From assembly GCA_003133565.1 (NCBI GenBank), contig PKYB01000076.1:86130-118219 (forward strand): 32,090 bases of DNA, read 5' to 3'. Below, piece after piece: positions 1 to 32,090 of this stretch. The stretch comes from Solirubrobacterales bacterium (GTDB lineage: Bacteria > Actinomycetota > Thermoleophilia > Solirubrobacterales > Solirubrobacteraceae). Under the pieces are notes generated by a model. It was not told where the DNA came from. It saw only the letters and a program-made list of their open reading frames with translations, and did no database searches. The translations under genes were made by a program, and so were the position numbers. Position 1 is the stretch's first letter, and each line of letters starts with the position of its first letter.

Positions 1-1650
1 CTTCTCCCAGTGCCACGGTTTGCTGACAAGTTGGAACAGCGCCTTGTATGAGGCGATGGACATCAGCAGCCAGTAGGCGGGAGCGAGCAGCGCCCATTTG
101 ACGTCCTCGTAGTTGCGTCGCGCGTAGCAGCCGCTGACTGCGGAGAGCACGCAAGCCGCGTTACCGACGAAGAGTCCGACGGTGCCAGCGTAGAGAACGG
201 GCGCTGGGAAGATACTCGCGATCCACCCTGCGCGCGTCGTGTACCAGACGAGGAGCAGCGCGAGGTAGATCGGGTTCACCAGGAGACAGAGCGTGTTCGC
301 GCCGAAAAACAGGTTGAACGCCGCAAACGCTTTCGCACCCATGCCGCGGCCGACCCGGATCGGGTGCTGGGTGTTGAGCAGATAAGTCTGCATGTAGCCC
401 TTGACCCAGCGACTCCGTTGGCGCAGCCAGTTCCCATAGCGGCTGGTTGCCTCTTCAAAGGTCGTTGAGTCGAGGACGGCGGTCTGCCATCCGCGCAGGA
501 AGATGCGCACCCCCAGCTCGGCATCCTCGGTCACGTTGTACACGCTCCAGCCCTCCAGCTCGCGAAGGCGCTCGGTCGCGAAGTGATTCGAGGTGCCACC
601 CAGCGGGATCACTACGCCAACGTGCGAGAGACCGGGTAGGAGTTGGTCGAACCAGACGGAATACTCTGCCGTGAACCACCGCGTAAGCAGGTTATGGTCG
701 CGGTTGAAGTAGTTGAGCTTCGCCTGCAGGCAGACAACGCCGGGCGGCTGCTCGCGAAACGCTGCAACGGATTTGCGCAGCTGATCGGGCTCCGGACAAT
801 CCTCGGCGTCAAACACGACCAGGTATTCGCCGCGCGCGCTCGCAAGACCGAAATTGCACGCGCGCGATTTGCCTACCGGCCCGACATCGGGCACCACCAG
901 GACTTCAAAGCACGGAGGCAAAGACAACTCCGCAACCGCCGCACGCGTCGCGATGTCGTCGTGCTCAAGCAGCAGCTTTACGTCAAGGCGCTCTTGAGGA
1001 TAGTCGAGCGCCTGCACACCGCGCACCAACTGTTCCAACACGGCAGCTTCGCGATAAAGCGGCAGCAACACCGTATACACCGGTAACTCGTCGTCGGCGA
1101 TGCGATTCACCGCACCCTCGTCGACCGTTATCGCGCTGGGATGTCTCAGTGACCAACGAATCAAGGCAAGCTTCATGCCATTCGCGGCCACAAAGAACAC
1201 CATCACCACGCCATTGAGTACCGCCAGAGTCACGACCGCATCAACAAACAGCCCCCACACTGCCAACCCCAACACCACCAACAAAACCGTGGCCTGTGCG
1301 CGCGAAAGCAACCGCGGCGGTGGCGGTACACCCACACCGCCAGGGACCAGCGGCGGCTCACCGATAAAGAAATCGCCGACGGGCTCAGCGAGAATTTTTT
1401 TACTGCCGCCGCTCCGGCGATGCGACGTCGTCGGCTGCCCTGGCGAGCGCAGTATCCATACCAGCACACCGCCGCTCAACAGCGACGCGACCGTCAATCC
1501 GCTCAGTGTCAGGAGCATGTGGAGAATCCCCAGTCCACGTCGGCGATCCGCCAACAGTGGCTCGCCGCTCCGGTTGCTGGCCCGGTCGCCTCTGCTGTCA
1601 TGCGCGCGGTTCAACCGTGGCGCGCGGTTGTCGCCGGCCCGCCTGGGCAT
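1..1650 (-). CDS. XagB-like family 2 glycosyltransferase, membrane bound (3' part outside window)
   Basis: Reading the minus strand from ATG 1650 gives 550 residues without a stop up to the window edge, so the C-terminus is missing. An N-terminal membrane segment lies at about residues 41-66, a second hydrophobic block at about 118-157, and the GT2 catalytic domain follows. It carries VYTVLLPLYRE (from 191), the nucleotide-sugar motif FDAEDCPEPDQ (280-290) and the processive-synthase motif QRSRW (411-415). Three further hydrophobic segments follow towards the window edge. This matches the cellulose-synthase-like/XagB branch, which polymerises UDP-sugars into exopolysaccharide at the cytoplasmic membrane. 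The sugar made here cannot be told. No Shine-Dalgarno is seen before the chosen start; TTG 1659 is the only other start before an in-frame stop at 1677. The divergent GH5-like gene may act on the same polymer. Confidence 0.88.
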   Translation of the reverse strand, partial: MPRRAGDNRAPRLNRAHDSRGDRASNRSGEPLLADRRRGLGILHMLLTLSGLTVASLLSGGVLVWILRSPGQPTTSHRRSGGSKKILAEPVGDFFIGEPPLVPGGVGVPPPPRLLSRAQATVLLVVLGLAVWGLFVDAVVTLAVLNGVVMVFFVAANGMKLALIRWSLRHPSAITVDEGAVNRIADDELPVYTVLLPLYREAAVLEQLVRGVQALDYPQERLDVKLLLEHDDIATRAAVAELSLPPCFEVLVVPDVGPVGKSRACNFGLASARGEYLVVFDAEDCPEPDQLRKSVAAFREQPPGVVCLQAKLNYFNRDHNLLTRWFTAEYSVWFDQLLPGLSHVGVVIPLGGTSNHFATERLRELEGWSVYNVTEDAELGVRIFLRGWQTAVLDSTTFEEATSRYGNWLRQRSRWVKGYMQTYLLNTQHPIRVGRGMGAKAFAAFNLFFGANTLCLLVNPIYLALLLVWYTTRAGWIASIFPAPVLYAGTVGLFVGNAACVLSAVSGCYARRNYEDVKWALLAPAYWLLMSIASYKALFQLVSKPWHWEK

Positions 1651-1784
1651 GGCAGGCAACGTGTGGGCACCCGATCATGCTCAATTTCAAAGTGCCACGC
1701 CCATGAGCAGTAAGGGTAGGCGCGACCTTGACCGTTACTGTGGTTGAAAAACTCCTACTCCCCCCTACGTTTCTCCCCGTTCGA

Positions 1785-1836
1785 CGCGCGCTCACCGGTA
1801 AATATCTACCCAGTAAATAACCGCGCGCTCACCGGT
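1785..1836. repeat. Pair of 15-bp direct repeats in a divergent promoter region
   Basis: CGCGCGCTCACCGGT occurs exactly at 1785-1799 and 1822-1836, with starts 37 bp apart. The AT-rich stretch between them carries GTAAATA twice (1798-1804 and 1813-1819). The block sits in the 247-bp gap between the divergent glycosyltransferase (start 1650, minus) and the GH5-like gene (start 1898, plus). The AT-rich core could hold -10 elements for either gene, and the repeats could be sites for a regulator controlling both. No protein can be assigned from sequence. Confidence 0.5.
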
Positions 1837-1897
1837 CAGTGCTCGACCGACGACTGACTGTCGTCCCTAACGGCTCGGGCACGGTACGGTTCACGGC

Positions 1898-3097
1898 GTG
1901 ACAAAATCGTCGGGTGAGAGTTTGGCCCCCGGCGCCGCGCAGGGCTCGGACCGTCCGCAACGCGCACGTCGTTTGAGCGTTCGCGCGTGGCTATTCGGGA
2001 TATTGAAGCTCGCGATCCTTGCGACGGCCGCTCTCGCCTTTGTACCCGCCAGCACGACGAGCGCGACGACCGCCGTGTCGCACGTCCAAGCGAGGCCGTG
2101 CGGGACTCGCGTGGGCGTAGACCACGCGACAACGCCATGCGACCCCCACTACGTCGAGGTGTGCGGCGCAAACCTGTGCCTCGACGGCCAGCCGTTCGTC
2201 ATTCGCGGCGCCACCGCCTATGGTGAGTATGGCAATGCCGCGAGTGAGGTGGCCCTGGCCAAGCAGGCAAACCTGAACGTCCTAGAGCTCGTGGAGTTCG
2301 AGACCTCGTATCACTCCCTGGCTGCCGCCGAGACTGGAGCTACGTGGCGGCGCGTCGACCAGTTCATCGCCAAGGCGGGAGCCACCGGCCTCCACGTCAT
2401 TTTGAATCTCAGCGAATACGGACAGTCATTGCTGGCGGATGGAAAGACGCCGACCACGACCAACTGGGACAGCTATCTGCGCTTCATCGCCGATCGCAGA
2501 AACACGGTCACTGGGGTGCTGTACAAAGACGATCCCGCGATCGCGATGGTCGAGTTGTTCGGCGAGATCGACGCACCGAATTCAGGAGCCGATCCAGGTG
2601 CCGCCGGCACGACGGCGCAACTAAACGCGTTCTTTAGCCGCACGCTCACGCAGTGGCACACGCTCGCACCACATATCCTCGTCAGCACCGGTGGCTTCTC
2701 ATACATCAACGAAGCGAACAATGGCATCGACTGGCAGGCCATCGTCCAAGACCGCTACAACGCGACCTGCGACGTCGAAGTCAACTCGGCGAATGATCTG
2801 GCGGTGAGCGTGCCAGCCGTCTCAAGCTTCTGTTCGCAGCTGGGCAAGCCGTGGTTTCTTGCGGCGTGGAGCGCGTGCTACGCAGATCCTGCGAACGGCT
2901 ATGACTATTTCGGGAGTGACGTCGCGATGGCCGCGCACGCGAGCGCCATGTACGCCCTCGCCCATGGGGGTGCGCCAGCGGCAGCGCCAGCGGTGGGTAC
3001 CGACTTCTGGAACCTGGCCGGCGGACCGGTCGTGACCGACAGCTGCAACATTGGGCCCGAGTTTCCGCTGACGTTTGCCGCGATTCAAGCGGGCTAG
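1898..3097 (+). CDS. Secreted or membrane-anchored GH5-like (mannanase/cellulase-fold) protein
   Basis: This is a 399-residue protein from a GTG start. A basic N-terminus and a hydrophobic segment at about 33-50 act as signal peptide or anchor. The exported part looks like a glycoside hydrolase family 5 TIM barrel: CLDGQPFVIRGATAYGEYG (94-112), a stretch of the form LNVLELVEF, HVILNLSEYG and AMVELFGEIDAP (217-227). E223 fits the family acid/base position, although the usual preceding Asn is Gly. The strand that should carry the nucleophile Glu reads GKPWFLAAWSAC (316-327), with no acid. Either the alignment shifts there or the protein no longer hydrolyses and only binds glycan. Four or more cysteines suggest disulfides. 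It is divergent from the XagB-like synthase, so a role in making or trimming an exopolysaccharide is a reasonable inference. Confidence 0.7.
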   Translation: MTKSSGESLAPGAAQGSDRPQRARRLSVRAWLFGILKLAILATAALAFVPASTTSATTAVSHVQARPCGTRVGVDHATTPCDPHYVEVCGANLCLDGQPFVIRGATAYGEYGNAASEVALAKQANLNVLELVEFETSYHSLAAAETGATWRRVDQFIAKAGATGLHVILNLSEYGQSLLADGKTPTTTNWDSYLRFIADRRNTVTGVLYKDDPAIAMVELFGEIDAPNSGADPGAAGTTAQLNAFFSRTLTQWHTLAPHILVSTGGFSYINEANNGIDWQAIVQDRYNATCDVEVNSANDLAVSVPAVSSFCSQLGKPWFLAAWSACYADPANGYDYFGSDVAMAAHASAMYALAHGGAPAAAPAVGTDFWNLAGGPVVTDSCNIGPEFPLTFAAIQAG

Positions 3098-3254
3098 CAT
3101 CGTTGGCCACGAGTAGGGCGACGTGCGACGCTCGGCGGGGTAGCGAAGCGGCTGGCTGGCGGCGGGGTCGCGCGAACACGATGTCGGGGCGCGGTCTCCA
3201 TCGGACCGAGCGTTTTGCGACTCTGGGTCCACCGACTTGTAGGCCCTTTCCCTA

Positions 3255-3328
<74 letters not shown>

Positions 3329-3372
3329 AGGGAGCGGGAAGTATGGCAAGCGCGGTGCGTGTTCGGATGGTG

Positions 3373-3651
3373 CTAGCCGGCTGCGGCGGTGAAGAGCTCA
3401 CCGGCGCGCACGCGCGCTGCCATGTCGTCGGACTCGGCGCGGTAGACGGTACCGTCATCGAACTCGATCACGGGCAACCACTTCTGGCCGCTCAGCTGCT
3501 CGACCGCCGGTCGCGATCCCTTGCCGTAACCGTGTTTGACGATCTCGAAATCGATGCCCTGTTCAACCAGTGCGCGCTGGACCTTCCAGCACACGTCCAA
3601 GTCGGTGTGGAGCATGGTCCACGAGCAGCGGTGAAGCTTGACCTCTGGCAC
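3373..3651 (-). CDS. Small thioredoxin-fold (glutaredoxin / GST N-terminal-like) protein
   Basis: This is a 92-residue cytoplasmic protein. The pattern is that of a stand-alone GST_N/glutaredoxin fold: VKLHRCSWTM, then CWKVQRALVEQGIDFEIVKH, then the cis-Pro strand WLPVIEFDDGTVY, ending in an acidic helix. There is no CXXC; single cysteines sit at about positions 9 and 21, so a two-cysteine dithiol redox cycle is unlikely, though monothiol chemistry is possible. Comparable small proteins are commonly annotated glutathione S-transferase N-terminal domain protein in actinobacteria, with no defined substrate. The ATG at 3651 is 11 bp downstream of the stop of the DUF916-like gene, so the two are probably co-transcribed, and a hairpin lies across the junction. 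Confidence 0.75.
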   Translation of the reverse strand: MPEVKLHRCSWTMLHTDLDVCWKVQRALVEQGIDFEIVKHGYGKGSRPAVEQLSGQKWLPVIEFDDGTVYRAESDDMAARVRAGELFTAAAG

Positions 3652-3678
3652 TGTGGGCGAGTCTAGCGGTCGCCCACA
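3652..3678 (-). promoter_or_regulatory. Intercistronic hairpin spanning a stop codon
   Basis: TGTGGGCGA (3652-3660) and TCGCCCACA (3670-3678) form a perfect 9-bp inverted repeat with a 9-base loop. The loop contains the TAG stop of the upstream gene (3663-3665 on the minus strand), and the stem ends one base before the ATG of the downstream gene. In the mRNA this could act as a processing site, an attenuator, or a clamp that makes initiation of the small downstream gene depend on ribosomes finishing the first. Confidence 0.45.
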
Positions 3679-5087
3679 TCCTCGGCGGCCGGGGCCTGCT
3701 CGCGCCGGCGCCGACGCCGGGCGGCTCTGCCCGCGAGGACGCCGAGCATCAACGCGAGCAGGATCCGCGCCGGAGAGGCGACCGTCGATCGGTCCTCGTG
3801 TGAGGGTTCGCTCTGGGTGTGCGGACCCGCCTCGGGCGCCTCTGCGGCGATCACGTCGATTTGCTGCGGGCCGTCCTCGAGCGGAGCCTCTGCGGCGATC
3901 ACGTCGATTTGCTGCGGGCCGTCCTCGAGCGGAGCCTCTGCGGCGATTACGTCGATTTGCGGACCCTGGTCGTGCGGAGCCTCGCTGGCGATTACGTCGA
4001 GCCTCGTCGAGTCTGCGGTATCGCCGGAGGACTCAGGCGCCGTGGCAGGCACAGTCGCGCGCACGCGCTTTGCCCGACGGCGCGCCAATAGTCCGAGCAG
4101 GACGGCCGCGAGCAGAGCCGCGGCGATCAGGGCGAAGTACCACCACCGCCAGCCCGACGACGAGCTCGTTCGCTTGCCCGCGATGATTACCGGCACGCTG
4201 GGACCGGGGCCGGCGCGAGTGAGCGTCGCGACGCCGGTGATGCTCACCGACGGACCGCAGTTTGTTGCGCTGACCACGAGCTGATCTCGCCCGAGCGGCA
4301 GTGGCTCCGGCCAGCTAAACGGGTAGGCGATCCGATCGCCTGGGAGGATTGTGCCGAGCGGCTGGCTGAAACTCTGCGGCAGCAGGCCGCGGTGGTGGAT
4401 GTCCACCAGGAGCTGCGGCTGACACAGGCGCAGCCCGCTGTCGACGAGCGTCACAACCACCGACGCGGCGTTCGATCCGGGCACCAGAGCCAGACCGTCG
4501 AGCGCGATCTGGGGCGGCCCGGGCCCAGGGACGGCGATCTCGATCCCGAGCACGGAGTGTTGTCTTGACGGCGTGGCGGCGCGCCCGGCTCGGCCGCTCC
4601 GCATCACCGGCTCAAAGCTGAGACCCGCGACATGGTCGCCGGGCTGCGCGCTGGCCGGCACCGTGATACTGAACGTCACGTGCGCCGACGAGTGCGCCGG
4701 CACGGTCAGCTGCGAGCTATCCGGCTTGACCCAGGCCGCAGTCGCCGTCGAGGGTGCACCGCTGTTGGCGTAGACAACGCCGGAGGTCTCCGCGGTCAGC
4801 GCCCCGATGACACTAACCGTGAGCGTGACCGGACTGACGCTGGTGTTGGTAACGAGCGCCGCGTCGCGCTGCACGCTGCCGGGCGCAGCGGTGAGGACGA
4901 AGTACGGGCGAGTAGCCGAAACTTTCGCCGACGCGGGCGCAGGCTCGATGGTCAAGCCCGGGGTCGACGCGGCGGCGGCCGGCGCTAGCGGATAGAGGCT
5001 TGCCGCCAGCACGACCACGGCGATCGCACCGGCGCGCTCCAGCGCGATTACGTGACGCAGTCGTTCTCGAAGGGCTCCGCCGCACAT
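3663..5087 (-). CDS. DUF916-like cell-surface protein with repeat-containing cytoplasmic tail
   Basis: This 474-residue protein has a signal/anchor segment at about 20-40. An extracytoplasmic part at about 45-290 resembles DUF916/WxL-interacting Ig-like domains (TIEPAPASAKV; VTNTSVSPVTLTVSV; VPAHSSAHVTFSITVPASAQPGDH). A transmembrane helix lies at about 317-335, followed by a basic stop-transfer stretch RRRAKR. The tail then carries four copies of an acidic unit (L/I)DVIAAEAPLEDGPQQ (about 363-420) and a second hydrophobic helix at about 440-453 followed by a run of arginines. DUF916 proteins are known to bind peptidoglycan or other surface proteins. The tail between two membrane helices is unusual and could be a docking platform. 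An ATG start at 5087 puts the signal peptide in place. It probably forms an operon with the small GST_N-like gene. Confidence 0.7.
   Translation of the reverse strand: MCGGALRERLRHVIALERAGAIAVVVLAASLYPLAPAAAASTPGLTIEPAPASAKVSATRPYFVLTAAPGSVQRDAALVTNTSVSPVTLTVSVIGALTAETSGVVYANSGAPSTATAAWVKPDSSQLTVPAHSSAHVTFSITVPASAQPGDHVAGLSFEPVMRSGRAGRAATPSRQHSVLGIEIAVPGPGPPQIALDGLALVPGSNAASVVVTLVDSGLRLCQPQLLVDIHHRGLLPQSFSQPLGTILPGDRIAYPFSWPEPLPLGRDQLVVSATNCGPSVSITGVATLTRAGPGPSVPVIIAGKRTSSSSGWRWWYFALIAAALLAAVLLGLLARRRAKRVRATVPATAPESSGDTADSTRLDVIASEAPHDQGPQIDVIAAEAPLEDGPQQIDVIAAEAPLEDGPQQIDVIAAEAPEAGPHTQSEPSHEDRSTVASPARILLALMLGVLAGRAARRRRRREQAPAAEDVGDR
3838..4017. repeat. 48-bp tandem repeats inside the DUF916-like gene
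   Basis: Copies 1 (3838-3885) and 2 (3886-3933) are identical over 48 bp. Copy 3 (3934-3978) is 45 bp and diverged in its second half, and a fourth degenerate copy starts at 3979. Each unit encodes 16 residues of the form IDVIAAEAPLEDGPQQ. Because two copies are identical at third codon positions, the expansion is recent or kept homogeneous, and copy number may vary between strains by slippage or recombination without breaking frame. Confidence 0.85.
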
Positions 5088-5197
5088 GGCAGGCAGCAGT
5101 AGCAGATTGTCCCTACCGGCGCGGCCGGCGGCGCAGCCCTCCGCTCACGCCCACTGATGCGCGAGGCGAGGGCGAGCAGCACCCGCCCCTCAAGGGT

Positions 5198-5236
5198 GGA
5201 GTGGGCGCACGACCCTGCGCGTCGTGCGCCCACTCC
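5198..5236 (-). terminator. Strong GC hairpin after the NHL-repeat gene
   Basis: A perfect 15-bp inverted repeat, GAGTGGGCGCACGAC (5199-5213) with GTCGTGCGCCCACTC (5221-5235), has a 7-base loop and one further G-C pair outside. It begins six bases past the stop codon of the minus-strand NHL gene (5242). No U-tract follows, which is common for actinobacterial hairpin terminators. Confidence 0.65.
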
Positions 5237-5241
5237 GCTCG

Positions 5242-6348
5242 TCAGTGCAAGAGCCGCAGCGTGTTGTTGCCGTCGTCGACGAAGTACACGCCGGCGCCGT
5301 TTGCCGCGACGTCGAGGCCGAACAGCGATCCCGCTCCGGACTTTGGATCAGCCGGATCGGCAAGCAATTGCTTACCAGCCGGTGTCGTCTCGACGATGTT
5401 GCCGTCACCCGCGTTAGCGGTGAGGATATTGCCGTTGGGTGCCAGCACCAACCCGAGCGGCTGCTTGAGATGGCCGCCCTGCGACACTGTCGTGCCGCCG
5501 CCAGGGGCCGCCGTGGTCCGCGTCAGCGCTTGGGGGATTGCCGTGATCCGATTGGCAAGAGTGTCCGCGAGATAGAGCGTGCCGTTGCTCGCGAGAGCTA
5601 GGCCGGTGGGCCCGATCACCAGCGCCGCGCTGTTGTCCACCCACGGAATCTTGTCGGCGATGACCTGCTCGTTGAGAACCTTCGGCAGTTCGCCGCTCGC
5701 CGTGCGCAGGCGGATCCGCAGCACCGTCGAGTTGTCGTCAGTGACGACCCCCTGAGCAGCACCGCCGTTGAGCACGTTGGATACGAACAGCGTCGTCGTC
5801 GAACCGTGGGTTACCGCGGTCATGTCCCACGGCCCCTGGATCTGGCTCCCGGAAATCGTCTCGACGGCTTTGCCGGCGCTGTTGAGAACGATCAGACAGC
5901 CGTACTGGGCGGTCGCGGACATGCCGTTGGTCGTCGGCAGGCTGCCGACGACGACGTAGCCGCCGGGCAGGACGTTGAGCGCCGTGGTCAGGCCGACGCC
6001 GCCGGGGCAGCTCCCCGGGAGCGCTGCTGCTTTGATCTTTGTGAAGAGTGAGCTTTTGCCGGCGGTGGTGATCTCATCGATCGTTGTCCCGGTGCCCTGC
6101 GCGTTGGCCTTGTCGTTGAAGTTGCTGACGAGCAGATCACCGGCCTCGAGCATGCCGATTGTGCTGGGGACGGTAACGATGCCATATGGGTTCACATCCC
6201 CGTTGTGGGGAACGGTTGAGGTCAGAGAGGTGACCGTCTTGAGCGGCGCGAGAAAGCTGGCCGAACTGGCGCCGGCAGTCGCGGTCGCGCCGTAGCCGGC
6301 GAGCGCCACTGCCGCTGCAGCCAGGACTAGGTTCTTCGATTTGTGCAC
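5242..6348 (-). CDS. Secreted NHL-repeat / beta-propeller protein
   Basis: The protein has 368 residues from GTG 6348, which is preceded by GGAG (6357-6360) at 8 bases; this is better than an in-frame start at 6384 that would put 12 extra residues before the signal peptide. A cleavable signal, KNLVLAAAAVALAGYGATATA, is followed by repeated blade-like units: GDLLVSNFND, GGYVVVGSLPTT, NGTLYLADTLANRITAIP, NGNILTANAGDGNIVETTPAG and AGVYFVDDGNNTLRLL. These match the NHL/SMP-30-type six-bladed propeller. The mature protein is exported. No catalytic residues can be assigned, and a binding or scaffold role is as likely as an enzymatic one. It is divergent from the hybrid histidine kinase. Confidence 0.75.
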   Translation of the reverse strand: MHKSKNLVLAAAAVALAGYGATATAGASSASFLAPLKTVTSLTSTVPHNGDVNPYGIVTVPSTIGMLEAGDLLVSNFNDKANAQGTGTTIDEITTAGKSSLFTKIKAAALPGSCPGGVGLTTALNVLPGGYVVVGSLPTTNGMSATAQYGCLIVLNSAGKAVETISGSQIQGPWDMTAVTHGSTTTLFVSNVLNGGAAQGVVTDDNSTVLRIRLRTASGELPKVLNEQVIADKIPWVDNSAALVIGPTGLALASNGTLYLADTLANRITAIPQALTRTTAAPGGGTTVSQGGHLKQPLGLVLAPNGNILTANAGDGNIVETTPAGKQLLADPADPKSGAGSLFGLDVAANGAGVYFVDDGNNTLRLLH

Positions 6349-6570
6349 TGAGATGTCTCCTGTGGTTGGGAACGCTGCTCTCAATGACTCCGGCGCGTCC
6401 TGATTGCTTCCCGACGGGTGCGCCGATTGCCGACCAAAAGGCTCGGAAACTCAAGGCGCCCACGTGACGAGTCGATAAGAACCCCACAAGGCCGTGGAGG
6501 CCAATACACCGCTTCCCACGGCCGATCCACGACCCCAAACCGGTCTACAGGGACGGTGGTCGCACCACAT

Positions 6571-8298
6571 ATGGTTCCGGCGTCAGACGCACATCAAACA
6601 ATCGTCGTTGAGCAACCTGGCCAACGGCACCAGATCGACGACGCCCTAGACGAAGTACCCGAGCCCTCGGACGGGAGCGTGCAAATCGGATCGGAGCTGA
6701 TGGCTCAGATGGGTCACGAGGTCCGCACGCCGCTCACGGGTGTCCTTGGCACGACTGAGCTGCTGCTGAACACCGATCTGAGCGACGAGCAGCGCGAGTA
6801 CGCAAACGCCACGATGACCTCGGCCACGACCTTGATGGTCGTGATCAACGACATCCTCGACTTCTCGATGCTTGAAGCCGGCACGCTCGCACTCGATGCC
6901 GGCACTTTCGAGGTTCGCTCGATGGTCGAGAGCCTCGGCGTCACCGTGTCGACGCTGGCAAGCGATAAGGGCCTGGCGGTCGTCTCCTCGTCCGAGGAGA
7001 GCGTGCCCCATGCCGTCTGCGGCGATGGCAAGCGCATCCGTCACGTTTTGACAAAGCTCGTGCTCAGCGCGCTCAGAAACACGACGCACGGCCAGGTCAC
7101 GGTCCGCCTGAGCGTAGCCGAACCACGTGGCAAGCTCGTGCTCTTGCGCTTCGAGGTGGCCGACACCGGGCCGGGAATGACCGATGGGTCGCTCGAGTCG
7201 ATTTTCGACCCCTACTCGCAGCCGTCGATGATGCAAAACGACCGCGCCGCCGGCCTCGGCCTGACGGTTTGCAAGCAGCTAATCGACTTGATGGGCGGAG
7301 CGATCGGGGTTAAGAGCACTATCGGCGAAGGGACCACTGTGTGGTTCACGACGCCCGTCGGGATCGACGGTGCCACGCCCTATCCCGAGCAGCGGATGCG
7401 CGTCCAGCCCGCCGCGGCCAGGACTCCTGCCGCCACCATCGATCCGCATCGCGCTAGCGCGCCCGCGCGCCCGCCGGTACCGGACGGCACGGCTCGCGTG
7501 CTGATCGCCGACGACGACCCAGTCAGCCAGCTTGTGATCACGCGTCAGCTGCAGATGCGTGGGTTCACAGTCGATGTCGCGCGCAACGGCTTGGAAGCCA
7601 TCGAGAAGCACGCCAACGAGGTCTACAGCGCGATCTTCATGGACTGCCAGATGCCTGAGCTGAACGGCTACGACGCGACCAGCGCAATCCGCGAACGCGA
7701 AGGCTCCGACGTTCACACACCGATCATCGCGATGACCGCGAGCGTCCGCGAATCCGACCGTGAGCTGTGCTTCGTCAGCGGTATGGACGACTACGTGGCC
7801 AAGCCGCTCGACCAGATCGCCCTAGACGCCGCAATCGCCCGCAGGATTCCCGGCCTCGACCTCGCCACCCCGGGAGCGGCGCCGACCAACGGCGATGAGG
7901 CTGACGTAGCGCGGCCCGCCGGCGATCCGAGTGTGCCCCTCCTTGACGGCTCTGTGCTGACCGACGTCTTTCGTCACAACAGCGAATCTCGAAGCTACCT
8001 GATCGGTGTGTTCGTCGATGAATCGCACACACGAATCGAACAGCTCGCCGCGGCCACCGAGGCCAGCGACACGGCAACCATGCTGCGCCTTACCCACGCA
8101 CTCAAGGGCAGCGCCGGCGCCGTTGGAGCCCGGCGACTGGCAGTCATCTGCAGCGAGGCCCACGACGCTGTCACCATCGGGCACGTGAGCGACGCTGCGC
8201 GGCTGCTTGGACGGATCGAGCGCTGCTTCGAGATGACTTCGCAGCTGCTGTTCCGTGGCTGCCCGCAAGCGCGCGACGCGGCGTCAGCGCGGCGCTAA
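6571..8298 (+). CDS. Cytoplasmic hybrid histidine kinase (HisKA-HATPase-REC-HPt)
   Basis: From ATG 6571 the protein has 575 residues; a GTG at 6418 is open in frame, but codon usage between them (third-position GC near 60 percent) looks non-coding. Domains: HisKA with MGHEVRTPLTG (phospho-acceptor H49), HATPase with G1 DTGPGM and G2 GLGLT, receiver VLIADDDPVSQ with acceptor D358 in FMDCQMPELNG and the conserved AKPLD, and a C-terminal HPt with H509 in THALKGSAG. There is no transmembrane or sensory domain, so input must come from a partner. Odd point: the N-box reads KLVLSALRNT, with Ser (166) where the magnesium-coordinating Asn is expected and Lys at the earlier Asn. ATP binding may be weak, so the protein may act mainly as a phosphorelay hub or phosphatase. 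Confidence 0.87.
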   Translation: MVPASDAHQTIVVEQPGQRHQIDDALDEVPEPSDGSVQIGSELMAQMGHEVRTPLTGVLGTTELLLNTDLSDEQREYANATMTSATTLMVVINDILDFSMLEAGTLALDAGTFEVRSMVESLGVTVSTLASDKGLAVVSSSEESVPHAVCGDGKRIRHVLTKLVLSALRNTTHGQVTVRLSVAEPRGKLVLLRFEVADTGPGMTDGSLESIFDPYSQPSMMQNDRAAGLGLTVCKQLIDLMGGAIGVKSTIGEGTTVWFTTPVGIDGATPYPEQRMRVQPAAARTPAATIDPHRASAPARPPVPDGTARVLIADDDPVSQLVITRQLQMRGFTVDVARNGLEAIEKHANEVYSAIFMDCQMPELNGYDATSAIREREGSDVHTPIIAMTASVRESDRELCFVSGMDDYVAKPLDQIALDAAIARRIPGLDLATPGAAPTNGDEADVARPAGDPSVPLLDGSVLTDVFRHNSESRSYLIGVFVDESHTRIEQLAAATEASDTATMLRLTHALKGSAGAVGARRLAVICSEAHDAVTIGHVSDAARLLGRIERCFEMTSQLLFRGCPQARDAASARR

Positions 8299-8370
8299 GT
8301 CGGGCCCACGGGCAGAACCCTGAGCATCGCGGCGCTCGCCCTCGGTTGAGGTTCGCGCCACCTCCGTCAC

Positions 8371-8399
8371 CGGTCGCCGCACGGGGCCGCCATCGACCG
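8371..8399 (+). terminator. Possible terminator hairpin after the histidine kinase
   Basis: CGGTCG (8371-8376) and CGACCG (8394-8399) form a 6-bp inverted repeat enclosing a GC-rich loop that can pair further internally. It lies 72 bases after the kinase stop in the 209-bp gap before the catabolic cluster. No U-tract follows. Otherwise the gap shows only a lone TGAGCA half-site at 8321-8326 and the ribosome binding site of the next gene (GGAGGGA before ATG 8508). Confidence 0.3.
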
Positions 8400-8507
8400 A
8401 GCTGACCTCCCGTTGGGAAGGCGGAAGCTCGCGGGGGTCATGCGCGGGCGGTTAGGGTACGGAACGAGAAAGCCAGCGGCCCTCGAAAGGGAATCGGAGG
8501 GACGACG

Positions 8508-9584
8508 ATGAGTGACGTAGCCGTACCAAAGCTTCGGATTGGGGTGCTCGGCGCCGGTGCGATCTCACAAGCCGCCCACCTTGAGGCCTGCCGTAAAGCC
8601 CGCAACGCGACGCTTTACGCGATATGTGACGCGGCCGAGGATCTCCTGCAGGCCGTTGCCGTCGTGCACCAACCGTGTACGACTTTCACCGACTACGACC
8701 AGATGCTGGCCGATCCCAACGTCGACGCGGTCATCGTCGCGATCGCGGATCAGTTCCACGTTGCGATGGCCTCCAAGGCCATCGCTGCCGGCAAGCACGT
8801 CCTCGTCGAGAAGCCGATGGGAGTGAATGTCGAGGAATGCGAAGCGCTGACCGCCCAGGTTGGCGCCTCCGGGCTCACACTGCAGGTCGGCACGATGCGC
8901 CGCTTCGACGAGGGAATCGCCTACGCACATGAATTCATTACTGAGGAGATTGGCGAGGTGCTCTCGATGCGCGCGTGGTACTGCGACTCGACGCACCGCT
9001 ACGCGATAACCGACGCCCTCCAACCACTGATTCGCACCAGCGGCGGCGCGGTGCGCCCGCCGGGAGACCCCAAGGCCAACCGACGCAGCTACTACCTCCT
9101 CGGCCACGCCAGCCACCTGGTCGACACGGCGCGGTTCCTGTGCGGCGAGATCGTCAGTCTCCGCGCAGAGCTGGTCGAGAAGTTCGGCGCATTCTCGTGG
9201 TTCATCAGCACTCGCTTCGCCGACGGCAGTATCGGCCACCTCGACCTCACGATGTCCGTACGCATGGACTGGTTCGAGGGCTTCCACGTCTACGGCGAGC
9301 GGGGTTCGGTGGTCGCCAGGTCCTTCCAACCCTGGTATCTGCGGACGAGCGAGGTCGAATGCTTCAGCGAGTCCGATGGTCTGTACCGGCGTCCGCTCGG
9401 CGCCGACGGGCACTTCTGGCGCCGCCAGGTGGAGGGCTTTGCCGACACGATCCTCAACGGCGCCCCTCAGCGCGGCGCTGACGCGCACGATGGCCTTGCA
9501 GCTGTTCGAACGCTCGTCGCAATCCAACGCTCGCTGGACAGCGGCGAGGAGGTCGAGGTCGCAGGGATCGTCGGCGCCGTGTGA
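8508..9584 (+). CDS. Gfo/Idh/MocA-family NAD(P)-dependent sugar/cyclitol dehydrogenase
   Basis: A 358-residue protein with an excellent ribosome binding site (GGAGGGA, then ATG). The N-terminal Rossmann fold has IGVLGAGAIS (11-20), the family signature VEKPMG (100-105) and a C-terminal alpha/beta domain with GHASHLVDTARF (199-210), where H203 and D206 fit the catalytic positions. The family oxidises a hydroxyl of sugars, sugar lactones or cyclitols; IolG, inositol 2-dehydrogenase, is the classic member. It is the first gene of an eleven-gene array and overlaps the next by one base (TGATG at 9582-9586). I infer it performs the first oxidation of the unknown substrate. Oxidoreductase activity is confident; the substrate is unknown. 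Confidence 0.9.
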   Translation: MSDVAVPKLRIGVLGAGAISQAAHLEACRKARNATLYAICDAAEDLLQAVAVVHQPCTTFTDYDQMLADPNVDAVIVAIADQFHVAMASKAIAAGKHVLVEKPMGVNVEECEALTAQVGASGLTLQVGTMRRFDEGIAYAHEFITEEIGEVLSMRAWYCDSTHRYAITDALQPLIRTSGGAVRPPGDPKANRRSYYLLGHASHLVDTARFLCGEIVSLRAELVEKFGAFSWFISTRFADGSIGHLDLTMSVRMDWFEGFHVYGERGSVVARSFQPWYLRTSEVECFSESDGLYRRPLGADGHFWRRQVEGFADTILNGAPQRGADAHDGLAAVRTLVAIQRSLDSGEEVEVAGIVGAV

Positions 9585-10426
9585 TGGACCTCGGGATCTT
9601 CGCCAAGACCTTCGCTCGACCCGAACTGCCCGAGATACTCGACGCCATCGTCGCGGCAGGCCTCGGCACGATCCAGTTCAATATGGCGCTGACCACCGCC
9701 GGCACATCGCTGCCCGATGAGATCCCGCTCGCGCTGGCCGCCCAGGTTCGTGACGGAGTCGCAGATCGCGGTCTGAAGATGGCCGCGGTCTCCGGCACGT
9801 ACAACATGGCCCACCCCGACGCGACGATCCGCGCGGCCGGCAGCCGACGACTCGACACGCTGATCGCCGCCGCACCCAGCCTCGGCACACGCTTGGTGAC
9901 TCTATGCACAGGTTCTCGCTGCGCCGAGGACATGTGGCGCTGGCATCCCGAAAACGCGAGCGCGGAGGCATGGCGCGATATGCGCTCGAGCGTCGAGGCT
10001 GCGATCGGAACCGCCGAGACGCACGATGTCACGCTCGGCTTCGAGCCCGAGCACAACAACATCGTCAGCGACGCGGCGAGTGGGCGTCGCCTCCTGGACG
10101 AGCTCGGCTCGCCAGCACACCTCAAGGTCGTCATCGACCCGGCAAACCTGTTTTCGAGCACGGATCTGGACCGCCAGGCCGACGCCCTCAACGTGGCGTT
10201 CGAACTCCTTGGCGAGGACCTCGTCCTTGCCCACGCCAAAGACGTCACGAACGACGGAGCGGTCGTCGCTGCGGGTCAGGGTGCGCTGGATTACGACCTC
10301 TACGTGTCGCTGTTGCACGTGGCCCCGCGAGGCGTCCCACTGATCATGCACGGGCTGACCGAAGCCGAGGTGCCCGCGTGCCTTGCGTTTCTCCAGAACG
10401 CGCTCGCTCGGATCCCGCCCTCGTGA
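9584..10426 (+). CDS. Xylose-isomerase-like TIM-barrel sugar isomerase/epimerase/dehydratase (IolE/Hyi type)
   Basis: A 280-residue AP-endonuclease-2/xylose-isomerase-like barrel. The expected metal ligands are visible: E154 in LGFEPEHNN, D185 in VVIDPANLF, H217 in LAHAKD and E260 in MHGLTEAE. Members include 2-keto-myo-inositol dehydratase (IolE), hydroxypyruvate isomerase and ketose 3-epimerases. ATG 9584 is chosen over GTG 9581 because it gives the TGATG coupling with the dehydrogenase. Position directly after a Gfo/Idh/MocA dehydrogenase suggests it acts on the keto product of that enzyme. Whether it isomerises, epimerises or dehydrates cannot be decided from sequence. Confidence 0.85.
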   Translation: MDLGIFAKTFARPELPEILDAIVAAGLGTIQFNMALTTAGTSLPDEIPLALAAQVRDGVADRGLKMAAVSGTYNMAHPDATIRAAGSRRLDTLIAAAPSLGTRLVTLCTGSRCAEDMWRWHPENASAEAWRDMRSSVEAAIGTAETHDVTLGFEPEHNNIVSDAASGRRLLDELGSPAHLKVVIDPANLFSSTDLDRQADALNVAFELLGEDLVLAHAKDVTNDGAVVAAGQGALDYDLYVSLLHVAPRGVPLIMHGLTEAEVPACLAFLQNALARIPPS

Positions 10427-10428
10427 GC

Positions 10429-11238
10429 ATGCACACCCTCGCCCGCGAGGGGATCACCTTCTCCTACCTAGATCGAGGCGTGGGGGAGCCATTTGTGTTC
10501 CAACACGGTCTCGGTGGTGACGCCACACAACCCGACGGGCTCGTCGACCGCCGTCGCCGGTTGGTCTGCCTCGAATGCCGCGGTCACGGAGACACCGTCC
10601 CGCTTGGTGACCCGGGGGCACTCACCTTCGCCACGTTCGCGGCCGACGTGCTCGCGCTGATGGACCACCTCGAGATCGAGCGCGCGCTCGTCGGCGGCGT
10701 TTCGATGGGCGCGGGAGTGGCAGCGCGCATCGCTGCCGACCACCCGGAGCGCGTCACCGGCCTGATCCTTGTCCGCCCAGCTTGGCTCGACGCACCCCAC
10801 CCAGACGGTCTCCGGATCATGGAAACCGTCGCCGAGCTGATTCAGCGGAACGGCATCCAAGCCGGCCTCAGGGCGCTCGATCACGATTCCGCCTACAAAG
10901 CGATCGCCACCCAAGCACCCAGCGCAGCCGCCTCCCTGCGCCGCCAATTCGAGCGTCGGCTCGCGCGCGAGCGCGCCACGGTCCTCCAGCGCATGCCCGC
11001 CGACGTCCCACTATCCAACGGGCCGCAGTGGGCCGACATAACGACCACCACGCTCGTGATCGCTACGCGCGGCGACCCCATCCATCCGTTCACGATCGCC
11101 GAGGAGATCGCCGCGAGGATCCCGACCGCCACACTGCACGAAGTCCCATCGATCGAGATAGATCGGCACGCGTACACCCGCGACATCGCAGACTCGCTCG
11201 CCACCTTCGCCGACGAGACGCAGAATTCATATGGCTGA
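10429..11238 (+). CDS. Alpha/beta hydrolase (possible lactonase or C-C hydrolase)
   Basis: 269 residues from ATG 10429; GTG 10423, which overlaps the previous stop as GTGA, is an equally possible start. The catalytic triad is complete: S92 in the nucleophile elbow GGVSMGAG, D216 in TRGDPIHP and H247 in EIDRHAYT. The oxyanion-hole motif is FQHGLGGD. The length and the late Asp-His pair resemble 3-oxoadipate enol-lactone hydrolase-type proteins. In an iol-like scheme it occupies the place of the ring-opening hydrolase IolD, so a lactone or 1,2-diketone may be its substrate; that is inference. It is the last gene of unit 1; the next gene follows after 93 bp containing an operator. Confidence 0.85.
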   Translation: MHTLAREGITFSYLDRGVGEPFVFQHGLGGDATQPDGLVDRRRRLVCLECRGHGDTVPLGDPGALTFATFAADVLALMDHLEIERALVGGVSMGAGVAARIAADHPERVTGLILVRPAWLDAPHPDGLRIMETVAELIQRNGIQAGLRALDHDSAYKAIATQAPSAAASLRRQFERRLARERATVLQRMPADVPLSNGPQWADITTTTLVIATRGDPIHPFTIAEEIAARIPTATLHEVPSIEIDRHAYTRDIADSLATFADETQNSYG

Positions 11239-11260
11239 ACAGGCCGGTGTACGAAGCCTC

Positions 11261-11295
11261 GATCAATTGCTCACCTTATGAACAAATGGTAGGCT
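11261..11295 (+). promoter_or_regulatory. Operator A with overlapping promoter, ahead of unit 2
   Basis: The core TGCTCA-CCTTA-TGAACA (11268-11284) is an inverted repeat with 5-bp spacer, flanked by GATCA on the left (11261-11265). A sigma-70-like promoter, TTGCTC (11267-11272), 17 bp, TAGGCT (11290-11295), overlaps it, so binding would block -35 and spacer. The same element occurs reversed at 14746-14776: 21 of 30 aligned bases agree, and nearly all differences fall in the spacer and other non-symmetric positions. TGCTCACCT recurs at 11314-11322, merging into the ribosome binding site. The local SorC-family regulator is the likely ligand. Confidence 0.65.
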
Positions 11296-11331
11296 GGCCA
11301 GGGCAATGGACCATGCTCACCTGAGGCTTAG

Positions 11332-11877
11332 ATGACGCTGAGTAACGCCGAGCTGGATGCGGCCCGGGCGCGAGCGGCGAGCGTTCTCGCGCAGGCAGGG
11401 CTGGCAATGACGGAGGCCGAGCTCGAGGCGATGGAGATTGCGGACTTCGGCCTCTCTAGCCTTGACGAGACCGGTCTCGAGATCGTGGTCTACATCAACA
11501 CCGAGCGCGTCTGCGCGAAGGAGCTTGTCATGTTCCCGCGCCAACTGTGCCCGGAGCATCAGCATCCGCCGTTCGAAGGCACCCCCGGCAAGGAGGAAAC
11601 CTTCCGCTGCCGCGCAGGCACCGTTTACCTCTACACAGAGGGCGATCCCACGCCCGAGCCGGCTGCGCGGGTCCCGGCCGAGGGCGTCTTCACGGTGTGG
11701 CACGAAGTCGTCCTCACCCCAGGCATGCAGTACACGATCGAGCCCGACACTCTGCACTGGTTTCAGGCTGGCGACGAGGGGGCCGTCGTATCGGAGTTCT
11801 CGACCCAGAGCCGGGACGATCTCGACGTTTTCACAGATCAGCGGATCCAACGGACGACGAGCTCGGCGGACGGGTGA
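11332..11877 (+). CDS. D-lyxose isomerase family cupin sugar isomerase
   Basis: A 181-residue protein with GAGG six bases before its ATG. It is a compact cupin matching D-lyxose ketol-isomerase: CAKELVMFPRQLCPEHQHPP (61-80), GKEETFRCRAGTVYLYTEG (86-104), PGMQYTIEPDTLHWFQAG. The metal ligands are H76, H78, E89 and H142, all present. Known members interconvert D-lyxose and D-xylulose, or D-mannose and D-fructose. Here it may act on another aldose or keto-acid; in fold and position it parallels the cupin isomerase IolB of inositol catabolism. It is the first gene of unit 2, directly behind operator A, and overlaps the kinase by four bases (GTGA 11874-11877). Confidence 0.9.
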   Translation: MTLSNAELDAARARAASVLAQAGLAMTEAELEAMEIADFGLSSLDETGLEIVVYINTERVCAKELVMFPRQLCPEHQHPPFEGTPGKEETFRCRAGTVYLYTEGDPTPEPAARVPAEGVFTVWHEVVLTPGMQYTIEPDTLHWFQAGDEGAVVSEFSTQSRDDLDVFTDQRIQRTTSSADG

Positions 11878-12842
11878 ACCGGCCTCCCGTTCTCTGCATC
11901 GGCGTCCTCGTCGCCGACATCTTCGTTCCACCACTACAGCGATTGCCCGCCGCGGGAGAGCTCGTGGCAACGGATGATTTCCTGATCCAGCCAGGTGGGT
12001 GCGCGGCGAACGTAGCGCTCGCACTCGGCACACTCGCTACCTCGGCAGCGGTCTGCGGACGTGTGGGCGCGGACATGCTCGGCGAATTCGTCGTGCGCGA
12101 TCTCCAGTCGCATGGAATCGACATCACCGGCGTCCTCGCGACACCTGGGTTTGGCACCTCGAAGACGGTGATCCTGCCCGTGGTCGACGAGGATCGCCGC
12201 TACCTCCACACGTTTGGAGCAAACGCCGCGCTGAAGGCAAGCGACATAGACGACGCGGCGCTCGACGCCGCCGAGGTTGTGTATGTCGGTGGATACCTGA
12301 TGCTGCCAGCGCTGCGCGAGGATGAGCTGGCTGCCCACCTCACGCGAGCCCGCGCCCGAGGCGCGACCGTGATCCTCGATGTCGCCCTGCCAGCGGGCAG
12401 CGGAGCCTCGCTGCGGGACATGAGTGGACTGCTGACGCTCGCCGACTACTTCGTGCCGAACATCGATGAGGCGCGCGCGCTCACGGGCGAGGCAGACCCT
12501 CGCCGCCAGACCGATTGCCTGATCCAGCACGGAGCTCAGCGCGTCCTGATCAAGCTCGGCGATCGAGGGACGTACGTCCGCAGCAGCGAGCGCGAATTCG
12601 AGATCGGGGCGCCGCAGGTGAACGCCATCGAGCCGTCAGGCGCAGGGGACGCGTTTGCCGCTGGGCTGGTCGTCGGGATACGCGAGGGTTGGGATCTCGA
12701 GCGCACGGTGCGCTTCGCCAACGTGACCGGCTCATCGGCATGTACCGCACTCGGATCGTGGGGGGGTGTGTTCACCCGCGAGCAGGCTGAAGCGGTGCTC
12801 GCGTCACAGCCGCTGCAAGCGCGGAGCGCAACGCCAGTCTGA
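11874..12842 (+). CDS. PfkB-family carbohydrate kinase
   Basis: 322 residues from a GTG start that overlaps the preceding stop. The ribokinase/PfkB fold shows the first signature GGCAANVALALG (41-52), substrate-lid strands near 17-45, and the second signature with the anion hole and catalytic base, EPSGAGDAFAAG (253-264, base D259). The usual Asp-Thr before GAGD is replaced by Pro-Ser, a mild departure. The family phosphorylates sugars or sugar acids with ATP; IolC, 5-dehydro-2-deoxygluconokinase, is one relevant member. Placed between a sugar isomerase and a class II aldolase, it most likely phosphorylates the isomerised ketose so that the aldolase can bind it. It overlaps the aldolase by one base. 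Confidence 0.92.
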   Translation: MNRPPVLCIGVLVADIFVPPLQRLPAAGELVATDDFLIQPGGCAANVALALGTLATSAAVCGRVGADMLGEFVVRDLQSHGIDITGVLATPGFGTSKTVILPVVDEDRRYLHTFGANAALKASDIDDAALDAAEVVYVGGYLMLPALREDELAAHLTRARARGATVILDVALPAGSGASLRDMSGLLTLADYFVPNIDEARALTGEADPRRQTDCLIQHGAQRVLIKLGDRGTYVRSSEREFEIGAPQVNAIEPSGAGDAFAAGLVVGIREGWDLERTVRFANVTGSSACTALGSWGGVFTREQAEAVLASQPLQARSATPV

Positions 12843-13723
12843 TGGCGCTCGAACCGATGACCGAGATCCTCGCGCGCGCCCGCGAGGGTGGTTACGCGGT
12901 CGGCTACTTCGAGGCCTGGGATAGCTACTCGCTCGAGGCAGTCGTCGATGCAGCCGAGGCCGAGCAGGCGCCGGTGATTCTCGGCTTCGGCTGTCTACTG
13001 CTCGAACAGCGATGGCTTGAGGACGGCGGTATCGAGACGCTCGGGTGCATCGGCCGCCACGCCGCTGCGCGGGCCCGCGTTCCCGTGGCGCTCCTGCTCA
13101 ACGAGGCGCATAAGCTCGAGCACGCGCTGCGCGGGATCGAAGCAGGGTTCAACGCGGTGATGCTCTGCACAAACGACGCTGACGTGACCGCGGGGCTCGT
13201 CGCGCAAGCCCATGGACGTGGCGTTGCCGTCGAAGCAGAGGTGGGCGAGCTGCCGGCCGGGGCTGCTGACGGCGAGGTCGATACCTCTCACGCCGCTCTC
13301 ACCGATCCCGACGAGGCGGCCGAGTTCGTCGCGGCTACGGGGGTCGATTGCCTTGGCGTGTCTTTCGGCAACGTCCACACACTCGAGGGCCGCGTCGCAT
13401 CCGTCGATCTCGACCGCCTCGCGGCGATCAGGGACCGCGTCGAGGTGCCGCTCGTCGTCCACGGCGGGAGCGCCTTTCCGGCCGACGCGGTTGCCGGCGC
13501 GATCGCCCGCGGGGTTGCGAAGTTCAACATCGGGACTGCGCTCAAGCGCGCATACCTCGACGTGCTCTCGACGGCGGTCATCTCCGTCGGGGAAAACGAG
13601 AGTCCCCACGACGTAGTCGGCTCGCACGGACCGCGCGACGTGCTCGCCGCCGGGAAGCCCAGCGTGGTGGACGCTGTGCGCGCGCGGATTCGTCTCTACG
13701 GCGCCAGCGGGCGGGCCACGTGA
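12842..13723 (+). CDS. Class II (ketose-bisphosphate) aldolase homologue with altered Asp-His active-site pair
   Basis: 293 residues, standard length for the FbaA/GatY/IolJ family. Family features kept: metal-ligand histidines H179 (FGNVHTLEG) and H207 (VVHGGSAF), E133 in VEAEVGEL, and the phosphate site GGS (208-210) with FNIGT (228-232). The strand that normally reads LHLDHG, giving the catalytic Asp and a zinc ligand His, here reads LLLNEAH: N87 and E88. The fold and phosphate site argue for a phosphorylated ketose substrate, but the proton-transfer residue is lost and one zinc ligand becomes Glu. It may catalyse a different reaction, use another metal, or rely on the RhaD-like aldolase of unit 3. 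It overlaps the regulator by four bases. Confidence 0.85.
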   Translation: MALEPMTEILARAREGGYAVGYFEAWDSYSLEAVVDAAEAEQAPVILGFGCLLLEQRWLEDGGIETLGCIGRHAAARARVPVALLLNEAHKLEHALRGIEAGFNAVMLCTNDADVTAGLVAQAHGRGVAVEAEVGELPAGAADGEVDTSHAALTDPDEAAEFVAATGVDCLGVSFGNVHTLEGRVASVDLDRLAAIRDRVEVPLVVHGGSAFPADAVAGAIARGVAKFNIGTALKRAYLDVLSTAVISVGENESPHDVVGSHGPRDVLAAGKPSVVDAVRARIRLYGASGRAT

Positions 13724-14691
13724 CGTTGGGCACTCAGGGCGCGAGCGCCGTCAACCAGGAGATCGAGCTGCTGACGCGAGTGGCTTCGCTCTACTACCTA
13801 GAGGATGCGACGCAAGCCGAGATCGCAACCGCACTCGGGCTTTCCCGTCCCAAGGTTGCGCGGCTGCTGCACAAGGCTCGCGCTGAGGGCATCGTCGAGA
13901 TCGCGATTCGGACGCATCCGGCGCTGAACCTGGCGCTTGAGTCACAACTCGCCGAGCGTTTTCAGCTCTCGCAGGCGATCCTCGTGGCCGACCAGCGATC
14001 GGAGGAGATCCAGCGGACGTTGACGGCCCGCGCGGCGGCCGAGTTCCTCACCCGCACGCTACCCGCAGACGGCGTCGTGGCGATCGGCATGGGACGTAAC
14101 GTGGGCGCCATTCCGGAGCAGCTGGCTAGTCCCCCTGAGCGTGCGTGCACGTTCGTGAGCGCGATCGGCGGGTCGCCCCAGGTCGGTGCGAGCGTCAATC
14201 CGGGCGACATCTGCCGCCGGCTCGCCGAGCGCTTCCACGGTAGCGCTGAGGTTCTCTACGCCCCCGCTTACGCCGAGGACATGGCGAGCCGCGGAGCCTT
14301 GCTCCAGCACGCCGATGTTCGCGAGACACTCGCCCAAGCTCGAGCAGCCGAGACGGCGATCGTCGGCATCGGCGATGCCAACGATGACAGCGCGGTGGTG
14401 CAGATGGGCTGCTTTTCGACAACCGACATGGTGCGTATGCGCAAGGAAGGCGCGGTGGGCGACATCCTCGGGTACTTCTTCGACATCCACGGAGCCCCGG
14501 TCGCTGAGAGTGTCGGGAGCCGCGTCGTCGGGCTGAGCGCTGACGATCTGCGGGCGATACCACGCGTGATCGCAGTGACCAGCGAGGCGGACAAAGTCCG
14601 CGCCGTTCTCGGCGCATTGCGCACAGGCATCGCCGACGTCCTGGTCACGACCCTGCGGACGGCCCGACAGGTGCTGGCCAGCGGCGAGTAG
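13720..14691 (+). CDS. SorC/DeoR-type (sugar-binding domain) transcriptional regulator
   Basis: 323 residues from a GTG start overlapping the aldolase stop. N-terminal helix-turn-helix: TQAEIATALGLSRPKVARLL (31-50), the winged form typical of SorC. The C-terminal sugar-binding domain contains VVAIGMGRNVGAIPEQL, FVSAIGGSPQ, AETAIVGIGDAND and GDILGYFFDIHG, which bind a phosphorylated sugar in characterised relatives (SorC, DeoR, CggR). It is translationally coupled to the aldolase, so it is expressed with unit 2. The shared palindromes before units 2 and 3 are its likely operators, with a phosphorylated pathway intermediate as inducer; this is inference. Confidence 0.9.
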   Translation: MTLGTQGASAVNQEIELLTRVASLYYLEDATQAEIATALGLSRPKVARLLHKARAEGIVEIAIRTHPALNLALESQLAERFQLSQAILVADQRSEEIQRTLTARAAAEFLTRTLPADGVVAIGMGRNVGAIPEQLASPPERACTFVSAIGGSPQVGASVNPGDICRRLAERFHGSAEVLYAPAYAEDMASRGALLQHADVRETLAQARAAETAIVGIGDANDDSAVVQMGCFSTTDMVRMRKEGAVGDILGYFFDIHGAPVAESVGSRVVGLSADDLRAIPRVIAVTSEADKVRAVLGALRTGIADVLVTTLRTARQVLASGE

Positions 14692-14745
14692 CCAGCAGGC
14701 CAAGCAACGATGCCTTTCAACGCGACCTCACCCCCAGATCTATGC

Positions 14746-14776
14746 GATCATCTGTTCAATGCCTGAGCATCTGATC
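14746..14776. promoter_or_regulatory. Operator B, ahead of unit 3
   Basis: The core TGTTCA-ATGCC-TGAGCA (14753-14769) is extended by GATCA on the left and TGATC on the right. The two 13-bp half-sites, GATCATCTGTTCA and the complement of TGAGCATCTGATC, match at 10 of 13 positions around a 5-bp spacer. It starts 54 bp after the SorC-type gene's stop codon and ends 14 bp before the E1-alpha start, overlapping the leader. It is the better-conserved twin of operator A. A clear -35/-10 pair was not found here. Confidence 0.65.
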
Positions 14777-14790
14777 ATGAAGGTACCGCA

Positions 14791-15759
14791 ATGACGGCAC
14801 CGGAACAGACGCCAGGCGATCCGGCGGACGCCGCGATGGTCGATCGCCTTTACCGCGGCATGCTGCTCATTCGACGTTTTGAAGAGCGCGTCTATCGCCT
14901 ATTTCTTGAAGGCGAGATCCCCGGCACGCTGCACCAATACCACGGTCAGGAGGCAGTGGCGACCGGTGTTTGCGACGTCCTCAGGCTTGACGACTGGATT
15001 ACCTCGACACACAGGCCCCACGGTCACGCGCTGGCCAAGGGGGTCAGCGCGCGCGCGGCGATGGCCGAGCTCGACGGCAAGCGCACCGGATGCTGCGCCG
15101 GCAAGGGTGGCTCTATGCATCTCGGAGATCCGGCGGTTGGCATGTTGCCCGCGATCGCCATCGTCGGCGGCGGCAACACGGTAGTGACAGGACTCGGCCT
15201 CGCAATGAAGCTGCGCAAGAGCGATCAGGTCGCGGCCTGCTTCTTCGGCGAGGGCGCGACCAACGAAGGAGCGTTCCACGAGGGACTCAACTTCGCGGCG
15301 GTCGAGCAGCTGCCGATCGTGCTCATCTGCGAGAACAACCTCTACGGCGCGTCGACCCCTTTTCACCGCGTTTCGCTGGTGCCCGACGTCGCCGAGCGCG
15401 CAAAGGCCTACGGCGTGCCGTCGCAGATCGTCGACGGGATGGACGTGCTCGCGGTGCGCGCGGCGACTGCCGACGCCGTGGCTTCGGCGCGAGCCGGCGC
15501 GGGTCCAACATTGATCGAATGCAAGACCTACCGCTTTACCGGCCACAGCCGCAGCGACGCACGCGATTACCGGACCGATGAGGAAGAGGCGGAGTGGGCC
15601 GCGCGCGACCCGCTACTCGTACTCGGCGCGCGGCTCGACCAAGCGGCGTCAGAGCTATTCGAGGCCAGCGTCAAGGCAGAGCTCGACGACGCAGTCGAAT
15701 TCGCGCGGAGCTCGCCCTGGCCCGAGCCAGCTGAGGCGTTGGAAGGCGTGTATGCCTGA
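14791..15759 (+). CDS. Thiamine-diphosphate-dependent dehydrogenase E1 component, alpha subunit
   Basis: 322 residues. The ThDP/magnesium motif starts GEGATNEG (153-160) and ends ICENN (179-183). RRFEERVYRLFLEGEIPG (28-45) and KGGSMHL (105-111) are typical of acetoin dehydrogenase and branched-chain E1-alpha proteins. With E1-beta it decarboxylates a 2-oxoacid, or cleaves acetoin-like diketones, and passes the acyl group to the lipoyl arm of E2. AAGG precedes the ATG by about 8 bases. It is the first gene of unit 3 and overlaps E1-beta by 8 bases. KGGSMHL leans towards the acetoin-dehydrogenase branch, but the sugar-pathway setting makes an unusual substrate possible. Confidence 0.92.
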   Translation: MTAPEQTPGDPADAAMVDRLYRGMLLIRRFEERVYRLFLEGEIPGTLHQYHGQEAVATGVCDVLRLDDWITSTHRPHGHALAKGVSARAAMAELDGKRTGCCAGKGGSMHLGDPAVGMLPAIAIVGGGNTVVTGLGLAMKLRKSDQVAACFFGEGATNEGAFHEGLNFAAVEQLPIVLICENNLYGASTPFHRVSLVPDVAERAKAYGVPSQIVDGMDVLAVRAATADAVASARAGAGPTLIECKTYRFTGHSRSDARDYRTDEEEAEWAARDPLLVLGARLDQAASELFEASVKAELDDAVEFARSSPWPEPAEALEGVYA

Positions 15760-16786
15760 GACCGTGATCGAAACGCGGCGACTGACGATCGCCGAGGCGT
15801 TGCGCGAAGCGATCGCCGAGGAAATGAGGCGCGATGAGAACGTCTTTCTGCTCGGCGAGGACGTTGGCGTCGAAGGAGGCTTCGGCGGCGCATTTGGCGT
15901 CTACCTCGGGCTAGTCGAGGAATTCGGCCACGAGCGGATCATCGACACGCCGATCAGCGAAAAGGCCATCGCCGGTGCCGCGGTGGGGGCCGCAGTACTT
16001 GGAATGCGTCCCGTGGCAGACATGCAGTACTCGGATTTCCTCTTCGAGTGCATGGACGAGCTCGTCAACCAGGCTGCCAAGCTCCGCTACATGTCGGGCG
16101 GCAAGCTTTCGGTGCCGATGGTCATGCGTGCGCCGGTCGGGGCCACGCTGAGGGGAGCACAGCACGGCCAATGCCCGGAGAGCTACTTCGTACACGTGCC
16201 CGGCCTCAAGGTCGTCGCGCCGTCCGACGCCTACCACGCAAAAGGCATCCTCAAGAGCGCGATCCGTGACGACAATCCGGTACTCGTATTCGAGCACAAG
16301 CTGCTGTACGGCAGCAAGGGGCGCGAGGCCGCCGGCGGTTACGACCTCACGGCCGAGGTGCCGACAGATGACTACACCGTGCCGATTGGCAAAGCCATCA
16401 TCAAGCGGCCCGGCACCGACGCGACGGTCGTGGCCACGCACGTGTCGCTCTACCGGGCGCTCGCGGCCGCAGATCAACTGGCGAGCGAGGACATCGAGTG
16501 CGAGGTCATCGACCCCCTCACGCTGAACCCGCTGGACGAGCAAACGATCTTCGGTTCGGTGCAGAAAACCGGCCGGCTCGCGATCGTCCATGAGGACACC
16601 TTGACCGGCGGCTGGGGTGCCGAGGTCGCTGCGCGCGTCGCCGACGACTGCCTTGCCTATCTGGAAGCCCCGATCAAGCGGATCGCGACCCGCGACGTCC
16701 CCGCCCCCGCCGCCCCGGTGCTCGAACAAGCAATCGTGCCCCAGGTAGAAACCATCGTCGCGACCGTCAAAGAGATGCTCGGCTAA
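15752..16786 (+). CDS. Thiamine-diphosphate-dependent dehydrogenase E1 component, beta subunit
   Basis: 344 residues from ATG 15752. Transketolase pyrimidine-binding domain first: LTIAEALREAIAEEMRRD, FLLGEDVGVEGG and DTPISEKAIAGAAVGAA, where the conserved Glu activates ThDP. The C-terminal transketolase domain has IDPLTLNPLDEQTIF and IVHEDTLTGGWGAEVAARV. The length is normal for AcoB/PdhB/BkdB. It forms an alpha2beta2 heterotetramer with the preceding gene product, to which it is translationally coupled by the 8-base overlap. Only two bases separate it from the E2 gene. Confidence 0.93.
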   Translation: MPETVIETRRLTIAEALREAIAEEMRRDENVFLLGEDVGVEGGFGGAFGVYLGLVEEFGHERIIDTPISEKAIAGAAVGAAVLGMRPVADMQYSDFLFECMDELVNQAAKLRYMSGGKLSVPMVMRAPVGATLRGAQHGQCPESYFVHVPGLKVVAPSDAYHAKGILKSAIRDDNPVLVFEHKLLYGSKGREAAGGYDLTAEVPTDDYTVPIGKAIIKRPGTDATVVATHVSLYRALAAADQLASEDIECEVIDPLTLNPLDEQTIFGSVQKTGRLAIVHEDTLTGGWGAEVAARVADDCLAYLEAPIKRIATRDVPAPAAPVLEQAIVPQVETIVATVKEMLG

Positions 16787-16788
16787 CC

Positions 16789-17952
16789 ATGGCCAGCCCG
16801 GTTCGCATGCCGGCGCTCGCTCAAACCAGCGATGAGCTCCGACTCATCGCCTGGCTCAAGGCCGAGGGCGACGAGGTCACCGAGGGCGAGCCGCTGTTTG
16901 AGGCCGAGTCCGACAAGGCGACACACGAAGTCGAGGCGACCGTGTCGGGGATCCTGTTGCGCGTCCTCTGCGAGCCCGATGAGGAGATCGAGGTGGGCAC
17001 GGTCCTCGCGTGGGTCGGCGAGCCCGGCGATGAGATCCCCGAACCGGATGCGCCGGCGGCAGAACCAGACGCAACAGAATCGCCAGAGGCACCGCCACCG
17101 CCGACGACGGAGACCGCGGCGGACACGACCCGAGCAACAGGGCAGCAAGAGCACGCCGGGCGCGTGTTGGCGACCCCAGCGGCCCGCGCCCTCGCGCGGG
17201 AGCACGCGCTCGATCTTGCTGGCGTTCGCGGCAGCGGTCCCGGCGGACGCATCGAGCGCCGCGACGTCCTGCAAGCGATCAGCGGCGGCGAGGATCCAAC
17301 GGGCGATTCCCGAGGCGAACCGGTGCCCGCACATCGGCAGGCGATCGCACAGCGGCTAATCCGTGCCACCCGCGTACCTCAGTTCTCAGTTGAGAAGACG
17401 ATCGATGCGCGTCAGGCGCTCCTGCGCGTAGCCGCGACAGAGGGCGCAACGCTGACTCACTTGCTCCTGCGGGAGATGGCGACCGCACTCGAGCAGTTTC
17501 CCCAACTGAACCGCGTCTGGATCGAAGACGGGCCCCGCTTCAGCCAGCTAGGGCAAGTCAACGTTGGGCTTGCGATCGCCTCGGAGGACACCCTGATCGT
17601 TGCGAGCATCCCCGAACCGCACCGCCTGAGTCTCGAAGAGTTGGCGCAAACGACGCGTCGAGCAGTGGAGCAAGGACGGGCCGGGCGGCTCGCCGGAGCG
17701 TTCAGCGCCCCGGCGGCCGTGACCCTCAGCAACCTTGGGATGTTTGGGATCGACCGATTCCAGGCGATTGTCGACCCGGACCAGACGGCAATACTCGCGG
17801 TCGGCCAGATCGTCGAACGACCGGCCGTCACTGACGAGGGCATCATCGCCGTCGCGCAGCTAGCTCTAACCCTGACCGTCGATCACCGCACCGTCGATGG
17901 CGCAGACGCAGCGCGCTTCCTAGCCGCGCTCTGCGCGCAACTCGAGGGCTGA
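16789..17952 (+). CDS. Dihydrolipoamide acyltransferase (E2 component)
   Basis: 387 residues. The lipoyl domain is at 4-80 with the lipoylated K43 in AESDKATHEVEA. A Pro/Ala/Glu-rich linker is followed by a peripheral subunit-binding domain at about 126-162 (ATPAARALAREHALDLAG...GGRIERRDV). The catalytic domain ends in DHRTVDG (365-371), with H366 and D370 as active-site residues. It accepts the acyl group from E1 and transfers it to CoA. The catalytic domain is short but complete. No E3 dihydrolipoamide dehydrogenase is encoded in the window, so a housekeeping E3 must serve the complex. It overlaps the next gene by one base. Confidence 0.93.
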   Translation: MASPVRMPALAQTSDELRLIAWLKAEGDEVTEGEPLFEAESDKATHEVEATVSGILLRVLCEPDEEIEVGTVLAWVGEPGDEIPEPDAPAAEPDATESPEAPPPPTTETAADTTRATGQQEHAGRVLATPAARALAREHALDLAGVRGSGPGGRIERRDVLQAISGGEDPTGDSRGEPVPAHRQAIAQRLIRATRVPQFSVEKTIDARQALLRVAATEGATLTHLLLREMATALEQFPQLNRVWIEDGPRFSQLGQVNVGLAIASEDTLIVASIPEPHRLSLEELAQTTRRAVEQGRAGRLAGAFSAPAAVTLSNLGMFGIDRFQAIVDPDQTAILAVGQIVERPAVTDEGIIAVAQLALTLTVDHRTVDGADAARFLAALCAQLEG

Positions 17953-19931
17953 TGCAAAGCCGCTGGGACGACGCGGAGGCGGCGCGTTTCGAGGACGACA
18001 TCGGCCAGCGCGTCTACTCATCGCGACTCCTCGGCGCAGACAGCTCGCTCGTCCTCCACGGCGGTGGCAACACGTCCGTGAAGCTCAGCCAGCGAAGCCT
18101 GCAAGGCGCCGATGAGGAGGTCCTTTGCGTCAAAGGCAGTGGCCACGACCTTCGAACCATCGAAAACAAAGGCTTCACTGCGCTCCGGCTGAGGGATCTC
18201 ATCCCGCTCGCCGAAATCTCGGACCTGTCCGATATCGACATGGCGCGAGGACTCCGCCTCGCCGCATTGGATCCCGATGCGCCGGCAGCTTCGGTCGAAG
18301 CGCTTCTTCACGCGATCCTTCCCCACCGCTACGTCGATCACACTCACGCGGAGGCGGTCCTGGCGCTCACCAACACGCCCTCCGGAGAGGAGCACATTCG
18401 TCGCGCTTACGGCGACTCCGTGATCGTCGTTCCGTATGTGACGCCGGGCCACGCGCTCGCTTACCTCTGTGCCCAGCTCCTTCCGACTCAGCTAACCGAG
18501 AACACAATTGGCCTCGTGTTGCTCCACCACGGCCTCGTGTCATTCGGAGCGAGTGCCCGCGAGTCCTACGAGCGGACGATTGAGTTGGTCACACGCGCAG
18601 AGGAGTACCTGTCCGCCCGCGGCGCATACGAGCTGCCGATCCCCGCTGCACAAGAAAGCGGAGTGCAACTCGGCCTGAGCCTCGCGCAGCTGCGGGCGGA
18701 GGTCTCACGCGTCGCCGCGCTCCCAATGGTGTTGCGCCACGACGACGATCCCGTCGGCTCGGCGTTCGCGCGCCGCCCCGATGTCGCGACGCTCTCGCAG
18801 TCCGGGCCGGCGACGCCCGATCACGCGATCCGGACCAAGCGTCTCCCGCTCTTGGGTCGCGACGTCGAGAGCTACACGGCGGCCTATCGAGAATATTTCG
18901 CAGAGCATGCAAGTCGATCCGGAGCGGGTGAACCGCTTCAGATGCTCGACCCCGCGCCACGTGTCGTGCTCGACCACGACCTGGGCCTCTGCACTGTCGG
19001 GCGCTCCGTCTCCGACGCAATCGCGACGGCCGACATCTACAAGCGCACGATAGACCTGATCCTGCGCGCCAGCGCCCTCGAGCGATGGCAGGCCCTACCC
19101 GCGGCCGACATCTTCGCCGTCGAGTATTGGTCGCTCGAGCAAGCGAAGCTGACACGCGACCAGCGAGAAAACGATTTCGCGGGCGAAGCGGTAGTCATCA
19201 CAGGCGCTGCATCCGGCATCGGCGCCGCCTGCGTCGATGCCTTCCTCGCACGCGGAGCCTGCGTTTGCGGACTCGACATCGACCCCGGTGTGACTGACTT
19301 GCGGCTCGCGCCGTCCTACATCGGCTCGGTTTGCGACGTGACGCACGAAGAAGAGGTCACAGCCGCATTCGAGCAGTGCGCACGGTCGTTTGGTGGGCTT
19401 GACATGCTCGTCCTCTGCGCCGGCATATTCCCCCCGAGTCGTGGTGTCGACGTGCTCGAGGTAGACCAGTGGCAGCGCACCTTCGCCGTTCACGCCGACG
19501 CGAATCTCCTACTCCTGCGCGGTGCGCACCCGTTCCTCGAGCTCGCCCCGAACGGCGGTCGAGTCGTCGTTGTCGCCTCGAAGAACGTCCCTGCTCCAGG
19601 GCCCGGGGCGGCTGCGTACTCCGCGTCAAAGGCCGCTCTTACCCAATTGGCGCGAGTCGCGGCGCTTGAATGGGGTGCGAAGGGCATCAGGGTGAACATC
19701 ATTCACCCCGACGCGGTGTTCGATACAGGAATCTGGACCGACGAGGTCATCAACGCACGCGCCGCGCACTACGGCGTTACAGCGCAGGAATATCGAACAC
19801 GGAATGTCCTCCAGGTGGAAGTCGCGAGCAGAGACGTCGCCGAGCTCGTCGCCACGATGTGCGGCCCCGTATTTGCCAAGACGACCGGCGCCCAGGTGCC
19901 AATCGACGGTGGCAACGAGCGAGTCATCTGA
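17952..19931 (+). CDS. Bifunctional class II aldolase / short-chain dehydrogenase (RhaEW-like)
   Basis: 659 residues and two enzymes. The N-terminal AraD/FucA-type class II aldolase has HGGGNTS (36-42) and zinc ligands H130, H132 (VDHTHAE) and H192/H193 (LHHGLVSFG). The C-terminal SDR domain, from about 410, has TGAASGIG (417-424), S543, and Y556/K560 in YSASK. Characterised relatives (bifunctional rhamnulose-1-phosphate aldolase/lactaldehyde dehydrogenase) split a ketose-1-phosphate into dihydroxyacetone phosphate and an aldehyde and oxidise the aldehyde. No rhamnose isomerase or FGGY kinase lies nearby, so rhamnose is not shown to be the substrate. It is the last gene of the array, followed by a hairpin. 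Confidence 0.9.
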   Translation: MQSRWDDAEAARFEDDIGQRVYSSRLLGADSSLVLHGGGNTSVKLSQRSLQGADEEVLCVKGSGHDLRTIENKGFTALRLRDLIPLAEISDLSDIDMARGLRLAALDPDAPAASVEALLHAILPHRYVDHTHAEAVLALTNTPSGEEHIRRAYGDSVIVVPYVTPGHALAYLCAQLLPTQLTENTIGLVLLHHGLVSFGASARESYERTIELVTRAEEYLSARGAYELPIPAAQESGVQLGLSLAQLRAEVSRVAALPMVLRHDDDPVGSAFARRPDVATLSQSGPATPDHAIRTKRLPLLGRDVESYTAAYREYFAEHASRSGAGEPLQMLDPAPRVVLDHDLGLCTVGRSVSDAIATADIYKRTIDLILRASALERWQALPAADIFAVEYWSLEQAKLTRDQRENDFAGEAVVITGAASGIGAACVDAFLARGACVCGLDIDPGVTDLRLAPSYIGSVCDVTHEEEVTAAFEQCARSFGGLDMLVLCAGIFPPSRGVDVLEVDQWQRTFAVHADANLLLLRGAHPFLELAPNGGRVVVVASKNVPAPGPGAAAYSASKAALTQLARVAALEWGAKGIRVNIIHPDAVFDTGIWTDEVINARAAHYGVTAQEYRTRNVLQVEVASRDVAELVATMCGPVFAKTTGAQVPIDGGNERVI

Positions 19932-19950
19932 GCGGATTCGAGCAGTGGCA

Positions 19951-19968
19951 GCGCCCGCGTGCGGGCGC
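19951..19968. terminator. Bidirectional terminator between convergent genes
   Basis: GCGCCCGC (19951-19958) and GCGGGCGC (19961-19968) form a perfect palindrome; six pairs remain with a realistic 6-base loop. It lies 19 bases past the end of the catabolic array and 30 bases past the end of the convergent YceI-like gene, so it can serve both transcripts. No U-tract is present on either side. Confidence 0.5.
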
Positions 19969-19998
19969 CCGCAAAGGGCGCTCCGCGCGTTTGCCCGG

Positions 19999-20724
19999 CT
20001 AGGCGTGTGCCAGCTCGAGTTTGAACTCCATCGTCGCCGTGCTCTCGACGCTGACGAAGCCGCCGACGCTCGGCGCCTGCATGTTGAAGAGACCCCATGG
20101 GAACGTGTACGAGCCAACGGCCTGGATCTTTGAGCTCGACAGCGTCATCTCAACCGGGATCGTCAGCAGCTTCGTGGTGCCGTGCATCGTGACGTCACCG
20201 CTGACCTCGACGTCGACGACGCCGCCGCTCAATGCGTTTCTGGCGAGCCGCACTGGGCGGGTGAGCTTGAATGACGCGTTTGGGTAAGTCGCGCTCTGAA
20301 TGCCGATCGTGTGGATGTGCTCGTCACGCAGGTACTCGTTGCTCTTGAGCGAGTAGACGTTGATCACAAACGACGCTGCGGTGACGGTGACATTGCCGCT
20401 GGCGTCGGTAAGGGTCGCGCCGCCGGTTATCTTCGAAGTGCGTCCGACCGCATCGTCGAGTGCCGGCAGAAACGCGAGCTTCTCGCGGACGCGGTAGCCG
20501 GCCTGCGAACCCGACGCGATCGTCCACTGGCCGACGAGTGAAGATCCCGAACCCAGGGCAACGGGGCGCTCGGCCGCGCTGAGGCGGAACGGCGGCGCCG
20601 CCGAGGTCGGGAAAAGGACGAAGTAGATGAAGGCAGCGCCGCCGACCGCTGCGACGAGGACCGCAGCGGCGATCGTGCCGAGTACGCCTCGCTTTGTCTT
20701 AGGAACCCCGAAACGCAATGCCAT
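19999..20724 (-). CDS. YceI-family lipid-binding protein with N-terminal membrane anchor
   Basis: 241 residues from ATG 20724, preceded by AGAGG at 7 bases; longer in-frame starts lack such a site. An N-terminal basic stretch and a transmembrane helix at about 17-38 leave the rest outside the membrane. The YceI beta-barrel pattern is clear: SGSQAGYRVREKL, DDAVGRTSKITGG, SLKSNEYLRDEHIHT, SATYPNASFKL and GDVTMHGTTKLLTIPVEM. YceI proteins form an extended lipocalin-like barrel that binds long isoprenoid or other amphiphilic ligands. It is convergent with the catabolic array and upstream of, not coupled to, the ABC genes. The ligand is unknown. Confidence 0.88.
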   Translation of the reverse strand: MALRFGVPKTKRGVLGTIAAAVLVAAVGGAAFIYFVLFPTSAAPPFRLSAAERPVALGSGSSLVGQWTIASGSQAGYRVREKLAFLPALDDAVGRTSKITGGATLTDASGNVTVTAASFVINVYSLKSNEYLRDEHIHTIGIQSATYPNASFKLTRPVRLARNALSGGVVDVEVSGDVTMHGTTKLLTIPVEMTLSSSKIQAVGSYTFPWGLFNMQAPSVGGFVSVESTATMEFKLELAHA

Positions 20725-20829
20725 GGCTAGCCTCTTGGGTGAGAGGGCAGGGACCACATTCTGCGCGCCGATCCTAAATGCGAGCTGCGTGTTGGCTGAG
20801 TAGCGGGCGGCGTGTCGAGGGTTGCCGTG

Positions 20830-21699
20830 CTAGTCGGTCGTGCGGCGGCGGTAGAGCGCGGTGGCCAGTGGAGCGAAGATCGCGATCAAGGCGACCGACC
20901 ACAGCAACGACGCGAGGACCGCGTGCTGCATCGGCCAGGCGTGGATCGTGACCGACGGGTTGGGGTTCCCGAAGAACTTTCGGCTGGCGGTGGTGACAGC
21001 GCTGACCGGGTTCCAGTCGGCGATCGTCCGCAGCACGACAGGCATGTGCTCGGTCGGCACGAGTGCGTTGGAAACGATCGCGAGCGGGAAGAGGATCACT
21101 AGCCCGATCCCCTGTGCCGATTCGGCACTTTTGCTGACCATGCCAAGACACGCGCAGCCCCACGACAGCGCGTAGCTGAAGAGCAGGAAGATCGCAAACC
21201 CGGCGGCGACCGAAGCCACGCCGGCATCGGGGCGCCAGCCGACGAGGAGGCCGGTAGCGCCAACAAACGCGCTGCAGATCACGGCGGTCATAAGGTCGGC
21301 TAGAGAACGCCCGACGAGCACGGCCGGCCGCCACATCGAGAGCGTCCGGAAGCGATCGATCACGCCGCTGCCGAGATCGCTGCTCAGCCCGACCGCCGTA
21401 CCCATCGAGGAGGTCGTGAGGTTCATCGCGAGCAGGCCGGCGATCGCGAAGTCCTTGTAACTGCCGCCGCCGGGGAGTACGACGCCCGATCCGAAGACGT
21501 AGATGAAGAGCAGCGTGAACAGGACTGGCTGGACGGTGACATCGGAGAGCTGCAGCGGCTCGCGCTTGATGTGCAGGAGGTTGCGTCCGGTGAGCACGAC
21601 GACATCGCGGAAGCGTTGCGTCGCTCCGCGGGATCTGGTTGGCCGCGCGCGCGGCGTGGCGGGCGAGGCTGCGGGCGCAGGGGCTGTGGTCAGGCTCAT
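20830..21699 (-). CDS. ABC-2 type transporter permease (DrrB-like)
   Basis: 289 residues with six predicted membrane segments after a cytoplasmic Pro/Arg-rich N-terminus. The ABC-2 signature region is FPLAIVSNALVPTEHMPVVLRTIADWNPVS, including the well-conserved short stretch ADWNPVSAVTTASRKFFGNP typical of daunorubicin-resistance permeases. It pairs with the ATPase encoded immediately upstream; the two genes overlap by four bases (21696-21699), ensuring coupled translation. The exporter probably expels a lipophilic drug or lipid. The divergent TetR gene and the paired operator suggest induction by its own substrate. Confidence 0.9.
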   Translation of the reverse strand: MSLTTAPAPAASPATPRARPTRSRGATQRFRDVVVLTGRNLLHIKREPLQLSDVTVQPVLFTLLFIYVFGSGVVLPGGGSYKDFAIAGLLAMNLTTSSMGTAVGLSSDLGSGVIDRFRTLSMWRPAVLVGRSLADLMTAVICSAFVGATGLLVGWRPDAGVASVAAGFAIFLLFSYALSWGCACLGMVSKSAESAQGIGLVILFPLAIVSNALVPTEHMPVVLRTIADWNPVSAVTTASRKFFGNPNPSVTIHAWPMQHAVLASLLWSVALIAIFAPLATALYRRRTTD

Positions 21700-22673
21700 G
21701 AGCGGGCGACCTCCAGGTCGGCGTTGTCGGGCTCCTCGGTCGGGTGGCCGGTGAGAGCGAAGAACACGTCATCGAGTGATGGTTGGCGCAGCTCGACATC
21801 GTCGACGGTGATTCCCGCGTCGTCGAGCGCCCGCACGACCGTGCTCGCGAGGCCAGTCGTGGCGCGGACCGGTGCGCGGAGGCGGCGGCCGTCGTGGCTG
21901 ACGTGCACGGCACCTTCGACGAACGGTGCGAGCACCTGTGCCGCCGCGGTGTGGACCTCGCTCAGCGTGAGCTCGAGGCGGGCGCCGCCGGTCTGCGTCT
22001 TGAGCTCGGCCGAGGTTCCGTTTGCGATCACTCGGCCGTGATCGATGACGACGATGCGGTCGGCCAACTCGTCGGCCTCGTCTAGGTACTGGGTCGTGAG
22101 TAGCAGCGTCACGCCGTCAGCGACGAGGCCGCGTATCACCTCCCACATCCTGACTCTGCTGGTCGGGTCAAGGCCCGTGGTCGGCTCGTCGAGGAAAAGC
22201 ACCGGCGGCCTGGTGAGTAGGCCGGCCGCCAGATCCAGGCGCCGGCGCATCCCGCCCGAGTATTCCTTGAGTACGCGGTCGGCAGCGTCGACGAGATCGA
22301 ACTGGTCGAGCAGCTCGGCCGCCCGCAACCGTGCCTGCGCTCGGCGCAGACCGCTGAGGCGTCCGATCATCACAAGGTTCTCGCGGCCGGTCAGGACCTC
22401 ATCGAGCGTTGCGTCCTGAGCTGTGACGCCGATGTTGCGCTGGACCGCCGCGGCTTCGCGGACAACATCGTGGCCGGCGACGCGCGCCGAGCCGGCATCG
22501 GGAATCGACAGCGTGGTCAAGATGCGCACCGCCGTCGTCTTGCCAGCGCCGTTCGGCCCGAGGACGCCGAGGATCGCGCCGGCGGGGACTTCGAGGTCGA
22601 TGCCGTCGAGGGCGACAGTCGGACCGAAGCTTTTGCGTAGGCCGCGGGCCTCAATCATCAGGTCGTGCGTCAC
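21696..22673 (-). CDS. ABC transporter ATP-binding protein (DrrA-like)
   Basis: 325 residues. Walker A GPNGAGKTT, Q-loop region NIGVTAQDATLDEVLTGREN, signature YSGGMRRRLDLA, Walker B VLFLDEPTTGLDPTSR and switch His-equivalent region TLLLTTQYLDEAD. Gln stands where His is usual in the H-loop, as in other DrrA-family ATPases. The C-terminal roughly 80 residues, including QPSLDDVFFALTGH, form the DrrA-type regulatory tail. It energises the permease encoded next to it. The promoter is in the 90-bp divergent gap and is covered by two TetR-type operators. Confidence 0.93.
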   Translation of the reverse strand: MTHDLMIEARGLRKSFGPTVALDGIDLEVPAGAILGVLGPNGAGKTTAVRILTTLSIPDAGSARVAGHDVVREAAAVQRNIGVTAQDATLDEVLTGRENLVMIGRLSGLRRAQARLRAAELLDQFDLVDAADRVLKEYSGGMRRRLDLAAGLLTRPPVLFLDEPTTGLDPTSRVRMWEVIRGLVADGVTLLLTTQYLDEADELADRIVVIDHGRVIANGTSAELKTQTGGARLELTLSEVHTAAAQVLAPFVEGAVHVSHDGRRLRAPVRATTGLASTVVRALDDAGITVDDVELRQPSLDDVFFALTGHPTEEPDNADLEVARS

Positions 22674-22690
22674 GGACCGCTCCTAACGGA

Positions 22691-22751
22691 TTACTTACCG
22701 GTCGGCAAGCAAGGGAAGAGCATACACGTTACTAGCCGGTCGTCAAGTAAG
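22691..22751. promoter_or_regulatory. Twin TetR operators and promoter between drrA-like and tetR genes
   Basis: Two 23-bp imperfect palindromes, O1 (22691-22713, TTACTTACCGGTCGGCAAGC...) and O2 (22729-22751, TTACTAGCCGGTCGTCAAGT...), agree at 19 of 23 positions with starts 38 bp apart. On the minus strand a promoter, TTGACG (22746-22741), 16 bp, TATGCT (22724-22719), has its -35 and spacer inside O2, while O1 covers the start of transcription. This is a textbook arrangement for repression of the ABC genes by the divergent TetR protein. For the tetR side only an AT-rich TAGATAAT (22755-22762) just before its ATG is visible. Confidence 0.7.
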
Positions 22752-22763
22752 CTGTAGATAATT

Positions 22764-23432
22764 ATGCCCCCACCCCCACAAGCCGGGCTCGATGGGGAGC
22801 CGCAACAAACCGCGGCGGCGGCGCAGCCGCACACGGGCACTGGCGCCGGCTCGACCCGTGAGCGGATCCTCGACATCGCCCTCGAGCTGTTCGTCGAGCA
22901 GGGCTATGAGAAGACCTCGCTGCGCGACATCGCCGAGCAACTCGGCACCACGAAGGCCGCGCTCTACTACCACTTCGAGCGCAAGCAGGACATCCTGCTC
23001 GAGCTCCACCTACGCCTGCACGCGCTCGGCCGCGACGCCTTCGAAGAGCTCGCGCGACTCGAGGATGGACAGCGCGCCGACGCCTGGCCGGCACTCGTCG
23101 ACCACTTGATCGATCAGGTCGTGGAGAACCGCGAGCTGATCCTGATGCACCAGCGCAACTCCAACGCGCTCAGGGAGCTGACCGACACCGAGCGCCACCG
23201 CGCTGAAAACGATGACATCGAGGAGCTGTTCCGGCGCGTGCTGCAGAGCCCCGCGATCCCGCTCGAGCAGCGGGTGCGGATGACCTGTTCGCTCACTGCG
23301 ATCGTCGGAACGCTGGCGACCGGTGACGCGATCTTCGGCGACGTGCCGATCGAGGAGCTTGCCGAGCTCGTGCGCGTGGCGGTGCGGGACCTCCTACGAG
23401 TCCCAGAACCGTCGCGAGCAACCAGCAGCTAG
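22764..23432 (+). CDS. TetR-family repressor, divergent from the ABC exporter
   Basis: 222 residues. After about 28 low-complexity residues the TetR HTH appears: [40 protein letters not shown] (residues about 52-71), then [12 protein letters not shown]. The C-terminal ligand/dimer domain includes [20 protein letters not shown]. No ribosome binding site precedes ATG 22764 and a -10-like TAGATAAT lies directly upstream, so the mRNA may be leaderless or the true start may be further in. It probably represses the DrrAB-like genes and itself through O1/O2. Its TAG stop shares the palindrome CTAG (23429-23432) with the stop of the convergent MFS gene. Confidence 0.9.
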
Positions 23433-24943
23433 CCAGCCGTAGCCGCGGTGTCGAGTCCTCCGACGCCGGCGAACTCGATGTGCTCGGACTCCAGCTCTTC
23501 GCGTGAGGCCCGGACGAAGACGGCGACAACGATCGCGGCGAGCAGCATCAGCGCTGCGCTGAGGCTGAAGGCGGTCGTGTAGCCGTGGACTGCCCCGAGC
23601 GATGTGGCGACGAGCGAATGCGCATGGCTCGCGAGATAAGACGCGGTCGCAGTGGCTGCAACGGTGTTGAGCAGCGCGGTGCCGAGCGCGCCGCCGACCT
23701 GCTGGGTAGCGTTGACTAGTGCGCTGGCGACGCCGGCGTCCTTCTCGTGCACGCCGATCAGGGCCGTGCTGCTCATCGGGACGAAGGTCATTCCCATGCC
23801 GAAGCTGACGATGATCTCAGGCCCCAGGACGCCTCCCAAGTAGCTGCTGTGTACGCCGAGCTGGGTGAACCACAGCAGTCCGGCGGTCGCGAGCGTCAAG
23901 CCGACGACCATCGGCAGGCGCGGACCGACACGCGGCAACAGCTGGCTGGCAATGCCCGCGCCGAGGATGATGCCACCGGAGAACGGTAGGAACGCAAATC
24001 CGGTCCGCAGGGCGGAATAGCCAAGTGTGCGCTGCAGGAAGTAGGTGAGGAAGAGGAAGGTGCCGAGCAGCGCGCACCCGACGAGCAGGGAGGCGAGGAA
24101 CGAGCCGCCGCGGTTGCGCTCGAGGACGACCCGGAGCGGGAGCAGCGGGTTGCGAACGCGCAGCTCGATGACGACGAACGCGGCCAGCGCCAGCACGGCG
24201 CCGATCAGTAGCGCGAGCGTCAGTGGCGCTCCCCAACCATGGGTGCTGGCGATCGTGAACCCGTACACGAGCAGGAAGAGTCCGACGGTCGAGGTCGCCG
24301 CGCCCGGCAGGTCGTAGCTCTGCCTGACCTCCGCCTTGCTCTCGCGGATGTAGTGCACCGCGGCGAAAGCGGCGGCGATCGCGATCGGGACGTTGATCAG
24401 CAGTGTCCAGCGCCAGGAGGCGAACTGAGTAAGCATCCCGCCGAGCACGAGGCCGATCGCAGCCCCACCGCCGGCGACCGCGCCGTAGACGCCGAATGCC
24501 TGAGCGCGTTCGCGCGTCTCGGTGAAGGTCACGGTCAGCAGCGACAGCGATGCCGGCGCCATCATCGCGGCAAATGCTCCCTGCACCGCGCGAGCGCCGA
24601 ACAGCATTGCCTGGTCCTGGGCGAGCCCGCCGAGGGCGGACGCCGCGCCGAACCCGATCAGGCCGATCACGAACATGCGCCGGCGACCGACGTGGTCGGC
24701 GATCCGTCCGCCGAGCAGCAGCAGGCTGCCGAATGCAAGCGTGTAGGCACTCAGTACCCACTGCCGGTTGGCCACCGAGATGTGCAGTGCGTGCTGCGCA
24801 GATGGCAGGGCAACGATGACGACCGACGCGTCGAGCACGATCATCAGCTGCGCGATCGCGATCACGGCCAGCGACCACCAGCGGCGCGGGTCCGGTCCGG
24901 CGGCTGGTTGCGGGTCCGTGGAGGTCAGGGTGTCAGTCGCCAT
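23429..24943 (-). CDS. DHA2-family (EmrB/QacA) MFS drug exporter
   Basis: 504 residues with about 14 membrane segments. Motif A variant [18 protein letters not shown] between TM2 and TM3, TM1 motif [12 protein letters not shown], and a TM5 motif C-like stretch [19 protein letters not shown] support proton-driven export of toxic compounds. AGGAG seven bases before ATG 24943 supports the start. The promoter and operator are in the gap shared with the divergent TetR gene. The C-terminus overlaps the other TetR gene's stop by four bases, so the two efflux modules abut tail to tail. Confidence 0.93.
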
Positions 24944-24947
24944 CAGC

Positions 24948-25034
24948 TTGCTCCTAGGTCGAGGTCGGGCTATAATCGGAGCGGTAGTTCCGGTTCGACC
25001 GCGGACTATACGGAACTAGCGTTCCGTTTGTCAA
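24948..25034. promoter_or_regulatory. Divergent promoters with TetR operator between MFS and tetR genes
   Basis: Minus strand: TTGACA (25034-25029), 18 bp, TATAGT (25010-25005) drives the MFS gene; the palindrome CGGAAC-TAGC-GTTCCG (25011-25026) fills the spacer exactly. Plus strand: TTGCTC (24948-24953), 17 bp, TATAAT (24971-24976) drives tetR, and an imperfect second operator (TAGTTCCG at 24985-24992 facing GCGGACTA at 25001-25008) lies at its transcription start. One regulator dimer on each site could silence both directions. Confidence 0.75.
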
Positions 25035-25056
25035 ACTAAATTTTGCGAATAAGGCG

Positions 25057-25686
25057 ATGATCGCGGACCCCGGGAGCGAGAACGTCGCGCAGGCCGACAC
25101 ACGAGCGAACGGCGCCGCCGCAGCGCTGAGACCGCTGCGTGCTGACGCCGCGAAAAATCGCGAGCGGATCCTCGAGGCCGCCGAGGCGACCTTCACCGCA
25201 GAGGGCGTATCGGCGCCGATCGACGCGGTCGCCCAGCGGGCCGGCGTCGGGGTCGGGACTGTTTACCGTCATTTCCCGACCAAGGAAGCGTTGTTCGAGG
25301 CGATCGTGACAACGCGTCTCGACGAGCTCTGCAAGACGACGAGAGAGCTCGCCGAGGGCGAGGCGCCCGGCGAGGTGTTGTTCTCCTTCCTGCGGGAGTT
25401 CGGCCGCCAGGCGTCAGCGAAGCAAGATCTGTTTGACGCGATGGACGCCGCCGGGCTCGACATCAAGTCCACCTGCGCCGCGAGCGTCGATGAGCTCACA
25501 CGCGGCATCGACCTGCTACTCGAGCGAGCCAAAGCGGCTGGCGCCGTGCGAGAAGACGTCGCAACCGGCGAGGTGATGGCTTTGATCGTCGGCGCCTGCC
25601 ACTCCAAACAGGACGACCTCGTCTGTCAGCGGATGGTCGAGATCGTCTGCGACGGGATCCGCGGGCCCACGTTGGCCACGCGCTAG
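25057..25686 (+). CDS. TetR-family repressor, divergent from the MFS exporter
   Basis: 209 residues. HTH: NRERILEAAEATFTAEGVSA then IDAVAQRAGVGVGTVYRHFP (about 49-68), followed by TKEALFEAIVTTRLDEL and a C-terminal TetR_C-type domain with GEVMALIVGACHS. The GVGVGTVYRHFPTK helix is typical of regulators of MFS pumps in actinobacteria. The most likely target is the palindrome at 25011-25026. A gene remnant begins directly after its TAG stop. Confidence 0.92.
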   Translation: MIADPGSENVAQADTRANGAAAALRPLRADAAKNRERILEAAEATFTAEGVSAPIDAVAQRAGVGVGTVYRHFPTKEALFEAIVTTRLDELCKTTRELAEGEAPGEVLFSFLREFGRQASAKQDLFDAMDAAGLDIKSTCAASVDELTRGIDLLLERAKAAGAVREDVATGEVMALIVGACHSKQDDLVCQRMVEIVCDGIRGPTLATR

Positions 25687-25689
25687 TCC

Positions 25690-25962
25690 GCGCCGAGAAC
25701 GACCTCTTCACCGAGCGCGAGGAGCTGGCGCTCGACTACGTGGCCGCCTTCATGCGCACCCCGCCAGAGGTACCCGACTACCTCTTCGGCCGGATGAAGG
25801 AGCACTTCAGAGACGAGCAGCTCGCCGACATCGCAAGCACTGCTCGCGCTCGTCAACCTCGGCCAGTTCAAGCGCCTATGACATCGGCTGGCCGGTTTCA
25901 GCGACGGAATGGTCTGCCTGCGGCCCGCCCGACCAGCCGCCAAATCCGCGTTCGCCGGGTAA
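25690..25962 (+). pseudogene. Decayed carboxymuconolactone-decarboxylase (AhpD-like) family gene
   Basis: Frame 1 reads RENDLFTEREELALDY, VAAFMRTPPEVPDYLFGRMK and EHFRDEQLADI, the N-terminal helices of CMD-family proteins with the start missing because the tetR gene abuts it. Around 25830 the homology moves to another frame: QALLALVNLGQFKRL, then an in-frame TGA (25879-25881), then HRLAGFSDGMVCLRPAR to TAA 25960. So there is a truncated 5' end, one frameshift and one nonsense codon. CMD proteins are small helical hydroperoxidases or decarboxylases. The rest of this 380-bp gap (25963-26066) holds a small hairpin and the next ribosome binding site. Confidence 0.65.
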
Positions 25963-25999
25963 CGCTCCCACGCACAGCCCGAGGCCTCCAAATCGGCAA

Positions 26000-26019
26000 C
26001 AACCTCGATGCCGAGGTTG
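26000..26019. other. Small perfect hairpin upstream of the cNMP-binding gene
   Basis: CAACCTCG (26000-26007) and CGAGGTTG (26012-26019) form a perfect 8-bp stem with a 4-base loop, 47 bp before the ATG of the cyclic-nucleotide-binding protein. It could be a terminator for read-through from the tetR/pseudogene side or an operator. There is no U-tract. Confidence 0.35.
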
Positions 26020-26066
26020 CATATCATCACGATTCCTGACCGAAACTGCGATCGAGGGAGCCGTAG

Positions 26067-26444
26067 ATGTCGAGCGTTGAGTCGCACGAGGCGCTGTACA
26101 CGTTGCTCGGGCGAGCTGGCACGACGGTGCCGTTCTCGGCTGGCGAGATTGTGTTCGAGAAGGGTGACCACGGCGACGCGATGTTCGTCGTGACGAGCGG
26201 GACGGTCGTGCTCAAGGACGGCGACCAAACGTATGACACCGTGGCGGCGCCGGGGCTCTTCGGAGAGATGGCGCTGATCGAGTCCAAGCCGCGGGCGCTC
26301 ACCGCGGTCGCAGACGATGAGGTCGAGTTGGTCCAGATCCCCGCGCGAACCTTCTGGGTCCTCGTCCACGAGACGCCCTATTTCGCACAGCTGGTTATGT
26401 CAGTCATGGCAGACCGGCTCCGTCGCGCCAGCGGAACAGGCTGA
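26067..26444 (+). CDS. Stand-alone cyclic-nucleotide-binding domain protein
   Basis: 125 residues, one CRP/PKA-type cNMP-binding domain and nothing else. The beta-roll starts VPFSAGEIVFEKGDHGDAMF, and the phosphate-binding cassette reads FGEMALIESKPRALTAVA, with the Glu and Arg that contact the ribose and phosphate retained. It has no HTH and no membrane segment. AGGGAG lies about 7 bases before the ATG. It is convergent with the MFS-cNMP fusion gene and near a nucleotidyl cyclase. A small protein of this type can serve as a cNMP sensor that binds a partner, or as a buffer; which applies is unknown. Confidence 0.88.
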   Translation: MSSVESHEALYTLLGRAGTTVPFSAGEIVFEKGDHGDAMFVVTSGTVVLKDGDQTYDTVAAPGLFGEMALIESKPRALTAVADDEVELVQIPARTFWVLVHETPYFAQLVMSVMADRLRRASGTG

Positions 26445-26452
26445 GGCGGGCT

Positions 26453-26474
26453 GCCGTCGGTCGCTTGCGACGGC
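26453..26474. terminator. Hairpin between convergent cNMP-binding genes
   Basis: GCCGTCG (26453-26459) and CGACGGC (26468-26474) form a perfect 7-bp stem with an 8-base loop, eight bases past the stop of the plus-strand gene and 33 bases past that of the minus-strand gene. It is placed to terminate both. Confidence 0.5.
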
Positions 26475-26507
26475 CGCGATGTGGGAGTCGGAGCTCCCTC
26501 GCATCGG

Positions 26508-28148
26508 TTACTGAATCTGGCTCGAGCCTGCGGAGCTGAGGTAGTTCGTCGCGATCTCCTGCGCGGCCTCGTGGCTCTCGCGCAGCCCCGTGACCGCGGT
26601 CAGGAACCGGTCGCGGTCGAGCGCGAGCAGGCGCGTCGGAGTGACCGTGCGCACCGTGGCGGTGCGGGGCACGTCGCGCAGCAGCGCGATCTCGCCGAAG
26701 CCCTGTCCGGCGCCGAGTCGCGTCTGAAACTCATCGTCCTTAATAACCTCGACCTCGCCGTTGGCGATTAGGAACCAGAGGTCGCCTGGGTCGCCCTGGC
26801 GAATGACAACGTGACCCGTCGGGAGGGAGATTTCGCGGAGCGCGCGGGTCAGCGATTCGGTGACGCCGATCGGCATCGGCGCAAAAATGGGACTGGCCCG
26901 CAACAGCTCGAAGCTTTCGCCCGGCACCGGGACGCCGGCCTCGAGGTTGCGCAGCGACCGTTGGCTCAGGATCGCGATCAGCGGCAGGAAGACACCGGAG
27001 GCGATCAGCGCGCCCTTCCTTCCGAAGGCCGACACCAACGCAGGGGCGACGATTGCGCCGATCCCGATACCGGCGACGAAGGTGGTCTCCAGCACCCCAA
27101 GCACGCGCGAGAGCACACGATCCTCTGTCAGTCGTTGCAGCAGCGTGAGGCCGGTACCTTTCACCAAGGCGTAGCCGAGCCCAACTGCTGCCCAGGCAAT
27201 CAGCGCCGTGGCCGGGACCGGCACGATGCCAACGAGGACCAGTGGCAGGCACAGCGCGCATGCGCCGACGAGCACGGCAGCAACTGGTATCGACCTCTCA
27301 AGTAGCGCTATTGCGGCGATACCGGCGAGCACTCCGCCCGCACCATAAGCCGCGCTCAGATACCCCACGCCCGCGGCTCCGGCGTGCAGCAGGCTGATCG
27401 CGGTGACCACGACCAGGACGTTCGCGAGCCCGCCCGTGACCGAGAGGCTTGCCAGCAGCAGCACAAGCAAACGGAGCTGATGCTGCGCGCTGACAGTTTG
27501 AAATCCCGTCGTGATCTCCTGAACTAGTCCGAGTTTCGCCCGGCGGTTCTTTGGTCGAGCGTCTCGTGGGAGTGCGGCGATCATCCACAAGCTGATCAGG
27601 TATGCGAGTGCGCAGGCGCCGACCACCGCCTGGGTGCTCGTGGCTGCGACCATCACACCGCCGCCGCCAGCGCCCACGAGAAAGCCGGCGTTGTCGAGCG
27701 AGCTCACGACGGCATTGGCGCTGGATGCCTCGCTCGGGACACGAGACAGCGCCGGGATCAGCGCCGCGCGTGCCGGCTGGTTCGCGGTCGAGACCATGCT
27801 GTACAGCACCGCCAAGGCAAATACGACAGCTGCGGGAGCATGTGCCCACATCGCCGCAGCGGCTCCAGCCAGCATCGCCGTCCGGGCCGCGTTGGTCACT
27901 AACAGGACTTGCTTGCGCGAGTGCCGATCCCCCAGCCACGCAAGGACCGGCGCCGCGAGTACTGACGGAAAGGCCTGCAAGAGCAGCACGACACCAACGA
28001 GCGTGGTGCCTCCCGTGCGATACGCATACACAGCCAGCGCCACGCCGAAGCCCCATTTCCCGACCGATGTGGCACCAGTCGACGCCGCGAGCAGACGTAG
28101 GCCTCGATTTGCCATGACAGCGCGAATCGACCCGCGCACGGTTGTCAC
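26508..28148 (-). CDS. MFS transporter fused to a C-terminal cyclic-nucleotide-binding domain
   Basis: 546 residues from GTG 28148. The frame stays open to TTG 28334, but that part overlaps the DUF3307 gene and has non-coding composition; ATG 28115 is the other reasonable start. About 12 membrane segments with an MFS motif A-like loop LAWLGDRHSRKQVLLVTN are followed by a cytoplasmic cNMP domain over the last 120 or so residues: HVVIRQGDPGDLWFLIANG and the cassette FGEIALLRDVPRTATVRT, with Glu and Arg intact. The fusion suggests transport gated by cAMP or cGMP. The substrate is unknown; the MFS part resembles macrolide-efflux-like permeases. A cyclase gene lies 664 bp upstream on the same strand. 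Confidence 0.88.
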   Translation of the reverse strand: MTTVRGSIRAVMANRGLRLLAASTGATSVGKWGFGVALAVYAYRTGGTTLVGVVLLLQAFPSVLAAPVLAWLGDRHSRKQVLLVTNAARTAMLAGAAAAMWAHAPAAVVFALAVLYSMVSTANQPARAALIPALSRVPSEASSANAVVSSLDNAGFLVGAGGGGVMVAATSTQAVVGACALAYLISLWMIAALPRDARPKNRRAKLGLVQEITTGFQTVSAQHQLRLLVLLLASLSVTGGLANVLVVVTAISLLHAGAAGVGYLSAAYGAGGVLAGIAAIALLERSIPVAAVLVGACALCLPLVLVGIVPVPATALIAWAAVGLGYALVKGTGLTLLQRLTEDRVLSRVLGVLETTFVAGIGIGAIVAPALVSAFGRKGALIASGVFLPLIAILSQRSLRNLEAGVPVPGESFELLRASPIFAPMPIGVTESLTRALREISLPTGHVVIRQGDPGDLWFLIANGEVEVIKDDEFQTRLGAGQGFGEIALLRDVPRTATVRTVTPTRLLALDRDRFLTAVTGLRESHEAAQEIATNYLSSAGSSQIQ

Positions 28149-28275
28149 AGAGCCCGCGAGACGCAGTGCATCGTAGTTGCTCCGTCCCCCAGGAGTTCGC
28201 GGGAGCGGTGCTGGCGCAGCCGTCGAGGCACCATCGCCTTCGGCGCTCTTCCGAGCGGAGGATCGTTTTCGCGAT

Positions 28276-28671
28276 CTAGGCGGTGGCGAGGAGGGCAACG
28301 CCGAAGAGAGCCAAAATATGAAAGGACTGGTCAACCATCACGAAGAGGCGATCTCCGGGCGTCGCGGGAGAGCGTTTGACGACGCGGATGTACTGGATCA
28401 GGAGGCGGCCATCGTCCTGGAGAACATGGGGGACGACGATCAGAGCCAAGAGACCGATTGACCAAGCGCCCGGTCGTCCATCGACCGCCAGCCATACTGT
28501 CGCGGGAATGAACGCCACGAGGTAGCTAGCCCCGTGTGCGAGCAGCGCCCATGGCTTTCCTCCTCCGCCTAGTGCGCCGAACTTGTTCCGCGCTTGCCAT
28601 CCGGTCTGGAACAGGAAGTCACCGACCAGGTGCGACACCACGAATACCAGAAAAATGTCGGACCAGCGCAT
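28276..28671 (-). CDS. DUF3307 membrane protein
   Basis: 131 residues from ATG 28671; an in-frame GTG at 28713 would add 14 hydrophilic residues. Typical DUF3307 pattern: FLVFVVSHLVGDFLFQTGWQ at the N-terminus with conserved His, Asp and Gln inside the first helix, LLAHGASYLVAF, then VVPHVLQDDGRLL and a final hydrophobic helix. Three to four membrane segments are expected. The family has no assigned function; conserved polar residues in the membrane suggest a small intramembrane enzyme or metal site. It lies between the cyclase and the MFS-cNMP gene on the same strand. Confidence 0.82.
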   Translation of the reverse strand: MRWSDIFLVFVVSHLVGDFLFQTGWQARNKFGALGGGGKPWALLAHGASYLVAFIPATVWLAVDGRPGAWSIGLLALIVVPHVLQDDGRLLIQYIRVVKRSPATPGDRLFVMVDQSFHILALFGVALLATA

Positions 28672-28773
28672 GGCTAGCGGAGCCGCCCGGTCGCCGTGAG
28701 GGTCACCGAGCACGTGGCGGTCAGCGACCGACCCATCTCGCCGGCGGCAATGTATCTGGGAGTGCGCGGTTGA

Positions 28774-28788
28774 GTCCGGTGCCCGGAC
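28774..28788 (-). terminator. Hairpin after the cyclase gene
   Basis: GTCCGG-TGC-CCGGAC is a perfect 6-bp stem with a 3-base loop, 23 bases past the cyclase stop on the minus strand. A second inverted pair, GTGAGT (28790-28795) and ACTCAC (28810-28815), includes the stop codon. Either may end or attenuate the cyclase transcript before DUF3307. Confidence 0.45.
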
Positions 28789-28811
28789 CGTGAGTTAGCG
28801 TGATGTGACAC

Positions 28812-30686
28812 TCACATCCTTTCCGTGGGAGGCTGACGCGACGCGGCCGACGGGTCATCTGACGGTTGCGCCACTGTGACGTGCGGCACATCTGCCGCGG
28901 TGAAAAGGGTGTAAACGGCCATTTTCCCGACCCGCCCACGGATCTCCACGTCGTCGACAAACACGAGGTCGTCCGGGGTCGCTCGCATCCGCTGAAGCGT
29001 CGTCTCGGCAACGAACAGCATGTGCGGGGTGTCCTTGGTGAGGCCCTCGAGCCGCGACGCGGTGTTGACGGGGTCGCCGATCACCGTGTATTCCACTCGT
29101 TCCGCGGAGCCAACGTTGCCCGCCATGACGATGCCGCTGTTGAGGCCAATCCCCATGCGGAAAGCGTGCTCATAGCCCTGTTCGTGCAGCCAGTCGTTGA
29201 AGCGGGCGAGCCGCGGACCAAGCATCTCGCGGGCTGCAACTAGCGCGCGATCGGCATGATCGGGCTGGTCAATTGGTGCGCCGAAGAGCGCCAGAATGCC
29301 GTCACCGATGTAGGAGATCAGCGTGCCACCGGCGTCGAGCACGGCCTCCGTCATCTCGTTCAGGTAGACGTTGACCACCTCGATTACCTTCGCTGCGGGC
29401 TCGGACTCCGAGAAGCTTGTGAAGCCGCGCAGGTCGGTGAACAGCACCGTGCACTCGCGTTCTACGCCGCCGAGCCGAAAGTCGTCGTCGGTGCGCGCCA
29501 GCACGTCGTCGACAACGTCGGGCGGGACGAAGCGAGCGAAGATGTCGCGTGCGTGTTGGCGCTCGAACGCTTCGCCCAAGAGCACGACGGTGAGAGTGGC
29601 GATAATCGCCAGCACAAGCGTCAACAGCGGGTATGTGTAGGCGACGATCGTGCCGTCGTCGAACGCGATTTGGGTAGCGACGGTGAACAGCGCGGCGAGC
29701 GCAAACGAGGCGAGCAGCGCGCGCCACACGCGAATGCGGATGCTCGACAGCGGTGCCACCAAGCCGAACAGCACGACCAGCGCGAGGTTCAGCCACGCCG
29801 GGCCGTTGCGCAACGGGATGCCGGCGAGCGCGGTCGCTGCGATGTTGGCCTGAACCTCGGGACCGTCCATCTCCTGCGAGCCGGAGGTTGGCGTCGAGTG
29901 GAGGTCCTGGAGTCGCGCAGCCTCGGCGCCGACGATCACGATCTTGCCATTTGCCTGAGCTGCGGGGAACTTGTTGGCGTACACCCTCCAGTAGGGGATC
30001 GCGGTCACGGTGCCCGGCGGTCCGGCGAAGTCGATCGGCACCCGGTGCTCGGCGCCGCCGAAGAGCTTGGGGCTGATTTCGTGGCCGGCGGCGTTCGAGG
30101 CAATCGCCACGCCGAACGTGTCGATCCCCTGGTAGGAGTGCTGCATGTCGCGCAGCTCCCCTTCGGAGTCAGTGATCACCGTCGAGTTGGCGGCGCGCGC
30201 GCCGACCTGTCGGAGCACGGCATTGCCACCGAGTACGTCGGTCTGGCCACCCGCTGCAACGGCGTCAGTCGCGAGCACCATGTTGTGGGCGCGCGCGACC
30301 GCCTCGATCAAGGCGTTGTCATCGACGACGTCGGTTGGCTCGGTGAACTGGACGTCGAAGGCAATCAGTCGGGCGCCTGCGGCGAGCAGATGATCGATCA
30401 CGAGGGCGTCGTCGCGCCGCGGGAACGGCCACTGGTAGCTGACGCTCGGGTTCTTCGCGTGAAGCGCGCCGAAGTAGTCGAACGTCCCCTCGTCGACGTC
30501 GACAACAACCAAGTCCTTGACGAGCGATGGCCGCGACCCGCGGATGGCAAAGCGAGCATCGATCGACTGGGCCTCGAGCGGGTAGAGCAGGCCGGTCGCG
30601 TAGGCGAGAACTCCCAGCCCGACGGTCGCAACCGTCACGGCCGCCAGGAGCAGCCGCTTCCGTCTCAACCAGGCGCGTCGCCGCAT
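28812..30686 (-). CDS. CHASE2-domain class III adenylate/guanylate cyclase
   Basis: 624 residues. TM1 at about 11-32, an extracytoplasmic CHASE2 sensor (about 35-290, with VVDVDEGTF, WPFPRRDDALVIDHLLAAGA and FDVQFTEP), three membrane helices at about 298-370, then a cytoplasmic class III cyclase domain (about 405-600). The two metal-binding aspartates are D418 (FTDLRGF) and D462 (YIGDG); the transition-state pair is N541 and R545 (VNTASRLEG). The purine-selecting positions are S458, where Lys is usual, and T534. The domain should make a cyclic nucleotide in response to an external signal, but cAMP versus cGMP cannot be fixed. It is a likely source of signal for the two cNMP-binding proteins nearby. 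Confidence 0.93.
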   Translation of the reverse strand: MRRRAWLRRKRLLLAAVTVATVGLGVLAYATGLLYPLEAQSIDARFAIRGSRPSLVKDLVVVDVDEGTFDYFGALHAKNPSVSYQWPFPRRDDALVIDHLLAAGARLIAFDVQFTEPTDVVDDNALIEAVARAHNMVLATDAVAAGGQTDVLGGNAVLRQVGARAANSTVITDSEGELRDMQHSYQGIDTFGVAIASNAAGHEISPKLFGGAEHRVPIDFAGPPGTVTAIPYWRVYANKFPAAQANGKIVIVGAEAARLQDLHSTPTSGSQEMDGPEVQANIAATALAGIPLRNGPAWLNLALVVLFGLVAPLSSIRIRVWRALLASFALAALFTVATQIAFDDGTIVAYTYPLLTLVLAIIATLTVVLLGEAFERQHARDIFARFVPPDVVDDVLARTDDDFRLGGVERECTVLFTDLRGFTSFSESEPAAKVIEVVNVYLNEMTEAVLDAGGTLISYIGDGILALFGAPIDQPDHADRALVAAREMLGPRLARFNDWLHEQGYEHAFRMGIGLNSGIVMAGNVGSAERVEYTVIGDPVNTASRLEGLTKDTPHMLFVAETTLQRMRATPDDLVFVDDVEIRGRVGKMAVYTLFTAADVPHVTVAQPSDDPSAASRQPPTERM

Positions 30687-30823
30687 TGCCGGCGCGATGC
30701 TAGTGGGACCAACCGATCCCCGCGGGCCACCTGGTCACCTCGATGCGACAACGGTCGTGTCGTGCGGTGCGAGTGAGCTGCTTGTTGAAGCTTTGTAAGC
30801 AGTATGTCATGTGTGTGTTATCG

Positions 30824-30903
30824 CAAAGAAACCTCTTTGTAACTACCGCGATCGACACGCAAAGATCCTGAGCGGTGCTTTTCTCACCACTCGTGCTTTT
30901 TTT
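30824..30903 (+). ncRNA. Structured leader or small RNA with U-tract terminator
   Basis: In an AT-rich part of the 406-bp gap, three elements follow each other on the plus strand. A hairpin CAAAGA-AACC-TCTTTG lies at 30824-30839. A second, ACCGC-GATC (30845-30853) pairing with GATC and GCGGT (30864-30867, 30872-30876), has ACACGCAAA in its loop. A terminator stem GAGCGGTG (30870-30877) with CACCACTC (30885-30892), one mismatch, is followed by seven T (30897-30903). GCGGT is shared by the last two, so they exclude each other, as in an attenuator. No plus-strand gene ends nearby that would need a terminator. It could be a riboswitch-like leader of the gene at 31093 or an independent small RNA. 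The remaining 30904-31092 shows only a ribosome binding site. Confidence 0.45.
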
Positions 30904-31092
30904 ACCCTGAAGGCCAGCACTTCACCGTTTATGACCGGTAGGGTGTCGCACTCGACCGTCCCAGCGTGGTCGGGCGAGGAGCGTCCACGGTCAACATGAA
31001 TCCTGCCCCAACACCGCTTGACGTGAGGTCCGGACGCCGCCCGAAGCATCCGTGCCACCAGGAAAAGGCGGGACGCGCTCGAGGACGTCGCG

Positions 31093-32090
31093 ATGCGTAA
31101 GCCTCGCCGCACGGTCGCGCTAGCTTCGCTGTTTGCGCTCGTCGCCGCGGTTTCAGTCCTTGGGCTCTTCTCCTCGGCCCAGGCGGCGCCGCCAGATCCG
31201 AACACGGTCGGCTTCGACACCGTCAGCAACATCGCGCTCAACGGCGCGTCGGGCACAACGCTTACGGTGGCACCGGGCGCCGACGTGTCGATCAGCGCCG
31301 ACTGGTCCGATTCGCACCCGAGCTACTGCCTTGGCTGCATCGACTTTCTGGCCGTTGGTTTTGTTGGACAGGATCCGCAGGCAGGGTGCCTCGAGAACGA
31401 CGGTTACACGGGGGACAGCGGATCCGCCACCGTCGGCTTAGGCGATGCACCCACCGCGCCTGGAACGTACGACATCGTTGCCGAATACGAACTGCAGTAC
31501 GTCTGCGGGGGAGGCTGGGATCCCTCGGGAGCCAGCGGTGTTGTGATCGCTGAGATCAGGGTTGCTGCGCCGCCGTCGGCGACGATCACCTCGCCCGCTG
31601 ACGACCAGACCTACAACCTTGGCGCGCACGTCACGACTGACTTCTCCTGCGCGGACCCGACTGGGCCGGGGATCGCGAGCTGTCTTGATTCCAACGGCGA
31701 CGCGAGCTCCGGCACGCTCGATACGAGTGGTGCGGGTACGTTCGCCTACTCGGTGACCGCGACGAGCACCGACGGCCAGGCCACGACGGCGACGATCCAC
31801 TACACGGTGTTGGGGCCGCCGACGGCAACGATCACCTCGCCAGCCGACGAGCAGACCTTTGCCGTTGGTCAGCCCGTCGCGACCGGTTTCGGTTGCGTCG
31901 ACGCGACAAACGGGCCCGGGATCGCGAGCTGTCTTGATTCCAACGGCGACACCAGCCCGGGCACGCTCGACACCAGTACTACCGGCACGTTTGCCTACAG
32001 CGTGACCGCGACCAGCACCGACGGGCAGGCTACGACGACGACGATCCACTACAAAGTTGCTGCGCCACCGACCGCGACGATCACCTCGCC
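31093..32090 (+). CDS. Secreted protein with tandem Ig-like repeats (3' part outside window)
   Basis: From ATG 31093, preceded by GAGG at 8 bases, the frame stays open for 332 codons to the window edge. A signal peptide covers about residues 1-31 ([20 protein letters not shown]...AQA). A unique domain with paired cysteines ([14 protein letters not shown]) runs to about 157. Repeats of 82-83 residues then begin, each opening ATITSPAD, continuing with [12 protein letters not shown] and GTLDTS, and closing with [17 protein letters not shown]. Two full units and the start of a third are present. These are bacterial Ig-like/HYR-type folds with a likely intradomain disulfide, typical of surface adhesins or cell-wall spacers. 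Total length and anchoring signal are unknown. Confidence 0.88.
31571..32090 (+). repeat. Tandem 246/249-bp repeats encoding Ig-like domains
   Basis: ACGATCACCTCGCC recurs at 31582, 31828 and 32077, giving periods of 246 and 249 bp. Within the units, long stretches such as GGGATCGCGAGCTGTCTTGA are identical between copies, while the segments around them vary. The pattern suggests recent duplication with local divergence. The array continues past the window end. Confidence 0.85.

What the first reader, a model, noticed from the sequence alone, without database searches (positions are those of the whole stretch)
26067..30686. Compact cyclic-nucleotide module: cyclase, cNMP-gated MFS transporter and a lone cNMP-binding protein
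Within 4.6 kb there is a CHASE2 class III cyclase, an MFS permease with a fused intact cNMP-binding cassette, and a 125-residue protein that is only a cNMP-binding domain. A DUF3307 membrane protein lies between. None has an HTH, so the pathway would act on transport rather than transcription. MFS pumps with cNMP domains are known only as annotations; direct gating by cAMP/cGMP would be a new mode of regulation.
Basis: partly seen in the sequence, partly recalled or inferred. Interest (0 to 1): 0.62.

Follow-up and report, generated by a model that had tools for sequence, protein, structure and literature searches.

The report
Membrane cyclase paired with nucleotide-sensing transporter
A soil-type actinobacterium carries, side by side, an envelope-sensing enzyme that should make a cyclic nucleotide messenger and a transporter built to bind one; the pairing recurs in related genomes, so direct messenger control of a transporter can now be tested, though nothing has been shown at the bench.

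Summary
All are under purifying selection (dN/dS 0.13-0.39), and both cNBDs have canonical phosphate-binding cassettes. The linkage is not chance. In relatives (order Solirubrobacterales, by inference), 18 of 34 loci of this cyclase lie within 5 kb of a cNBD gene against 0.47 expected; without the own genus, 14 of 30 against 0.40. The neighbouring effector varies: MFS-cNBD, lone cNBD, cNBD-patatin, cNBD-HD_5 or Crp-type regulator. The cassette is larger than reported. A secreted protein with a FecR-like C-terminal domain lies beside the cyclase in 28 of 34 loci (in the window, the gene at 31093, cut by the contig end). DUF3307 lies beside a cyclase or cNBD in 14 of 18 loci. Unexpectedly, this cyclase clade lacks the adenine-selecting lysine (Ser here) that most CHASE2 cyclases checked outside it keep, so its product is uncertain. 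MFS-cNBD fusions are already known as annotations. Best reading: an envelope signal controls transport directly through a cyclic nucleotide. Binding and gating are inferred.

The parts
26067..26444 (+). Lone cyclic-nucleotide-binding protein, 125 aa
   Evidence: PF00027 E 1.2e-18; 84-86% identical orthologues at the same place in two genus-mates; dN/dS 0.18-0.39; relative (E 4e-22) beside an MFS-2xcNBD in an Acidimicrobiaceae MAG, L199
26259..26297 (+). Phosphate-binding cassette of the lone cNBD, FGEMALIESKPRA
   Evidence: alignment; canonical motif from PMC2246266
26508..28334 (-). MFS transporter with C-terminal cNBD (608 aa from TTG; true start possibly GTG at 28148 or 28139)
   Evidence: MFS_1 and PF00027; AF2 pLDDT 85.6, MFS part matches NorA/SPNS2/FLVCR and the C-terminal part matches PfPKA-R/MloK1 in PDB
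26598..26831 (-). cNMP-binding domain of the fusion
   Evidence: PF00027 9.3e-19
26661..26699 (-). Phosphate-binding cassette of the fusion, FGEIALLRDVPRT
   Evidence: Glu and Arg invariant in 32 aligned fusions; Arg was not part of the retrieval pattern
28276..28713 (-). DUF3307 membrane protein, 145 aa
   Evidence: PF11750 25.8 bits; conserved next to cyclase or cNBD in 14 of 18 loci; AF2 pLDDT 91.4
28812..30686 (-). CHASE2 class III nucleotidyl cyclase, 624 aa
29760..30614 (-). CHASE2 extracytoplasmic sensor domain
   Evidence: PF05226 E 1.9e-34
28905..29456 (-). Class III cyclase catalytic domain; metal Asp418/Asp462, transition-state Asn541/Arg545
   Evidence: PF00211 E 2e-19; alignments to solved cyclases; motif table
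29313..29315 (-). Ser458 codon, at the position of the adenine-selecting lysine
   Evidence: Non-Lys in all clade members; Lys in CHASE2 cyclases L251-L255 and in CyaK L226
31093..32088 (+). Secreted Big_7-repeat protein, divergent from the cyclase, cut by the contig end; full orthologues end in a FecR-like domain
   Evidence: Big_7; orthologues L144:9670-13212 and L145; FecR-like profile

Best explanation
This is a membrane signalling cassette. A secreted FecR-like repeat protein and the CHASE2 domain of the cyclase form the envelope-facing input. The cytoplasmic class III domain makes a cyclic nucleotide. The nucleotide binds the cNBD fused to the C-terminus of an MFS exporter and changes transport, while the lone cNBD serves as a second receptor or buffer and DUF3307 is a membrane accessory of the cyclase. 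Shown here: the gene and domain content, catalytic and binding-cassette residues, purifying selection, and strong conserved linkage of cyclase, FecR-like protein, DUF3307 and cNBD effectors. Inferred: cyclase activity, nucleotide identity, binding by the cNBDs, gating of the MFS, and the roles of the FecR-like protein, DUF3307 and the lone cNBD. The transported substrate is unknown.
For: Linkage: a cNBD within 5 kb of the CHASE2 cyclase in 18 of 34 loci vs 0.47 expected; own genus excluded, 14 of 30 vs 0.40, in 13 of 24 genomes. MFS-cNBD beside it in the own genus and in G005, G057, G060 and G216; in G002 a distant MFS-2xcNBD (32% identity) takes the same place. On a tree of 97 fusions the linkage needs 4 changes of state. 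FecR-like protein in 28 of 34 cyclase loci. DUF3307 beside cyclase or cNBD in 14 of 18 loci, in several gene orders. Canonical cassettes. Metal and transition-state residues kept. dN/dS 0.13-0.39. The fusion model folds as an MFS plus a cAMP-receptor-like domain. No Crp-type cNBD among the over-threshold matches in this assembly.
Against: No binding, cyclase or transport data exist. The adenine-selecting Lys is Ser, so cAMP synthesis is not assured. 16 of 34 cyclase loci have no cNBD within 5 kb. Most MFS-cNBD fusions (66 of 80 named loci) have no class III cyclase within the fetched flanks, some of them short, so the pairing is not obligatory. The lone cNBD is convergent, not in the operon. 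The Poisson test ignores phylogenetic dependence. The FecR assignment is individually weak (9 of 24 members, best E 1.3e-4). Genomes are drafts.
Confidence: 0.55

Rival explanations
1. The MFS-cNBD exports the cyclic nucleotide itself, the cNBD acting as a threshold sensor, so the transporter ends the signal rather than being its target.
For: The cNBD is fused directly to an exporter-type MFS (closest curated family is the H+ antiporter subfamily TIGR00900, sub-threshold) and sits beside the cyclase.
Against: No sequence feature points to a nucleotide substrate; most MFS-cNBD genes lie away from any cyclase.
Confidence: 0.12
2. The neighbours are coincidental: the cNBD of the MFS answers cyclic nucleotide from any source, or another ligand, and has no special tie to this cyclase.
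For: 66 of 80 named fusion loci show no class III cyclase in the fetched flanks; cNBDs can bind other ligands (PMC2246266).
Against: 18 of 34 vs 0.47 expected; linkage kept across genera and in one other family of the order.
Confidence: 0.2
3. A Pycsar-like anti-phage system in which the cyclase makes cUMP/cCMP and a cNBD membrane protein is the killer effector.
For: PADLOC PycC profiles hit the catalytic domain (best E 3.3e-23) and PycTIR profiles hit the cNBDs; the canonical Lys is missing.
Against: These hits cover only the shared cyclase and cNBD folds, and there is no TIR or PycTM effector; there is an extracytoplasmic CHASE2 sensor and a FecR-like partner; the effector is an MFS; the locus is conserved within the genus; the R142/Q144 CTP-recognition residues of EaPycC (PMC11224242) are not matched (Ser458/Ile460 here, position mapping by me).
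Confidence: 0.04
4. The cNBDs or the cyclase are degenerate and the cassette no longer signals.
For: Lys-to-Ser in the base pocket.
Against: Metal and transition-state residues and both cassettes intact; dN/dS well below 1; the non-Lys residue is shared by the whole clade.
Confidence: 0.06

Closest known systems
MFS transporters fused to CNBDs (noted in review PMC10710835; MFS-cNBD-patatin proteins L063 and L108 here)
   Same: MFS domain with a C-terminal cNBD
   Different: Here linked to a CHASE2 cyclase, FecR-like protein, DUF3307 and a lone cNBD; the review mentions the fusions as a domain architecture, with no gating experiment in the passage read
Cyclic-nucleotide-gated channels such as MloK1 (Mll3241)
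   Same: Membrane transport protein with a C-terminal cNBD; the fold of the fusion's cNBD matches MloK1
   Different: Secondary transporter of the MFS fold, not a cation channel
Sinorhizobium meliloti CHASE2 cyclases CyaD1/CyaD2/CyaK with Clr
   Same: CHASE2 class III cyclase with an envelope partner (NsrA) and a cNBD receptor (PMC13001267)
   Different: Receptor there is a transcription factor; CyaK keeps the adenine-selecting Lys, this clade does not
FecR / CHASE2-histidine-kinase operon of Burkholderia (PMC5192318)
   Same: Extracytoplasmic FecR-domain protein encoded beside a CHASE2 sensor
   Different: Output there is a two-component system, not a cyclase
M. tuberculosis Rv2561 cyclase-like protein near cNBD proteins Rv2564/Rv2565 (PMC4886424)
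   Same: Predicted gene-neighbour association of cyclase and cNBD effectors
   Different: Different cyclase family, discussed there without CHASE2, FecR or DUF3307
Pycsar (PycC plus PycTM/PycTIR)
   Same: Class III cyclase plus cNBD effector
   Different: Different effector, sensor and base-pocket residues; see membership test

Membership tests
Class III nucleotidyl cyclase | Catalytic fold with two metal Asp and transition-state Asn/Arg | tested here: met
   PF00211 E 2e-19; D418, D462, N541, R545
Class III adenylyl cyclase (substrate ATP) | Base-selecting Lys plus Asp/Thr | tested here: not met
   Ser458 and Thr534; Lys absent in all clade members. PMC4215837: K101E in Ma1120 lowers but does not abolish AC activity
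Guanylyl cyclase | Glu at the base-selecting position | tested here: not met
   Ser458
CHASE2 receptor | CHASE2 domain over cut-off, N-terminal, flanked by membrane helices | tested here: met
   PF05226 119.8 bits; hydropathy peaks at 12-30, 298-336 and 353-371
cAMP/cGMP-type CNB domain | Canonical phosphate-binding cassette FGE..AL...[PV]R and beta2-beta3 Gly | tested here: met
   Both domains
cAMP/cGMP-type CNB domain | Binds a cyclic nucleotide | not testable with these tools
   Needs biochemistry
MFS transporter | MFS fold and Pfam MFS over cut-off | tested here: met
   MFS_1 85.4 bits; Foldseek to NorA, SPNS2, FLVCR1/2 with probability 1.00
Pycsar | PycTM or PycTIR effector with a pyrimidine cyclase | tested here: not met
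   Only the shared folds match PADLOC models; no TIR or PycTM partner
Pycsar | Makes cUMP or cCMP | not testable with these tools
   Needs LC-MS
FecR-domain proteins (neighbour gene) | FecR domain over Pfam cut-off | tested here: inconclusive
   9 of 24 C-terminal domains match FecR individually (best E 1.3e-4); the two full-length hits were below the gathering score
DUF3307 | PF11750 over cut-off | tested here: met
   25.8 vs 23 bits; invariant residues shared with 14 relatives

The most novel reading that the evidence does not exclude
This CHASE2 cyclase clade, which has lost the adenine-selecting lysine, makes a cyclic nucleotide other than cAMP and uses it to gate a secondary transporter directly, with DUF3307 as a previously unrecognised membrane component of the pathway.
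Probability: 0.12. Interest if true: 0.82.

Novelty: new variant of a known kind. Interest (0 to 1): 0.52.

Why it matters
I know of no MFS transporter shown to be controlled by direct binding of a cyclic nucleotide; the fusions are recorded as a domain architecture (PMC10710835). A conserved cassette with its own sensor, messenger enzyme and transporter makes the question testable with few genes. It also links DUF3307, an uncharacterised family, to cyclic-nucleotide signalling, and points to a cyclase clade whose product cannot be read off the usual residues.

Tried and rejected
Chance adjacency in one genome: rejected by linkage counts and synteny. Pycsar membership: only shared folds match. 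A lysophospholipid-transport reading from MFS-cNBD-patatin proteins: dropped, because the MFS part of those proteins did not match the profile of this MFS subfamily. A first neighbour-clustering run was swamped by antisense shadow ORFs and was redone with overlap filtering. DUF3307 fold search in PDB gave no significant match. A profile search of the FecR-like domain against PDB gave only weak, unconvincing hits. The sigma-70 promoter scan found nothing, and terminator-like sites were at shuffle level. Paper searches for CHASE2 with cNBD neighbourhoods, and for MFS with patatin and cNBD, returned no paper; the only DUF3307 paper is a phage genome description.

Full report
Observation. The window holds, on the minus strand, a CHASE2 class III cyclase (30686-28812), a DUF3307 protein (28713-28276) and an MFS protein with a C-terminal cNBD (28334-26508), and, convergent on the plus strand, a 125-aa protein that is only a cNBD (26067-26444). 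Gaps are 98 bp between cyclase and DUF3307 and 63 bp between the two convergent stops. The MFS start is uncertain: the TTG at 28334 overlaps DUF3307, and in-frame GTGs at 28148/28139 lie closer to where homologues outside the genus start. The genes look real: dN/dS against genus-mates is 0.13-0.39 for all four (DUF3307 against one genus-mate only).

Genome background. The window lies in a 2.68-Mb draft assembly, 86% complete. It has five cNBD matches and two Guanylate_cyc matches. Four of the five cNBD proteins are over the Pfam cut-off: the two here, a second lone cNBD, and a cNBD-pyridine-nucleotide reductase; no Crp-type HTH was found in those. The fifth is sub-threshold and was not typed further. 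Contig lengths tie relatives G005, G057 and G216 to public records titled Solirubrobacterales or Actinomycetota/Actinobacteria, so I infer order Solirubrobacterales, class Thermoleophilia; the window itself is not named.

Linkage. Homologues of the cyclase were found in 29 of 61 genomes and their flanks fetched. Using profiles built in session, 18 of 34 catalytic loci have a cNBD gene within 5 kb; the genome-wide cNBD counts predict 0.47 (Poisson P about 1e-22). Leaving out the own genus it is 14 of 30 against 0.40 (P about 2e-17), in 13 of 24 genomes. The test treats loci as independent, which they are not, but the linkage recurs across many genera.

The output is exchangeable. By Pfam the cNBD neighbours are MFS-cNBD, lone cNBD, cNBD-patatin, MFS-cNBD-patatin, cNBD-HD_5 and, in four loci, Crp-type regulators. 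Several are cNBD proteins with no other recognised domain. MFS-cNBD stands beside the cyclase in the own genus, G005, G057 and G060 and G216 (the same record as L219). In G002, a genus-mate, the place is taken by a distant MFS with two cNBDs (32% identity). On a tree of 97 fusions the trait needs 4 changes of state. Across 80 named MFS-cNBD loci in Actinomycetota, Chloroflexota and others, 14 have a class III cyclase in the fetched flanks; I did not compute a background for that figure. The lone cNBD has a clear relative 178 bp from an MFS-2xcNBD in an Acidimicrobiaceae MAG (L199).

The input side. Neighbour clustering showed a secreted repeat protein beside the cyclase whose last ~100 residues share a motif (VRGTxWLVxDxCxGTL...VxDF...VRAGxSYxA). 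A profile of it hits 28 of 34 cyclase loci; two of the six misses (the window and G002) are at contig ends. The profile was built from the same loci, so the count describes conservation and is not an independent test. Nine of 24 members match Pfam FecR individually, best E 1.3e-4: FecR-like, not certain. In the window this is the Big_7 protein starting at 31093, cut by the contig end; the genus-mates carry the C-terminal domain. FecR beside a CHASE2 sensor is known from a Burkholderia histidine-kinase operon (PMC5192318).

DUF3307. Of 18 loci, 14 lie within 5 kb of a class III cyclase or cNBD, in co-directional, divergent and convergent arrangements. Fifteen aligned sequences share invariant H28, D32, Q36, Q40, H60, Y64, H96, D100, D101, R103, D128 and H132 among others, a polar pattern that could form a site inside a helix bundle (my inference). 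The AF2 model is confident (pLDDT 91.4) but matches nothing in PDB at E 0.001 or better. G003 keeps cyclase, MFS and lone cNBD without DUF3307, so it is not essential to the arrangement.

Binding and catalysis. Both cNBDs fit the canonical cassette and the beta2-beta3 Gly of PMC2246266. In 32 aligned fusions the cassette Glu and Arg are invariant; FGE was part of the retrieval pattern, the Arg was not. The cyclase keeps both metal Asp and the transition-state Asn/Arg. At the position of the adenine-selecting Lys it has Ser458; all members of this clade have Ser, Ala, Thr or Gly there, whereas CHASE2 cyclases elsewhere in the phylum (L251-L255) and S. meliloti CyaK have Lys, and a small separate group (L256-L258, no CHASE2 detected in the short contigs) has Asp. 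In Ma1120 the K101E change cuts AC activity without abolishing it (PMC4215837), so cAMP remains possible.

Transporter. The AF2 model (pLDDT 85.6) gives an MFS bundle, with Foldseek matches to NorA, SPNS2 and FLVCR1/2, joined to a cNBD that matches cAMP-bound PfPKA-R and MloK1. No substrate can be named.

Judgement. The cassette is real and functionally linked (I would put 0.9 on that). Direct control of the MFS by the cyclase product is the most economical reading but rests on inference (0.55). Pycsar is unlikely. The parts are known kinds; the combination and the Lys-less cyclase clade appear not to be described in the papers I could search, which cover open-access text only.

Noticed in passing
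window 31093-32088 and L144:9670-13212, L145: Secreted Big_7-repeat protein divergent from the cyclase with a FecR-like C-terminal domain in the orthologues; the family recurs beside CHASE2 proteins across the order.
   Followed up: yes
L074:11324-13978 (G000:C24, minus strand, near the contig end): A second Big_7 protein with a FecR-like end in the same genome, open at a contig end about 2.7 kb from the genome's other class III cyclase (AAA_16 type). It may be a paralogue or the continuation of the window's cut gene; not resolved.
   Followed up: partly
L130, L133-L137, L259: CHASE2 proteins without a cyclase domain (L130 is a hybrid histidine kinase) also lie beside FecR-like secreted proteins.
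   Followed up: partly
L237 (G203) and L070 (G023): DUF3307 near a tandem-cyclase-domain protein and, respectively, a lone cNBD or a glutaminase-cNBD, without CHASE2: the DUF3307 link to cyclic-nucleotide genes is wider than the CHASE2 link.
   Followed up: partly
L166, L176, L177, L186, L198, L201, L204: MFS-cNBD genes often occur as tandem or divergent pairs in Actinomycetota.
   Followed up: no
window 25740-26040: Open stretch between the TetR gene and the lone cNBD that looks like the remnant of a short enzyme gene (by eye, not tested).
   Followed up: no
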